From the NCBI RefSeq assembly GCF_030063205.1, contig NZ_JASISQ010000004.1, positions 213,707 to 277,706 on the forward strand: a DNA stretch of 64,000 bases, in the 5' to 3' direction. Positions 1 through 64,000 of this stretch are shown piece after piece (position 1 is the stretch's first letter; every line of letters starts with the position of its first letter). The position numbers and the translations under genes are program-made. A model generated the notes under the pieces. That model ran no database searches. It was not told the origin of the DNA and saw only the letters and a program-made list of their open reading frames with translations. Source of the DNA: Arthrobacter antibioticus. GTDB taxonomy: Bacteria; Actinomycetota; Actinomycetes; Actinomycetales; Micrococcaceae.

Positions 1-184
1 GTGGCCGCTAGGCGCTAGACGGCCGAGGGGCCCGGCGCGAGCCTGCCAGTGGTGGGAGGCCGCTAGGCGCTAGACGGCCGAGGGGCCCGGCGCGAGCCTG
101 CCAGTGGTGGGAGGCCGCTAGGCGCTAGACGGCCGAGGGGCCCGGCGCGAGCCTGCCAGTGGTGGGAGGCCGCTAGGCGCTAGA
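1..184. repeat. 55-bp tandem repeat array, cut by window edge
   Basis: A GC-rich unit beginning CGCTAGGCGCTAGACGGCCG recurs with starts at 6, 61, 116 and 171, so the period is exactly 55 bp and the copies look identical. About 3.3 copies are visible and the array may continue left of the window. The period is not a multiple of three and the unit contains TAG triplets, so it is not coding. There are no unique spacers, so it is not CRISPR. It sits just beyond the argH terminator. Confidence 0.95.
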
Positions 185-190
185 GCAGGA

Positions 191-221
191 AATGCCCGCA
201 TCCACTATGGATACGGGCATT
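191..221 (-). terminator. Terminator of the argG-argH unit
   Basis: AATGCCCGCATCC (191-203) and GGATACGGGCATT (209-221) form a 13-bp stem with one imperfect pair and a 5-nt loop, 32 nt beyond the argH stop codon. T-rich sequence follows on the plus side, while the minus-side tract is short, so it may work in both directions. Confidence 0.75.
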
Positions 222-253
222 TTCGCTTTGTTACTGGGGAAGTGCGACGCCGG

Positions 254-1681
<1,428 letters not shown>

Positions 1682-2887
1682 TTACAGACCCAGAGCGCGC
1701 TGGTCACGAGTCGAGGCAACCTTCGAGGACATCCCCCAGAGCTCGATGAAGCCCTTCGCCTGCGACTGATCGAAGGTATCTCCGGTGTCGTAAGTGGCAA
1801 GGTCAAAGTCGTAGAGGGAGGTTTCTGAACGACGACCGTTGACGATTGCCTGGCCGCCGTGCATGGTCATGCGGATATCACCGTTGACGTGCTGCTGAGT
1901 GTCTTGGATGAAGGCGTCCAAGGAGCGCTTCAGCGGGGAGAACCACTGGCCATCATAGACAAGCTCTGCCCAGCGCTGGCTAACAGTGGCCTTGAAGCGA
2001 GCCTGCTCGCGCTCAATCGTGATGTCTTCAAGGTGCTTGTGGGCAGTCATCAGGGCCATGGCGCCGGGTGCTTCATAGATCTCACGGCTCTTGATGCCAA
2101 CAAGTCGATCCTCAACAACGTCGATACGGCCCACTCCTTGAGCGCCCGCACGGCGATTCAATTCCTGGATCGCTTGCAGGGGTGAGACTTTCACCCCGTC
2201 AATGGCGACAGGGATGCCGCGGCTGAAGGAAATAATAACTTCATCAGGTGCCGGAGGGAATTCCGGGGTGGCCGTGTAGTCGTAAATGTCCTTTGTAGGT
2301 GCATTCCAGATGTCTTCGAGGTAGCCGGTTTCAACAGCGCGACCCCAGACGTTCTGGTCAATCGAGTACGGGTTTTTCTTCGTTGTCTCGATGGGCAGGT
2401 TGTGGGACTCGGCGTAAATAATCGCTTTATCGCGGGTCAGGGCCAAGTCGCGAACTGGTGCAATGCACTTCAGGTCCGGGCCGAGGGTCTGGATGCCAAC
2501 TTCAAAACGAACCTGGTCGTTACCTTTTCCTGTGCATCCGTGGGCAACAGTGGTAGCCCCAAATTCCCTGGCAGCTTTGACCAAGTGCTTGACGATCACG
2601 GGCCGCGAGATGGCCGAAACCAGCGGGTAGTGGCCCTGGTACAGCGCATTGGCCTGCAGCGTGGGCATGGCGTACTCGTTAGCGAACTCGTCACGTGCAT
2701 CCGCAACGTAAGCCTCCACCGCCCCACAGCCAAGGGCGCGCTGGCGGATGTCTTCAAGTGATTCCCCACCCTGTCCTACATCAACAGCCACTGCGATAAC
2801 TTCGGCACCGGTAGCTTCACCGATCCAGCCAATGGCAACCGAGGTGTCCAGGCCACCGGAGTAAGCCAATACAATGCGTTCAGTCAC
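1682..2887 (-). CDS. argG: Argininosuccinate synthase
   Basis: ATP-dependent condensation of citrulline and aspartate to argininosuccinate. The 401-residue protein starts with the N-type ATP pyrophosphatase P-loop ([15 protein letters not shown]), and the conserved [14 protein letters not shown] segment is present. It is separated from argR by 176 bp that hold a promoter and an ArgR operator, so argGH forms its own transcription unit as well as lying downstream of argCJBDFR. The start ATG has an upstream AGGGAGAG Shine-Dalgarno. Confidence 0.98.
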
Positions 2888-2992
2888 GTTCGCTCTCCCT
2901 AATTCATTAAAAAGTTCTTGAGAATTTGTTGCTACTCGTTGAGGTTTTTACAAAAACGACTCCGAGCGTCCTTCGCGTTACTAACAAGCATA

Positions 2993-3008
2993 ATGCATGG
3001 TTATGCAT
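2993..3008. promoter_or_regulatory. ArgR operator (ARG box) at the argG promoter
   Basis: On the minus strand ATGCATAACCATGCAT is a near-palindrome that matches 13 of 16 bases of the mycobacterial ARG box as I remember it (TTGCATAACGATGCAA). It lies just downstream of the predicted argG -10 element, covering about +3 to +18, which suits repression by ArgR with arginine. The argR gene ends 56 bp away. Confidence 0.75.
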
Positions 3009-3017
3009 TCTTACTAA

Positions 3018-3046
3018 AATATATTCAATATAGTTTAGGAGGTCAG
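3018..3046 (-). promoter_or_regulatory. Predicted argG promoter
   Basis: On the minus strand CTGACC (3041-3046) and TATATT (3018-3023) are separated by 17 bp. The predicted start of transcription is near 3011, immediately ahead of the ARG box, leaving a leader of about 120 nt before argG. Confidence 0.55.
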
Positions 3047-3063
3047 GTGCAATGCTTCCCCGG

Positions 3064-5901
<2,838 letters not shown>

Positions 5902-5902
<1 letters not shown>

Positions 5903-6801
5903 CAGTGGCCGTCCTTGTCCGGGAAAATTTGCGTTCCGTTGCCCTCAAAAGTCATCAATTCCAACAACATTGAATGGGCGCTGCGCCCGTCGACAACAGC
6001 GGCACGGGCCACACCGCCGTCGACCGCGGCCAAAGCCGCCCCCATCTTGGGGATCATGCCAGATTCCAGTGACGGCAACATTGCACGCAATGCCTCCGAT
6101 CCAATCTCGCTAAGCAGTGAGGACTTATCGGGCCAATTCGAATAGAGGCCCTCGACGTCGGTCAGGATCACCAACCGCGAGGCCTGCAGAGCCACCGCCA
6201 ACGCTGCGGCTGCGGTATCAGCATTGACATTCAACACCGTTGAGGCATCCCCAACTTCGGGAGCCACGGTGGAGATCACCGGGATCCGGCCGGCCTCCAA
6301 GAGGTCAAGAATGGCCCCGGGATTCACACCCACCACCTCGCCAACAAGCCCCAGATCTACGGCAAGGCCATCAACAATGGTCCCCGTGCGTTCGGCCTGC
6401 AGTAGGGCGCCATCCTCACCAGAAAGTCCGACGGCATAGGGTCCGTGCTCGTTGATCAGGCCCACCAGCTCGCGGCCAACCTGACCGGTAAGGACCATCC
6501 TGACAACATCCATTGCCTCGGGTGTGGTGACGCGCAGGCCTCCCTTGAATTCGCTTTGGATGTCCAAGCGCTTGAGCATGGCATTGATTTGCGGCCCACC
6601 GCCATGCACAACTACCGCCTTGATGCCGACGTGGTGCATAAAGACAATATCCTGCGCAAACGCACGGCGCAGTTCATCATTGACCATGGCGTTGCCACCG
6701 TACTTGACCACCACCACGGTGCCGGCAAATTGCTGAATCCAAGGCAGCGCCTCAATCAGCGTGCCAGCCTTATCCTGCGCGGTTTCCACCGAAGTCATCA
6801 T
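5902..6801 (-). CDS. argB: Acetylglutamate kinase
   Basis: Phosphorylates N-acetylglutamate; usually the arginine-feedback-regulated step. Motifs [20 protein letters not shown] and the C-terminal SGMIPKM are typical of the amino-acid kinase fold. The open frame extends to 6879, but I chose ATG 6801 (tandem ATGATG, 6798 also possible) because GAAGGA lies just upstream and homology starts there, giving 299 residues. The gap to argJ is 91 bp, and TGATG couples it to argD. Confidence 0.95.
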
Positions 6802-6892
6802 GAAAGTCCTTCTTCTGTGTTCGTATACATCAAGGCGGGCCCCGTCCTGGAGTTGGACAGCCACCAAAGCCAACCACAATCAACCGGCGGCG

Positions 6893-8062
6893 TTACGAGG
6901 AGTAAGCGCTGTTTTCTTCGACGTAGGCGTGCGTTAAGTCGTTGGTCCAGATGGTGGCTTCGGCGATGCCGGCGTTGAGATCGATTTCAACGCTGACTTC
7001 GCGCGGAGCCAGATCAACCAGGTCCCGGGAGTCCCCAATGCAACCGTTGCGGGCGATCTGAACACCATTGATGCTGACGTTGATCTTATCGGGATCAAAA
7101 ACGGCGTCAGTGGTGCCAACGGCGGCAAGCACGCGACCCCAGTTGGGGTCGTTGCCAAAGATCGCGGCCTTAAACAGGTTGGATCGGGCCACGGAACGGG
7201 AAACGGTTTCGGCGTCGCGCTCGCTGTCCGCGTGCCTGGTGGTGATGGCAATGTCGTGGCTGGCACCTTCGGCATCGGCAATCAGTGCTCTGGCCAGGGA
7301 TGCGCAAACATGGGTTAGTCCGGCCGTGAATTCCTCCATGTCAGGGAAAGCAGTTGAGGAGCCCGAGGCCATGAGGAGCACTGTGTCATTGGTGGACATG
7401 CAGCCGTCGGAGTCGGCACGGTTAAAGGTGAGGCGAACGGCGTCGCGCAGGGCAACGTCCAGGCCTTCGGTTTCAACTCCTGCATCCGTGGTGATAACCA
7501 CCAACATAGTGGCCAGACCGGGTGCCAACATACCTGCACCCTTAGCCATGCCACCGATGGTGTACGTGACGCCGTCGGCATTGGCCGGCGAAGTCCAGAG
7601 CGCCTCTTTGGAGACGCTATCGGTGGTCATGATGGCGGTGGCGGCGGCAGCTCCGCCGTCGTCCGTCAAGGCGGTGGCGGCAGCTTCCACGCCGGCCAGG
7701 ATCTTATCCATCGGCAGCTGTTCACCAATGAGGCCAGTGGAGCATACGGCAATATCCGTTGCTGAAAGGCCCAAAAGTTCGGCAACTTTTTCGGCAGTGG
7801 CGTGGGTGTTTTGGAAACCTTCGGGACCGGTGCAGGCATTGGCCCCGCCAGAATTCAGCACGACGGCGTCAACCCTTCCGTCGCCGAGCACCTGCCGCGA
7901 CCAATGGATGGGTGCCGCCGCCACGCGGTTGGAAGTAAAGACTGCGGCGGCGCTGCGATGTGGCCCCTCGTTAACAACGAGGGCCATGTCAGGGCTACCT
8001 GAGGTTTTCAATCCAGCTGTTACGCCGGAGGCCCGAAAGCCCAGTGCTGAGGTCACGCTCAT
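6893..8062 (-). CDS. argJ: Bifunctional ornithine acetyltransferase / N-acetylglutamate synthase
   Basis: Recycles the acetyl group from N-acetylornithine to glutamate, and often makes N-acetylglutamate from acetyl-CoA as well. The 389-residue precursor has the autocleavage motif [14 protein letters not shown]; cleavage is expected between Ala184 and Thr185, with Thr185 as nucleophile. The cyclic pathway fits the absence of argE and argA nearby. It overlaps the argC stop by 4 nt. Confidence 0.97.
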
Positions 8063-9105
8063 GGTGCTACTCCTTGGAAGGTCAGACCTGTTGTTTCAGG
8101 CAGGCCGAGGGCAATATTCATTGACTGCACTGCCCCGCCGGCAGTGCCCTTGGTGAGATTATCAATGGCACAGCAAACAATCACTCGGTTAACGTGGGCG
8201 TCATAGGCAATTTGGATAGCTGCATAGTTGGACCCTTGCACAGACTTTGTTGCAGGCCACTGGCCCTCCTCAAGCACATGCACAAAAGGCTCCTCGTCAT
8301 AGGCATCCACCCAGATTTCACGTAAAGCCGCTGCGGGATCAGCCAATGCCGCGAACTCAGCCGAGACCTTGGCCGTGGCAGTTGTGAGGATACCGCGGCT
8401 CATAGGGGCCAAAGTAGGTGTGAATGAAACAGTTACTTCCTTGCCGGAAGCGTTGGAGAGCCCCTGTTCAATCTCCGGGGTGTGGCGGTGCCCGCCTCCC
8501 ACGCCGTAGGGGCTCATTGAGCCAATAACTTCGGAACCTATCAGGTTGATTTTGGCGGCTTTGCCAGCCCCGGAGGTCCCGGACGCTGCGACGATGACTA
8601 CGTCATCGGGCAGCAGTGCGTTAGCTGCGAAACCCGGCAGGAGGGCCAGCAGGGAGCTTGTTGGGTAGCAGCCGGGAACGGCGATTCGTTTGGCGCCACG
8701 AATTTTTTCGCGGTGGCCGGGCAGTTCGGGCAGGCCATAGGGCCAGGTGCCTGCGTGCTCAGAACCGTAGAATTTTTCCCAAGCCGCTGCATCTTCCAGA
8801 CGGTGATCGGCACCGGCGTCGATTACGAGCGTGTCAGCTGGCAACAGCGCGGCAATGGCAGCAGAGGCCCCATGCGGCAAGGCCAGAAAGACGACGTCGT
8901 GCCCGGAAAGGTTATCAACTGTGGTCTCGACCAGGACCCGGTCTGCCAGCGCGTGCAGATTCGGCACGAGGGAGCCTAATCGAGCTCCGGCGTTGCTGTG
9001 GGCCGTGATGGCACCGATGCTTACGTTGGGATGGCTGGCCAGCAGACGCAGCACTTCTCCCCCGGCATATCCGCTGGCTCCGGAGACAGCTACTGAAATT
9101 GTCAT
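8059..9105 (-). CDS. argC: N-acetyl-gamma-glutamyl-phosphate reductase
   Basis: NADPH-dependent reduction of acetylglutamyl phosphate to the semialdehyde, and first gene of the arg operon. The N-terminal Rossmann motif is GASGYAG and the catalytic Cys146 sits in VPGCYPTS; length is 348 residues. There is no Shine-Dalgarno sequence. The hexamer TATAGT ends 6 nt before the ATG, so the transcript is probably leaderless. Confidence 0.97.
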
Positions 9106-9111
9106 AAGTCG

Positions 9112-9153
9112 ACTATACAGCAGAACTATTCATCCTCACCGATATTTATCCAT
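9112..9153 (-). promoter_or_regulatory. argC promoter with possible degenerate ARG box
   Basis: The minus-strand -10 element TATAGT (9112-9117) is 6 nt from the argC ATG, predicting a leaderless mRNA; no good -35 is visible. ATGGATAAATATCGGT (9138-9153, minus) keeps about half of the ARG box positions and covers the -35 region. The operator call is weak; the -10 call is better. Confidence 0.45.
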
Positions 9154-9244
9154 ATTGCTCGGTTTAATGTTGCTTTGGGGTCCTATGATTAACATCAGGA
9201 GTCCGCTCCGACCGCAGCCGACCACCACCGATTTGGAGTCCATC

Positions 9245-10219
9245 ATGACCGAGTACGCCAACGCCATCCTCGCCCAGGCCCCGGGCGGCCCGGAGGTTTT
9301 GAAGCTCACCCAGGTTCCTATGCCGGTCCCTGGGCCCGGTGAATTGCTTGTCAAAATCGCCGCCGTGGGTGTGAACTTCATTGAGAGCTACCAGCGTGAG
9401 GGTATTTATCCTGTGGATTTCCCGTTCATTCCCGGTGCGGAGGCGGCCGGAAAAGTTGTTGCTGTGGGCTCCGGAGTGAGCTCCTATGCCGTAGGAGATC
9501 GCGTGGCCACGGCCGAGGGCGTGGCCTGCTATGCCGAGTACGCTATTTTCCCTGCCGATAAGGCACTGCCCGTCCCTTCCAGTGTGCCGCTGGACGTGGC
9601 GGCAGCTCTCCCGCTTCAGGGCATGACGGCGCACTACCTGATGAATTCCACCTACCATGTTGAGCCCGGGCAGACAATCCTGCTACACGCCGGCGCTGGT
9701 GGTGTGGGCCTGCTGCTGACCCAGATGCTCAAGGAACGCGGGGCCCGAGTCTTCACAACAGTGTCAACCGAAGAAAAGGAAGAGCTCTCCCGAGTTGCCG
9801 GTGCCGATGAGGTGTTGCGTTACGAGGACTTTGCCGAGCAGGCCCGTGAGCTCACGGATGGCGAAGGTGTGGATGTGGTGTTCGACGGCGTTGGTAAGGA
9901 CACTTTCGATGGTTCGCTTGCGTCGCTGCGCACCCGAGGGACCCTTGTACTCTTTGGGGGCGCCTCCGGGCAAGCGCCTCCCTTTGATTTGCAGAGGCTC
10001 AATGCTGGCGGCTCGCTAACAGTAGTCAGACCCAAGCTCGGAGACTATCTTCGTAACGGCAAGGAACGCTTGTGGCGCTCAACCGAAGTGTTCGACGCAG
10101 CAGCCTCCGGCCGGCTAATCGCTCGGCTTGGTGCCCGCTTCCCGCTCTCCGAGGCCGGCGCGGCGCACACTGCGCTGCAAGGCAGAAACACCACTGGCAA
10201 AGTTATTTTGGAGCCCTAG
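9245..10219 (+). CDS. NADPH:quinone oxidoreductase family protein
   Basis: Zinc-free medium-chain dehydrogenase of the zeta-crystallin/QOR type that reduces quinones or reactive enones with NADPH. The 324 residues have VGVNFIESYQREG, the nucleotide motif HAGAGGVGLLL near residue 150, and no zinc-ligand cysteines. The frame is open back to 8831 through the argC region, but ATG 9245 has GGAG 6 nt upstream and is where family homology begins. A -10-like TATGAT is at 9184-9189. It is divergent from argC and not obviously linked to it. Confidence 0.88.
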   Translation: MTEYANAILAQAPGGPEVLKLTQVPMPVPGPGELLVKIAAVGVNFIESYQREGIYPVDFPFIPGAEAAGKVVAVGSGVSSYAVGDRVATAEGVACYAEYAIFPADKALPVPSSVPLDVAAALPLQGMTAHYLMNSTYHVEPGQTILLHAGAGGVGLLLTQMLKERGARVFTTVSTEEKEELSRVAGADEVLRYEDFAEQARELTDGEGVDVVFDGVGKDTFDGSLASLRTRGTLVLFGGASGQAPPFDLQRLNAGGSLTVVRPKLGDYLRNGKERLWRSTEVFDAAASGRLIARLGARFPLSEAGAAHTALQGRNTTGKVILEP

Positions 10220-10253
10220 ACGGCGGCTCCAATACGGGAGATGGAAGGATAGG

Positions 10254-10272
10254 CCACCTGGTAGGCAGGTGG
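10254..10272 (+). terminator. Possible terminator after the quinone oxidoreductase gene
   Basis: CCACCTG (10254-10260) and CAGGTGG (10266-10272) form a perfect 7-bp stem with a 5-nt loop, followed only by TTT. It is 35 nt beyond the stop codon, and a weak intrinsic terminator at best. Confidence 0.4.
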
Positions 10273-10434
10273 TTTCGGCGGACAGGTTGCCGGAGGGTGA
10301 ATTTTTCGCTGGAGACCCCAGGCCAAGCCGCACTAGGGTGTGCGGTAGTCAGGGGCGCAGCCGGCCATCCGGGGTTCCCCGCCTGGGTTGTGCGTGAGCG
10401 GGGCAAGCCTGAACTTGGCTGTGTATGAACTTAC

Positions 10435-13400
10435 TTGTTGCCCGCTATTCAACTGCTGTTCATCTTGACCGTGCAAGGTGGGCAGGTGAACCCCGCCCCT
10501 TTGAGTGACCCCTTGCCCCAGGCTGCCGTGTCAGCCGAACCGGCAGCAGCGAAACCGGCAGCAGCCAAATTCGCCGCACAAATGCCTGGCAGCGAGCTTG
10601 CGCCAGATCCCCGAACCCTGTGGGAGGTACTGCAAGCCACGGCCGAGCTGCACCCTGACGCCACAGCACTGGACGATGGCGTGAAAGCGCTTAGCTACGA
10701 AGACCTCTTGAAAGCAGTGCACGGCAAGGCTCAGGAATTGACTCAAGCCGGTCTAGGCGCTGGCGACAGAATAGGTGTGCGGATACCCTCAGGCACGTCC
10801 GGGCTTTACCTTGCCATTCTGGCAATCCTCTCCATTGGGGCCGCCTACGTGCCAGTGGACGCTGACGATCCCGCCGAACGTGCTTCGCTGGTCTTTACTG
10901 AAGCCGGCGTGGCTGCCGTCCTTGGAGATGAACTAACAGGAGAGGCGATAACGCTAACACTTGACAGGGCATGCCCAGGTCCCTTCCCTGAGCCCAGGGC
11001 ACCGCTTCCCAGCGACGATGCCTGGATTATTTTCACCTCCGGCTCAACCGGTACCCCGAAAGGTGTGGCTGTCAGCAACCGTTCCGCTGCTGCCTTTGTT
11101 GATGCTGAAGCCCGCATTTTTTTGCAGTCAGATCCGCTCGGCCCGGAGGATAGAGTTCTGGCCGGATTGTCTGTAGCTTTCGATGCTTCCTGCGAGGAAA
11201 TGTGGCTGGCCTGGCGCTACGGAGCCGCTTTGGTTCCAGCACCCCGCTCATTAGTCCGATCCGGCATGGATTTGGGCCCGTGGCTGATCTCGCACGGTAT
11301 AACGGTGGTCTCAACCGTGCCAACGCTGGCGGCGCTGTGGCCCGCCGAGGCACTGGAATCGGTGCGCCTGCTGATCTTTGGTGGAGAGGCCTGCCCGCCA
11401 GAACTCGCCACTCGATTGGCAGTTCCCGGTAGGGAAGTCTGGAACACCTATGGCCCCACAGAGGCAACCGTAGTGGCATGTGCTGCGCCGTTGGGCGGGC
11501 CAGGCCCTGTGCGTATCGGGCTGCCGCTAAACGGTTGGGACCTGGCAGTTGTTGATGGGGCTGGAAGGCCCGTAACTGAGGGCGAAGTGGGCGAGTTAAT
11601 CATTGCCGGTGTGGGCTTGGCACGCTATCTTGACCCGACCAAGGATGCCGAGAAATACGCTCCCCTGCCTGAATTCGGTTGGGAGCGTGCCTACCGAAGT
11701 GGCGATCTTGTGCGTCTTGAGAGCGTAGGCCTTGTGTTCATGGGCCGGGCGGATGATCAGATAAAACTGGGCGGGCGGCGCATTGAACTCGGCGAAATCG
11801 ACGCGGCTTTGCAGGGCCTGCCGGATATCTCTGGTGCCGCTGCTGCAGTGCAGGAAACGGCTGGTGGCAACCAGCTCCTGGTCGGCTACCTGGTACCGGC
11901 TCCGGGCACCAGCCCGGATCCCGGCGCGCTGCGGGAACTACTGGCCGAGTCGCTTCCAGCACCCATGATTCCGCTTCTGACTTTCACGGATTCACTGCCC
12001 ACCAAAACAAGCGGCAAAGTGGATCGCACCGCTCTGCCCTGGCCGTTGGATCAGGACATGGACGAGGGCGTCTCGCTCGCGGGCACACTGGGCCCGGATG
12101 CCGAGTGGGTGCTGGAACAATGGCATAGCGTTTTGGGTGGTACCCCCGCTTCGCTCGACACAGATTTCTTCGCCAGCGGCGGCGGCAGTCTGGCCGCAGC
12201 TCAGCTGGTTTCTGCGCTACGACAGCGCTACCCGCGAATAACGGTTGCAGAGGTCTATTCCCACCCCAGGATCGGAGCCCTGCTGGAATTGGCCGTGGGC
12301 TCCAATCCTGCCGGCGATCCTCTGAAAATAGTCGATCGCACAGTGGGGCGCACGCGGCGAAAATCCCAGGTGTTCCAAACGCTCATGGGTGTGCCACTGC
12401 ACCTCCTTGTGGGAATGCGCTGGCTCACATACCTTATGGCCTTGAACAATGTGGCAGCGTGGCAGGGCATCCTGCCCGGCGCCCCCACCATTTCCTGGTG
12501 GTGGGTAGGGGCCTCCTGGCTTGTTTTTGTCTCACCGTGGGGTCGCATGGCGATCTCGGTAGTGTGCGCGCGTCTGCTCCTCCACGGCGTTCAGCCGGGC
12601 AGTTATCCCCGCTCCGGTAAAGTGCACCTGCGGTTGTGGCTCGCAGAACAAATTGCGGACATGGCCAGCGCTGTCAGCCTGGCCAGTGCCCCCTGGGTAC
12701 CGTATTACGCCCGAGCTTTGGGCGTAAAGATGGGCCGCAATGTGGATCTCCACTCAGTGCCGCCTGTGACTGGATTGCTTCGCTTGGCCGAAGGTTGCTC
12801 GATCGAACCCGAGGTGGATCTCTCCGGCTGGTGGATCGACGGAGACTGGGTGCACATAGGCGAGATTTCCATTGGTAGCGGCGCTGTCGTAGGAGCCCGC
12901 AGCACTCTGATGCCGGGAGCACGCGTTGGCGCCGGTGCTCATGTGGCACCAGGTTCCGCGGTGCGCGGCAAGGTCAAACCCGGGGTGACGGTTTCCGGCT
13001 CCCCGGCAGAAAGGACTGGGAAGGCTAAACACTCCTGGCCGGATCTGCGTACGCCCACCAACGGGTGGCATGAACTACCCTTTGCAAGCGCAGCCGCATT
13101 GCTATCCCTGCTTCCTTTCATGGCGGCGGCTGTGGCCGTTGGCGCAGTGTTGCTGAGCGTCAATGGACAGAGTTCATTATCTGCCTCAATTCCTACCCTG
13201 TTGTGGTCTGTTCCCGTGGCAGCACTGGCATGGTTCCTCACCTTGGTTGGGCTGATCCTGCTCACGGTTCGGTTGCTGGGCATAGGCCTCCGCGAGGGGC
13301 ACTACCCGGTGCGTAGCCGGATTGGATGGCAGGTTTGGGCCACCGAACGCGTGCTGGATATGGCTCGGGATCTCTTGTTCCCGATCTACTCCAGCCTGTT

Positions 13401-14469
13401 CACACCCATCTGGTTGCGTCTTTTGGGGGCCAAGGTCGGCAAGAACGTGGAGGCTTCAACGGTGTTGCTGCTGCCCAAAATGACAACTATCGGTTCCGGC
13501 GCTTTCTTGGCCGATGACACCATGATCGCCTCCTATGAGCTGGGTGGCGGATACATCCACATCGCACCCGCAAAAGTGGGTAAGCGTTCATTCCTTGGCA
13601 ACTCCGGCATGGCAGCGGCAGGGCGCACAATGCCACGGAATTCTTTGGTGGCGGTCCTCTCGGCAGCCCCTGCCAAGGCAAAGGCTGGTACGTCGTGGCT
13701 AGGCAGTCCGCCTGTGCGCTTGCGCCGCACCAATCTCAACACCGATGAGTCGCTCACTTTCGCCCCACCCTTGCGGCTCAAGCTGGCTCGAGCCCTCTGG
13801 GAAAGCTGCCGGCTGGTACCAACGGTTCTTTCTGTGGCCGTGGCCGCAGCAGTGCTGGTTACCTTTGACGGCGTCGCACTTGCCGGCAATTACTGGTTGG
13901 CTGCACTCTTCAGCGGCATCGTCATGATGGCCGCCGGTGCGTTTGGCGCTGGCAGCTCAGTGGCCGCCAAGTGGGTCCTGGTGGGCCGCATCAAACCCGG
14001 GGAGCATCCGCTGTGGAGCTCGTTCATTTGGCGTAACGAAGTGGTCGATACATTTATTGAAATGGTCAGTGCCCCTTGGTTTGCCCGCGCGGCTGTGGGC
14101 ACCCCGGCCATGGTCTGGTGGTTGCGTGCTCTCGGAGCGAAAATCGGGCACGGAGCCTGGTGCGAAAGCTATTGGCTCCCCGAAGCCGACCTTGTCACGC
14201 TGGGTGAAAGTTCCACTGTCAACCGAGGGTGCGTAATCCAAACGCACCTCTTCCATGACAGGGTCATGGCCATTGATTCGGTTACGCTTGAAGAGGGTGC
14301 CACCATGGGTCCGCATGGTGTGATCCTGCCCGCGGCACGGATTGCTCGCAGCGGCACTGTGGGCCCGGCCTCCCTTGTCATGCGCGGAGAAACAGTACCT
14401 GCCAGCAGCTATTGGATGGGAAACCCAATCAGCCCCTGGAAGGGTCCCGAGTTTGCCGACCGCGCTTAG
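10435..14469 (+). CDS. Pls/PosA-type single-module NRPS (poly-epsilon-lysine synthetase-like)
   Basis: Membrane-bound synthetase of about 1344 residues. Adenylation domain at about 55-535: FTSGSTGTPKG (A3, from Phe200), FDASCEEMW (A4, from Phe249), NTYGPTEAT, and SGKVDR (A10, Lys528). Thiolation domain at about 545-620 has GGGSLAA with the phosphopantetheine Ser585. Then come six membrane segments (about 652-672, 686-712, 883-909, 922-948, 1127-1145, 1153-1175) around three soluble domains with hexapeptide-like repeats. There is no condensation or thioesterase domain. This is the plan of epsilon-poly-L-lysine synthetase. The hand-read code DAESIGTVVK suggests a cationic substrate, lysine or similar. 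Start is uncertain: TTG 10435 lacks a ribosome site, and GTG 10486 follows AAGGTGG and may be real. Confidence 0.85.
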   Translation: MLPAIQLLFILTVQGGQVNPAPLSDPLPQAAVSAEPAAAKPAAAKFAAQMPGSELAPDPRTLWEVLQATAELHPDATALDDGVKALSYEDLLKAVHGKAQELTQAGLGAGDRIGVRIPSGTSGLYLAILAILSIGAAYVPVDADDPAERASLVFTEAGVAAVLGDELTGEAITLTLDRACPGPFPEPRAPLPSDDAWIIFTSGSTGTPKGVAVSNRSAAAFVDAEARIFLQSDPLGPEDRVLAGLSVAFDASCEEMWLAWRYGAALVPAPRSLVRSGMDLGPWLISHGITVVSTVPTLAALWPAEALESVRLLIFGGEACPPELATRLAVPGREVWNTYGPTEATVVACAAPLGGPGPVRIGLPLNGWDLAVVDGAGRPVTEGEVGELIIAGVGLARYLDPTKDAEKYAPLPEFGWERAYRSGDLVRLESVGLVFMGRADDQIKLGGRRIELGEIDAALQGLPDISGAAAAVQETAGGNQLLVGYLVPAPGTSPDPGALRELLAESLPAPMIPLLTFTDSLPTKTSGKVDRTALPWPLDQDMDEGVSLAGTLGPDAEWVLEQWHSVLGGTPASLDTDFFASGGGSLAAAQLVSALRQRYPRITVAEVYSHPRIGALLELAVGSNPAGDPLKIVDRTVGRTRRKSQVFQTLMGVPLHLLVGMRWLTYLMALNNVAAWQGILPGAPTISWWWVGASWLVFVSPWGRMAISVVCARLLLHGVQPGSYPRSGKVHLRLWLAEQIADMASAVSLASAPWVPYYARALGVKMGRNVDLHSVPPVTGLLRLAEGCSIEPEVDLSGWWIDGDWVHIGEISIGSGAVVGARSTLMPGARVGAGAHVAPGSAVRGKVKPGVTVSGSPAERTGKAKHSWPDLRTPTNGWHELPFASAAALLSLLPFMAAAVAVGAVLLSVNGQSSLSASIPTLLWSVPVAALAWFLTLVGLILLTVRLLGIGLREGHYPVRSRIGWQVWATERVLDMARDLLFPIYSSLFTPIWLRLLGAKVGKNVEASTVLLLPKMTTIGSGAFLADDTMIASYELGGGYIHIAPAKVGKRSFLGNSGMAAAGRTMPRNSLVAVLSAAPAKAKAGTSWLGSPPVRLRRTNLNTDESLTFAPPLRLKLARALWESCRLVPTVLSVAVAAAVLVTFDGVALAGNYWLAALFSGIVMMAAGAFGAGSSVAAKWVLVGRIKPGEHPLWSSFIWRNEVVDTFIEMVSAPWFARAAVGTPAMVWWLRALGAKIGHGAWCESYWLPEADLVTLGESSTVNRGCVIQTHLFHDRVMAIDSVTLEEGATMGPHGVILPAARIARSGTVGPASLVMRGETVPASSYWMGNPISPWKGPEFADRA

Positions 14470-14501
14470 AATCCCAGACTGATTTGGATACCATCCCAAG
14501 C

Positions 14502-15962
14502 ATGAATTTTCTTCACCGCACCCGGCACTCCGCCTTGGCGGCCAGCACCTCGGGGCCCAACGCCTCAGCCTCAGCCCCTGAGTCCGCTGAGGTCACTGAG
14601 TCCGCTGAAGTCACTGATTTACAGGCCACGGTGGTTCCAGCACGTCCGGATCCTTATATTCCACTGCACGGGAACACCAGCTACTCGATGGTGCATTACG
14701 AGCTTGATTTGGAAGCCCGGCTTGCCGGCAACCAGCTCACGGGCCGTGCCATTATGACTGCACGAGCACTCGTGGCTTTGACACACGTTGAACTTGATCT
14801 CACAGGCTTGGGCATGGACAAAGCAACTGTGGACGGAGCCCGGGTGGTTAAACATTCCCACCGCAACGGGAAACTGCAGTTACTCCTGCCTGTTCCTGTG
14901 CAGGCGGGGGCGGAATTCACTATGGACATCCGCTATAGCGGGATCCCATCACCTGATAACGATCAATGGGGCGATGTTGGTTGGGAAGAACTGGACGACG
15001 GCGTGTTGGTCGCCGGCCAGCCTACAGGGGCGCCCACGTGGTTCCCTTGCAACGATAGGGCCGATAACAAGGCTTCGTACCGCTTTACCATCACCACCGA
15101 CGCCGACTACACGGCTGTGTGTAATGGGACGCTTGTGTCCCACACAAGGAAATCCAGTCGGGAAACATGGGTGTACGAACAGCTGGCACCCATGGCCCCC
15201 TACTTGGCCACGCTGCAGATCGGCCGCTACAAACTATTGAGGCTGCCTGAGAGTAAAAACGGAACAAAGCTACCCATTACAGTGGCTGTGCCCAAAAAAT
15301 TGCAAGCTCAGGCTGCGGTTGCTTTGGCCAGGCAGCGAGAGATGGTGGATGTTTTCGCAGCGAACTTTGGCCCGTACCCGTTTGAGACGTATACGGTGGT
15401 GGTGACCGAGGACGAACTGGAGATTCCCTTGGAGGCGCAGTCCCTATCCATTATCGGCAGCAACCACCTGGACACCGGCTGGGAGTCCCAGCGGCTGATT
15501 GCCCACGAACTCTCACATCAGTGGTTTGGCAACTCATTAACCCTGACATCGTGGTGTGACATCTGGCTGCACGAAGGTTTTGCCTGCTACGCCGAATGGC
15601 TGTGGTCCGAAGACAGCGGGTCAATGAGTGTTGCCGAACGTGCAACCGCTGCGCATGAAAAACTACAATCAGAGCGCAACAACCTGGCAATCGGCGATCC
15701 TGGTCCGAGGGACATGTTCGATGACGCCGTTTACAAGCGCGGAGCCTTGGCCCTGGAAGCCCTCCGCACTACCGTCGGCGACACCCATTTCTTCGCTCTA
15801 CTGCAGCGTTGGGTGGCGGAAAACCGCCACGGATCGGTCACCACGGCGGGATTCATAGCGCTAGCTGACCGAGTATGTGCCACTGTGCAGGGATTCTCGG
15901 CCGCTGACGTTTTAGCACCGTGGCTATACCAACAGCCACTGCCACCATTGGCACACCACTAA
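14502..15962 (+). CDS. M1 family zinc metallopeptidase (aminopeptidase)
   Basis: Gluzincin aminopeptidase of 486 residues. Zinc site: His335-Glu336-x-x-His339 in HELSHQWFGN, with Glu358 in WLHEGFACYAE. The substrate-side motif is PLEAQ rather than GAMEN, as in other short actinobacterial M1 enzymes, and the C-terminal helical domain is absent. There is no signal peptide. It starts 32 nt after the Pls-like gene. TACCAT lies 7 nt before the ATG and no Shine-Dalgarno is present, so it may also have its own leaderless promoter. The N-terminus carries an 18-bp duplication (14579-14614, ESAEVTESAEVTD). In epsilon-polylysine producers an aminopeptidase of this kind degrades the polymer; that role here is inference. 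Confidence 0.87.
   Translation: MNFLHRTRHSALAASTSGPNASASAPESAEVTESAEVTDLQATVVPARPDPYIPLHGNTSYSMVHYELDLEARLAGNQLTGRAIMTARALVALTHVELDLTGLGMDKATVDGARVVKHSHRNGKLQLLLPVPVQAGAEFTMDIRYSGIPSPDNDQWGDVGWEELDDGVLVAGQPTGAPTWFPCNDRADNKASYRFTITTDADYTAVCNGTLVSHTRKSSRETWVYEQLAPMAPYLATLQIGRYKLLRLPESKNGTKLPITVAVPKKLQAQAAVALARQREMVDVFAANFGPYPFETYTVVVTEDELEIPLEAQSLSIIGSNHLDTGWESQRLIAHELSHQWFGNSLTLTSWCDIWLHEGFACYAEWLWSEDSGSMSVAERATAAHEKLQSERNNLAIGDPGPRDMFDDAVYKRGALALEALRTTVGDTHFFALLQRWVAENRHGSVTTAGFIALADRVCATVQGFSAADVLAPWLYQQPLPPLAHH
14579..14614. repeat. 18-bp direct repeat x2 in the M1 peptidase N-terminus
   Basis: TGAGTCCGCTGAGGTCAC (14579-14596) is repeated with one change at 14597-14614. It keeps the frame and encodes the duplicated SAEVTE in a non-conserved leader of the protein. 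Confidence 0.85.
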
Positions 15963-15971
15963 ACGCCCCAG

Positions 15972-16748
15972 CTAAATTTTACCGCTGACGCGCAAAGCGA
16001 CAGCTCCGGCAAAGTCCTTGGGTAGGCCGCACTCCCCCGGAGCAAGATCCCACACATCGGTTTTAGCATCTGCGCCTGTTACTGCCTCTTCTAATTCTGG
16101 GTAGGCCATGATGTCACGCGGATCGGTGCGCAGACCCAAACCCGTGACTTTAGCCAACGCTTCTTTCCGGGCCCACGTTCTGGCCCGCCACTGATCCTGC
16201 GTCGCTGGCTCCAGCTGAGCGAGAGAGAACTTTTCGGCGGCGCTCAGCGCCACGTCGTCGTACCCGGCAAAGACCACCGCGGGGATGTGTTGAACATCGA
16301 TGCCGAGGCCGATCCCGGCTCTAGGAATCATGGCTCTAGGAATCATGGCTATAGGAATCAAGGCTGTAGGAATCATGGCTGTAGGGATCATGGCTGCCAG
16401 TGCCCAACCGTGACTGCGGGAGAAACTAATTGACACGGGCGCAGGTACGCCCCCGAGCTGGTAGCCGGGGCGGCCATGGGAAGAGAGCGGACTCGCAGAA
16501 CAATCGGGGCAGTTATAGTCTGCCACGAGTGCACGCGGGTCAACCTGAAGCAATTGCGCAGCCATTAGGCGTTGCACCACGCGTCCGGCAATGAAGTCAT
16601 GACGCGTTGCAGCATTGACAATGGAAGCGGCGCGGAAATGTTCAGCAGGGTCCAAGAGTGTGGCCAAATTTTTATCCACCTGTGCCAAGTCAAAGGCCTC
16701 CACGGCAACGTGCTCGCGCGCAAGTACGTCAAACCCTATTCCGTTCAT
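15972..16748 (-). CDS. 4'-phosphopantetheinyl transferase, Sfp type
   Basis: Transfers phosphopantetheine from CoA to a carrier-protein serine; the natural client here is Ser585 of the Pls-like synthetase. The 258 residues show the SISFSRSHGWALAA segment, the metal motif GIGLGIDVQ (Asp151, with Gln153 where Glu is usual) and WARKEALAKVTGLG with Lys195/Glu196. A run of five pentapeptides (about residues 119-144, AMIPT-like) is inserted exactly between the SHGWALA strand and GIGLGID. It converges on the M1 peptidase with a 9-bp gap and is divergent from ppk2. The insert and the E-to-Q change leave activity slightly in doubt. Confidence 0.88.
   Translation of the reverse strand: MNGIGFDVLAREHVAVEAFDLAQVDKNLATLLDPAEHFRAASIVNAATRHDFIAGRVVQRLMAAQLLQVDPRALVADYNCPDCSASPLSSHGRPGYQLGGVPAPVSISFSRSHGWALAAMIPTAMIPTALIPIAMIPRAMIPRAGIGLGIDVQHIPAVVFAGYDDVALSAAEKFSLAQLEPATQDQWRARTWARKEALAKVTGLGLRTDPRDIMAYPELEEAVTGADAKTDVWDLAPGECGLPKDFAGAVALRVSGKI
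16317..16391. repeat. 15-bp tandem repeat x5 inside the PPTase gene
   Basis: GGCTCTAGGAATCAT and near copies start at 16317, 16332, 16347, 16362 and 16377, with a partial copy at 16392. In the protein they give AMIPT/ALIPI/AMIPR units. The exact 15-bp period keeps the frame. Confidence 0.95.
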
Positions 16749-16803
16749 CCCCGCTCCACCTTCCGTTCATACAGAGTTTTTTCTTTGCCACTACGCTCAG
16801 GCC

Positions 16804-17688
16804 ATGACTGAACCACACCCGGAATTCACCGGTTTTAGTGTTATTGACAGCGACGACGACGATCCCATCCTGTTGGCGCCGGACGGCTCCCAAGTTGACA
16901 CGTGGCGCCACGGCTACCCGTATGACGCCCGTCTGGAGAGGGAGGTTTACGACGTTGAAAAGCGGTTGCTGCAAATTGAACTTTTAAAGCTTCAGCAATG
17001 GATCAAGGCTACCGGGCGGCGCGTAATAATCTTATTTGAGGGCCGTGATGCCGCAGGTAAGGGCGGTACCATCAAACGCTTCACCGAGCATTTGAATCCT
17101 CGCGGCACACGCGTGGTTGCATTGGAAAAGCCCAGTAAGCGTGAGTCTACTCAATGGCATTTCCAGCGTTATGTGGCACACCTGCCAAGCTCTGGTGAAA
17201 TGGTGTTATTCGATAGGTCTTGGTATAACCGCACGGGCGTTGAACGGGTCATGGGTTTTTGCACCAAGGAGCAGTATGAGGAATTCATCCGCCAGGCCCC
17301 AGCGTTTGAGCGCATGCTTGTCAATGACGGAATGACTGTGGTGAAGTTCTGGTTTTCCGTCACCCAAGCCGAGCAACGCACCCGTTTCATCATTCGCCAG
17401 GTGGACCCCGTACGGCAGTGGAAGCTCTCCCCCATGGATGTGGCCTCGCTGGATAAGTGGGATGCTTACACCTCTGCCAAGGAACGCATGTTTAAAAAAA
17501 CTGACACACGACATGCACCGTGGACCGTGGTGAAGTCCAATGACAAGAAGCGGGCCCGGTTGGAAGCGATGCGGCATGTGCTCAACCTGTTTGACTACAC
17601 AGGTAAGGACCATGCGCTGGTAGGGATACCTGATCCACTGATCGTTGGCCCCGCCTCCGCAGTGGTGGGCGAGGGTGAAGAGTTTTAG
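16804..17688 (+). CDS. ppk2: Polyphosphate kinase 2 family protein
   Basis: PPK2-type kinase that uses polyphosphate to phosphorylate nucleotides (GDP/ADP in class I enzymes). The 294 residues have the Walker A FEGRDAAGKGGTIKRF, the Walker B-like lid FDRSWYNRTGVERVMGF, and the C-terminal DKWDAYTSAKERMF and APWTVV blocks. The frame is open from 16615, but ATG 16804 is where homology begins. TACGCT lies 6 nt upstream and there is no ribosome site, so it is probably leaderless. It is divergent from the PPTase with 55 bp between; a functional link to the Pls-like locus is speculative. Confidence 0.92.
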   Translation: MTEPHPEFTGFSVIDSDDDDPILLAPDGSQVDTWRHGYPYDARLEREVYDVEKRLLQIELLKLQQWIKATGRRVIILFEGRDAAGKGGTIKRFTEHLNPRGTRVVALEKPSKRESTQWHFQRYVAHLPSSGEMVLFDRSWYNRTGVERVMGFCTKEQYEEFIRQAPAFERMLVNDGMTVVKFWFSVTQAEQRTRFIIRQVDPVRQWKLSPMDVASLDKWDAYTSAKERMFKKTDTRHAPWTVVKSNDKKRARLEAMRHVLNLFDYTGKDHALVGIPDPLIVGPASAVVGEGEEF

Positions 17689-17937
17689 TTTATTGCACGG
17701 GTTGGGCCCGGACGCTGCGCCCACGTTGGGTCCATAGTTGAGCCAACCCCGTCAGAGCAGAATCAGCCGGTACTGCCTGCCTTGAACCGTGTTATGGGTA
17801 CATTATTGCGCGTCTGGGCAGACTTGCTACCCACTACCCAAACTGGTGGCAGCAAGGAGAGTACAGAGCCACACCGAAAGGTTCAGGCATGATTTCAGGA
17901 TCGCCTCCATGGGTGCGGCACTCTTACCGTCACAATT

Positions 17938-18888
17938 TCAAAGCCCGGCCTTGATCTCCTCCACGGCTGCCGTGAGTGCAGCAATAGAGGCAGTGCCCCC
18001 GTGCCCTTCGTCCTCAATGATGCGCAATGTGCTCCCCTCCCACTGCTGATGCAATCTCCACGGCGTAATGAGGGGCCCGCTGACATCTAGGCGGCCATGA
18101 ATGAGGTGACCGGCAATACCGGCAAGTTCATGTACCCGCCGGAGAATTTCCGTTTCACCGCCAAGGAAGCCGTCGTGAGAGAAATAGTGTGTCACAAGCG
18201 TGGTAAATGTTAGGCGCTGGCGCTCATCAGCGATCATGGGACCGGGCTGCCGCGGGGCACCAAAGGATATGTGCCAGGCTTCCCACCGGTCCCAAGCCGC
18301 AGAAGCCAAGAGCGCATCGCTTCGATCCGGGCCAGCCAATCTCCGGGCGTACGCTTCAACTATTCGTTCCCCCGGCATTTGCCCTGACGCCGCAGCAAAC
18401 TCATGCCAGGCTTCCGGAAAGATGCGTCCCACACCTTCGGTGATCCAGTTGACTTCTTCGCGGCTTGTTGTTGTCACTGCCATCAGCGCAATTCCCATAA
18501 CTCGTTCCGGGTGCGCCAATGCGTAGGCCAGCACAAGAGTACTGCCCCAAGAAATACCCGTGACGATCCATTTCTGGATCTCTAAATGTTCACGAACCAC
18601 CTCAATGTCGGCAAGTAATTGTTGGGTGTTGTTTTTAGAGAGGTTCTCTAAATCATCTTGGACCGCCGGTGTGCTTTTACCGCAGCCACGCTGGTCAATA
18701 CCAACAGTCCAAAATTCCTCTGGATCGTGTCTTTTACGGTAGCCGCCCGCGCCAAGCGAACTCCCAGGGCCACCGTGAAGATACAAGACGGGAACACCCT
18801 CCGGATTGCCTGTTGCTTCCCAATAAATCTCTGCGTTGGGAACGGCAACCCAACCGCTTTGAAAATCTGTGCGCTGATACGTCATCAA
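17938..18888 (-). CDS. pip: Prolyl aminopeptidase (proline iminopeptidase)
   Basis: Alpha/beta-hydrolase (S33) that removes N-terminal proline from peptides in the cytosol. The 316 residues carry the oxyanion segment LYLHGGPGSSLGAGGYRKRHDPE, the DQRGCGKS block, the nucleophile elbow GISWGS, the acid in HGRLDVSGP and the histidine in EDEGHGG. Length and order are typical. It is a single gene; the 249 bp between it and ppk2 hold no recognisable gene. Confidence 0.92.
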   Translation of the reverse strand: MMTYQRTDFQSGWVAVPNAEIYWEATGNPEGVPVLYLHGGPGSSLGAGGYRKRHDPEEFWTVGIDQRGCGKSTPAVQDDLENLSKNNTQQLLADIEVVREHLEIQKWIVTGISWGSTLVLAYALAHPERVMGIALMAVTTTSREEVNWITEGVGRIFPEAWHEFAAASGQMPGERIVEAYARRLAGPDRSDALLASAAWDRWEAWHISFGAPRQPGPMIADERQRLTFTTLVTHYFSHDGFLGGETEILRRVHELAGIAGHLIHGRLDVSGPLITPWRLHQQWEGSTLRIIEDEGHGGTASIAALTAAVEEIKAGL

Positions 18889-18952
18889 CCAACTTTAGAT
18901 CCTCCAACCCTATGATGGGACTCGTCTACCCCCTTGCGCGCTCCCCCATGCC

Positions 18953-19482
18953 CTAACGCGGTAGCCCCAGCCACCCCAATCCGTCGGCTTCAGCTCGGTA
19001 GCCTCCACGTCCGCAATGTCCAGCAAGCACTATGTCTGCAATCCCCAAAACCGATGCACCTCCGTTCCCCCTCGCTTCTTCTGGCACGTAGATAAAAACA
19101 CCCAAAAGCAGGATCCTGAGCGGGAGCAGCTGCAGAACTTTCGAAGTGACGGTCTTGGACCAGGCGCCCGCCTCCACCAAGGACACCATTAGGACGATCG
19201 CCCACCAGCCACGTACCGCGGCACCCATCCCACACCGGAAGACAACCACAAGAGCGGCGACGGCCGGAACTCCCGTCAGGGCAAGCGAGAGTGCCCGCAG
19301 TGTGCCCGTTTTCATGGATTCATCTGCTGGTCCATTGCCTGACCAGTGTGAGGCCAGCTCGGCCGGCAATGCGCCCGGGCCGAGCTGGCCACGAAACCAC
19401 CACGGCCAGCACCGGCAGCAGCACCGTTAGTGCGGCCAAAAGCCGTTGGACCACGTCAGAAGTATTGTCTTTTCCGTGTCAT
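18953..19482 (-). pseudogene. Decayed DUF1648-type membrane protein
   Basis: From ATG 19482 the original frame reads MTRKDNTSDVVQRLLAALT... only if one A is removed from GGAAAA. A further shift after VLAVVVSW is needed to enter the frame GALPAELASHWSGNGPADES (start 19369), which is typical of DUF1648 proteins. Downstream, LMVSLVEAGAWSKTVTSKV looks like a junction over a missing middle section. So there are at least two frameshifts and one internal deletion. The start overlaps the upstream regulator remnant as ATGA. I read the family from memory; the decay pattern is seen directly. Confidence 0.6.
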
Positions 19483-19680
19483 TCGTTTTTAAATCCCCCA
19501 ATTAGTCGCACAATTTCCTGCTGAGACATCCCCAACTTGCGCGCTTCTGCCATTATTTGTCCTGCCAATTCCGTGACGCCAATGAGCCTTGGACCCCCGT
19601 CTTGGTGAACAAACGCACCGGTGCGGATTTAGACCGCTATTTGATCAGCCAGTGACAGTTTTGATCAGCCAGTGAAAGTG
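19479..19680 (-). pseudogene. Remnant of a GntR (YtrA-type) regulator
   Basis: Minus-strand translation gives LADQIAV, a stop, then IRTGAFVHQDGG, and after a large missing section LAGQIMAEARKLGMSQQEIVRL and a stop at 19479. These match the start of the helix-turn-helix and the C-terminal helix of short GntR/YtrA regulators, which often precede DUF1648 membrane genes. The core of the DNA-binding domain is gone. The upstream end coincides with a 20-bp tandem duplication. Confidence 0.55.
19641..19680. repeat. 20-bp direct repeat x2
   Basis: TTGATCAGCCAGTGACAGTT (19641-19660) is repeated with two changes at 19661-19680, at the broken 5' end of the GntR remnant. Confidence 0.85.
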
Positions 19681-19686
19681 CCGAAA

Positions 19687-19716
19687 AGGCGGCCCCCTTG
19701 GCAAGGGAAGCCGCCT
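19687..19716 (-). terminator. pheT terminator
   Basis: On the minus strand AGGCGGC...GCCGCCT with an inner CCCTT/AAGGG stem is followed by TTTTCGG. It lies about 95 nt beyond the pheT stop codon and is a strong intrinsic terminator. Confidence 0.85.
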
Positions 19717-19810
19717 CTTCTGTTGTTCCTGGCGCACGTATTTCTAGCACTTATGTTTCCATCCCAGTTACCACGGGTGGATCAGTTGTTAGCACTGCGT
19801 GGCGCAGTCA

Positions 19811-22354
19811 TCAGCGCTGGGTGGCGCCGAACCTCTCAACAGCCAGTTCCACCGCTGCGGCGCGGGCGCCTGAGGCTTCATCGGCTGTCAATGTGCGGTC
19901 AGCAGCACGGAAACGCAGCCCAAATGCCAGCGACTTGCGTCCCTCGGGAATGCCCGTGCCCTGATAATCATCAAACAAGGCAACATCTTCAAGGAGCACA
20001 CCGGCGCCCTCGCGCAGGGTTTCCAACACACGCTGTGCCGGAATTTCTACCGGAACCACAAGGGCAACATCCTGAGTAGCAACCGGGAAGGTTGAGATCG
20101 GCTTAGCAACAATGACATCTGGTGCCGCAGCAAAGACCTTCTCGGCATTGATTTCCATGGCCACCGAGCGGGCAGGCATGTGCAGGTCCGCAAGCAGCTT
20201 AGGATGAAGCTCGCCAGCGTAGCCAACAACCTCTCCGCTGCGTAGCGCAAGCTGTGCAGTGCGGCCCGGATGGAATGCCTGGTGCTCTCCTTGTGAGATC
20301 ACCAGTTCAACACCCACTACATCGGCCACCAGCACGGCAGCGTCAATGGCATCCGCCCAGTCCCAGGCGCGTGGGGTATGGGCGACAGCCGCGGGTGAAT
20401 CTTTTCCTGTGAAGAGCGCGCCCATGGTCAATGGCTGGTACGGAATGCCCTCATCCAAGGCATCCAGAACCTCATCTGTTGGCTTGACACCCAGAGGTGG
20501 GATCGAAGGTGAACCCATCACACCCGAGGGCAAAAATACAAGACCTGATTCAAATAATGCAAGATCATGGAATCCGCGCGAGTGATTACGCTTTGCAATC
20601 TCAATCAGCCCAGGCAGTACCGAGGTCCGCAAGTACCCAAATTCCTCACTCAACGGGTTGGCAAGCTTCACCGCTGCGCGTGCTTCCCCTGCCTTCGCCA
20701 CACCAAAGGTCTCATTGGAGGTCTTTGATACGAACGGGTAAGCCAGAACTTCTGTCAGGCCTGAGTGGGCTAATGCTTGCACAGTGCCGCGGCGCTGCTG
20801 CTGGGTGCGGGAGTAGCCCCGGCCCGGAGGTGCAGTGGGCAGTGTGGAAGGGATCTGCTCGTAGCCCACCAGGCGGACTACTTCCTCCGTCAGGTCTTCC
20901 TTGGTGACAAGGTCGTATCGCCAGCTCGGGGCTGTGACGGAATATCCGCCGTCGACCTTTTCCACTGCGGCACCTAGATCCGTCAGCGAACCGATGATCT
21001 GCTCCTGTGAGAAGTCGATCCCGATCCGTGCCGAAGTGAAGCCCAAAGGCAGGAACACGGGACCTGCGACGGCGGGCGTACCAACATCTGTGACAGTGGT
21101 CTCCTCGGTACCTCCGGCGAGTTCAACCAGCAGGTTCACGGCACGCTGAGCGCCCACGTGGGCCACAGCAGGATCCACGCCACGTTCAAACCGCTTAGAC
21201 GCCTCGGAGGGCAACTTGTGACGGCGACGCGAACGGGAAATGGAAACTTCTTCAAAGCGCGCTGCTTCAATAAGGACGTTTATTGTCCCGGCAGTGACCT
21301 CGGTGGAAGCGCCCCCCATAACACCGGCAACGCCAAGGGCTCCATTGTCATCGGTGATCAGCAGGTCTTCTGGATTGAGCTTGCGGACCTTGCCGTCAAG
21401 GGTTTTTAGCGTTTCTCCGGCCACTGCCCGGCGGACCACAATCTCTCCGGCCAACTTGTCGGCGTCGTAGAAGTGCAGCGGCTGTCCCAGTTCCAACATG
21501 ACGTAGTTGGAGATGTCCACAAGCAGCGAAATCGAGCGAATGCCCGCTAAACGCAAGCGCGAGGACATCCAGGTGGGAGTCGGCGCGCCAGCATTGACCC
21601 CACTGACTGTCCGGGCTACAAAACGATCGCAGCCCTCCTTCCCGTAAATGGGGGCATCGTCAGCTAGCCGCACCCCATATCCGGGTCCGGTAGTTTCCGT
21701 GAGCGAAACCAGCGATGCCGGATCGGTGAAGACACTGTCGGTGGCGTGCGCGTATTCGCGGGCTGCGCCACGGATGCTGAACACGTAGCCGCGGTCCGGG
21801 GTGACGTTGATTTCCGCAGCTTCATCATCCAGGCCCAGCAACGCTAGCGCGTCGGAGCCCACTTCCGGGTCAAGGCCCAGGGTTGAAAGCACCAGGATGC
21901 CATCATGATCCTCGCCAATGCCAAGCTCACGGACGGAGGCGATCATGCCGGCGGAGACATGACCATAGGTCTTACGCGGGGTGATGCGGAAGTCTCCTGG
22001 CAGCACGGATCCGGGCAGGGTGACAACAACCTTGTCCCCCACCTCAAAGTTGTGCGCACCGCACACAATGCCCTGTATGCCGGAAGGGTCAATGCCCTCT
22101 ATGTCCAGGGTCTGCTGCGTGCCTTCGGGCACCACACGAACGGAGCACCAGTTGATGGTTTTGCCGTTGGACTGCGCTTCTGGCTCCTTGGACAACACCT
22201 GGCCCACCACAATGGGGCCGCTGAGCTCATCCATGGGACGGTGAACAGCTTCTTCTTCAAAACCAACCTTAACAAGATCGGTCATAACGTCTTCGGCAGT
22301 TGCTCCTGCCGGTACCTGCGCATACTCGCGCAGCCAAGTCAGTGGAATACGCAC
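19811..22354 (-). CDS. pheT: Phenylalanine-tRNA ligase beta subunit
   Basis: Large subunit of the alpha2beta2 synthetase that charges tRNA-Phe; carries tRNA-binding and editing modules. The 847 residues show the N-terminal MRIPLTWLREY, the tRNA-binding fold near residues 40-160, the B3/B4 editing domain, the B5 domain, a catalytic-like core and the C-terminal FDX-ACB domain (FPVATQDVALVVP to the end). It follows pheS after 3 nt. Confidence 0.97.
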   Translation of the reverse strand: MRIPLTWLREYAQVPAGATAEDVMTDLVKVGFEEEAVHRPMDELSGPIVVGQVLSKEPEAQSNGKTINWCSVRVVPEGTQQTLDIEGIDPSGIQGIVCGAHNFEVGDKVVVTLPGSVLPGDFRITPRKTYGHVSAGMIASVRELGIGEDHDGILVLSTLGLDPEVGSDALALLGLDDEAAEINVTPDRGYVFSIRGAAREYAHATDSVFTDPASLVSLTETTGPGYGVRLADDAPIYGKEGCDRFVARTVSGVNAGAPTPTWMSSRLRLAGIRSISLLVDISNYVMLELGQPLHFYDADKLAGEIVVRRAVAGETLKTLDGKVRKLNPEDLLITDDNGALGVAGVMGGASTEVTAGTINVLIEAARFEEVSISRSRRRHKLPSEASKRFERGVDPAVAHVGAQRAVNLLVELAGGTEETTVTDVGTPAVAGPVFLPLGFTSARIGIDFSQEQIIGSLTDLGAAVEKVDGGYSVTAPSWRYDLVTKEDLTEEVVRLVGYEQIPSTLPTAPPGRGYSRTQQQRRGTVQALAHSGLTEVLAYPFVSKTSNETFGVAKAGEARAAVKLANPLSEEFGYLRTSVLPGLIEIAKRNHSRGFHDLALFESGLVFLPSGVMGSPSIPPLGVKPTDEVLDALDEGIPYQPLTMGALFTGKDSPAAVAHTPRAWDWADAIDAAVLVADVVGVELVISQGEHQAFHPGRTAQLALRSGEVVGYAGELHPKLLADLHMPARSVAMEINAEKVFAAAPDVIVAKPISTFPVATQDVALVVPVEIPAQRVLETLREGAGVLLEDVALFDDYQGTGIPEGRKSLAFGLRFRAADRTLTADEASGARAAAVELAVERFGATQR

Positions 22355-22357
22355 GGA

Positions 22358-23452
22358 CTAAATCTCCATCCCAAAGTGTTCGCTGAAACGTACATCGCCT
22401 TCGATCATGTCGTGCATGTCGGCCACTTCGTTGCGGAACATCAAAGCCCGCTCGATGCCCATGCCAAAAGCAAATCCTGAGTAGATATCCGGGTCAATGC
22501 CGGCTGCGCGCAGAACATTCGGGTTGACCATGCCGCAGCCACCCCACTCGATCCAACGCGCACCGCCCTTTGCTCCCGGGTGCCAAATATCCAGCTCGGC
22601 GGAGGGCTCAGTGAACGGGAAGAAGTTCGGTCGAATCCGAACACGGGCTTCTTCGCCAAACATCTGCCGGGTGAAGTGCTCCAACGTGCCAACAAGATCC
22701 GCCATGGACAAGTCCTTATCGATCGCCAGACCTTCGAACTGGTGGAAGACGGGAGTGTGCGTGGCGTCCAGCTCATCGGTGCGGAACACCTTGCCCGGAC
22801 ACAGCACATACACAGGCAGCTCACGTTCCAACAGCGCACGGACCTGCACCGGAGAGGTGTGAGTTCGCATCACCAAATGAGCTTCGGGAGGTTCCACGAA
22901 GAAAGTGTCCTGCATTTCCCGTGCTGGGTGGTCCGGGGCGAAGTTCAGTGCGTCAAAGTTAAACCACTCCGATTCCAGCTCGGGACCCTCGGCGATTTCC
23001 CAACCCATGCCCACGAAGATATCGCTGACACGATCTTGCAAGGTGGACAACGGATGACGGGCGCCGGCCCGGCGGCGCCGCGGTGCTGCGGTGACATCCA
23101 CTGTTTCCTCGAGGAGGATACGGGCCGCATCCTCTGCTTCCAGCACTACTGTGCGGGCTGCGAGCGCTTTGGCAACACGGCCGCGTGAGGCGCCCATGAT
23201 TTTGCCTGCGGCGGCCTTGAACTCTTTGGCGAGTCCACCGATCTCACGGTTGGCCAGGCTCAGCGGCGATTTTTCGCCGGTGTGTGCCAGCCGCGCGGTC
23301 TTAAGCCCATCGAGCGTAGCCGCAGCAGCGATGGCTGCGAGCGCGTTCGCAACGGCGGTGCCAATGGCGCCTTCGTCAAGCGGATCCGGGATTACTGCGG
23401 TTTCGGTGGTTGATTCGGGCATCTCTGCCGTCTGGTGGGGCATCTCTGACAT
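22358..23452 (-). CDS. pheS: Phenylalanine-tRNA ligase alpha subunit
   Basis: Catalytic subunit, class II synthetase. After an N-terminal coiled coil come RRRRAGARHPLSTLQDRVSDIF, motif 2 with HQFEGLAID, and motif 3 GFAFGMGIERALM near the C-terminus; 364 residues. The extreme N-terminus (MSEMPHQTAEMPEST) is poorly conserved and ATG 23443 is an alternative start. There is no clear Shine-Dalgarno and no T-box-like leader in the 180 bp upstream. Confidence 0.97.
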   Translation of the reverse strand: MSEMPHQTAEMPESTTETAVIPDPLDEGAIGTAVANALAAIAAAATLDGLKTARLAHTGEKSPLSLANREIGGLAKEFKAAAGKIMGASRGRVAKALAARTVVLEAEDAARILLEETVDVTAAPRRRRAGARHPLSTLQDRVSDIFVGMGWEIAEGPELESEWFNFDALNFAPDHPAREMQDTFFVEPPEAHLVMRTHTSPVQVRALLERELPVYVLCPGKVFRTDELDATHTPVFHQFEGLAIDKDLSMADLVGTLEHFTRQMFGEEARVRIRPNFFPFTEPSAELDIWHPGAKGGARWIEWGGCGMVNPNVLRAAGIDPDIYSGFAFGMGIERALMFRNEVADMHDMIEGDVRFSEHFGMEI

Positions 23453-23633
23453 CTACAGTTTTTACCTAAGCTCGTGTGCGAGTAAGCGGCGGGGTAGCTC
23501 CTCCCGCCGCAACCAGTCTAGTTGACTGTGCCTGCGTGTTTTCAATCCTGGGCCGCTCCCTGAGGCAAACTGCGGCCTACTCTTTACCAGCGTCACGTCT
23601 CAGGCGTGCCTTTGCCTTGCTACGCTGTGGTTC

Positions 23634-24239
23634 ATGACCACCTCTGCCGCCTCCCACCGTGGAGGTACGACGCCGGTCACTCACCGTGCGCGCTCCACGC
23701 ACCTTGCCTCATTGTCCCGGTTGGCCGGGCGGAGGCTGGGTTCTGCACGCGTCGGTTCTCTGGCGCTGGGATCTGTAGTGCAGGGATCTGTAGTGCAGGG
23801 ATCTGTAGTGCAGGGATCTCTAGTGCAGGGATCTCTAGTGGTCGGTTCGCTGGCAGGGTGCTCGCTGATTCCCGGCGGTGTCAGCCACTACGTTCCTGAA
23901 CCGGCGGTTGTCCTTGACGGCTTTGACTGCCAGGTGGCGGTACCCCGTATGCCAGAAGCACAACAGAAGGATCCGGCGTCGCTCGCTAGAGTGAGTGTTC
24001 CCGAGGGCTTCGCGACCTCGCGCGTGGTGCTGGGCAGTCTTGACCTGTATCTGCCAACGGGACCACCGTCAACGGATCCGCCTCTCACGGATCCGCCTTC
24101 AACGGTTGCTCCAGAGTCCGTTTACACCGTGGTGGAGGAGCACCTGGACGGGGACTTCCCTGCCTTGTTAGCCGCCTTGGCTGGACTGGCTCTCACTTCA
24201 AGCACCAGCCTCTCTTTCCTTCGAGGCCCATCACAGTGA
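23634..24239 (+). CDS. Putative lipoprotein with pentapeptide-expanded signal region
   Basis: 201 residues. A long basic N-terminus leads to a hydrophobic stretch made of pentapeptide repeats (residues 46-73, QGSVV type) that ends in a lipobox-like SLAGC with Cys76. The rest resembles the next gene (HYVPEPA/HYLPEPA, VPEGF/VPEQF, EEHLDGDFPALLAALA/QEHLTGDYSALLAALA), but the C-terminal third of that paralogue is missing here and replaced by LALTSSTSLSFLRGPSQ. It may be a decaying duplicate. TACGCT lies 7 nt before the ATG, so a leaderless mRNA is likely. Function unknown. Confidence 0.6.
   Translation: MTTSAASHRGGTTPVTHRARSTHLASLSRLAGRRLGSARVGSLALGSVVQGSVVQGSVVQGSLVQGSLVVGSLAGCSLIPGGVSHYVPEPAVVLDGFDCQVAVPRMPEAQQKDPASLARVSVPEGFATSRVVLGSLDLYLPTGPPSTDPPLTDPPSTVAPESVYTVVEEHLDGDFPALLAALAGLALTSSTSLSFLRGPSQ
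23769..23843. repeat. 15-bp tandem repeat x5 in the lipoprotein signal region
   Basis: GGATCTGTAGTGCAG and near copies start at 23769, 23784, 23799, 23814 and 23829. They encode GSVVQ/GSLVQ units forming most of the hydrophobic core of the signal region. A second 15-bp array follows in the same gene at 24063-24107 (PPSTD, PPLTD, PPSTV). Confidence 0.95.
24063..24107. repeat. 15-bp tandem repeat x3 in the same lipoprotein gene
   Basis: CCACCGTCAACGGAT, CCGCCTCTCACGGAT and CCGCCTTCAACGGTT are three diverged 15-bp units in tandem that encode a Pro/Thr-rich linker. Confidence 0.8.
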
Positions 24240-24252
24240 AAGACTTCACACA

Positions 24253-24828
24253 GTGAGGGTCATCAAGAGCGGGGCAACTGGCTCCGTCACAGCGGCATTG
24301 GCTGCCACAGCGCTGCTGCTGGCCGGATGCAGTTCATCGTCCCCCTACCTGCTGGAACACTACTTGCCGGAACCAGCAGCCATCCAGAGCACAGTGGATT
24401 GTTCCCTGCCTACAGGGACGGGCACTGATTCCACGGATCCCTCAACGAAACTGATGGGGCGAGTTCCTGAGCAATTTCTCCCAGTAGATGTGGTGCGCTG
24501 CACCTTTGAGCGCCAGTTTCCTTCTGCTGATTCAACAACGTCACCGGCTCCGGCAAAGAGCACAGTGCTCCAAGAGCATCTCACTGGCGACTATAGCGCC
24601 TTGTTGGCAGCCCTTGCCGAACCCAGTGACAAGGGCGGTGTTGCCAACTGTCTGGACTATGGGGAGCGCTTGCCGGAGCTCTGGCTGGTGAACGGAACAG
24701 GCGATGCAGTCCATATTCAGTGGCCGCTGGATAACTGCGGGAAGTCCAAACCGGCAACCGCGAACGCACTCGCGGCACTGGCCATTGCCGACAGCCATAC
24801 CCTGGAGCCACAGGAGATTAGTTCATGA
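24253..24828 (+). CDS. Putative lipoprotein
   Basis: 191 residues with a classical lipoprotein signal (basic start, ALAATALLLAGC, lipidated Cys26). The mature part is Ser/Pro rich and unrecognised, with a C-terminal block CLDYGERLPELWLVNGTGDAVHIQWPLDNCGK containing two cysteines that could form a disulfide. Paralogue of the gene 13 bp upstream. I chose the GTG start because it gives the complete signal peptide. The stop overlaps the next start as ATGA, so it is translationally coupled. Confidence 0.75.
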   Translation: MRVIKSGATGSVTAALAATALLLAGCSSSSPYLLEHYLPEPAAIQSTVDCSLPTGTGTDSTDPSTKLMGRVPEQFLPVDVVRCTFERQFPSADSTTSPAPAKSTVLQEHLTGDYSALLAALAEPSDKGGVANCLDYGERLPELWLVNGTGDAVHIQWPLDNCGKSKPATANALAALAIADSHTLEPQEISS

Positions 24829-25325
24829 AAACCTCCCTCCACATCCGTTGCATTGCCAACACCCTTAACTTTTCTACCGGTGCGGGACTGCTCCTGGCCG
24901 CGTTAACCCGGACAAGGGTTGAAAAGGGTCCGCAGGGATTGATCTTTGGGACGAATTACCGGCCCAAGCTTCCGTTGGCAGGAGCGTTTACTGTAGGCAA
25001 CGTGATTTTCTATCGAGCTGACCGGAGGTTCATTGACTCCCGTCCGGATCTGTTGGAGCACGAAGCCGGCCACGCAACACAGTATGCCTGGTGCCTGGGC
25101 CTGCCATTCTTACCTTTGTACGCGGCGTGTGCGGTGTACTCCTTGTGGCGTACGGGTGATCCCGGAAGCCGAAACTTCTTCGAACAAAATGCCGGTTTGG
25201 CCTTGGGCGGTTACCGTGAGCTACCCACGATCGCTCGGTTGCCGGCGCTACGAAACTATTTCTGCCGCTTCACCTCTTTGAAAACAACTCACCCCAGAGC
25301 ACCATGGAAAGGGACGCCGTCATGA
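24825..25325 (+). CDS. HExxH-containing membrane-associated protein of unknown function
   Basis: 166 residues. The centre holds LLEHEAGHATQYAWC, a zinc-type HExxH motif (His79, Glu80, His83), followed at once by a hydrophobic segment LGLPFLPLYAACAVYSLW (about 91-108) and a conserved-looking tail NFFEQNAGLALGGYRELP that could supply a third ligand. It may be a small metallopeptidase or a relic of one; I cannot name the family. ATGA overlaps at both ends tie it to the lipoprotein upstream and the SIMPL gene downstream. Confidence 0.7.
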   Translation: MKTSLHIRCIANTLNFSTGAGLLLAALTRTRVEKGPQGLIFGTNYRPKLPLAGAFTVGNVIFYRADRRFIDSRPDLLEHEAGHATQYAWCLGLPFLPLYAACAVYSLWRTGDPGSRNFFEQNAGLALGGYRELPTIARLPALRNYFCRFTSLKTTHPRAPWKGTPS

Positions 25326-26020
25326 CTGCACTCAACACTTCTGCACACAACACTTCTGCACTGACCTCTTCTGCACTGACATCTTCTGCACTGACCAACA
25401 CCGTTACCGTCACGGGTCAAGGCACTGTGCAGACGACCCCCGACTATTTCAATATCAACATTGGCATCGAGGCTGCCGCGCCAACTGTGCGCGAGGCGTA
25501 CGCAAACGCCAGCGAAGCCCTGAATGCAGTCAATGCCGCGCTGCTTGCTCGTGAGGTGTCACGGGATGCGCTTGGCTCGTCGTCACTGGACGTGCGGGCA
25601 GATACCAGGTGGCAGGAAGGCACAGGGTCGGTGGTGACTGGTTATACGGTCTCCAGCACGCTGACGGTGGCCCTGCGCTACGACCAAGGCGGCGAAGACA
25701 TCATTGCCGCCGTTGTAGACACGGGAAATAACAACGTTCGCTTGAATGGGATGAGCGCCATGGTCTCGGACCTCACCGCTGCATATGACGGCGCCCGAAC
25801 TCAAGCCTGGGCCGATGCTACGCGGGCAGCCGAACTATATGCGCAATTGGCCGGACGTTCGTTGGGTGCCGTGAGCAATATTTGTGAGGGCACCGTTCCT
25901 GAGGTGCCACAGCGGTCAACAATGGTGCGCACTGCTTTATCTTCAGATAGTTCAATGACCATAGAACCTGGGCAAAGCAGCGTCTCTATGGCCGTCCAGG
26001 TCACCTGGTTGCTGATCTAG
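25322..26020 (+). CDS. SIMPL (DUF541) domain protein
   Basis: 232 residues from ATG 25322, which overlaps the previous stop (ATGA). The SIMPL/DUF541 domain fills residues 26-232: NTVTVTGQGTVQTTPDYFNINIGIEA, the GYTVSSTLTV strand, and the C-terminal VSMAVQVTWLL. Related proteins are usually envelope or periplasmic, but no signal peptide is visible here. The N-terminal 25 residues are low complexity, built from a 15-bp repeat (TSALTSSALTSSALT). Role unknown; the operon suggests envelope work. Confidence 0.85.
   Translation: MTALNTSAHNTSALTSSALTSSALTNTVTVTGQGTVQTTPDYFNINIGIEAAAPTVREAYANASEALNAVNAALLAREVSRDALGSSSLDVRADTRWQEGTGSVVTGYTVSSTLTVALRYDQGGEDIIAAVVDTGNNNVRLNGMSAMVSDLTAAYDGARTQAWADATRAAELYAQLAGRSLGAVSNICEGTVPEVPQRSTMVRTALSSDSSMTIEPGQSSVSMAVQVTWLLI
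25338..25397. repeat. 15-bp tandem repeat x4 in the SIMPL gene N-terminus
   Basis: CTTCTGCA recurs at 25338, 25353, 25368 and 25383, exactly 15 bp apart, within units such as CTTCTGCACTGACCT. They encode the repeated SALTS ahead of the SIMPL domain. Confidence 0.93.
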
Positions 26021-26077
26021 TTTCGATCCATTGGTGCCAACCCACATTCAAGAGGAGTATGCAATAGGGGTTATTGG

Positions 26078-26131
26078 GATGGCGCCTGCGCGGCCCGGGT
26101 GATTTACTCACCGGGCCGCGCAGGCGCCATC
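26078..26131. terminator. Long hairpin between convergent genes
   Basis: GATGGCGCCTGCGCGGCCCG... (26078-26102) and its complement (26108-26131) form a 24-bp stem with one bulged G and a TTTAC loop. It lies between the plus-strand SIMPL gene and the minus-strand acyl-CoA ligase gene, so a bidirectional terminator is the simplest reading, though neither side has a T tract. Confidence 0.75.
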
Positions 26132-26185
26132 TATGCCCTGTACTCTGTGCTCTGAGTGGACTACTCACAGCCCAAACTACTGCGC

Positions 26186-27685
26186 CTAGGAAGCGTCGAT
26201 CTCGCGCTTGAGAATCTTTCCGGTAGGTCCCTTGGGGAGGGCATCCATGATCATGATCTTGCGTGGATATTTGTAGGCGGCAACGCGGGCCTTGACGAAC
26301 TCCTTGATGTCGGCGGCGAGCGCTTCCAGATCCTCGGAACCCGCAGCACCTTCCTTCAACGCAACCGCAGCGCAGATCTCTTCGCCGTGGGCGGCGTCGG
26401 GCCTGCCCAACACGGCAGCCTCAGCAACGGCAGGGTGCTCGTACAGGACTTCCTCAATCTCGCGCGGGTAAATGTTGTAACCGCCACGCAGGATCATGTC
26501 CTTCTTCCTGTCCACGATGAAGTACACACCATCTTCATCCTTACGACCCAAGTCTCCTGTGCGGAACCAACCATCGGGGATCGCAGCAGCAGTTGCTTCC
26601 GGATTGTTCCAGTACCCCTTCATCACAAAGGGCCCAGCCACAGCGATCTCGCCCACAGCACCAGGTTCAACGTCGGCACCAGCTTCATCAACAATCCGCA
26701 GCTGTGCGCCAGTCACCATAGTGCCAATAGAGCCGGCCTTGCGGATTCCGTCGGTCTGATTGAAGGTGATCACAGGCGAGGTTTCTGAGAGTCCGTAGCC
26801 CTCCAACAGCGTGGCCTGGAACGTTGATTCAAATTCACGCAGAATTTCTACCGGCAGCGCTGAGCCGCCTGAGGCCGCCAAGCGCAAACTGCTCAGGTCG
26901 TAGTTTTCCCGCCCGGGGGCGCGCAGCAAAGCCACATACATGCTCGGAACGCCTTCAAAGATGGTGACCTTATCGCGCTGAATGATCTCCAAGGCTTTGA
27001 CCGGATCAAATCTGGGCAGCAGCGTCACTGTTGCTCCGGCCATCACGGATGAGTTCAGTGCGCAGGTCTGGCCAAAGATGTGGAAGAAGGGTAGTCCACC
27101 GAATATCACGTCTCCGTCGCTGCTGCCGAAGAGCTTAACCGAGACTTCAGCGTTGCTGCGCAAGTTCTCATGGGTAAGTTCGGCGCCCTTAGGCTTGCCC
27201 GTGGTTCCTGAAGTGTAAAGAATGACTGCAGTGTCGTTCTTTTCAGCCTCAGCAACCCCGGCTAACGGCTCAAGCGGCGCCAACAACGTCATGAACGCAG
27301 CGTCGATGGAAATGATCGAGGTACCTGTATCTGCAGCTCCAGCTTCAACTTCCCCAATGACGCCTTCCCAAGCGAAAGCCAGCTTGGCTCCTGAATCCTT
27401 GAGGTGGTAGGCAACTTCGCGAGACTTTAGCAACGGGTTTAACGGCACGACGATGGCACCATAACGCAGGATTCCATAGTAGATGGGCGGCATTTGAGGC
27501 AGGTTCGGTGAAATTAAGGCCACCCTGTCTCCTGGCTCAACACCGCGCTGCGCCAACAGTGCCGCCACCTTGGAGCTAAGCACCTCCAGCGCACCAAAGG
27601 AGAGCTCAATGTCATCCAGCTTGATGGCAATCCCGCCGGGATTTCGTGCCGCCGATGCGGGGACGATAGTGGCCAAGTTCGTCAT
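26186..27685 (-). CDS. Long-chain fatty acid-CoA ligase / AMP-binding protein
   Basis: ANL-family adenylate-forming enzyme, 499 residues, activating a carboxylic acid (probably a fatty acid) with ATP and CoA. Motifs: LYTSGTTGKPKGAELTHENL, GYGLSETSPVITFNQ, the YxxTGD equivalent GWFRTGDLGRKDEDG, RKKDMILRGGYNIYPREIE, and the C-terminal lysine in PKGPTGKILKREI. ATG 27685 was chosen over 27733 because AAAGGAG lies 5 nt upstream. Exact chain length is not predictable. It ends 55 nt from the big hairpin. Confidence 0.92.
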   Translation of the reverse strand: MTNLATIVPASAARNPGGIAIKLDDIELSFGALEVLSSKVAALLAQRGVEPGDRVALISPNLPQMPPIYYGILRYGAIVVPLNPLLKSREVAYHLKDSGAKLAFAWEGVIGEVEAGAADTGTSIISIDAAFMTLLAPLEPLAGVAEAEKNDTAVILYTSGTTGKPKGAELTHENLRSNAEVSVKLFGSSDGDVIFGGLPFFHIFGQTCALNSSVMAGATVTLLPRFDPVKALEIIQRDKVTIFEGVPSMYVALLRAPGRENYDLSSLRLAASGGSALPVEILREFESTFQATLLEGYGLSETSPVITFNQTDGIRKAGSIGTMVTGAQLRIVDEAGADVEPGAVGEIAVAGPFVMKGYWNNPEATAAAIPDGWFRTGDLGRKDEDGVYFIVDRKKDMILRGGYNIYPREIEEVLYEHPAVAEAAVLGRPDAAHGEEICAAVALKEGAAGSEDLEALAADIKEFVKARVAAYKYPRKIMIMDALPKGPTGKILKREIDAS

Positions 27686-27867
27686 GATTGCTCCTTTGTG
27701 CTGAGGGTTCTCCGGCGGCGGGGAAACGATCACTTCTGATCAGGGACCACACCGGCAGTGGGGACTTCAATGTCCCTATGCCTCCACCATATTGCCAATA
27801 AGCGTGATTCAGCGCACGGTGCTACTGGCGAGTAGTAAACATTTATATTCCGGTTCTTGATGTAAAA

Positions 27868-27883
27868 TAGAATATATGTTCTA
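27868..27883. promoter_or_regulatory. LexA (SOS) box of the radical SAM gene
   Basis: TAGAATATATGTTCTA is a near-perfect palindrome fitting the actinobacterial LexA consensus TCGAACATATGTTCGA at its core. It contains a -10-like TAGAAT (27868-27873) and lies 8 bp before the ATG, well placed to block transcription. Confidence 0.75.
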
Positions 27884-27890
27884 ATAAATT

Positions 27891-29072
27891 ATGCGGTGGA
27901 CAAACCAGGAACTCAATCAGCCACTCTTCCCCGAGCAAACCAGCAGTGCCGTGGACGTTGCTGCAATGTGCTTACCCGGGGCACAGCCGCTGCTGCCGTT
28001 GGCCGGACTTCTCAAAAGCGTGCAGACACCAGAGTTTGCCGGAATTACTTTTCATGAAGTGCTTTCAAAGTCGGCCCTGAACAAGGTGCCGCCCAGTTCG
28101 GCCATGCCTTTTACTTGGACAGTAAACCCATACCGCGGCTGCTCCCATGCGTGCGTCTACTGCTTCGCCCGCAAAAGCCACACATATTTAGATTTTGACC
28201 CTGGAGTTGATTTTGATTCCCAGGTTGTTGTCAAAGCTAACGTGGCAGAAGTGTTGCGCAAAGAACTATTCAAGGCCTCATGGAAGCACGAGCATGTGGC
28301 GTTGGGAACCAACACGGATCCCTACCAACGCGCTGAAGGCCGCTATAAGCTCATGCCTGGAATCATCAGCGCCCTCGCTGACTCAGGGACACCATTCTCC
28401 ATCTTGACGAAAGGCACCTTACTGGCCAGAGATATCCCCTTGCTCCGTCAGGCCGGAGAACAGGTCAGCATTGGCATGGGTATCTCGCTGGCGCTTGTGG
28501 ACCAGGAGTTGGCTCATACGCTGGAGCCTGGCACTCCCACACCCAAGGCTCGGCTGGGCCTGATCACCAGATTGCGAGACGCCGGGCTTCCCTGCGGTGT
28601 CATGGCGATGCCTATTCTGCCGTGGTTGACCGATTCTGAGCAGGCTCTGGATTCGCTGCTGGCGGCGTTAGCTGCTGCCGGAGCCACGGGAGTAAGCGCT
28701 GGCGCCCTCTATTTGCGGGCAGGGACCAGAGAGTGGTTCATGCAATGGTTGGCTCGGGAACATCCCGCATTGGTGGGACGTTATCAGCATCTCTACGGAT
28801 CAGGCGCGTATGCCTCTAAGGAATACCGCCAGTGGCTTGCCCTTCGTGTGAAAAAAGCCAAGCTCAGGCATGGCTTCATATCTCAGGGATTTGTTCATGA
28901 CCCACGGCAGGAAGAGGCACAATATCCCCCAGGCAGCCTGCCTGAAATGAGCTCCCAGGCCACCGCACCTGCCAGCACAACTTTAAGGGAGCAGTCCAGT
29001 ACCGGTAGCAAAAAAGCGGGACCCTCCGTGGAGAGTCCCGCCTCAATCAGTCTTGCCCCCACATTGTTCTAA
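27891..29072 (+). CDS. Rv2578c-family radical SAM protein, SOS-controlled
   Basis: SplB-like radical SAM protein, 393 residues, with the cluster motif Cx3Cx2C at Cys84, Cys88 and Cys91 (NPYRGCSHACVYCF) and the ALGTNTDPYQRAEGRYKLMPGI segment typical of the family. The MRW start matches mycobacterial Rv2578c homologues, which I recall as LexA-controlled. The LexA box at 27868-27883 supports a DNA-damage role; the reaction is unknown. After QGFVHDPR the last ~55 residues are low complexity and read through another gene's terminator, so the tail may be a recent extension. No Shine-Dalgarno sequence. Confidence 0.88.
   Translation: MRWTNQELNQPLFPEQTSSAVDVAAMCLPGAQPLLPLAGLLKSVQTPEFAGITFHEVLSKSALNKVPPSSAMPFTWTVNPYRGCSHACVYCFARKSHTYLDFDPGVDFDSQVVVKANVAEVLRKELFKASWKHEHVALGTNTDPYQRAEGRYKLMPGIISALADSGTPFSILTKGTLLARDIPLLRQAGEQVSIGMGISLALVDQELAHTLEPGTPTPKARLGLITRLRDAGLPCGVMAMPILPWLTDSEQALDSLLAALAAAGATGVSAGALYLRAGTREWFMQWLAREHPALVGRYQHLYGSGAYASKEYRQWLALRVKKAKLRHGFISQGFVHDPRQEEAQYPPGSLPEMSSQATAPASTTLREQSSTGSKKAGPSVESPASISLAPTLF
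29010..29041 (-). terminator. Intrinsic terminator of the DUF5302 gene, inside the opposing ORF
   Basis: On the minus strand GCGGGACTCTCC/GGAGGGTCCCGC forms a 12-bp stem with one mismatch and a 2-nt loop, followed by TTTTTT (29010-29015). It ends the minus-strand DUF5302 unit but lies within the 3' coding end of the plus-strand radical SAM gene. Confidence 0.85.
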
Positions 29073-29139
29073 ACACACATCTAGGCTCGCTGCTGCAGAA
29101 ACTCAGTTGTGGTCAGCCCCTGTGGGGTGCAACCGCGGG

Positions 29140-29331
29140 TTATCCGCTCTTGCGGCGGAACTCACGTTTGTGACTGGCTGCACCGTGTGATGCGTTGATT
29201 TTTGCATCGCTAGCGGCGCCAACACTGCCATGCTGCTTGTTCTTCTTGTTTTCCAGCGCCTGTCGAAACTTTTCTTTGGTTTCCTCACTGGCACCGTTGG
29301 GGGCTTGTTCGTCGTGGTTTTCACTCGTCAT
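29140..29331 (-). CDS. DUF5302 family small protein
   Basis: 63 residues, highly charged, with no membrane segment. The core EETKEKFRQALENKKNKQHGSVGAASD and basic tail HKREFRRKSG fit the DUF5302 family common in Actinobacteria; function unknown. ATG 29331 is preceded by AAGGAGG, a strong ribosome site, which decides it over 29382. Confidence 0.85.
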   Translation of the reverse strand: MTSENHDEQAPNGASEETKEKFRQALENKKNKQHGSVGAASDAKINASHGAASHKREFRRKSG

Positions 29332-29515
29332 GGCACAACCTCCTTGGGGTCTTCTGCACTTAGTCTGGCACAGGGCACGCAATATTCAACACCTGTGCAG
29401 CCATTTATTCTCCACGTGCACCCCCTGGCAAGCACTTGCCAACAACTCGCTGCGGCTCCCTGCGGCCATACGCTGGCCGTTCAACGACGCCTGCCAAACA
29501 GCCGGAAGAAAACTA

Positions 29516-29956
29516 TCAGTGCGTCGTTTGCGCTCGGGAGGTGAAACTCACCAACGCGTGCACAATAGGGCGATCTGCCGGAATCCAGTCCAAGTCAAAG
29601 ATCTGTTGTCCCGCCAGCTCAACCCATTGCAACATGTCGTGATCCTCCAACGGTTCTGGTGTGCCGTCGATCACGGTGGCCAGCCACACGCGCATGGAGG
29701 CATGAGCATTCAACGGCCAGCCCTCGGCGGTTGGGCAGCACAGTTCAGCACCCAAAACAGACTTGACCCCCAGCTCCTCCAACAACTCCCTGTGTAGGGC
29801 TTCCTGCGGGGCTTCACCGGGCTCAATTTTCCCTCCTGGAAACTCCCACAACCCGGCCAACTCAGGTGGGGCACTGCGTCTTGCAGCTAAAAGCATCGAA
29901 GGTTTTTCCAAAGAATCCACGAGGGCCGCGCCCACTATCTGTTTCTGCGTAGTCAC
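29516..29956 (-). CDS. NUDIX hydrolase (MutT-like dNTP pyrophosphohydrolase)
   Basis: 146 residues, complete NUDIX box GGKIEPGEAPQEALHRELLEELGV, with the preceding LAGLWEFPGGK typical of MutT/8-oxo-dGTP-type sanitising enzymes. Probably hydrolyses a damaged or non-canonical (d)NTP to the monophosphate. It is divergent from the MFS gene with 138 bp between. The exact substrate cannot be told from sequence. Confidence 0.9.
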   Translation of the reverse strand: MTTQKQIVGAALVDSLEKPSMLLAARRSAPPELAGLWEFPGGKIEPGEAPQEALHRELLEELGVKSVLGAELCCPTAEGWPLNAHASMRVWLATVIDGTPEPLEDHDMLQWVELAGQQIFDLDWIPADRPIVHALVSFTSRAQTTH

Positions 29957-30094
29957 AGCTTTAGTCTATGGCGAACTAGACTGGAGCTGGCATCTAGATG
30001 TCTTGCACCGCATGGCCCCGACAAATCGGCGCCGGCACCGCCCGCCCAGCACAGAGCGGATGCGGAGGAAATCCACCCTGCGAAAGTATTATTC

Positions 30095-31327
30095 ATGACC
30101 CTGGTTAAAAACCTGCGCGACACCACGCCCGCATCACCAAAGGTTGTGGCCTGGGCAATCTTGTCTCTGGCCATCGGCGGGTTTGGGATCGGCACCACCG
30201 AATTTGCCATGATGGGTCTTCTGCCCAACGTCGCTGAAGGTGTGGGCGTCAGCGTCCCAACGGCCGGACACGTGATCTCTGCCTACGCGCTGGGTGTTGT
30301 CATTGGTGCGCCACTGTTGATCGCCGTCAGCGCCAAAATGCCACGCAAGGCATTGGCGCTAAGTTTGATGGCCCTTTTTACTGTAGGCAACCTGCTCTCG
30401 GTTTTCGCCAATGACTACACAACGCTTTTGATCACTCGTTTCATTGCCGGGCTGCCCCACGGTGCATTCTTTGGTGTTGCTGCAGTGCTGGCTGCATCGA
30501 TGGTTGCGCCAACAAAGCGCGGCAGGGCAATTTCCATGGTCATGATGGGCTTGTCCGTAGCCAATGTCCTTGGTGTACCACTGGCGACCTTTGTAGGTCA
30601 GCAGTTCGGGTGGCGCTGGCTGTTCGTTTTGGTCGCCCTCATTGGTGTGATCACCATGGTGTGCATGTCCATCTTCGTTCCCGCACAGAAAGCACACCCG
30701 GACGCTAGCCTGCGCAACGAGCTGAGCGCCCTTCGCCGCGGGCAGATGTGGCTGACGCTCCTGATCGGGGTAGTCGGTTTTGGCGGCTTCTTTGCCGTCT
30801 ACACTTACGTTGCCAACACCATGACCGATGTTGCCGGCTTCGCCTCCGACTTCCTGCCGATCATTGTTGGTCTGTACGGGGTGGGCATGGTGGTTGGAAA
30901 CTATGTGGGCGGGCGGATTGCCGACTGGTCCGTCATGGGCAGCATCTACCTTGTCATGGGCTTTATTGCAGCGATGCTTGTCATTTATGCGCTCTCAGTT
31001 CACATTCAATGGATGGCCCTGCTCATGATCTTTGTCATTGGCGCCTCAGGCGCCATGCTCATTCCCTCGCTGCAAACAAGACTGCTGGATGTTTCCCCGG
31101 GGGCGCCAACGTTGGCGTCCTCGTTAAACCACTCTGCACTAAACCTGGCTAATGCGCTTGGCGCCTTTCTCGGTGGGCTGGTCATCACCTGGGGATGGGG
31201 CTACACGGCTCCAGCCTTGGTGGGTGCGGTTCTAGCCGTATTGGGACTTGGCATTGCCTTGTTCAGTGGGTTCCTGGACAAACGTGGCCAGAAAAAAGCC
31301 CAGCTGAGCCCATCCCCCACCAGCTGA
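30095..31327 (+). CDS. MFS transporter, drug:H+ antiporter (DHA1) type
   Basis: 410 residues with about 12 membrane segments. The GFGIGTTEFAMMGLLPNVAEG start and GHVISAYALGVVIGAPLL are typical of the AraJ/Cmr-like DHA1 subfamily of exporters. Loop 2-3 has SAKMPRKALAL. Probably effluxes a sugar, nucleoside or drug; substrate unknown. It is followed by a 32-bp repeat array that begins at its stop codon. Confidence 0.88.
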   Translation: MTLVKNLRDTTPASPKVVAWAILSLAIGGFGIGTTEFAMMGLLPNVAEGVGVSVPTAGHVISAYALGVVIGAPLLIAVSAKMPRKALALSLMALFTVGNLLSVFANDYTTLLITRFIAGLPHGAFFGVAAVLAASMVAPTKRGRAISMVMMGLSVANVLGVPLATFVGQQFGWRWLFVLVALIGVITMVCMSIFVPAQKAHPDASLRNELSALRRGQMWLTLLIGVVGFGGFFAVYTYVANTMTDVAGFASDFLPIIVGLYGVGMVVGNYVGGRIADWSVMGSIYLVMGFIAAMLVIYALSVHIQWMALLMIFVIGASGAMLIPSLQTRLLDVSPGAPTLASSLNHSALNLANALGAFLGGLVITWGWGYTAPALVGAVLAVLGLGIALFSGFLDKRGQKKAQLSPSPTS

Positions 31328-31414
31328 CGCTCGCTCACTTAACGTCGGTTTCCGCTCAACGCTCGCTCACTTAACGTCGGTTTCTGCTCAACGCTCGCTC
31401 ACTTAACGTCGGTT
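31327..31414. repeat. 32-bp tandem repeat x2.75 between convergent genes
   Basis: ACGCTCGCTCACTTAACGTC starts copies at 31327, 31359 and 31391, 32 bp apart, differing at one base (TTTCCGC/TTTCTGC). The array fills the gap between the stop of the MFS gene and the stop of the CDF gene, touching both. There are no spacers, so it is not CRISPR. Confidence 0.95.
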
Positions 31415-32351
31415 AGGGCAGAGCTTCAGGCTCATGAGTGGCAGTGTAAATATCTGGCTCTAGGTAGATGACCTTGGCAATCGGAACAGCTGCCCGAACA
31501 CGTTTCTCGGCAGCGTTAATGGCTTCGGCAATCTGCAATCCAGTTTCGCAGGCATCAACAGCGATCTTGGCTGCCACCAGCAGTTCCTCAGGACCAAGGT
31601 GCAGGGTTTTTAGGTGGATAATCCTGCTCACTCCCTCGCCAACGAGGGCGGCTTCAACAGCCTGTATGTCACCAGCGTTTGCAGACTCTCCCAAGAGCAA
31701 CGACTTCGTCTCCAAGGCCAGAATGACAGCCACACACACCAGAAGCACACCAATTAATGCTGTACCTGCTGCATCCCACAAACCGTTGCCGGTGGCTATA
31801 GTCATGGATACGCCAAAGAGTGCGAAGACCAAACCCACAAGTGCCGCCGAATCCTCCAGCAGCACCACAGGAAGTTCCGGGGCCTTTGCCGTTTTAATGA
31901 ATTGCGCCCAGCTGCGCTTGCCTCGCGTTACGTTGGATTCTTTGACAGCTACATAGAATGAGCGGCCCTCCAACGCGATCGCCCCCAGCAACACCACAAC
32001 GGGTACCCACGCCCACTGCGGTTCCATACCGTGGGGATGCTGCCATTTCTGGAATGCCTCATAGAGGGCGAACAGTCCACCAACACTGAACAACACAATG
32101 GAGACAATGAAAGCGTAGATGTAGCGTTCGCGGCCGTAGCCAAAGGGATGTTCAGCACTCGCTTGGCGTTTGGACTTTTTGCCGCCAATCAGCAATAACA
32201 GCTGGTTTCCCGAGTCGGCTACGGAGTGAATGCCCTCCGCCAGCATCGATGAAGAAAGCGTCAAAAAATACGCTAGGAACTTCATCACGGCAATGGACAG
32301 ATTCGCAATTAGCGCGGCAACTATCGCCTTGCTTCCACCTTCGTGAGACAC
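31413..32351 (-). CDS. Cation diffusion facilitator family transporter
   Basis: 312 residues. Membrane domain of about six helices, with the metal-site motif SMLAEGIHSVADSGNQ in TM2 and LLEDSAALVGLVFALFG in TM5, then a cytosolic C-terminal domain (about 215-305). Exports divalent cations such as Zn2+ or Mn2+ in exchange for protons; metal not predictable. The stop codon borders the 32-bp repeat array. Confidence 0.9.
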   Translation of the reverse strand: MSHEGGSKAIVAALIANLSIAVMKFLAYFLTLSSSMLAEGIHSVADSGNQLLLLIGGKKSKRQASAEHPFGYGRERYIYAFIVSIVLFSVGGLFALYEAFQKWQHPHGMEPQWAWVPVVVLLGAIALEGRSFYVAVKESNVTRGKRSWAQFIKTAKAPELPVVLLEDSAALVGLVFALFGVSMTIATGNGLWDAAGTALIGVLLVCVAVILALETKSLLLGESANAGDIQAVEAALVGEGVSRIIHLKTLHLGPEELLVAAKIAVDACETGLQIAEAINAAEKRVRAAVPIAKVIYLEPDIYTATHEPEALP

Positions 32352-32579
32352 AGGTACTTCCCCTCAACTCTTAGCAGAGTCGAAACCGACCTGCCTGGAC
32401 GCGCTGTCCACAAAAAAGAGTTTACAGTCGCCCCGGCACTCAAGCACCCATTCGTAACGGTGGCTGCACCAGTACTTCAGCGCTGGTGGGCCTCACTGCC
32501 TGGCGCAGCTCCCGCCGTCGTACGCGGTAAAAGAGTTGAGCTCTCACCCGGTCCACAAAAAGGCGATCAGAAAAAGAAT

Positions 32580-33491
32580 CTAGGCACCGCGGCGCTGGGC
32601 CCTCGCACTGGCGTAGAGGCACACGGTAGCGGCTGTGCCGAGGTTCAAGGACTCTGCCGCACCGTATACGGGCACTGCCACTCGGTGGTCAGCCAACGCC
32701 TTCTCCTCCCCCGCCAATCCTTGGGCTTCATTGCCAAAGAGCCACACTGTGGGATCTTCCAGATCGTAAGTGGAGTCGGGGATTTGTTGGTCAAAGGACC
32801 GAGCGGCACTTTCGTCCTGCAGCAAGTCCAAATTCAATTGGCCATAGCCATCAGCGGCCAGGACGCCCACACCGGCCGCCTTCGCAGCGGCCACGACCTC
32901 GGTGAGGTCTGCACCCAGCACAACCGGCAGATGAAACAACGAGCCGGCAGTTGCACGGACTGCCTTCGGATTGTAAATATCTACACTTGACTGGGAGAAA
33001 ATGACGGCGTCAGCGCCGGCAGCATCGGCTGCCCGCAGGACAGTTCCGGCATTGCCTGGATCCTGCACACGGCACAACATGGCGATCAGCTTGGGTTTGG
33101 AGGCCATCACCTGCGCCAAAGGGACATCCACGAAGTTGCACACGGCCACCATACCTTGCGGAGTGAGAGTGTCTGTCATGGCCGCCAGCACAAGCTCGCT
33201 GGCGATCCGCACCTGCAAACGTGCGATGGGAGCGGAGGCCGCCTCAAGCAGTTCGGGGTATTTCCGCAAGCTCTCCACAGTTGCGTAAAGTGCCTCAACC
33301 ACTGCGGTGCCTCCTGCTGCAAGACATTCGCGGTGGGCACGCAGAGCCTCCCGCACGGCTTGCGGGCCCTCAGCTAAAAACTGTCGTCGCTTTAAACGGC
33401 TCGAGCGCCCAACCAGCTTGGCAACATCCCTCACTCGATCTGCTCGAGGATTGGTCATTGCTTCTGCTGGTGGGCGCCCGGGTGCATTCAT
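32580..33491 (-). CDS. TrmH/SpoU family RNA 2'-O-methyltransferase
   Basis: SPOUT methyltransferase acting on rRNA or tRNA ribose, 303 residues. N-terminal substrate-binding domain (RRQFLAEGPQAVREAL), then motif 1 CRVQDPGNAGTVLRAADAAG, motif 2 VWLFGNEAQGL, and motif 3 ESLNLGTAATVCLYASA. ATG 33491 is chosen because TAAAGT lies 7 nt upstream (leaderless); GTG 33512 and ATG 33458 are alternatives. It sits just beyond infC-rpmI-rplT, its usual place in Actinobacteria. Confidence 0.9.
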   Translation of the reverse strand: MNAPGRPPAEAMTNPRADRVRDVAKLVGRSSRLKRRQFLAEGPQAVREALRAHRECLAAGGTAVVEALYATVESLRKYPELLEAASAPIARLQVRIASELVLAAMTDTLTPQGMVAVCNFVDVPLAQVMASKPKLIAMLCRVQDPGNAGTVLRAADAAGADAVIFSQSSVDIYNPKAVRATAGSLFHLPVVLGADLTEVVAAAKAAGVGVLAADGYGQLNLDLLQDESAARSFDQQIPDSTYDLEDPTVWLFGNEAQGLAGEEKALADHRVAVPVYGAAESLNLGTAATVCLYASARAQRRGA

Positions 33492-33557
33492 GCTTAGGAC
33501 TTTAGCAGTCACACGGCAAGAACTTGGAACCGCTAAGTTCCTAGGACAAAACTGGAA

Positions 33558-33941
33558 TTACTTCGCTGCAGGTGCTGACGTGTCAGCAGGCAGTGCAGCC
33601 TTTGCGATGTTCACCAAAGCGGCGAAAGCACCGGCGTCGTTCACAGCCAGATCGGCCAGCATGCGACGGTCAACCTCGATCTGCGCAGCCTTCAGGCCCT
33701 GGATCAAACGGTTGTAGGTCAGGCCGTTGGCGCGTGATGCAGCGTTGATACGCTGGATCCAGAGGCGACGGAAGTCACCCTTGCGCTTGCGGCGGTCGCC
33801 ATAGCTGTACACAAACGAGTGCAGCAGCTGCTCTTTGGCCTTACGGTAAAGGCGTGAACGCTGTCCGCGGTAACCCTTTGCGCGCTCAAGAACAACCCGA
33901 CGCTTTTTGTGGGCGTTTACGGCCCTCTTCACACGTGCCAC
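33558..33941 (-). CDS. rplT: 50S ribosomal protein L20
   Basis: 127 residues, fully typical: [37 protein letters not shown] at the N-terminus binds 23S rRNA and is needed early in 50S assembly. Last gene of infC-rpmI-rplT. A modest hairpin GGAAC...GTTCC around 33530 may end the operon. Confidence 0.98.
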
Positions 33942-34050
33942 GTGCGTACTCCTTCAATTTTAAAGATCCCAAGCCAATCATGCCGGGGAAGGCTTTGTTT
34001 GGATTGGTGTCAGTCCCGGAACTGGGAAGGACACCGATTGACTTGCGAAA

Positions 34051-34245
34051 TTAGATGCCGAGCATCTTTTTGATGTTGCGCACATCAGCCTTGGCGACCA
34101 ACAGGTCACCCTTCAGGCGACGCTTCAAGCTGGAAGGCTTGTGCTCCAGGTAGTGGCGGCGGTTGGCCTGCTGGCGACGCAGCTTACCGGAACCGGTCAG
34201 CTTGAATCGCTTCTTCGCACCACTATGTGTCTTCATTTTAGGCAT
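34051..34245 (-). CDS. rpmI: 50S ribosomal protein L35
   Basis: 64 residues, [31 protein letters not shown] as expected for bL35. Located between infC and rplT, with AGGAGACAGG as ribosome site just upstream. Confidence 0.98.
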
Positions 34246-34349
34246 GAGGACCTGTCTCCTTACGTATCCACCGGCGCTGCCTGTGGTTCTCTTGCAGCGA
34301 CCGGTTGGGTCACTGTGTGGGTGTATTCACTGCTGAAAAGGTGAAGACC

Positions 34350-35525
34350 TTATTCAGCCGAGTTGGGGGTTTCGGCCGCCGGTGCACTCTTTTCAGAGGC
34401 GGGCTTGGCGGCCGGTTTTGCTGCTGCTTTGGCTGCAGGCTTGCTTGCAGGCTTTGCAGCTGCAGGCTTTGCCATGGGCTTCGGCATGGGGATGGGCTTT
34501 GCGGTAACAGGCTTTGGCGCGGGAACAGGCTTGGGAGCTACGGCCGGCTTGGCTGCTGCAGCTTTCGCCACGGGAGCCTTGGCGGTGGGCGCCTTTGCCG
34601 CAGTAGCAGCCTTGGGAGCAGCAGCTTTCGCTGCCGGCGCCTTCGTGGGAGCCTTGGCAGGTGCGACGGCGGGAGCGGCCTTTTCTGCCGGAGCACTTGC
34701 CGCAGGTGCCGCAACAGTTGCGGAAGCATCCGTAGTAGGAGCTTCGGTAGCAGTTGTCTTTGTAGCTGTCGATGCAACAGTCGTGGCTTCCTGCGTTAGA
34801 GGAGCCGACTCTTTTTGTGCATCGCTGCTGGCCAGTGCCGGGACGTCCTCATTCAGGTGCAAACCTTCGGGAAGTAGTTCCGCCAAAGACTGGGTCATGG
34901 ACGTTTTATTGTCCCTGTCCACATCGACACGAGCGGTGCCATTGGCAACTGCCTCGTTGTGAGCCTTTGCATCCGCACGCTGCTGGTTGCGCCGCGCCTC
35001 AGCCTTGGCCTCAGCCTTGTTCTTCAACGGGCCGATAACCATGACCATGTTGCGGCCGTCAATACGGGGGCTTGATTCGATAACGCCAACCTCGGCCACC
35101 TCTGCAGCGAACTTCTGCAGGAGACGAATGCCCATTTCAGGGCGCTGCTGCTCACGGCCACGGAACTGAATCATGGCCTTGACCTTGTCACCGGCGCCGA
35201 GGAAGCGAAGAGCATGACCGCGCTTGGTCTCGTAATCGTGTTTGTCGATTTTGAGGCGGAAACGAATTTCCTTCAAAACGGTGTTGGTCTGGTTCTTGCG
35301 GGCTTCACGAGCCTTGACGGCGGCTTCGTACTTGTACTTGCCGAAGTCCATCAGTTTGCACACCGGCGGCTTTGCCGTCGGCGCTACCTCAACCAGATCC
35401 AAGTCGGACTCGGCTGCTAAACGGAGGGCGTCCTCAATGCGGACAACTCCCACTTGTTCGCCTGCCGGCCCAACCAACCGCACCTCGGGGACGCGGATTC
35501 GATCATTGATGCGTGGCTCGCTAAT
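34350..35525 (-). CDS. infC: Translation initiation factor IF-3 with AUU start and long Ala/Lys/Pro tail
   Basis: IF-3 controls start-codon fidelity and subunit separation. I place the start at ATT 35525: AGGAG lies 6 nt upstream and the protein then begins [19 protein letters not shown], exactly where IF-3 homology begins; the in-frame ATG 35543 has no ribosome site. AUU starts on infC allow autoregulation, as in E. coli. The body (to about residue 180) has both IF-3 domains ([19 protein letters not shown] linker, [18 protein letters not shown]). A further ~190 residues, mostly Ala, Lys and Pro in repeated AAKAPAAK-like units, form a disordered basic tail. Confidence 0.93.
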
Positions 35526-35800
35526 GTGTAGCTCCTGTTGCATAAGAAAGGGTGAGTACCACCAGCAACGAAGAAGGCCTCCAATTTGCTGATGCAATGG
35601 AGGCCTCGAATGATCGGCGCGGAACCCCCGTCAAAGGGATTACCTGCCTTTCACAAAGGAAAGGCGCCAACCTGAACCAGACAACGCCAATATTGGGTCG
35701 AAAGGTGGGAGAGGACTCCACTTGCAAACTCTCTGCTGCAGAGGTTATGGCCCAAATGACTTTCATCTTTTGAACACACGATAAATAACAGCATCGAGTC
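35526..35800 (-). other. Structured infC leader
   Basis: The 5' leader of infC-rpmI-rplT holds at least two good hairpins: AGGCCTCCA/TGGAGGCCT (35575-35606, with inner TTGC/GCAA) and GCCTTTC/GAAAGGC (35646-35665). There is a candidate promoter further up (TTGTCA, then TATTTA after 19 bp) that ends near 35785. No T tract follows the hairpins on the minus strand. Leaders of this operon are often targets of ribosomal-protein feedback, so a regulatory role is plausible but not shown. Confidence 0.5.
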
Positions 35801-35822
35801 GGTCTATGACAAGCTTAGCAGC

Positions 35823-36230
35823 ATGAGTACCCCAGATAATAATTCGGACACCCGCAACACGTTTCAGAGCGCCCCCGAAGAGGCCCTGACGGACACAGAG
35901 GCAGCTTCGGTGGTGCGTGATATCGCTGAAGTTCCGGCCATTGAAGTCATTACGACGGCGGCCGTTCACCTCATGAGCGCCGCTGCAGTTAAGTGCGGAC
36001 TGGCTGCAGGTCCTGGCGCAGAAGAGCTAAAGGATTTGGATGAAGCCCGCAAGCTCATCACAGCTCTGGCCGGCTTCGTGACCGCCGCATCGCCTGAAAT
36101 TGGCAGCCAGCACGCCGGACCATTGCGCGATGGTTTACGCTCACTCCAGCTCGCATTCCGCGAGGCCTCGGAATTCCCAGACGCCCCCGGCAAGGGCCCG
36201 GGCGAGAAGTTCACAGGCGCAGTCAACTAA
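35823..36230 (+). CDS. DUF1844 domain protein
   Basis: 135 residues. After a Ser/Asn-rich start, EVPAIEVITTAAVHLMSAAAVKCGLAAG and LDEARKLITALAGFV...GPLRDGLRSLQLAFREA form the helical DUF1844 domain. It is conserved next to infC in Actinobacteria, divergently transcribed; function unknown. Soluble, with no signal peptide. Confidence 0.88.
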   Translation: MSTPDNNSDTRNTFQSAPEEALTDTEAASVVRDIAEVPAIEVITTAAVHLMSAAAVKCGLAAGPGAEELKDLDEARKLITALAGFVTAASPEIGSQHAGPLRDGLRSLQLAFREASEFPDAPGKGPGEKFTGAVN

Positions 36231-36252
36231 TTCCGCTTAGTAGTCCCCCACT

Positions 36253-36314
36253 TGCCGCCGTTGCGGTTGCACATTCCGCCGTTGTAGCGGTGGCGTGCAA
36301 ACGAAACGGCGGCA
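36253..36314. terminator. Long imperfect inverted repeat between convergent genes
   Basis: TGCCGCCGTTGCGGTTGCAC (36253-36272) pairs with 36295-36314 at 18 of 20 positions, enclosing a smaller CCGCC/GGTGG hairpin. It lies between DUF1844 (plus) and an MFS gene (minus) and probably ends both. A weak T-rich tract (GTTTTCTT) follows on the plus side. Confidence 0.6.
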
Positions 36315-36341
36315 TATGTTTTCTTGGGGTCTGTTTGTCAC

Positions 36342-37856
36342 TCACACGGGTTCGCTTTCACGCTCTAGACTTTCATGGTTCTTATGGCCTTCAAGAGCGT
36401 CCTGAGGAATATTGTGGTCTTGTGCATTGGCCATACTTCCAGGGCCAGCAAGGGTAGTTACCGCGCCAATGCTGCTGATCTCTACCAGACCGGGCAATTC
36501 ACCGGGTGCACGCATATCCGCAAGAACGTCAGGGCTCGGGTGGCCTTGCAATGTTGCTGCGCTCAACACTGCTGGTGTTGCCCCGCTTACGCTCTTTGTG
36601 CGGCGCCGCCAAAGTGCCATGGCAACCAGGCCTATTATGGCTAGTACCCCGCAGATCAGCCCAACGATCACAAAGCCTGCCCACGGTGCGATCTTATCGA
36701 TCACGGCGCCGGCAAAAGGTGCACCCATGGCGCTGCCAAGGGTCATGGATGAGCCATACCACCCCATAGCCTCGCCACGGCGTTTTTCGGACACCAGATC
36801 GGCAATGTGCTCAGCACTTGATGTCAGGACAGGTGCGCAGAGCAATCCTGGCAGGATGCAGAGCAGACCCAGTGTCCACGCGGTAGTGGCAAATCCCATC
36901 GGAATAATCAAAATAGCCATCGCCATCAACAGCCACAACGGATTGATGGATCGCTTCAAAGCCCCGTAAATAATGGCACCAATGATGGATGAACCACACC
37001 AGAAGAAGAAGACAATCCCAAGGTCACCCACCCGATCGTTGTACCGCATAGTGGCTACCATTCCCACGTTTGTCCCGGCCAGGACCAGCCCTGCTCCCAG
37101 TGACGTCCCGAGGATGGCGAGTACCGCAATATTAAGCCAGCCCAGACTGTGTCTGGACCTGAGCCACAACCGTTTCAGGAAATGCTTTCCATCCAGCTCC
37201 GGCGCGCTTGGTTCTGCCCGGTCTTGAACTGGCTGGCCGTGAGCACCGTCCAGGGCCACATAGGCTCCACTTTGACCGGTGCGGGTGGGCGGATTGAACC
37301 ACATCAGGAAAACCCCTGCAAGAGAGGCACTCACGCCAATGATGACAAGTCCAACAACAGTGTGAGTAGTGGTTGCCAGCATGACACCAGCTGCTGGACC
37401 GATCATGAAAGTGATTTCCCCACCCATCGAGTCCAACGCATACGCGGTTCTGCGCTGTTCAGCAGGAACCATAACACCCAGGGCTTGGCGCACCACCGAG
37501 AAGATGGGCACAGCGAAAAGCCCGCCTATCACTGCGGCAATGATGAGCAGTTGGAAATTCAAGAAGGGTGCAACGCTCCACACAGTAATTTCAGCAATGA
37601 CTGAAGGCATGAGGGCTCGACGCAAACCGTAAATGTCCACAAGCCGCCCTCGCCAGGGAGCCCCGAACGCCATACCTATGGTGATGGCCGCTGCCACCAA
37701 ACCGGCGGAGGCATAACTAAGTTTCATGCTTTCCACCACATGCAGGGTCAGCAAGACTCCGGCTGCGGCATGTGGAATGCGTGCGATCATGGCAACTATC
37801 AGCAGCCTGCGCACTTGCCCGATGGCGAGAACTTTTCGGTAAGCAATAAAATTCAC
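36342..37856 (-). CDS. MFS transporter
   Basis: 504 residues with about 12 membrane segments, a cytosolic central loop (about 195-235) and a long polar C-terminal tail (about 430-504). RRLLIVAMIARIPHAAAGVLLTLHVV and APWRGRLVDIYGLRRALMPS (loop 2-3 motif A) mark the superfamily. Start is GTG with AAAGAG upstream. Substrate unknown. It lies downstream of sseB and may be part of the same transcript (61-bp gap). Confidence 0.87.
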   Translation of the reverse strand: MNFIAYRKVLAIGQVRRLLIVAMIARIPHAAAGVLLTLHVVESMKLSYASAGLVAAAITIGMAFGAPWRGRLVDIYGLRRALMPSVIAEITVWSVAPFLNFQLLIIAAVIGGLFAVPIFSVVRQALGVMVPAEQRRTAYALDSMGGEITFMIGPAAGVMLATTTHTVVGLVIIGVSASLAGVFLMWFNPPTRTGQSGAYVALDGAHGQPVQDRAEPSAPELDGKHFLKRLWLRSRHSLGWLNIAVLAILGTSLGAGLVLAGTNVGMVATMRYNDRVGDLGIVFFFWCGSSIIGAIIYGALKRSINPLWLLMAMAILIIPMGFATTAWTLGLLCILPGLLCAPVLTSSAEHIADLVSEKRRGEAMGWYGSSMTLGSAMGAPFAGAVIDKIAPWAGFVIVGLICGVLAIIGLVAMALWRRRTKSVSGATPAVLSAATLQGHPSPDVLADMRAPGELPGLVEISSIGAVTTLAGPGSMANAQDHNIPQDALEGHKNHESLERESEPV

Positions 37857-37917
37857 GGCAAAGCAACTCTTTCTTGTGCACCATCACAAAAAAGCAGCTG
37901 CGCTTCGTAGCGATGTA

Positions 37918-38808
37918 TTAGTTTTGCGGGTTGGAGCTGAGTAACCGAATTTGTACCGAATCAACGGCTAAGACAAAATCTTCATTTGCTGCCCAACATC
38001 CTTGCAGGTTGGCCAACACATCGTCTACTTCTGAGCGATCAAGTCCCGGTCGCAGTGTTAAGGTCACACTCAGCTCCGGGCCGGTACCTCCACCTAAAAC
38101 CAACTGTCCAGCCGGTTTAGTCAAAGTGTCCCACTGGGATCCTATGCCCTCACCGGCGGTTGCTGAAATGCTTACCACGAGGGGATGTCCCAGCGCATCA
38201 ACGGAGGCTTGAAGCACCTTATCAACAACAGGGTCGGCGTAACTGGGCAGCCAGTCTTTTTGTTGGGCTAGCGCCCACACCGCCGGCCGCCTGATAACAA
38301 AGGGCCGCTGTGAACCCGGATCCAGCACCAACAATTGAGCCTCTTCAGCAACAGCAGACAAGGCAGCACGGGCTGCGTAGACGGCAACGGGCCGCGCATC
38401 GCAATGCCAGCGCGTCAAAGCCGCCGCGTGTGAGAACACTGGAAGTGCTAAGCGGCCATCCGGACCCTGCACAGTTACCAGCGCCATGTCAGACTCTTTG
38501 TCTGAGACCAGGCCGTTCGCGCCAACCGTTTGCTCCGCCAGCTTGGCCACTATTGGAATAAACACACGCATTGTGGACAGCGAAGCCACAACTTCGGCTT
38601 CGCTGCCATGGCCTGTTGCCAGTGCTTCAAGGGCGGCGGCATAGCTGGGGTCTATAGCGCCGTCGTCGTTGTCAAAATTGTGGTACTTCTGTTCCCCAGC
38701 CAACTCACGGCCCTGCCAAGGCTGGCCGGCCGAATCCCGGCTACCACCGGCACCAGCCAAAGCCGCGGCAATATGCCCCGGGAGAACCTTCTTCGGCATC
38801 GCGGTCAT
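37918..38808 (-). CDS. SseB family protein
   Basis: 296 residues, SseB N-terminal-like domain at about 60-185 (VFIPIVAK...SDMALVTVQGPDGRLALPVFSHAAAL). The C-terminal part (LGGGTGPELSVTLTLRPGLDRSEVDDVLANL) is typical of actinobacterial members. Role unknown. Only 3 bp from hisA, as in related genomes, so it rides in the his operon. Confidence 0.87.
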   Translation of the reverse strand: MTAMPKKVLPGHIAAALAGAGGSRDSAGQPWQGRELAGEQKYHNFDNDDGAIDPSYAAALEALATGHGSEAEVVASLSTMRVFIPIVAKLAEQTVGANGLVSDKESDMALVTVQGPDGRLALPVFSHAAALTRWHCDARPVAVYAARAALSAVAEEAQLLVLDPGSQRPFVIRRPAVWALAQQKDWLPSYADPVVDKVLQASVDALGHPLVVSISATAGEGIGSQWDTLTKPAGQLVLGGGTGPELSVTLTLRPGLDRSEVDDVLANLQGCWAANEDFVLAVDSVQIRLLSSNPQN

Positions 38809-38811
38809 GAC

Positions 38812-39546
38812 CTACCGGCGGCCTGCAACATCAAGTGCCTGCGGCAGCGTGAACGCTCCGGAGTACAGCGCCTTGCCAATGATGGCTCCTTCAACACCGT
38901 CGCCAACCAGTCCGCGCAACACACGCAGGTCCTCCAAGCTGGAAATTCCACCCGATGCTACAACGGGCTTTGACGTACGGGCGCACATTTCACGCAACAG
39001 TTCCACATTAGGTCCGCGTAACGTGCCATCTTTAGTAACGTCGGTAACAACATAGCGGGCACAGCCGGCATCCTCCAGGCGTGCTAGAACTTCCCAGATA
39101 TCGCCGCCTTCTCTCGTCCAGCCACGACCTGCCAAAGTGGTACCACGCACATCTAGTCCCACAGCAATCTTGTCCCCAAAGCGTTCAATAACCTTGGCAG
39201 TCCATTCGGGGTTCTCCAGTGCAGCAGTACCCAAGTTGACCCGGCCAACACCCAATTCAAGTGCGCCTTCCAAAGAAGCATCATCCCGGATGCCACCAGA
39301 CAGCTCCACCTTAACAGTCAGAGCACCCACCATTTCCCGCAACAATTGAACGTTGGAGCCGCGTCCGAATGCGGCGTCGAGGTCAACAAGGTGAACCCAT
39401 TCTGCGCCGTCGTTCTGCCAGTTCAGCGCCGCTTCCAGGGGCGAACCGTAACCGGTTTCCGAGCCAGCCTCGCCCTGCACCAGGCGCACCGCCTGACCGT
39501 CCGCCACGTCTACTGCGGGCAACAATTCCAAAATGGGAGTAGTCAT
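38812..39546 (-). CDS. hisA: HisA/PriA: ProFAR isomerase, possibly also TrpF
   Basis: (beta/alpha)8 barrel of 244 residues isomerising ProFAR to PRFAR. Catalytic aspartates lie in [18 protein letters not shown] and [14 protein letters not shown]. The [13 protein letters not shown] loop is that of actinobacterial PriA, which also does the TrpF reaction in tryptophan synthesis; dual activity is inferred. ATG 39546 was chosen over 39594 for its GAGGAA ribosome site. Confidence 0.95.
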
Positions 39547-39624
39547 GGGTTCCTCAACGTCATTTGATCTGTATATGTGAAGTGACAGCGACAAAGCTGC
39601 CTGCGGAGAACTTACCCCGCAAAC

Positions 39625-39774
39625 TTAGAGCGTGAACATATAAGCTGCCACCAGCGACATGACAGCGAGCAAAGCGAAACTGATTGGTATCCACCGAGGC
39701 GTTTTCTGCTGATAGAACGTGTAAGCGCCGCCTATCAGCAAGCCAGCCAAGCCCATCAGCAGCAGCGACCACAT
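39625..39774 (-). CDS. Small two-helix membrane protein in the his operon
   Basis: 49 residues: [22 protein letters not shown], a short charged turn QQKTPRWIP, then ISFALLAVMSLVAAYMFTL. Two membrane helices with an in-in or out-out hairpin. Its ATG shares a base with the hisH stop (TAATG), so it is translated by coupling. An upstream in-frame start at 39807 would overlap hisH further. Function unknown; the coupling argues it is a real gene. Confidence 0.7.
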   Translation of the reverse strand: MWSLLLMGLAGLLIGGAYTFYQQKTPRWIPISFALLAVMSLVAAYMFTL

Positions 39775-40454
39775 TATTTGGCCACCTTGGTCAGCGAGAG
39801 CACCCAATTGCGCAGGAGGCGTGCACCGGCGTCACCCGATTTTTCCGGATGGAACTGAGTTGCACACAAAGGGCCATTTTCAATGGCAGCAATAAATGGT
39901 GCGCCATGCTCGGACCAGGTCACCAGCGGTGGACGCATCTTTGGTTGCAAAACCTCGAAGTCCCACTGCTGAACACCATAGGAATGCACAAAGTAGAAGC
40001 GTTCGCTTTCAACACCGTCAAACAACATTGAGCCTTCAGCGGCCTTGACCGTATTCCAGCCCATGTGCGGAACCACTTCGGCGGGAAGTAACTCAACCGT
40101 CCCTGGCCACTCCCCCATCCCTTCCGCATGAAGTCCGTGTTCAACACCGGCGTCAAAAAGGACCTGCATACCTACGCAAACACCCAGAACAGCACGGCCT
40201 CCAGCAACTCGACGGCCAATCATTCTCAACGCATCAACGTTTTTCAGCTCGGTCATGACTGACCCAAAAGCGCCTACGCCTGGTACCAGAAGCCCGTCTG
40301 CGTTAAGCACATCATCAGGCTTGGCACTGAGCGTCACAGTAGCGCCCGCACGTTCTAGAGCCCTTACTGCTGAGCGCACATTGCCGGAACCGTAGTCCAG
40401 AACCGTTACTGTTGGCTGGTGCGCAGCTGCTATGCCTGTTGCTCCAGAGCTCAC
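39774..40454 (-). CDS. hisH: Imidazole glycerol phosphate synthase, glutaminase subunit
   Basis: Class I glutamine amidotransferase supplying ammonia to HisF. The 226 residues have [20 protein letters not shown], the nucleophile cysteine in GVCVGMQ, and the His-x-Glu in FHPEKSG. It overlaps hisB by 4 nt. hisF is not in the window. Confidence 0.96.
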
Positions 40455-41071
40455 AAAAGACCCTTCGTGGATGGAATCCCTGTCACCCGGGGATCAGGTT
40501 CAACAGCTGCACGCAACGCGCGGGCGAAGGCCTTGAACTGCGCTTCGACGATGTGGTGGGGATCCCTCCCTGCGATGAGAGTCATGTGCAGGCATATTTG
40601 CGCGTGCAAGGTAATGGCTTCAAAAACGTGACGGGTCAGGGAACCTGTGAAGTGACCACCAATCAAGTGATATTCCTGCCCGGCCGGTTCCCCTCCGTGG
40701 ACCAGGTAGGGGCGCCCCGAAAGGTCAACAACGGCGTTGGCAAGCGCTTCATCCAACGGCACAGTTGCCTCGCCAAAGCGGCGAATCCCTGCCTTGTTGC
40801 CCAGTGCTTCTTTCAAGACTTCACCCAAGGAGATGGCAACATCTTCGACCGTGTGGTGCGCATCGATGTGAGTATCGCCCGTAGCCTTGATGTTCATGTC
40901 GATCAGCGAGTGCTTCGAAAGCGCCGTCAGCATGTGGTCATAAAACGGGACGGACGTGTCGATGGTTGACACCCCTGTACCGTCCAGGTTGATCTCAACC
41001 ATGACGCTGGACTCACTCGTGGCTCGCTCCAAACGGGCCGTACGTCCCTGGCTGGGCGTGGTCTCAGTCAT
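40451..41071 (-). CDS. hisB: Imidazoleglycerol-phosphate dehydratase
   Basis: Mn-dependent dehydratase, 206 residues, monofunctional (no phosphatase domain). Metal-binding repeats [17 protein letters not shown]-like ([16 protein letters not shown]) and [23 protein letters not shown] ribosome site upstream. It overlaps hisH by 4 nt. Confidence 0.96.
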
Positions 41072-41229
41072 TGCAGCAGTCCTTTGATTTGTGCGCTCGT
41101 TCCCCCGCTGTTTGCAGGCAGCATGGGGCTCGAACGATCCTCAGTGATTCATACCAGTTTAGAAGACAAGACGTGGGAAAGCCCAACCAGTGCCGTTCCA
41201 CACTTACGACGGCGTGAAATTGCCCCGTA

Positions 41230-42327
41230 TTAGTCGGCAAGAATGCCGCGGAGCCCGTCAAGGAACGCAGTTGTCTCGGCTTCCGTGCCCGCTGTAACGC
41301 GGAGGTGTCCGGGGATCCCAACGTCACGTATCAAAACACCCTGAGCCAAGAGGGCTTCCCAAACCTCATGAGGTTTTTCAAGTCCGCCAAAGAAGACAAA
41401 GTTTGAATCCGACGGTGCTGGGGAGAGTCCCAACAGTGTTAGTCCTTCAACGATCCGATCCCGCTGGATCTTGATCCGCTCCACGTTGGCCAGCAATGAC
41501 GTTGCATTCCGTAGGGCGGCAACCGCTGTAGCCTGTGTGATGGCCGAGAGGTGGTAGGGCAGCCGGACTAAACGCAGTGCGTCAGTGACTTCCGCAGCTG
41601 CGGCCATGTAACCCAACCGGGCACCGGCTAATGCGAATGCCTTGCTCATAGTGCGCGAAACCAGTAGGCGTGGACGACCAGGCAAGAGGCTGAGGGCGCT
41701 GGGCGTCCCGTCATGGGCAAACTCTGCATAGGCCTCATCGACGACGACCATGGTTTGCGTTGCCTCGCCCGCGTCATAAACGGCTTTAACAACATCTAAG
41801 CCCAAGGCGGTGCCCGTTGGGTTATTGGGTGAGCACAAGAAAACTATGTTGGGGCCATGGTGGCGCACCTGTGCGGCAGCTGATTCCGCGCTCAAAGCAT
41901 AGTCAGCGGCTCGGTTCCCAGCCAAATAGGCTGTGCCGGTTCCGCTGGCCAAAAGTGGGTACATCGAGTACGTCGGAGGAAATCCCATAACACTGCGGCC
42001 AGGACCACCAAAAGCCTGCAGCACCTGCTGCAGGACTTCGTTGGATCCATTGGCCGCCCACAAGTTCTCTTTGACCAGCCCATGGCCTAGGTATGCTGCC
42101 AGTTCTTGGCGCAAAGTAGTGAATTCTCTGTCAGGGTAGCGGTTAAGGCCTTCCAGCTCGCTTGCCACCGCACTAAGAATGGCTTCTCTGGCGTCCGCAG
42201 GAACACCGAAAGTATTCTCATTGACATTCAAAAGTATTGGTACATCAAGCTGGGGTGCACCATAGGGAAGCTGTCCACGCAGATCGTCACGGAGCGGCAG
42301 TTGGCTTAGGCGTTCAAACTGATCCAT
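41230..42327 (-). CDS. hisC: Histidinol-phosphate aminotransferase
   Basis: PLP-dependent class I/II aminotransferase, 365 residues. NENTFGVP, the FLCSPNNPTGTALG block, the PLP lysine in SRTMSKAFALAGARLGY and the C-terminal arginine in HLRVTAGT are visible. No Shine-Dalgarno; TAAGCT (42334-42339) is 6 nt from the ATG, predicting a leaderless mRNA. It heads the hisC-hisB-hisH-small gene-hisA-sseB run; the gap to hisB is 158 bp. hisD, which often precedes hisC, is absent here. Confidence 0.95.
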   Translation of the reverse strand: MDQFERLSQLPLRDDLRGQLPYGAPQLDVPILLNVNENTFGVPADAREAILSAVASELEGLNRYPDREFTTLRQELAAYLGHGLVKENLWAANGSNEVLQQVLQAFGGPGRSVMGFPPTYSMYPLLASGTGTAYLAGNRAADYALSAESAAAQVRHHGPNIVFLCSPNNPTGTALGLDVVKAVYDAGEATQTMVVVDEAYAEFAHDGTPSALSLLPGRPRLLVSRTMSKAFALAGARLGYMAAAAEVTDALRLVRLPYHLSAITQATAVAALRNATSLLANVERIKIQRDRIVEGLTLLGLSPAPSDSNFVFFGGLEKPHEVWEALLAQGVLIRDVGIPGHLRVTAGTEAETTAFLDGLRGILAD

Positions 42328-42670
42328 GGACCAAGCTTATTTGCTGAGAGCTGGAAAGTTCGAAACGGTGACGCCATGCGGACGCTATATCAGCCTCATG
42401 CTGGCATCTGTCCTCATCCAGGCTCAGCTATCCTCATCCAGGCTCTCGCATTCAGATTGCCTCCTGCAAGCGCCCTCCTGCAAACGGGAGGCTAGTCAAG
42501 CAACGTACGAATGCAACCCGCCGCCTTATTCGAACAATGAACGAATGAAATCAGCGACGTCACTCGAACGGTTGCCGAGGCGGCCGCACCTGCTAAGCAG
42601 CCAGGCCTCCAAGACTCCAAGACTCGAGCCTTGGTCCTGCTGTGGAGCCACAAGTGCTGTGAATTGCTTC
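42328..42670. other. Intergenic region upstream of hisC, repeat-rich
   Basis: No gene found. It contains the hisC -10 element (42334-42339), a 20-bp direct repeat (TCCTCATCCAGGCTC..., 42411-42430 and 42431-42450), a diverged 14-bp pair near 42463-42490 and an 8-bp pair CCAAGACT near 42608. In the usual actinobacterial order hisD can sit here; nothing resembling it remains. Confidence 0.6.
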
Positions 42671-43222
42671 TTATCTGGAAATTGGTACGTACAGGTGCTG
42701 TCCGGCCTGCAGAACTCCGCTGCCTAACTCGTTCAGGGCTACGATCTCTCGAACTACATCACGGACGTCGCCGTTTGGATTCGATGCGCGGGCGATACTC
42801 CACAGGCTATCTCCCTGCAGAACCGTCACGGACACGGCGTAATCAGCCATGTCAACGGCTGGATACTTGGCGGAGGCCTGTGCCGGAGTCGCTATCGAGC
42901 CAAGGATGATGGCCAAGGATACAAAAACCATCACCGCAGCGACTGCTATAGCTGGGATACCAAAGAGTACAAACCTGCCACGACGAGTCAACTGCACTCG
43001 CATCTGCGCGCCTTGACTCTGCACGAGCCCGTCCTTCACGAGCCCGTCCTTCACGACTCCGCCCTGCAAGGCTCCGCTCTGCACGTCTCCGCTCTGCACG
43101 TCTCCTACCTGTGGAGCGCTGCTCGCTCGCCCCTTGAGCCTGCTGGGGACAAAACCGCCCACCGGGAAGAAGCTTGTGTACTTGTTACTGCTTGTTGTTG
43201 CGGTGATAACCATTGCATTCAT
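42671..43222 (-). CDS. SOS-linked LysM membrane protein (ChiZ/YneA/DivS-like division inhibitor)
   Basis: 183 residues: cytosolic N-terminus with six pentapeptide repeats (about 40-70), one membrane helix (85-108), then an extracytoplasmic LysM domain (128-180, VTVLQGDSLWSIARA...VALNELGSGVLQAGQHLYVP) that binds peptidoglycan. It is divergent from lexA with LexA boxes between, as for mycobacterial Rv2719c (ChiZ), corynebacterial DivS and Bacillus YneA, which halt division during DNA damage. That role is inferred from position and domain. The repeat block is unlike the family. Confidence 0.85.
   Translation of the reverse strand: MNAMVITATTSSNKYTSFFPVGGFVPSRLKGRASSAPQVGDVQSGDVQSGALQGGVVKDGLVKDGLVQSQGAQMRVQLTRRGRFVLFGIPAIAVAAVMVFVSLAIILGSIATPAQASAKYPAVDMADYAVSVTVLQGDSLWSIARASNPNGDVRDVVREIVALNELGSGVLQAGQHLYVPISR
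43017..43106. repeat. 15-bp tandem repeat x6 in the LysM gene
   Basis: Units such as GAGCCCGTCCTTCAC and GTCTCCGCTCTGCAC repeat every 15 bp, encoding GDVQS, GDVQS, GALQG, GVVKD, GLVKD, GLVQS on the minus strand. They lie in the cytosolic part ahead of the membrane helix. Confidence 0.93.
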
Positions 43223-43304
43223 GATTTCTGGTCCTTTCGCCGTGGATCAAGATCCCTGGCCACCAACATCCATCGGATCAAATTTCCATGCTCTAAATCT
43301 TCGA

Positions 43305-43320
43305 TAGAACGTATGTTCTA
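43305..43320. promoter_or_regulatory. LexA box proximal to the LysM gene
   Basis: TAGAACGTATGTTCTA, a near-perfect palindrome with GAAC/GTTC half-sites, 82 bp upstream of the LysM gene start. It is placed to control that gene. Confidence 0.82.
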
Positions 43321-43373
43321 ATTAGCTACTAGTACAGTTTTAGCATCTATAGACGACACTTGCCAAGGGCTGC

Positions 43374-43389
43374 TAGAACAAATGTTTGA
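43374..43389. promoter_or_regulatory. LexA box at the lexA promoter
   Basis: TAGAACAAATGTTTGA keeps the GAAC...GTT core with a weaker right half. It overlaps the -35 element of the lexA promoter (43386-43391), as expected for autorepression. Confidence 0.7.
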
Positions 43390-43414
43390 AATTGCTTGGT
43401 TTGTGGCTTAAACT
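43386..43414 (+). promoter_or_regulatory. lexA promoter
   Basis: TTGAAA (43386-43391), a 17-bp spacer and TAAACT (43409-43414). Predicted transcription start near 43421, leaving a leader of about 78 nt to the lexA ATG. Confidence 0.65.
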
Positions 43415-43498
43415 TGTTAGACAAGGATTGGCCGCTATATGCAGTCCACCAGCAGGCACTGACATTGTTCAGGGCAGCCACGAAAGGACCCCGGAACC

Positions 43499-44242
43499 AT
43501 GGCGCTTCCAGAACCTCCGCACCGCATCCCTCAGGCACCTAGTCGCGCCGGAATGAAGGGGCTGACAGTCCGGCAGAAGAAGATCCTGGAGTGCATACAG
43601 CGCTCCATCGCAGACAAGGGCTACCCACCCTCCATGCGTGAGATCGGCGACTCCGTGGGGCTGGCGAGCCTGTCCAGCGTCACACACCAGTTGACCCAGC
43701 TTGAACGCCACGGCTATTTACGTCGCGACCCCAAGCGCCCACGCGCAATGGAAGTCCTCATACCGCTGGTACTGGACATTGGGGAGGTAGAAATCGAGGG
43801 GGTTAGCTCTCCGTCCAAGTTACGCAGTTCAAACGGGCTGAACTTTTCCGAACTCAGCAGTTCCTCTGACACGGCATTTGTGCCACTTGTGGGACGCATC
43901 GCAGCTGGTGGACCCATCCTGGCCGATCAATCCGTGGATGACATCATGCCTCTGCCTCGGCAGATCGTGGGCAGCGGGGAACTCTTCATGCTCAGAGTCC
44001 AGGGTGATTCCATGATCGACGCCGCCATCTGTGACGGCGATTGGGTTGTTATACGCCAGCAAAAAACAGCCAACAATGGGGACATTGTGGCTGCGCTACT
44101 GGAGGATGAGGCCACCGTGAAGACATTCCGGCAACGCGATGGCCATACCTGGTTATTACCCCAGAACACCCGCTACGAACCCATCCTGGGAGATCACGCG
44201 ACCATTATGGGCAAAGTGGTTTCTGTCCTTCGCAGTCTCTAG
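43499..44242 (+). CDS. lexA: LexA repressor
   Basis: SOS master repressor, 247 residues. Winged-helix domain at about 20-85 ([44 protein letters not shown]). Self-cleavage site IAAGG between Ala136 and Gly137; catalytic Ser171 (QGDSMID) and Lys208 (ATVKTF). Cleaved when RecA filaments form. LexA boxes precede it, the LysM gene, recA (56141) and the radical SAM gene (27868). Its last codons start a 17-bp tandem array. Confidence 0.98.
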
Positions 44243-44276
44243 CGCCGCACAGTCTCTAGTGCCGCACGGTCTCTAG
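44233..44276. repeat. 17-bp tandem repeat x2.6 at the lexA stop
   Basis: CAGTCTCTAGCGCCGCA starts at 44233, 44250 and (partial, one change) 44267. The first copy includes the lexA TAG stop, so the 3' end of lexA has been duplicated outward. Confidence 0.9.
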
Positions 44277-44685
44277 CCAGGCGCTTCGAGACTCGGCAAA
44301 GCCAGGGCTCACCAACTAGGGAACGCACCAACAAAGAGCCCTCCAATAAACAGCGCACCAATGAACAGCGCTCCGACAGACAGTGAGCGAACGGATAGTG
44401 AGCCTCAAGGGGAAACGGTCCTCATAACCACGCGCCTGCAGGCCTTGGCGCCTGAATCTCCTAACCTGAGCCGATGGTGGCCTTGATAAAGCCGCCATCA
44501 GTTCCGGTGCCGAAAGAGTGGGGCCGAAAGAGTGGGGCCGAAAGAGTGTAGCCAAGGAATATGCGCCGGACACAATGCCCGGCCCCGCCTTGTGGGTTTT
44601 TGTTGGTGGCTGCCCGCCACGGCTGCCTAGCACTCACTGGAGGTTGTTCGCCAATTACTGGCGCCCGGCGGCTACCGGCTGCTTA
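44277..44685. other. Gene-free region between lexA and dinG with degraded coding-like repeats
   Basis: No intact gene. On the minus strand, about 44315-44390 reads SLSVGALFIGALFIGGLFVGAF and then a stop, a hydrophobic pentapeptide run with 15-bp periodicity but closed upstream by a TGA. A 14-bp repeat CGAAAGAGTGGGGC lies at 44511-44550 (starts 44511, 44525, 44539). These look like remains of a membrane protein and slippage arrays. Confidence 0.55.
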
Positions 44686-46713
44686 CTACTTCCCTGAGAG
44701 CCGTTGCAACGCTGAAAGTGCCACGGCCCTGTCCTTTGTCGCCCAGAACGGTGGCAGGGCTGCCCGCAAGAATCCTCCATAGCTAGCGTTGGCTAGGCGG
44801 GAGTCCAGGACTGCCACAACACCCCTGTCTTCACTTGAACGAATCAAACGCCCCACACCCTGCGCTAAGCGGACAGCCGCATGAGTGGCCGAGATGGCGA
44901 TAAAGCCGTCTCCACCACTTTGGGCCACCGCTCTTGCCCTGGCAGTAACCAGTGGATCATCGGGACGGGGGAAGGGAATCCTGTCTATGACAACGAGTCT
45001 GCAGGAGGCACCCTGAACATCTACTCCCTGCCAAAGCGACATCGTCCCGAAAAGGCAGGTGTCTGATTCCTCGGCAAATTCTCTAATAAGTCCTGACATC
45101 GAGGAATCACCCTGGCAAAGGATCTTTACTTTGAGCTTCTTTCGTAACTTCTCAGCCGCATCTTCTGCCGCGCGTCGCGAGGAGAATAGTGCAAGTGTTC
45201 CGCCGCCTGCAGCAGTGATGAGGGCCTCCAGTTCATCAAGCTGTTCGCCAGACATTCCAAATCCTGGTTTTTGCAGGTGAGCTGCAACATACAACATGCC
45301 CTGTTTCTGGTAGTCAAACGGAGAGCCAACGTCTGCACCAGTCCAGCTGGGGGCGCTGGGACCCAGAAGCCCCAGACCTCCAGCGGTGGCCTGAAATGAT
45401 TCACCTATCGCCAGGGTGGCGGAGGTCAGCACCACTGTTCTATCTGCGAATAGGCCCTCACGTAGCTTCATGGCAACGCTCAACGGTGCAATATTGATGA
45501 CTGCTGGCTCGCCTGCGTCCGCTTTTTGGTAGCCCTTTCCGGGTACGAACGTGCCAGGGCGGGAGGTCCACACCACTTCTCGAGCCTCATTGGCCGAAAG
45601 CAGGCGTTCACACAGGTCAAAGATCAAGTTCAACCGTGACCGGGCAATGGAGCGTCCACCGTCCGCTGCCGAATTACCTTCAGGCTTTGAATCCGACAAC
45701 GCCGCTCGTACGGCATCACGCACTTGCTCAATCACTTGGCTTTGCTCATCATTGAGCCCGTTGGGCAGGAGCCCTTCAGCTGCGCCTGCAAAAACCATGT
45801 CCAAAGCCGTTGCGCTGGCATGAAGGGCTTCAACCGAAACGCCGGTGTGCTTGCGGGTGCTCGAGGCCGCGGCCTGCACCATCTGCACAGAGAGTTGACC
45901 GGTCACAGCGCCGGTCACTCGATCGTGGAGTTCATGTGCCTCATCTACCACCACGAGATCGTAATCAGGCAGCACAGCTATACCCTCAAAAGCGCTGATG
46001 GCAAGCATGGCGTGGTTGGTCACTACTATGTCGGCTTCCGCGCCGCGCGTACGAGCCAGTTCAGAAAAGCACTCTGTGGCGAGCGGACACTTCTGCGCGC
46101 CCAAACACTCCATAGAGGTGACCGAGACCTGCCGCCAAGCCCTGTCAGTCACACCCGGAACAAGTTCATCCCGGTCTCCCGTTTCGGTGTCCTCTGCCCA
46201 TTCACGCAACCTCACCACTTCTTTGCCCAGTTGCGAGGTGGGCCCCGAGCTCGCCCCTGGAAGGTGAGCAACACTGGTGTCCTCACCCAGGCTGAACAGC
46301 GCCCCTTCACCTGTGTCTTCAGTGGGGAATCCGCCGCCTAGTTTATGTTTGCAGACATAATTACTGCGCCCCTTTACCAGAGCCACATCCACGGGCCTCG
46401 GCAACGCCGGGGCCAAGGCAGCCAAGAGCCGTGGTACATCGCGGCCCACAATCTGAGACTGTAAGGCCAGCGTTGCCGTGGCCACAACTGCCGGCTTGTC
46501 ACTGCTGAAGGCATTGACGATGAGCGGTATTAGATAGGCGAGAGACTTACCCGTGCCAGTGCCCGCCTGCACCAACAAGTGATCACCGCTTTCAATGGCG
46601 CTAACCACCCTCCGGACCATTTCGTGCTGCCCGTCGCGGCGTTGACCACCCATGGATTCAACTGCTCTGTCCAATAGTTCCAGGGCCTGCTGTGACAATT
46701 TGCTTTCAGGCAT
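44686..46713 (-). CDS. ATP-dependent DNA helicase, DinG/Rad3 family
   Basis: XPD-like superfamily 2 helicase, 675 residues. Walker A QAGTGTGKSLAYLIP, DEAH box VVVDEAHELHD, and iron-sulfur cluster cysteines (ECLGAQKCPLATECFSE region). C-terminal motifs GTMSLWQGVDVQG and QGVGRLIRS. Unwinds DNA at damaged or structured sites. ATG 46713 overlaps the hflX stop by 8 nt; 46731 is an alternative. It converges on lexA across a gene-free stretch; no LexA box is seen directly upstream because it follows hflX. Confidence 0.92.
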   Translation of the reverse strand: MPESKLSQQALELLDRAVESMGGQRRDGQHEMVRRVVSAIESGDHLLVQAGTGTGKSLAYLIPLIVNAFSSDKPAVVATATLALQSQIVGRDVPRLLAALAPALPRPVDVALVKGRSNYVCKHKLGGGFPTEDTGEGALFSLGEDTSVAHLPGASSGPTSQLGKEVVRLREWAEDTETGDRDELVPGVTDRAWRQVSVTSMECLGAQKCPLATECFSELARTRGAEADIVVTNHAMLAISAFEGIAVLPDYDLVVVDEAHELHDRVTGAVTGQLSVQMVQAAASSTRKHTGVSVEALHASATALDMVFAGAAEGLLPNGLNDEQSQVIEQVRDAVRAALSDSKPEGNSAADGGRSIARSRLNLIFDLCERLLSANEAREVVWTSRPGTFVPGKGYQKADAGEPAVINIAPLSVAMKLREGLFADRTVVLTSATLAIGESFQATAGGLGLLGPSAPSWTGADVGSPFDYQKQGMLYVAAHLQKPGFGMSGEQLDELEALITAAGGGTLALFSSRRAAEDAAEKLRKKLKVKILCQGDSSMSGLIREFAEESDTCLFGTMSLWQGVDVQGASCRLVVIDRIPFPRPDDPLVTARARAVAQSGGDGFIAISATHAAVRLAQGVGRLIRSSEDRGVVAVLDSRLANASYGGFLRAALPPFWATKDRAVALSALQRLSGK

Positions 46714-48364
46714 GCTGGACAAAAGGTTCAACCTCGGCAGCCAAGTCTTCGCGAACCCTCACGTTGGCCAGCGTGCCGAGCTCACCATGTTCTAAACTGA
46801 TGATTTCAGCATCACTGCGATGGAGCTTGTTCAGAACATCCCCGCGTTCATAGGGGATCAACAATGTCAGCGTCACGCTTGGGTGCGGAATCGCTTCGCT
46901 AATAGCCTCAAGTAATTCCTCAATGCCCTGGCCGGTCCGCGCGGAGATCACTACTGTCCGCGGCTCATGCTGGCGCAGTCGTTCAACAACAAACGGATCA
47001 GCAATATCAGCCTTGTTCAGGATGATAATTTCAGGGATTTGCAGTGCCCCAACCTCAGCGAAGACTGCCCGAACTGCTGAGATTTGCCCCTCAGGGTCAG
47101 GGTGAGAAGCATCCACAATATGGAGTATCAGATCTGCGTCCGCTACTTCTTCAAGTGTGGATCTAAATGCTTCAACCAATTGGGTTGGTAGCGATCGGAC
47201 AAATCCAACGGTGTCAACCAACGTGTAACCCAAACCATCTGAGGTCTCGGTTTTACGCACAGTGGGGTCCAGCGTGGCGAACAACGCGTTCTCCACCAAC
47301 ACCCCGGCATTGGTCAGCCGGTTCAGCAGAGATGACTTACCCGCGTTGGTGTACCCGGCAATCGCAACCGACGGGACACTGTTGCGCTTACGATTGGCTC
47401 GTTTGGTCTCCCGTGCTGGACGCATTGCCGCGATCTCACGACGCAGTTTGGCCATCCTCGTACGGATTTTGCGTCGGTCCAGTTCCATCTTGGTCTCACC
47501 GGGGCCACGGGATCCAATTCCACCGCCTGCAGCACCCACCCGGCCGCCGGCCTGGCGGGACATCGACTCACCCCAACCGCGGAGTCGTGGCAGCAGGTAT
47601 TCCATTTGTGCCAGCTCCACTTGCGCCCGCCCTTCGCGGGACTGCGCGTGTTGGGCAAAAATATCCAGGATCAGCGCCGTCCGGTCAATGACCTTAACCT
47701 TGACGACTTCCTCCAAGGTGCGTCGCTGAGACGGTGCCAAGTCACCGTCAATGATGACTGTGTCAGCTCCCGTTGCGTAAACAATCTCCTTGAGCTCCTG
47801 CGCCTTTCCCTGGCCCAGGAATGTTGCGGGGTCCGGCTTGGCACGGCGCTGAACAAGCCCATCGAGGACTTCTGAGCCGGCCGTTTCAGCAAGTGCAGCC
47901 AGTTCCCGCAGAGAGTTTTCGGCATCTGCCATGGTCCCTTGGGACCATAGTCCTGCCAGCACGACCCGTTCTAGCCGGAGTTGGCGGTATTCAACTTCGG
48001 AGACATCTTCTAGTTCCGTGGACAAACTTGCCCGGCGGCGCAACGCATTGCGTTCGGCTAGTTCGGACTGGTCGCCGTCAAAATTACTGTGCTGGAAATC
48101 CAGCGACGATACGGCTTGTGCCCGCTTTGATAAGGGGCGGGCAGAAGGGGAACCCTCGTAGGGGTCTTGAGCCTCAGACTCTTCGTCGGCACGCACAGCA
48201 CGGCCAGCGGCCGCATCCTTTGCGAGGATCCGGTCAATGACGGCCTCGATCTCGGTCACGGACAAGTCCTTATCGGGCTGATCGGAGCCCGCCGTTGACG
48301 CACTCCTGTCAGACTCGGGCAGTTTGCTGTCTTCGAAACCATTGTGTGCAGATGAGTTGGACAT
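46706..48364 (-). CDS. hflX: Ribosome-associated GTPase HflX
   Basis: 552 residues. HflX N-terminal domain at about 130-280 (LAALAETAGSEVLDGLVQRRAKPDPATFLGQGKAQELK), glycine-rich linker GRVGAAGGGIGSRGPGETKMELDRRKIRTRM, then the G domain (GYTNAGKSSLLNRL, DTVGFVRSLP, NKAD). It splits or rescues stalled ribosomes. The first ~100 residues are an acidic extension common in Actinobacteria. AAGGAG ribosome site. Confidence 0.96.
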   Translation of the reverse strand: MSNSSAHNGFEDSKLPESDRSASTAGSDQPDKDLSVTEIEAVIDRILAKDAAAGRAVRADEESEAQDPYEGSPSARPLSKRAQAVSSLDFQHSNFDGDQSELAERNALRRRASLSTELEDVSEVEYRQLRLERVVLAGLWSQGTMADAENSLRELAALAETAGSEVLDGLVQRRAKPDPATFLGQGKAQELKEIVYATGADTVIIDGDLAPSQRRTLEEVVKVKVIDRTALILDIFAQHAQSREGRAQVELAQMEYLLPRLRGWGESMSRQAGGRVGAAGGGIGSRGPGETKMELDRRKIRTRMAKLRREIAAMRPARETKRANRKRNSVPSVAIAGYTNAGKSSLLNRLTNAGVLVENALFATLDPTVRKTETSDGLGYTLVDTVGFVRSLPTQLVEAFRSTLEEVADADLILHIVDASHPDPEGQISAVRAVFAEVGALQIPEIIILNKADIADPFVVERLRQHEPRTVVISARTGQGIEELLEAISEAIPHPSVTLTLLIPYERGDVLNKLHRSDAEIISLEHGELGTLANVRVREDLAAEVEPFVQHA

Positions 48365-48519
48365 GTTCTCCTTATAGGGGCTTATCTACGATCTTAGTCC
48401 GGTCCGCCCACACTCACACCTTGAGGATATTTTTTGTGTGGATAACGTGCCGTGCTCCCGGTGCGCTTAGGTGGGCCTAGATACACAATCTGCGTTTTTC
48501 GCACTAATCTGGCATCACT

Positions 48520-49158
48520 ATGGGTACTCAGGGTGCAGAGCACTATTTCAGTTCACAACCGTCAACTCCGATGAAGCGCCGTCCACTGAGCGTGGTTTTG
48601 GTTGGTGAGGTACGTGCGCTTCAGACGGCAGGGGGCATCTTTAGTCCTGACGGTGTCGATAAGGGCACTACTATCCTGCTCTCAGAAGCGCCGCCGCCGT
48701 CGTCGGCAGGGAATCTCCTGGATATAGGCTGTGGTTGGGGGCCCATTGCTCTCAGTTTGGCACTGCGCTCCCCCGAAGCAACGGTGTATGCCGTGGACGT
48801 TAACGAACGCTCCATTGAGCTGACCACGGATAACGCCAAAGCGCTGGGGCTTGAGAATGTTCGTGCATCAACACCTGACGCCGTTGATCCGCATATCCGT
48901 TTCAACACCATCTGGTCTAATCCACCGATCCGAGTAGGCAAGTCGGAGCTGCATTCAATCCTGTTGATGTGGCTGCCCCGCCTTGCCCACAATGGCAACG
49001 CCTATTTGGTGGTTCAAAAGAACCTCGGTTCAGATTCTCTCCAGCGCTGGTTGATAGCAGAGCTTGCCGAACGCTTCCCCGAGGCCGGGCTCAAAGTTTC
49101 CCGCGACTCCACCAATAAGGCCTTCAGGATTCTGAAGGTCACGCGGAGCAAACCTTAG
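48520..49158 (+). CDS. RsmC-like class I SAM methyltransferase
   Basis: 212 residues. EHYFSSQPSTPMKRRPLSVVLVGEVRALQTAGGIFSPDGVDKGTTILL leads into SAM motif I LLDIGCGWGPIALSLA, the acidic AVDVNERS, and the N6-amino motif WSNPPIR. This matches the RsmC/RlmG MTS domain (guanine-N2 methylation of rRNA), in the short actinobacterial form. Target not certain. TAATCT lies 9 nt before the ATG, so the leader is very short. Confidence 0.9.
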   Translation: MGTQGAEHYFSSQPSTPMKRRPLSVVLVGEVRALQTAGGIFSPDGVDKGTTILLSEAPPPSSAGNLLDIGCGWGPIALSLALRSPEATVYAVDVNERSIELTTDNAKALGLENVRASTPDAVDPHIRFNTIWSNPPIRVGKSELHSILLMWLPRLAHNGNAYLVVQKNLGSDSLQRWLIAELAERFPEAGLKVSRDSTNKAFRILKVTRSKP

Positions 49159-49202
49159 GTGCCGTGGGCTCCGGCCGGAGTCGCTGTTCACTACGGGCAG
49201 TT

Positions 49203-50135
49203 TTAGCCCAACTCATCTAAAAGCACACCTTCAGCAACGATCACGGCCGGACCGCTGAGTTCAACATGCTCACGCCCGTCTGGATTCGTGAAGAACCGCA
49301 CTCCCACCACACCGCCGGGAACCGCCACGGCCCAATCGTCCGGGGCCTCGTCACCAGCCCAGAAACGCAGTGCGGCAGCGGCCGCACAGGCCCCGGTTCC
49401 GCAGGAGAGCGTCTCCCCCACACCGCGTTCATGGACGCGCATGCTAATGTGTCCGATCCCGCCAACCACCAAGGGCTCCGCAGGCACAGCAAACTCAACG
49501 TTGCTTCCATGCGGTGGAACTGGGTTTATTGCCGGTGCTGCGGTGAGCTTTGTGCCGGCCAGTTCGCTCAGATCGGCAAGTGCCACGACCGTGTGAGGGT
49601 TGCCCATGCTGATCGACAGGGCAGGGCGCTCCACTGGCAGTCCGGCGGCGTCAACCAGCGAATCCATGCCACGTTCCGCGGCAAGCACAGGGTGGATAAA
49701 ATCCCAGGGGCCCATGTCCACCCGGTATCCACCGTCGGTGCGTGTCACACTTTTGATACCTGCACGGGTGCCAATGTTTAGCGTTGCGCCACTTGCCAGC
49801 GTGACAAGTCCTTCGGTCACAAGGAAGTGTACGAATACCCTGACCCCGTTGCCACACATTTCGGAGGCTGAGCCATCTGCGTTGCTATAGTCCATGAACC
49901 ATTCGGCGTCGGGCTGCTCAGTCAGCAGGGCCACACCTTCAAGAAGGTACCGCGAGCGGACGGCACGGATCAGCCCGTCCCCGCCAATGCCGCGGTTTCG
50001 ATCACACAGCAGGACGATCTGCTCCGGAGTGAGGCTGCGCACGCCGTCGGGATCGGCAACCAGGACAAAGTCGTTACCGGTGCCGTGGCCTTTGGCAAAG
50101 CGCGTGCCTGTTAATTGTGTCGGGGACTCAGTCAT
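49203..50135 (-). CDS. dapF: Diaminopimelate epimerase
   Basis: Cofactor-free epimerase converting LL- to meso-diaminopimelate for lysine and peptidoglycan. 310 residues with two catalytic cysteines: ADGSASEMCGNGVRVF and ETLSCGTGACAAAAAL. TAGGCT (50142-50147) is 6 nt from the ATG with no ribosome site: leaderless. A perfect 12-bp palindrome CTCCGGCCGGAG lies in the 44 bp between it and the convergent methyltransferase. Confidence 0.96.
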   Translation of the reverse strand: MTESPTQLTGTRFAKGHGTGNDFVLVADPDGVRSLTPEQIVLLCDRNRGIGGDGLIRAVRSRYLLEGVALLTEQPDAEWFMDYSNADGSASEMCGNGVRVFVHFLVTEGLVTLASGATLNIGTRAGIKSVTRTDGGYRVDMGPWDFIHPVLAAERGMDSLVDAAGLPVERPALSISMGNPHTVVALADLSELAGTKLTAAPAINPVPPHGSNVEFAVPAEPLVVGGIGHISMRVHERGVGETLSCGTGACAAAAALRFWAGDEAPDDWAVAVPGGVVGVRFFTNPDGREHVELSGPAVIVAEGVLLDELG

Positions 50136-50192
50136 GCATTAAGCCTAGGGCACGCAGACCAAGGCGTTGAATGCGCGACGTCGGAACGCCGA

Positions 50193-51125
50193 TTATGTGC
50201 TCTGGTCAGCTTGCCTAGCACTCACCAGGGCGGCTGCCGCTGACGCCAAGTCCGGCTGGGACCAGTCAAGCCACTGCACCCTTGGATCTGCACGGAACCA
50301 GGTGAGTTGACGGCGGGCAAACTGCCGTGTGGCAACAATGGTTTCCTGGGCTGCCTGGGCAGGTGTGGACTCACCATCAATAACACGTAGGAACTGCTGA
50401 TATCCCAAGGCCTTCTGTGCTGTCCGGCCGTCCCTAAGTCCTTCAGGAATCAGAGCTTGAACTTCGTCTTGCAGACCTGAGCGGACCATGGAGTGGACGC
50501 GGGACGCCAACCGATCATGAAGTTCCGCGCGGTCACCGTTAAGACCAATTTGGATGGTGGGATTGGCATACTCGCGGGTGGGCATAAACGAGCTAAAGGG
50601 TCGCGCCGTTAGTTCGAACACCTCAAGTGCCCGGATCACTCGTTTGGCATCGTTTATCCTTTCCGCTGATATGGGATCCACACTCTTGAGCCGGGCAGCC
50701 AGGACGGCAAGCCCCGCACTTTCCAACTCGCTCTCGAGTGTTGCACGAATCGCCGGATCGGTACCTGGGAACTCAAGTACGTCAAGGCCTGCCCTGACGT
50801 ACAGTCCCGAGCCGCCCACCAGGATGGGCAATTTTCCTCGCGAGCAGATATCGGCAATAGCGCTTCTGACCAACTGCTGATAGAGCGCCACCGTGGTGTC
50901 TTCACGAACAGAAAGAAAGTCCATCAGATGATGTGGGATGCCACGGCGTTCAATCTCTGCCAACTTGGCTGTGCCAATGTCCATACCGCGGTAAAACTGC
51001 ATCGAGTCAGCGTTGATGGCCTCACCGTCAAAGCGCTCAGCCAGCTGCAGGGCAAGCTCTGATTTTCCAGAACCAGTGGGCCCAACAACTGCTACAACAG
51101 CCAATTCATTCGCCGAACCTGCCAT
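50193..51125 (-). CDS. miaA: tRNA dimethylallyltransferase
   Basis: Adds dimethylallyl to A37 of tRNAs reading UNN codons; the product is the substrate of MiaB, encoded just upstream. 310 residues with P-loop [33 protein letters not shown] and [14 protein letters not shown] 51125 has AGGA 5 nt upstream; GTG 51140, which overlaps the miaB stop (GTGA), is an alternative. Confidence 0.96.
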
Positions 51126-51136
51126 GACTTTCCTAT

Positions 51137-52735
51137 TCACGCAGTGCGCAGCGGCAGGGACGGCATACCCAAACTGACCTTGGGACGCGTCCCATCAGAG
51201 CCTGTCGCTGAGGGTACCCCGCAGGAATCCGCTTGCGCAAGATCCCAGGCGTCACCGGCTCGGGAGCGGCGCAATCCGTAGGCAGTTGCATTCGCTGGGT
51301 CAGCTACCAGGTGGAACGCAGCGGCAGATGTGATCGTGACGGTGACAAGATCACCGGGGCGCGGAGTTTCTCCACCGTCGGGGACACTGAAATGCACCAG
51401 CCGTTGATCGTGGGTTCGGCCGGAGAGTCTATTTGTCTGTGCGGCCTTGCGCCCTGATCCTGCAGTGACCATAACCTCAACTTCGCGGCCCACCTGCTTG
51501 GCGTTTTCCTCCATGGAAATTCTGTCCTGCAGGGCTGTAAGGCGCAAGAATCGTTCCTGCACTACTTCTTTGGGCAGTTGGTCGGGTAAATCCGCGGCCG
51601 GCGTCCCAGGACGTTTGGAGTACTGGTAGGTGAAGGCAGTAGCAAAACGTGCCTTTTCAACAACGTCAAGAGTGGCCTGAAAATCTTCTTCACTTTCGCC
51701 AGGAAATCCCACGATGATGTCAGTTGAGATAGCGGCATGTGGTATTTGCTCACGAACTTTGTCAAGTATTCCCAAGAATTTACTTGACCGGTAGGACCGA
51801 CGCATGTCCTTGAGCACCTTATCCGAGCCCGATTGCAGTGGCATGTGTAGCTGGGGCATGACGTTGGGTGTCTCTGCCATGGCGGCAATGACATCGTCAG
51901 TAAAAGCTGCGGGGTGTGGGCTTGTGAAGCGGACGCGTTCAAGGCCCTTGATCCCGCCGCAGGCCCGCAACAATTTACCAAAAGCAAGCCGGTCACCAAA
52001 CTCGACACCATAGGAGTTCACGTTCTGACCCAACAGCGTCACCTCGATGGCGCCGTCGTCCACCAAAGCCTGGATTTCGGCAAGGATTTCGCCGGGACGC
52101 CTGTCCCTTTCTTTACCTCGCAGTGAGGGCACAATGCAGAACGTACACGTGTTGTTGCAGCCCACTGAGATACTGACCCATCCTGAGTACACAGCGTCGC
52201 GGCGGGTGGGAAGTGTCGATGGGAACACTTCCAATGACTCGAGAATCTCCATTTGCGCGTCGGCGTTGTGCCTGGCACGCTCCAGCAGCACAGGCAGTGC
52301 ACCGACGTTGTGAGTTCCAAAGACAACGTCAACCCATGGTGCACGCTTTTGGATCGTGTCGCGGTCCTTTTGCGCCAAGCAACCACCAACGGCGATCTGC
52401 ATACCGGGGTTGAGTTCCTTGATGTGGGCCAGCATGCCCAGGTTGCCATAGAGCTTGTTGTCCGCATTCTCACGCACAGCGCACGTGTTAAAGACAACCA
52501 CGTCAGGAACGGCGTCACCGTTGGCATCAAGAACCCGGGCGGGGCCGGCTTCCTCAACGGCCACCATGCCCGCTGTCTCCAGCAATCCAGCCATCCTTTC
52601 GGAGTCATGGACGTTCATCTGGCAACCATAGGTCCGCACTTGGTACGTGCGGGGGTTTGTTTGCAGGATGGCTGTGTTGCTGGTTCTGGTTGGGCTTGCG
52701 GACGAATCAACGCTGTCTTGGATCAGGCTCACCAC
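51137..52735 (-). CDS. miaB: tRNA-2-methylthio-N6-dimethylallyladenosine synthase
   Basis: Radical SAM methylthiotransferase, 532 residues. N-terminal UPF0004 domain with [19 protein letters not shown] and VGGCLAQKD (cluster cysteines), radical SAM motif [12 protein letters not shown], and C-terminal TRAM domain. The last ~50 residues are a non-conserved extension. Start is GTG 52735 or the adjacent GTG 52732. Operon with miaA and probably dapF. Confidence 0.96.
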
Positions 52736-52816
52736 CCAAGCTTAAGACCTTCGGGGACGTATCCGCTAAACCGGGAGCGTATTGGAGCTACCCAGTGCGC
52801 TTGAGCCAGCGCCTGG

Positions 52817-52872
52817 GCGTGTCTAACAGGGCGTGTCTAACAGGGCGTGTCTAACAGGGCGTGTCTAACAGG
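52817..52872. repeat. 14-bp tandem repeat x4
   Basis: GCGTGTCTAACAGG starts at 52817, 52831, 52845 and 52859, identical copies. Located between the miaB start and the stop of the next gene (52890), so it occupies the miaB upstream region. Confidence 0.95.
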
Positions 52873-52889
52873 CCCGCGGCTCCAGTGAG

Positions 52890-54215
52890 TCAGTACCAGC
52901 CCACGGACTGCGAATGGCCCCAAGCACCACAGGGTGAACCATAGCGGTTTTTGATGTAGCCCAAGCCCCAGTTGACCTGGGTGCGGTAGTTCGTCAGCCA
53001 GTCGGCACCTGCTGTGCCGTATTTCCCCGGTGGCAAAGCTTGGGCGATGCCATAAGCCCCGCTATATGGGTTGGTTGCATTGGTTCGCCAATTGGATTCG
53101 CGTTCCCACAATTGGGCTAAGCACTGGAACTGGTCCTGCGCCCACCCATATCCACCCAGCTGGGCAGCAGCATACGCTTGCGCACCGGCAGGGTTGTTAA
53201 CTGCCCCGCCAGGGATGTTCGGAAGCAGCACCTCAACCGGGATGAAGCCGCCGTTTGGATTTGGATCGGCGGGCGGTGGTGGTGCAACCGGGCCGGGGTT
53301 GGGTACCGGATTTCCTGGAAGTGGATTTGGGGCAGGATTGTGGGGTGCCGGGTTGCGGGGTGGGGGGTGCTGCTTTTGAGTCTCGGCACGGCGGGCGGCT
53401 TCCTCTGCGGCAGCCTGGCGTTTGGCAGCTTGCGCCTGATTGTAGGCTGCCAGAGCCACTTGCCCCTGCCGGAATTCTTGCTCCTTGGCCACGGAGGTGT
53501 TGTTTAGCGAGGCCAATTGCGCCACAAGCGTGCCGCTCTGGGCTTTTTTACTCTCGAGTTGTTCGGTTACTGCTTTCTGTGCAGCAACGGCGGAGTCCCT
53601 AGCGCCTAAAGCCGCGGAGGTGAGTCGTTGTTGTGCCAACTCTGCGCTTTTGCGAGTCTTCTCTAAAGAGGCGGCGGTTGCCAGGGCTGCATTGGCCCGC
53701 GCTTGTTTGATGGCTGCGCGTTCACCTACTTGATGGAGCATGTCGGCACCGTTGAGGCTGTCAGGGGACTCCAAAACTGAGATTGTGGCAAACAAGCCCA
53801 GGCCGGCCCCACCGCTTTTGTAGCTTTGCACTGCAACAGCAACAGCTTCTTTTTTGAACTTAGAGGCTTGTTCGGCTGCACGAGCAGTCTGCGCGTTCAG
53901 TAGAGACACCTCAGCCGTGGCCGCATCGAGCTTGCCTTGGGTGAGAGCAAAATCCGCCCCGGCTTGGACAGCTGCATCGCCCAACTCCCCGGACTTTTGG
54001 TCCAGAGAGTCAAGTATTAAAGATACTTTAGAAACTTCATTGGCTGTTGCTGCGGCGTCGCCTTTCGCCTGCTGTACATCAGCCCAACTGGGGAAGCCCG
54101 CAGGGGGTGCATCCTCAGCCTGGGCTGGGACTGCTGTCATAGTGCCGACGAGAAAAAAACCGACCGCAATGGGGACGGCAAACAATCGATGAAGTTTAGG
54201 CAGGCGGTTACTCAT
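52890..54215 (-). CDS. Secreted coiled-coil protein with C-terminal lytic-transglycosylase-like domain
   Basis: 441 residues: signal peptide (cleavage near AVPAQAED), a long coiled coil (about 45-285), a Pro/Asn-rich linker (290-335, repeats of NPAP/NPxP), then a C-terminal domain (about 350-441, QFQCLAQLWERESNWRTNATNPYSGAYGIAQALPPGKYG) like the aggregation-promoting-factor/SLT-type muralytic domain with its catalytic Glu. Probably acts in cell-wall remodelling outside the cell. TATGCT lies 8 nt upstream of the ATG. Confidence 0.88.
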   Translation of the reverse strand: MSNRLPKLHRLFAVPIAVGFFLVGTMTAVPAQAEDAPPAGFPSWADVQQAKGDAAATANEVSKVSLILDSLDQKSGELGDAAVQAGADFALTQGKLDAATAEVSLLNAQTARAAEQASKFKKEAVAVAVQSYKSGGAGLGLFATISVLESPDSLNGADMLHQVGERAAIKQARANAALATAASLEKTRKSAELAQQRLTSAALGARDSAVAAQKAVTEQLESKKAQSGTLVAQLASLNNTSVAKEQEFRQGQVALAAYNQAQAAKRQAAAEEAARRAETQKQHPPPRNPAPHNPAPNPLPGNPVPNPGPVAPPPPADPNPNGGFIPVEVLLPNIPGGAVNNPAGAQAYAAAQLGGYGWAQDQFQCLAQLWERESNWRTNATNPYSGAYGIAQALPPGKYGTAGADWLTNYRTQVNWGLGYIKNRYGSPCGAWGHSQSVGWY

Positions 54216-54275
54216 ATGTGGTTAGCATAGCCGCTTCCAGGAAGCGGCCGTTGACATTGCATTCTCTGGCCACCG

Positions 54276-54803
54276 TTAGCTCTCCTCCAGGTGCTCGTCA
54301 ATGACTTCGCCGACTAGTTGGAAAGCCAAGGAAGGGTTGTAACCCTTCCTTGCCAACATGGCCACCCAGCGGCGGGTGTACTTATCGCGTTCTTCCCGGT
54401 CGGCCAGTGCCATTGAGCCACGGACTCTACGACGGATAAGTTCTTTGCCCTGGCCCCGCTCTGTGTCATCATCAATCTGCTCCAGCGCCTCCAACGCCAG
54501 TTCAGGGTCAATGCCCTTCTCCGCCAGTTCTCGTTGCAAGGCACCCCGAGCCAACGACTTGTGCATAGATCTGCTGCGTACCCACATCTGGGCAAATTCA
54601 CTGTCGTCGATCAGTTTTACAGCCACAAATCGATCAAGCACGGCTTCGGCCACATCCTCCGGGATATCCCGTTCGGCGAGTTTTTGGCTGAGCTGGAACC
54701 TGCTCTTGGCCGAATGAGTTAATTGGCGCAGAACTATGGCTCTGGCCGCGGATGCCGGGTTGGCACCCGGGTCCAGTTTGCGTTCCGGTCGTGCGTTGCT
54801 CAT
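54276..54803 (-). CDS. recX: Regulatory protein RecX
   Basis: 175 residues, three-helix repeats typical of RecX (RQLTHSAKSRFQLSQKLAERDIPEDVAEAVLDRF, SLARGALQRELAEKGIDPELALEAL). Inhibits RecA filament extension and ATPase. It starts 8 nt after recA ends and shares its transcript, hence its SOS control. Confidence 0.94.
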   Translation of the reverse strand: MSNARPERKLDPGANPASAARAIVLRQLTHSAKSRFQLSQKLAERDIPEDVAEAVLDRFVAVKLIDDSEFAQMWVRSRSMHKSLARGALQRELAEKGIDPELALEALEQIDDDTERGQGKELIRRRVRGSMALADREERDKYTRRWVAMLARKGYNPSLAFQLVGEVIDEHLEES

Positions 54804-54811
54804 GGACGCGC

Positions 54812-55864
54812 CTAGAAGCCCTCGACTGTTTTGAGTTTCGGTTCAGCTTCGGGTTCACTTTCGGTCAGGACACCTACACCCAATTTTGCCTTGATGAGCC
54901 GTTCAAGCTCATCTGCAAGCTCGGGATTATCCTTCAAGAAACGCCTGGAGTTTTCCATGCCCTGCCCCAACTGGTCACCGTCGTAGGTGTACCAGGAACC
55001 GGATTTGCGGATAATTCCGTGCTCAACACCCATGTCAATGATTCCGCCTTCACGCGAGATGCCCACACCATAGATGATGTCGAACTCGGCGATCTTGAAC
55101 GGTGGAGCCATCTTGTTTTTGACAACTTTGGCTTTGGTGCGGTTACCGACGGCATCCGCACCTTCCTTCAAAGTTTGGATCCGGCGAACGTCGATGCGGA
55201 TTGACGCATAGAACTTCAGCGCTTTTCCACCTGTTGTGGTTTCTGGGCTACCAAAGAAGACACCAATTTTTTCACGCAGCTGGTTAATGAAGATCGCAGT
55301 GGTTTTGGTTTGGCTCAGACGTCCGGTGATCTTACGTAACGCCTGGCTCATCAGTCGGGCTTGGAGACCCACATGGCTATCGCCCATGTCGCCTTCGATT
55401 TCGGCACGGGGCACCAGAGCCGCAACGGAGTCAATGACAATGACATCCAGCGAGCCTGACCCGATCAGCATGTCCATGATCTCCAGCGCCTGCTCACCGG
55501 TGTCAGGCTGAGAAACCAGCAATGCATCAACATCCACGCCCAGCTTTCCGGCGTAGTCGGGATCGAGCGCGTGTTCGGCATCAATGAAGGCAGCAATGCC
55601 TCCAAGCTTCTGTGCACTAGCCACTGCGTGCAGAGCCAGCGTGGTTTTACCAGAGGACTCTGGTCCGTAGATTTCTACAACACGCCCACGTGGCAGTCCG
55701 CCAATCCCCAGCGCCACATCCAAAGCGATCGACCCGGTAGGGATCACCTCAATGGGCGCGCGGATATCGTCACCCAAGCGCATGATTGAGCCTTTGCCAT
55801 ATTGCTTGTCAATCTGAGCCAGTGCTGCTGCCAGCGCTTTTTCACGGTCTGCGGGAGCGGCCAT
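54812..55864 (-). CDS. recA: Recombinase RecA
   Basis: 350 residues. Walker [26 protein letters not shown]-type Walker B ([22 protein letters not shown]), and L2 [28 protein letters not shown]. No intein. Catalyses strand exchange and triggers LexA self-cleavage. GAGGTG ribosome site. The promoter and LexA box lie about 260-290 bp upstream, giving a long leader. Confidence 0.98.
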
Positions 55865-56120
55865 GATTCACCTCGGTCTTTCTTTTGCGCCGTTTCCGGC
55901 CCTGTGCCGCTGCGCTAGTGGCGCAACGCACGGTTAGTGGTTTGATGCATTGCTGATGCACGCTAATGTTCTTCACCGATTTTCCGGCTCCCGCTAACTA
56001 CACGGGCCTGCAATTTCTACTTCTACCTAAAACGCTAGTTCAAGGGTCTGACATTGTCTGTGGCTACCGAACCTCAACTGCGAAATTGTGGAGAACTTTA
56101 TGGTTCACACAGCACAGCAC
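55865..56120 (-). other. recA 5' leader, about 257 nt
   Basis: The stretch between the predicted recA transcription start and the ATG holds no ORF of note. A GCTGATGCAT/ATGCATTGC-like inverted segment near 55940-55965 and a repeat CAGCACAGCACAC near 56110 are visible; no known riboswitch. Confidence 0.45.
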
Positions 56121-56127
56121 ACTGTAT

Positions 56128-56156
56128 ATTGTACTTTCGATCGAATAGATATTCGA
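56128..56156 (-). promoter_or_regulatory. recA promoter with LexA box
   Basis: TCGAATAGATATTCGA (56141-56156) is a perfect palindrome of the actinobacterial LexA type. On the minus strand TACAAT (56128-56133) follows as a -10 element, so the box covers the promoter spacer. Predicted start near 56121. Confidence 0.75.
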
Positions 56157-56227
56157 ACATTTCAGTCTATCTGCACGGCGTGTCGGAACTGCATGCTGCA
56201 CGCTGCACAGTCTGACCCTTGCTCCCC

Positions 56228-56449
56228 TTAGTTCTTGGGGGCAATGTCCCGGCCCAACCACCGCTCTTGCGGGACATCCTGAGTTTTGCAGACCTCAAGC
56301 CATATCTCTTTAGGCTCAAAGCCAGCACGAAGGGCCTCACTTGCGGTATTCCCGCCCACACCACTGAGCACCAGGTCTCGGGCCAGTACCCGGGAATAGG
56401 AGGGGCTAAATTCGTCATCCATCAATCGCCAAAATTCACTTACTCGCAC
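56228..56449 (-). CDS. DUF3046 domain protein
   Basis: 73 residues, MRVSEFWRLMDDEFSPSYSRVLARDLVLSGVGGNTASEALRAGFEPKEIWLEVC: a complete DUF3046 protein. It lies upstream of recA, as in mycobacteria (Rv2738c-like). Soluble and acidic-neutral; function unknown. Its 3' end is 72 bp from the recA LexA box. Confidence 0.9.
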   Translation of the reverse strand: MRVSEFWRLMDDEFSPSYSRVLARDLVLSGVGGNTASEALRAGFEPKEIWLEVCKTQDVPQERWLGRDIAPKN

Positions 56450-56866
56450 TCCACCATTCTCGCATGCCCGTCGTCTTGATAATCGCGTTGATAAAATCCA
56501 TAGTCAGTTGTTTTCGAGACCTCGAATGTCCCCCCGATATCTCCTGGCACCCTTCCGCAGGCAGCTGAGATCGTGGGACACCTTGCAGCATTGGAAGAAA
56601 TTATGCTCAATGGACGCGGAGGATGGAGGTGCCCAACTCATTGAGCTCAGTGCTGTTGCGGTTTTGAGCGAGAAAACAGACGCCGCTTTTATCCTCCCGA
56701 CGTTCACAAAACCTGCACAGTTATAGATAAGCGGCACGCCACATCGGGTTTCTCGAGGTGCTGCATCGATGTCGCTGGGTCCGTACTGGCAGCCGTCCCT
56801 GATAGTGGCCATGATTCCTTGACCCGGACGGACAGAGGAACAGCCTCAGCACAAACCTCATAGACG
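56450..56866. other. Gene-free region upstream of the DUF3046 gene
   Basis: No gene I can support. Overlapping short ORFs on both strands lack recognisable motifs. One plus-strand frame around 56515-56640 reads PPISPGTLPQAAEIVGHLAALEEIMLNGRGGW before a stop and could be a gene fragment, but I cannot identify it. Confidence 0.4.
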
Positions 56867-56902
56867 AAAAAACTGGACCTCTCCCGAAGGATAAGGTCCA
56901 GT
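56867..56902 (-). terminator. clgR terminator
   Basis: On the minus strand ACTGGACCT...AGGTCCAGT (9-bp stem, 13-nt loop with a UUCG core) runs into TTTTTT. It lies about 40 nt after the clgR stop; a textbook intrinsic terminator. Confidence 0.92.
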
Positions 56903-56942
56903 CTAGTTTTGGGGGTTGTCCTTGGTCACAGGCCAGCCGGGA

Positions 56943-57290
56943 TCAGAAAGCGTTGGACATTAAGCCCTTGCTTAGTTCATCGGAGAGTTCCTCATTCAAG
57001 TCCCTGCCATAGCGGGCAGCGAATTCTTGGGGAACAGTGTCCGGGACAGCCACGCCTTCGGCGATGGCCAAACGATCGCTTACTTCGCGAAGCATAAGCG
57101 AGAGAGGCACTTCAAGTGCGGAACAAATTGAGGCCAACAGTTCTGAGGAGGCTTCTTTTTGTCCGCGCTCCACTTCACTTAGATAACCCAGTGAGACACG
57201 TGCATTGTGCGAAACTTCGCGGAGGGTGCGGCCTTGACGTTGACGCACATCTCGAAGAACATCACCAATCTCGTGGCGTAATACCACCAT
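56943..57290 (-). CDS. clgR: XRE-family regulator, ClgR type
   Basis: 115 residues with an XRE helix-turn-helix at about 3-62 ([52 protein letters not shown]). ClgR activates clpP/clpC and stress genes in Actinobacteria; the neighbours cinA, pgsA and ftsK match its usual position. ATG 57290 has AAGGAG upstream, deciding it over 57383. The C-terminus (GLMSNAF) lacks the usual alanine-rich Clp degron, so turnover may differ. Confidence 0.88.
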
Positions 57291-57527
57291 TTTGCGCTCC
57301 TTCTGCTGATGCGGTTTTTCGTCTGTCAAACCCACATCCCGCCAGCGCACTACGCCGTTTACGGATACGGGTTGTTTCACCATCGGTATCGCCTTACTCC
57401 TAGATCAGTTAACACACTTCATTGAATAGCACCTTCCGAAAGTTACCGGACGGTACTTAGAGACGCTTCGTGTTCCTATCCTAAAGGGGAAGGAACCATT
57501 TTGCGTTCACTATGACTAACTATCTAG

Positions 57528-58022
57528 TCACAACTTTTGTTCCCCGGCAGCTTTAATGACTTGTTCAAGCAGTGAAATGGCTTCCTGGGTGGCTTGTAAA
57601 CGGATCATTTCCCTGTCACCACCAAAATGATACTCATAGGATTGTGCCTCGCCGTCGAGGGCGACACCTATATAAACATGGCCAACTTCCTTGCCCTGAT
57701 GCGGTTCCGGACCGGCAACACCAGTGGTTGAGATGCCCACTCGGGAACTAGCTGCTGCACAGGCTCCCAACGCCATGGCGCAGGCAACCTCGGCGTCCAC
57801 TGCCCCCCGGCTTTCCAATAATTCGCAGGAAACTCCCAGCAAACGTTCCTTGAGCACGTTCTGGTAAGCAATGACACCGCCTTGAAACATCCCTGAAGCA
57901 CCCGGAACCTGAATGAGAGTTGCCGCCACCATCCCCCCAGTAAGCGACTCCGCGGTAGCAACAGTGATATCTGCCGCCACAGCTGAAGCGATCAGCGCAG
58001 CCAAACCCGTCTCAGTCAACAT
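57528..58022 (-). CDS. cinA: CinA-family protein (NMN deamidase domain)
   Basis: 164 residues, the CinA C-terminal domain alone (PncC-like nicotinamide mononucleotide deamidase): VATAESLTGGMVAATLIQVPGASGMFQGGVIAYQN and GISTTGVAGPEPHQGKEVGHVYIG. The N-terminal MoaB-like domain is absent, as is common in Actinobacteria. 3 nt after pgsA. Confidence 0.93.
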   Translation of the reverse strand: MLTETGLAALIASAVAADITVATAESLTGGMVAATLIQVPGASGMFQGGVIAYQNVLKERLLGVSCELLESRGAVDAEVACAMALGACAAASSRVGISTTGVAGPEPHQGKEVGHVYIGVALDGEAQSYEYHFGGDREMIRLQATQEAISLLEQVIKAAGEQKL

Positions 58023-58025
58023 CCG

Positions 58026-58682
58026 CTACCCCTGCTCTTTGTAGTCATTGGTGCTTGCGCGCTCCGCACTGTCAGGCCCTGCACTCTCAAGCCCGGCACT
58101 AATGCGACCAGACCTACGCAGCTGCCACGCTTTCAACACGTAATCCACTCCTGTGACCACTGTGACGGCAAGGGCCGCCAGCATGAGAACCAAAGCAAGA
58201 ATTGAGAGCCAGGAATGTGCCGGAGTCACAGGCAGGAGGTAAACGAAGATCGCCAAAGTTTGCATGACGGTTTTGAGCTTGCCGCCCTTTGACGCCGCCA
58301 TCACCCCGTAACGGATCACCACGAAGCGCAGTAGGGTAATGCCCAGCTCGCGAACAAGCATCACAATGGTGACCCACCACCACAGCTCCCCTACAACTGA
58401 AAGCATGACAAGCGCGGAACCAATGAGAAGTTTGTCGGCAATAGGATCCGCAATCTTCCCGAAGTTTGTGACAAGTCCACGCGCCCGGGCGATATCGCCG
58501 TCGAGCTTGTCTGTGTAAATAGCAACCACAAACAACGCTGCCGCCAACCACCGCAGTTGCCCGTAGGCACCCCCGTCCGCCACGAAGGCCCAGATGAAAA
58601 ATGGCACCAACACGATGCGCAAAAGCGTCAACGCGTTGGGTAGGTTCCAGTTCGAAGGGCGTGGCGCCACCGTTTCACTCAC
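58026..58682 (-). CDS. pgsA: CDP-diacylglycerol-glycerol-3-phosphate 3-phosphatidyltransferase
   Basis: Integral membrane enzyme of phosphatidylglycerol synthesis, 218 residues. CDP-alcohol phosphotransferase signature DGDIARARGLVTNFGKIADPIADK intact (DGx2ARx8Gx3Dx3D). PNALTLLRIVLVPFFIWAF is the first helix. The last ~30 residues are polar, with SAGPDSAERAS. Start is GTG. A related PgsA2-like family member cannot be excluded. Confidence 0.93.
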   Translation of the reverse strand: MSETVAPRPSNWNLPNALTLLRIVLVPFFIWAFVADGGAYGQLRWLAAALFVVAIYTDKLDGDIARARGLVTNFGKIADPIADKLLIGSALVMLSVVGELWWWVTIVMLVRELGITLLRFVVIRYGVMAASKGGKLKTVMQTLAIFVYLLPVTPAHSWLSILALVLMLAALAVTVVTGVDYVLKAWQLRRSGRISAGLESAGPDSAERASTNDYKEQG

Positions 58683-58758
58683 TGTGCAAGGCTATCGGCA
58701 AATAGGACGGCAGGACGATTTTTGCATCGTCTGGCCAACTTTAATGTCCTGACAAACG

Positions 58759-61704
58759 CTAATGTCCTGTCAATGACCATGCGTCCTCGCCACCCTCTTC
58801 ATCGTCACCTGTTACATCTGCGCCATCGTTGTAGTCAACCACTTGGGTCCGGTTGGCCAGGTCATCCGCAACAAGATCGCCTCCCCAACCATGGTTGGCA
58901 TTGGCGTTATCGGCAAGTGCGGCAATCTTGGGGTCAACGCCAGGGGCGCCTGATCCTTCGGACGAAGGATCGCTGCCTGAGACTGCCGGGGTGGCTCCGT
59001 CACCGCGAATGGCGGCGAGGGTTTCGGCAAGATCATCCGGCTTGACGAGTACATCGCGTGCCTTGGATCCCTCAGAGGGACCCACTACCCCGCGGGACTC
59101 CAACAAGTCCATGAGCCGGCCGGCCTTGGCGAACCCAACACGCAGCTTTCGCTGCAGCATCGATGTTGAGCCGAACTGTGTAGTCACCACCAGTTCAGTT
59201 GCCTGCAGCAGCACGTCCATGTCATCACCGATGTCATCTTCGATGATTTTCTTGGGCGCCTCGGTAGCAACATCATCGCGATAAGTGGCTTTCAGCTGAC
59301 CCTTGACATGGTCAACGACGCTCTTGATTTCAGCTTCTGTGACCCATGCACCCTGCACACGGACAGGCTTGGATTTGCCCATAGGAAGGAACAGGGCGTC
59401 ACCTTGGCCTAGAAGTTTCTCTGCACCGGGCTGATCAAGGACAACTCGAGAGTCAGTGACGGATGAGGTGGCAAATGCCATCCGCGAAGGTACGTTGGCT
59501 TTGATCAAACCTGTCACAACGTCCACTGAGGGACGCTGTGTGGCAAGAACCAGGTGGATACCGGCGGCACGTGCAAGCTGGGTGATGCGAACAATGGAAT
59601 CTTCCACATCGCGCGGAGCAACCATCATCAAATCCGCGAGCTCATCGACTATCACCAAGAGGTACGGGTATGGCTTAATAACGCGTTTTGAATCAACCGG
59701 CGGATGAACGCTGCCGGCTTTCACTGCCTTGTTGAACTCGTCAATGTGCTTGAAACCAAAATTCGCCAGGTCGTCGTAGCGGGTATCCATCTCACGTACT
59801 ACCCACTGCAAGGCTTCGGCGGCTTTTTTAGGGTTGGTAATGATGGGGGTGATCAGGTGCGGGACGCCTTCATAGGCCGTCAATTCAACACGCTTGGGGT
59901 CAACCATCACCATCCGCACCTCATCTGGGGTGGCCCGCATCAGGATGGAAACAATCATGGAGTTCACAAACGATGACTTACCAGCACCGGTTGCACCGGC
60001 AACAAGAAGGTGCGGCATCTTGGCTAGGTTTGCCACGACAAAGCCGCCTTCAACGTCCTTGCCCACCCCCATAACCATTGGATGTTCGGTCCGCCTGGCG
60101 TTAGCCGAACGAAGCACGTCCCCTAGCACCACAATTTCCTTGTCGGCGTTAGGGATCTCGATGCCAATGGCGCTCTTTCCCGGGATGGGGCTCAGGATTC
60201 GTACATCCGATGACGCCACGGCATAGGAAATGTTCTTGCTCAACGCAGTGACACGCTCAACTTTTGTGCCCGGAGATAATTCAATTTCATACCGGGTAAC
60301 TGTGGGCCCGCGGCTAAATCCTGTGACCTTGGCATCAACGTTGAATTGTTGCATTGTATCTGTCAGTGCCGCCACCACTGTGTCATTGGCTGCGGTGGCG
60401 TCCTTCCCTGGGGGCCCTGCCGGCAAAAGTTCAGAACCCGGCAGCGTGTAGGTGACGTCTCCGGAAAGTTGGAGTTGTTCCGAGCGGGCCGGGATGGGAC
60501 TTGGGGCCGTTCTTGGCGGGGCCGCAATGGTGCGATCTACCACTGAGCCAACGCCGTCTGCGTTAGCTGCAGGGTTGCCTGCAGCATCCCTGGCCGCGTT
60601 TGCGGCAACAATACCGATCGCTTCGGTTACGGGCTCCGTGTTCTGCTGGCCGTCAAAAACTTCGCTGGTGGTGGGAAGTCCCTGCCTGGCCTTGATCTTA
60701 TCCGCTGCCAACTCATCTCTGGTTGGCCGGCGCACCCCTGGCCGCAGTGAGGCATTGGCCGACGCCGGGGCCTGGTTTTCATCCTCGTCCGCGTCTATGA
60801 GAGGGGTATCGAATGCTTCAATACCCAGAACATCATCATTCTCAGCCTCACGGGCAGCCTTCTGTCGGGCCCGCAGTCCTCGCGGCTTCTTCGGCGGGTT
60901 GGCGCCGTCGTGGTTGTCCTGGTACAAGTAACTTTGATCGTGGCCAGTCCCGTCCACGTCATAATCCGACTCCGGTGCGCTACCCATGAGTTTCTCGTAG
61001 GCACCGCGCAAACGTGCCGGAATGTGGCGCACCGGTGTGTTGGTTAATACCAGCACACTGGCGAAGGCAACAACGGAGAAGAACACTACTGCGGTAACGG
61101 AACCCAATTTGGCCACGAGGCCTCCACTGAGTGCACCCACCATGCCACCGGCCGCACTGACACCAGCAAAACCATCAGCAATGTTGGGGTTGCCCGCGGC
61201 AACATGCGCCAAGGCGCAGCCAGCCAGTGTCAGGATACAAAAGCCTAGCGCCACCCGATTATTCGTGGACATGTCGGTTGGCTGCCTAAAAACTAAGACA
61301 GAAAAAATAAGGAACATTGGTGGCAGCAGCACGGCGAACCAGCCAAAGCTGCCCTGCACAACACCCTGCACTGCGTCGGCAACGTTTCCGGAAAGTCCCC
61401 ACCACTCAAAAGTGGCAATAATGATGGCAAGTAAAATGAACAGCAGTCCCGAACCGTCACGACGTTCGTGGGCGGGCATGGCGCTTTTGTCGGTTCCCAT
61501 GCGGCGGATGGCGCCTCCAATCAAGTGGCCCGTGCCCTGCCACAAGCCCACCACCATGCGCACTGGCCACACCAAACGCACCTCCGGCTCAGGAACGGGA
61601 GGTTTGCTGCGTGTTACCGGCGTCTTTGTGGTCTTTGCGGTGCGCGGTGAAGCGCCACCCTGCTGACCGGCGGACGAACGGGCGGGGGAAGAACGAGTCG
61701 CCAT
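58759..61704 (-). CDS. ftsK: DNA translocase FtsK
   Basis: Septal DNA pump, 981 residues. About four N-terminal membrane helices (70-240), a polar linker (240-480), the motor with Walker A VAGATGAGKSSFVNSM and VIVDELADLMM, and the C-terminal gamma winged helix (SMLQRKLRVGFAKAGRLMDLLESRG) that reads KOPS-like sites, then an acidic tail. ATG 61704 is where homology starts; TACCGT lies 6 nt upstream and no ribosome site is seen, so leaderless. The stop lies in an imperfect 18-bp tandem duplication (58742-58777). Confidence 0.95.
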   Translation of the reverse strand: MATRSSPARSSAGQQGGASPRTAKTTKTPVTRSKPPVPEPEVRLVWPVRMVVGLWQGTGHLIGGAIRRMGTDKSAMPAHERRDGSGLLFILLAIIIATFEWWGLSGNVADAVQGVVQGSFGWFAVLLPPMFLIFSVLVFRQPTDMSTNNRVALGFCILTLAGCALAHVAAGNPNIADGFAGVSAAGGMVGALSGGLVAKLGSVTAVVFFSVVAFASVLVLTNTPVRHIPARLRGAYEKLMGSAPESDYDVDGTGHDQSYLYQDNHDGANPPKKPRGLRARQKAAREAENDDVLGIEAFDTPLIDADEDENQAPASANASLRPGVRRPTRDELAADKIKARQGLPTTSEVFDGQQNTEPVTEAIGIVAANAARDAAGNPAANADGVGSVVDRTIAAPPRTAPSPIPARSEQLQLSGDVTYTLPGSELLPAGPPGKDATAANDTVVAALTDTMQQFNVDAKVTGFSRGPTVTRYEIELSPGTKVERVTALSKNISYAVASSDVRILSPIPGKSAIGIEIPNADKEIVVLGDVLRSANARRTEHPMVMGVGKDVEGGFVVANLAKMPHLLVAGATGAGKSSFVNSMIVSILMRATPDEVRMVMVDPKRVELTAYEGVPHLITPIITNPKKAAEALQWVVREMDTRYDDLANFGFKHIDEFNKAVKAGSVHPPVDSKRVIKPYPYLLVIVDELADLMMVAPRDVEDSIVRITQLARAAGIHLVLATQRPSVDVVTGLIKANVPSRMAFATSSVTDSRVVLDQPGAEKLLGQGDALFLPMGKSKPVRVQGAWVTEAEIKSVVDHVKGQLKATYRDDVATEAPKKIIEDDIGDDMDVLLQATELVVTTQFGSTSMLQRKLRVGFAKAGRLMDLLESRGVVGPSEGSKARDVLVKPDDLAETLAAIRGDGATPAVSGSDPSSEGSGAPGVDPKIAALADNANANHGWGGDLVADDLANRTQVVDYNDGADVTGDDEEGGEDAWSLTGH

Positions 61705-61793
61705 AGTCCAACGGTACCGCCCGCAGCGCGGGATCCTGCGGATTTGGCCAGCAAAGAACACGTGGTGGCAGGCACACACACCATCCGGAGCGG

Positions 61794-63485
61794 CTAAGCC
61801 TCCAGCACCACCGGGATGATCATTGGGCGTCGACGCAGCTTACGATTGACCCAGGTGCCAATCACCCGGCGTACAACCTGCTGGAGCTGGTGGGTTGTGT
61901 GATCGGTTGAAGCCATAACAGCTTCTTCAAGAGCTGCCGCAATTTTGGGTTTGATCTCATCAAAAACGGATTCATCTTCGGCAACACCGCGAGCATGAAT
62001 ATCTGGACCAGAGACGATCTTCCCGGTGGCCCGATTAACCACAGTGATGATGGAAATAAATCCCTCATCACCAAGTACGCGCCTGTCTTTGAGATCGGCA
62101 TCGGTGATCTCGCCAACGCTGTGACCGTCAACGTAAACAAAACCACATTCCACCTGGCCCACAATCTTGGCCACGCCGTCTTTTAGATCGATAACAGAGC
62201 CGTCGTCGGTGAGCAGCACGTTTTCTGCCGGGACACCGGATGAGATAGCGATATTGGCGTTGGCGATGAGGTGCCTGGTTTCCCCATGCACTGGCATGAC
62301 GTTCTTGGGCGTCAGGATGTTGTAGCAATACAACAGCTCCCCCGCAGCGGCATGACCTGACACATGAACCTTGGCAGTGCCCTTGTGGATGACGTCGGCG
62401 CCAAGCTTGAGCAGACCGTTAATAATCCGGAACACAGCGTTTTCATTGCCTGGGATCAGTGACGAGGCCAAAATGACTGTATCGCCCTTGCCCACTATGA
62501 TTTTATGATCTCCGTTGGCCATGCGTGACAGTGCGGCCATGGGCTCACCCTGGGAACCTGTTGACATCAAAACAACTTTATTATCTGGAAGCTTATCTAC
62601 GTTTTTCAGGTCAACAAGAACATCTGCCGGCACGTGCAAATAGCCCAGCTTGGCGGCAATGGCCATGTTTCTGACCATTGAACGCCCCACGAAGGCAACT
62701 TTGCGATCGTGCAATACTGCAGCGTTGAGCACTTGCTGCACGCGATGGACATGGGAAGAGAAGCTAGCGACAATGATGCGTTTGTCGGCTTTGCCGAACA
62801 GTCCCTCGAGCGTGGGCCCAATCTCTGCCTCACTGGTGGTGAAACCGGGCACATCGGCGTTGGTTGAGTCAACGAGGAACAAATCAACCCCCTCCTCCCC
62901 CAGCCGGGCGAAGTGGCGCAGGTCAGTAATGCGCCCATCAAGGGGCAGCTGGTCCATCTTGAAGTCGCCCGTGTGCAGCACAGTGCCACCGTCAGTACGA
63001 ATGAACACAGCTAGCGCGTCAGGGATCGAGTGATTTACGGCAATGAACTCACACGCGAATGGGCCCAGCTGTTCGACTTGCTCCTCTTTGACAGTCAACG
63101 TCCACGGCTTGATGCGATGCTCAATTAGCTTGGCTTCGATGAATGCCAGTGTCAGTTGCGAGCCGATCAGGGGGATGTCTTGACGCAGACGCAAAAGGTA
63201 CGGGACCGCGCCGATGTGGTCCTCGTGACCATGCGTAAGTACTACTCCAACAATGTCCTCTAAACGGTCCTTGATGTAGGAAAAGTCGGGTAGGATCACG
63301 TCCACACCGGGCTGGTCCTCTTCAGGGAACAGCACGCCGCAATCAACTATGAGCAGCTTGCCGCCCATTTCAAAGACTGTCATGTTGCGGCCAATCTCAC
63401 CAATGCCGCCCAACGGAACTATGCGCAAAGTTCCCTTGTCCAGTGTGGGTGGTGTTCGCAGCCCGAGCTCGGTCATTTGGCTCAT
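61794..63485 (-). CDS. rnj: Ribonuclease J
   Basis: Metallo-beta-lactamase/beta-CASP ribonuclease with endo- and 5'-exonuclease activity, 563 residues. Zinc motif LTHGHEDHIGAVPYLL, PLGGIGEIGRNMTVFE start, NHSIPDAL and HVSGHAAAGELL (beta-CASP motifs), C-terminal domain. 2 nt after dapA, the usual actinobacterial pairing. Confidence 0.97.
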   Translation of the reverse strand: MSQMTELGLRTPPTLDKGTLRIVPLGGIGEIGRNMTVFEMGGKLLIVDCGVLFPEEDQPGVDVILPDFSYIKDRLEDIVGVVLTHGHEDHIGAVPYLLRLRQDIPLIGSQLTLAFIEAKLIEHRIKPWTLTVKEEQVEQLGPFACEFIAVNHSIPDALAVFIRTDGGTVLHTGDFKMDQLPLDGRITDLRHFARLGEEGVDLFLVDSTNADVPGFTTSEAEIGPTLEGLFGKADKRIIVASFSSHVHRVQQVLNAAVLHDRKVAFVGRSMVRNMAIAAKLGYLHVPADVLVDLKNVDKLPDNKVVLMSTGSQGEPMAALSRMANGDHKIIVGKGDTVILASSLIPGNENAVFRIINGLLKLGADVIHKGTAKVHVSGHAAAGELLYCYNILTPKNVMPVHGETRHLIANANIAISSGVPAENVLLTDDGSVIDLKDGVAKIVGQVECGFVYVDGHSVGEITDADLKDRRVLGDEGFISIITVVNRATGKIVSGPDIHARGVAEDESVFDEIKPKIAAALEEAVMASTDHTTHQLQQVVRRVIGTWVNRKLRRRPMIIPVVLEA

Positions 63486-63487
63486 GC

Positions 63488-64000
63488 CTAGACTTCCATT
63501 CCAGCTTCGGCAAGGTCAGCCTTGATCAAGGCGATCTCCGCTTCGTCCGGCTCCACCAGGGGCAGCCGGACAATGGAGTTGGGCAGGAGTCCTTGCCACT
63601 TGAGAATTTGTTTGACGGCGACAGCCCCTTGCACGTGGCCCATGGTTGCCCTAATAACTGCATCAAGTTCAAAGTGAATACGGCGGGCCGTGGCAAAGTC
63701 TCCAGCCGTGGCGGCGTCAATCAGGGCACGGAACTTGCGGGGAGCAACATGGGCGCTGACACTGACAAGTCCGACGGCGCCAGCAGCCATCAGCGGCAGC
63801 GTCAGTCCGTCGTCGCCCGAGTAAACATCGAGATCGGTGTTCGCCAGGACCCGGCTTGTCGCGGTGAAATCTGCCTTGGCGTCCTTCAGCGCAGTGATGC
63901 GAGGGTGCGCGGCCAGCCGGATGATCGTCTCGGTGGTGATAGGCACCCCGGAACGTCCAGGGATGTCATAAATCATGACTGGAAGCTCGGTGGAATCAGC
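63488..64000 (-). CDS. dapA: 4-hydroxy-tetrahydrodipicolinate synthase, C-terminal part
   Basis: The coding frame runs off the right edge, so only the last ~170 residues are seen. ELPVMIYDIPGRSGVPI has the active-site tyrosine in YDIPGRSG, followed by HPRITALKDAKAD with the Schiff-base lysine, and YSGDDGLTLPLMAAGAVGLVSV. First committed step of the lysine/diaminopimelate pathway, fitting dapF at 49203-50135. Confidence 0.95.
   Translation of the reverse strand, partial: ADSTELPVMIYDIPGRSGVPITTETIIRLAAHPRITALKDAKADFTATSRVLANTDLDVYSGDDGLTLPLMAAGAVGLVSVSAHVAPRKFRALIDAATAGDFATARRIHFELDAVIRATMGHVQGAVAVKQILKWQGLLPNSIVRLPLVEPDEAEIALIKADLAEAGMEV

Follow-up and report, generated by a model that had tools for sequence, protein, structure and literature searches.

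A probable epsilon-poly-L-lysine locus in Arthrobacter antibioticus neighboured by phosphopantetheinyl transferase and polyphosphate kinase 2 genes

Epsilon-polylysine (epsilon-PL) is used industrially to preserve food, and ATP supply limits its production, according to passages of PMC10012588 and PMC10157215. Operons of its synthetase gene, pls, with a peptidase gene have already been published, and Pls homologues have been named in Arthrobacter (passages of PMC8117764 and PMC4361855); those of Arthrobacter and Glutamicibacter are listed in PMC8117764. The same paper describes the pls-peptidase operon of Corynebacterium variabile and coryneforms, and reports that C. variabile Pls made epsilon-PL when placed in S. 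coelicolor, while in cultures of C. variabile itself, which has this functional Pls, no polymer could be detected; the main text of the paper mentions neither polyphosphate nor a phosphopantetheinyl transferase (PPTase). Acinetobacter PosA, a delta-poly-L-ornithine synthetase, belongs to the same family and shares the three-domain architecture, including a membrane domain predicted to contain three beta-helices (passages of PMC10522769). In S. albulus, an engineered PPK2 and PAP pair raised epsilon-PL by 21% (a passage of PMC10012588).

The window analysed here, a 64,000-nt stretch of Arthrobacter antibioticus DNA, contains a locus whose core, pls plus peptidase, is of this already published type. 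Its features are as follows.

8059..9105, minus strand: argC (name read from the translation), edge of an arginine gene cluster; serves as synteny anchor, being present at 27 of the 33 Micrococcaceae loci
9245..10219, plus strand: quinone-reductase-like oxidoreductase, a second synteny anchor, conserved on the upstream side at 27 of the 33 Micrococcaceae loci
10435..14469, plus strand: pls, a Pls/PosA-family NRPS, putative epsilon-poly-L-lysine synthetase (TIGR02353, AMP-binding, PP-binding, similarity to 7WEW)
10612..12039, plus strand: Pls adenylation domain, approximately residues 60-535 (phmmer alignment with 7WEW, pocket columns)
12103..12288, plus strand: Pls carrier (thiolation) domain, residues 557-618 (PF00550, FFASGGGS motif)
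12370..14430, plus strand: membrane polymerisation domain, three helix pairs with beta-helix regions between and after (TIGR02353, AlphaFold2, Foldseek)
14502..15962, plus strand: M1 metallopeptidase, PldII-like (PF01433, PF17900, HExxH-18-E at residue 335, position after pls)
15972..16748, minus strand: Sfp-type PPTase (PF01648; near pls in family genomes)
16317..16396, no strand: 15-bp tandem repeat, 5.3 copies, within the PPTase gene (TRF)
16804..17688, plus strand: polyphosphate kinase 2 (class-I-like), pls-linked clade (TIGR03707, Walker A, linkage, tree)

The locus resembles the S. albulus Pls/PldII system in domain order, substrate pocket and the tandem degrading peptidase, and differs from it in having a convergent PPTase gene and a PPK2 gene alongside. 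The pls frame encodes 1344 amino acids counted from a TTG, in-frame GTG codons at 10471 and 10486 offering alternative starts. Pfam places an adenylation (AMP-binding) domain at residues 67-397 and a carrier (PP-binding) domain at 557-618, and lists no condensation or thioesterase domain; the terminal region matches TIGR02353 over residues 646-1332 (693.5 bits against a cut-off of 423.1, E = 3e-208). The first-pass annotation had described an adenylation-thiolation protein of Pls architecture lacking condensation and thioesterase domains, and the family matches and domain order agree with it. Ser585, within FFASGGGS, is the expected phosphopantetheine site of the carrier domain. Six membrane segments and three soluble C-terminal domains had also been proposed: AlphaFold2 modelling of residues 640-1344 (mean pLDDT 81.6, pTM 0.85) does give three pairs of long helices, with well-modelled beta-helix regions after the first two pairs and a third soluble region of low confidence (pLDDT 33-66). 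A plain hydropathy scan at a cut-off of 1.6 detected helix pairs 2 and 3, as well as one stretch inside the adenylation domain, and missed the first pair. In Foldseek the terminal region matched hexapeptide acyltransferases best; query-normalised TM-scores were low, 0.10-0.16 in the rows shown.

An ATG at 14502 can serve as the M1 start, which places the gene, as previously described, 32 nt past the pls stop on the same strand. In S. albulus, pldII instead overlaps pls by 4 bp (a passage of PMC4361855), and the M1 gene of a Streptomyces plasmid locus does likewise. The window enzyme is likened to PldII by its M1 domains, its HExxH-18-E motif and its position after pls, and on these grounds the earlier suggestion of a polymer-degrading peptidase appears sound. 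By tblastn, M1 follows pls in all 80 named loci, which are the best 80 of at least 595 by similarity to the window pls and sample the family unevenly. Neighbour clustering of mechanical ORFs at these loci gave M1 in 61 and PPK2 in 5, compared with tblastn counts of 80 and 6; the lower figures probably reflect true genes that lost out to longer antisense ORFs. Within the genus, M1 is present in 6 of 6 pls-positive relatives and 0 of 15 pls-negative ones. The tie is imperfect: one genome (G026) has its M1 gene on another contig, another (G039) has a 35% M1 match without pls and a third (G044) has pls with no M1 match at 1e-60. A hydropathy scan found no hydrophobic N-terminal stretch in the M1 protein; PldII has been reported outside the membrane.

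We consider, with a probability of about 0.8, that the locus makes epsilon-PL, which the M1 enzyme would trim, while the PPTase would prime the synthetase and, in part of the family, PPK2 would recharge ATP. From sequence similarity, the pocket, gene order and co-occurrence we infer the product, the peptidase substrate, the PPTase target and the role of PPK2. Pls would convert ATP to AMP and PPi in loading L-lysine onto its own carrier domain, and the PPTase that primes this domain is probably the adjoining one; the membrane domain would create the epsilon linkages between lysines and presumably export the chain. The M1 enzyme would cut the polymer in the manner of PldII, for self-protection or chain-length control. 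PPK2 most likely turns ADP into ATP with polyphosphate, meeting a heavy ATP demand. Class-I PPK2 charges ADP and Pls yields AMP, so that adenylate kinase must bridge the two. The oxidoreductase at 9245..10219 is probably outside the pathway. In view of the C. variabile result, the window locus may be silent.

The PPK2 gene diverges from the PPTase gene across a 55-nt gap, just outside the interval 10435..16748 covered by the first-pass annotation and absent from its list. The protein, which we take to be class-I-like, scores 375.7 bits against the TIGR03707 equivalog (cut-off 301.8) and carries the Walker A motif GRDAAGKGG. Its distribution was followed in 245 family genomes, 107 with a typical pls (at least 60% identity) and 138 without, 26 of the latter carrying only a distant copy (at most 54%). 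In raw genome counts, not corrected for shared ancestry, the PPK2 group (delimited at 1e-135, a cut picked after inspecting the match list) occurs in 43 of the 245, every one with a typical pls, and in none of the 138 others. In 42 of the 43 it lies within 10 kb of pls, always downstream and on the same strand; of the other PPK2s, 107 of which were listed, 1 comes that close. The pls-linked copies form one clade in the tree (support 99/98). Two genomes outside the family (G041 and G048) have PPK2s of 70-75% identity and no pls at 1e-100, and the tree places both outside the linked clade. In a different genome (G262), a PPK2 that falls in another clade lies 2.6 kb away from the second pls copy. 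A single deletion, it should be said, could take out neighbouring genes together.

We tentatively propose, at not far short of even odds, that in part of the Micrococcaceae pls and M1, joined by a dedicated class-I-like PPK2 and often by a PPTase, form a polyphosphate-powered epsilon-PL module kept through several rearrangements. PPK2 might alternatively be a passenger, an old neighbour held near pls by vertical inheritance and having no part in polymer synthesis, which we regard as quite plausible if somewhat below an even chance. Consistent with a passenger, the group is missing from 64 of the 107 typical-pls genomes, and argC and the oxidoreductase gene are also conserved, with no evident role; together with its absence from the fetched flanks of all 47 named loci outside the Micrococcaceae, the former count indicates that PPK2 is not required. 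Against this, the genes occur in four orders across lineages and still remain close, PPK2 and the start of pls seem to overlap at two Arthrobacter loci (L075 and L081), and the group is confined to typical-pls genomes though PPK2s of other groups occur commonly in the family. Carriers include Arthrobacter rhizosphaerae, in which PPK2 immediately precedes pls, and a Glutamicibacter. A PPTase match (1e-15) is found in just 12 of the 43 PPK2 genomes, so at that sensitivity the four-gene set is in the minority. Relatives often carry PPTase or PPK2 at the same spot as pls; we found no published description of either linkage. The proposed module would couple PPK2 to epsilon-PL synthesis as does the engineered S. 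albulus system, which is man-made with enzymes from other bacteria (passages of PMC10012588), whereas the window PPK2 sits naturally beside pls and may be a natural counterpart of that ATP recycling. A synthetase, polyphosphate kinase and carrier activator in one natural locus would offer ready-made production parts, and the question arises whether polyphosphate stores set the timing of polymer synthesis in these bacteria.

The PPTase had been described as Sfp-type and converging on the M1 gene, and indeed it lies on the minus strand, 9 nt from that gene, and its ACPS-superfamily domain scores 40.9 bits against PF01648 (cut-off 25). Its alignment contains GID and WARKEA; GID and KEA are motifs of Sfp-type enzymes. 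The 15-bp repeat within the gene is absent from 11 aligned relatives. Might the enzyme serve carrier proteins other than Pls? PPTases of Sfp size do number three in the genome, which further encodes one protein of AcpS size and, in a 2893-aa frame, another NRPS with two adenylation domains. Nevertheless we think this unlikely, given that 41 of the 42 family genomes with a match (1e-15) have the PPTase no more than 10 kb from a pls, arranged in one of two ways, and that matches below 1e-20 in the genus are confined to the six pls-positive relatives. The same 41 genomes uphold the earlier view that a carrier-protein activator is linked to pls, and which PPTase primes Pls becomes directly testable.

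PPK2 reactions are reversible, and polyphosphate and polylysine are oppositely charged, so that PPK2 might run in reverse, forming polyphosphate as counter-ion or storage partner of the polycation. This appears rather improbable: the nearest solved relatives are PPK2s, one of them named polyphosphate:ADP phosphotransferase (6dzg), and a PPK1 encoded elsewhere in the genome would give the host a means of making polyphosphate.

The ten-residue adenylation pocket, DAESIGTVVK, agrees at 10 of 10 positions with the S. albulus Pls domain of known structure (7WEW), the domains sharing 66% identity over 481 positions. The phmmer alignment is gap-free through the first nine pocket positions, the columns being placed by GrsA numbering. 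Of the 106 rows aligned, which count 7WEW and the window among them, 101 have DAESIGTVVK; the other five comprise two DAESIGTVIK, one DFEYNGTVTK and two interrupted reading frames. The DFE-type pocket belongs to one 35%-identical copy, which is directly adjoined, on the other strand, by a 23%-identical M1-family ORF. Because the pocket is identical to that of S. albulus Pls, the product is likely epsilon-poly-L-lysine, which narrows the cationic isopeptide polymer first proposed, a proposal that the families and comparative genomics support. Several diamino acid polymers are made by the Pls/PosA family, and PosA and the poly-Dab and poly-Dap synthetases are marked by Met or Phe as the second pocket residue, the ornithine-preferring PosA pocket being DMEHNGTVSK (passages of PMC10522769). 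Use of ornithine, diaminobutyrate, diaminopropionate or beta-lysine by the window enzyme is, even so, highly improbable, its pocket being that of S. albulus Pls with Ala, and neither Met nor Phe, at this chain-length position, and the DFE type being confined to that single distant copy. Chance gene assembly, a decayed locus or a different substrate were set aside in view of the pocket, the 80/80 linkage and the open frames.

Two Rhodococcus opacus plasmids carry CYTH-CHAD, PhoU, PstB and histidine phosphatase genes beside pls. A wider polyphosphate link was not borne out, since among 104 loci the CYTH-CHAD, phosphatase and PhoU proteins each found a match in 1, their own. PstB matched 7 of the 104, mostly weakly, and PPK1 lies near pls in 3, all from Arthrobacter.

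The locus adds a PPTase gene and a PPK2 gene to a pls-peptidase core, and the linkage of PPK2 (and of PPTase) to pls is what is new here; as linkage it is well supported. The features concerned are as follows.

10435-14469, forward strand: pls, 1344 residues; matches TIGR02353 (Pls/PosA family, NCBIfam) at 693.5 bits against a cut-off of 423.1
14502-15962, forward strand: M1 peptidase
15972-16748, reverse strand: PPTase
16317-16396: 15-bp tandem repeat, 5.3 copies, inside the PPTase gene, adding about 20 residues
16804-17688, forward strand: PPK2, transcribed away from the PPTase gene, whose start is 55 nt distant; matches TIGR03707 (PPK2_P_aer) at 375.7 bits against a cut-off of 301.8

The pls product is the sole match above the TIGR02353 cut-off in the host genome (3.79 Mb, 99.99% complete, the window lying on contig 16). 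Upstream lie a cluster of arginine genes, argC among them (named by reading translations), and then an oxidoreductase. Translation of pls may start at TTG 10435 or at either of two in-frame GTGs, 10471 or 10486; immediately 5' of 10486 lies a purine-rich stretch. Pfam lists one adenylation and one carrier domain in the product and neither a condensation nor a thioesterase domain, in agreement with the adenylation-thiolation architecture proposed in the first-pass annotation. The closest solved structure to the adenylation domain is that of epsilon-poly-L-lysine synthase (PDB code 7WEW, 7e-194). The ten pocket columns, placed by GrsA numbering, read DAESIGTVVK in both proteins (10/10) and in 101 of the 106 aligned rows, these two counted; the other five rows comprise two with DAESIGTVIK, one with DFEYNGTVTK (locus L062, 35% identity) and two with interrupted frames. 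At position 2, according to PMC10522769, lysine enzymes have Ala, the ornithine enzyme PosA has Met and Dap/Dab enzymes have Phe. In two genomes of the same genus (G011 and G014; loci L048 and L046) the pls frame is broken near the N-terminus, whether naturally or by sequencing error.

An AlphaFold2 model of residues 640-1344, run with 30 homologues (mean pLDDT 81.6, pTM 0.85), contains six long helices in three pairs (model residues 16-37 with 49-76, 254-270 with 277-309 and 474-511 with 514-544), so that the six membrane segments claimed earlier are borne out by prediction. Beta strands are well modelled after the first and second pairs; the third region, which starts at model residue 601, is poor in strands, with pLDDT values of 33-66. 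Foldseek comparison with the PDB placed serine and maltose acetyltransferases at the top, along with other hexapeptide acyltransferases, at low query-normalised TM-scores. The predicted fold is consistent with the PosA model described in PMC10522769.

A possible start of the M1 gene lies 32 nt 3' of pls on the same strand, exactly the gap first reported. Its 486-residue product contains HExxH-18-E, has no detectable N-terminal hydrophobic stretch, and is nearest among solved structures to a 474-residue zinc metalloprotease (6a8z/6iff). A same-strand M1 gene follows pls in all 80 named loci, these being the best 80 of at least 595, and in 77 of them the two are separated by at most 183 nt, measured from the pls match. 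Within the genus, M1 is present in 6/6 pls-positive and 0/15 pls-negative relatives. Among 58 genomes searched, 19 have both M1 and pls, one (G044) has pls alone and another (G039) only a 35% identical M1; in G026 the two are on separate contigs. Copies of pls with no adjoining M1 also occur, in loci L039, L041, L060 and L061. We liken the peptidase to Streptomyces albulus PldII by gene position and description, not by sequence: there the peptidase gene and pls share a 4-bp overlap (PMC4361855), and PldII breaks down the polymer (PMC9223678). The core is an already known type of locus. PMC8117764 describes the pls-peptidase operon in Streptomyces and Corynebacterium and names Pls homologues in Arthrobacter and Glutamicibacter; NAPAA (epsilon-polylysine-type) clusters are listed in Pseudarthrobacter genome reports (PMC12025171). 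The peptidase partnership may extend beyond lysine enzymes, since the DFE-pocket synthetase of L062 (in G044, 2725-8080) has a converging, distant M1-family ORF, 23% identical to that of the window.

PPTase matches occur in 30 of the same 80 named loci (best 80 of at least 595), 29 of them on the strand opposite pls, and in 26 of the 33 sorted by title as Micrococcaceae. Across 245 genomes of that family, 42 have a match at 1e-15. In 37 of them the gene lies 3' of a typical pls (at least 60% identity), no more than 10 kb away and on the other strand; G134, G189, G218 and G227 have it 5' of a more divergent pls and in the same orientation, and G226 has no pls match. Elsewhere the host genome encodes two further Sfp-size PPTases and an AcpS-size protein, and because of these Pls may be primed by an enzyme other than that of the locus. 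The 15-bp repeat is absent from 11 aligned relatives; a different repeat occupies the same site in L050, and the match in G161, of the same species, is 15 nt shorter, fitting an altered copy number.

The PPK2 is most similar among solved proteins to PPK2s 5ll0 and 4yeg (1e-111) and the ADP phosphotransferase 6dzg (1e-95), polyP:AMP phosphotransferases being more distant (3e-50 to 1e-32). It is its genome's only match at 1e-60, and PPK1 lies on a different contig. PPK2 matches below 1e-150 are found in 6/6 pls-positive and 0/15 pls-negative relatives in the genus, three of the latter having weaker matches. Typical pls is present in 107 of the 245 family genomes (in another 26 no copy exceeds 54% identity), and the top PPK2 group (1e-135 or better) in 43 of these 107, leaving 64 without it, and in none of the 138 genomes lacking typical pls (Fisher's p 9e-19, uncorrected for shared ancestry). 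All but one of the 43, which is on another contig, lie within 10 kb of pls, downstream and on the same strand, with spacings of 1.46-1.57 kb (21 genomes), 2.1-2.9 kb (18) or 4.2-8.4 kb (three); of the other PPK2s, 1 of at least 107 among the matches listed is within 10 kb of a pls. PPTase matches at 1e-15 occur in 12 of the 43, a lower bound at that sensitivity, and the full four-gene set is accordingly found in a minority of PPK2 genomes.

In a tree of 14 linked sequences (from the window itself, seven genomes of the family and six named loci) and 20 unlinked, one of which (G262) does lie near a second pls, the linked PPK2s fall on one side of a branch with support of 99/98, recovered in 100% of 200 bootstrap trees. 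Four gene orders were seen: pls-M1, convergent PPTase, PPK2 (the window's genus); divergent PPTase, pls-M1-PPK2 (L078, L082); PPK2 first, with a stop that apparently overshoots the closest pls start by at least 11 nt, followed by M1 and convergent PPTase (L075, L081); and pls-M1-PPK2 with no PPTase match (L118, L128). The genes stay close despite re-ordering, which favours a shared function more strongly than an unchanged order could. Stops interrupt the pls and PPK2 matches of G176 (contig 1, around 640-647 kb) and only part of the PPTase is matched there, which would fit joint decay of the set or a poor local assembly.

Adenylation domains, and hence Pls, convert ATP to AMP and PPi for each lysine. 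The simplest reading of the gene content is that pls loci with PPK2 would carry their own ATP recycling for polylysine synthesis, adenylate kinase first turning AMP into the ADP that a class-I PPK2 would need. PMC10012588 describes S. albulus producers as ATP-limited and reports gains of 21% in yield and 72% in intracellular ATP on adding PPK2 plus a polyP:AMP enzyme; related results appear in PMC11274744 and PMC10157215. Within the portions of open-licence full texts that were covered, neither PPK2-pls nor PPTase-pls linkage was found; two papers name polyphosphate kinase in general genome annotation only, and the main text of PMC8117764 mentions neither polyphosphate nor phosphopantetheinyl transferase. 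The functional role of either linkage is a proposal read from sequence.

Other neighbourhoods differ. Three Arthrobacter loci (L071, L072, L087) have a PPK1, 81-83% identical to that of the host, some 2.3-2.8 kb beyond M1. On Rhodococcus opacus plasmids (L039, L164) pls lies amid CYTH-CHAD, PhoU, PstB and histidine-phosphatase genes with no annotated M1 adjoining; CYTH-CHAD and PhoU do not recur near pls among the other 103 loci. The M1-less pls of a Mycobacterium intracellulare plasmid (L041) neighbours large NRPS genes, PE/PPE genes and one cysteine-synthase-like gene. A second, more distant pls type exists in the family (L060, L061 and other copies 43-54% identical); the two read, L060 and L061, have the pocket DAESIGTVIK and no adjoining M1, and in four other genomes a PPTase lies upstream of such a copy. 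Finally, in L160 (G262) the distance between the second pls copy and a PPK2 of another clade is 2.6 kb, and the two may have paired independently.
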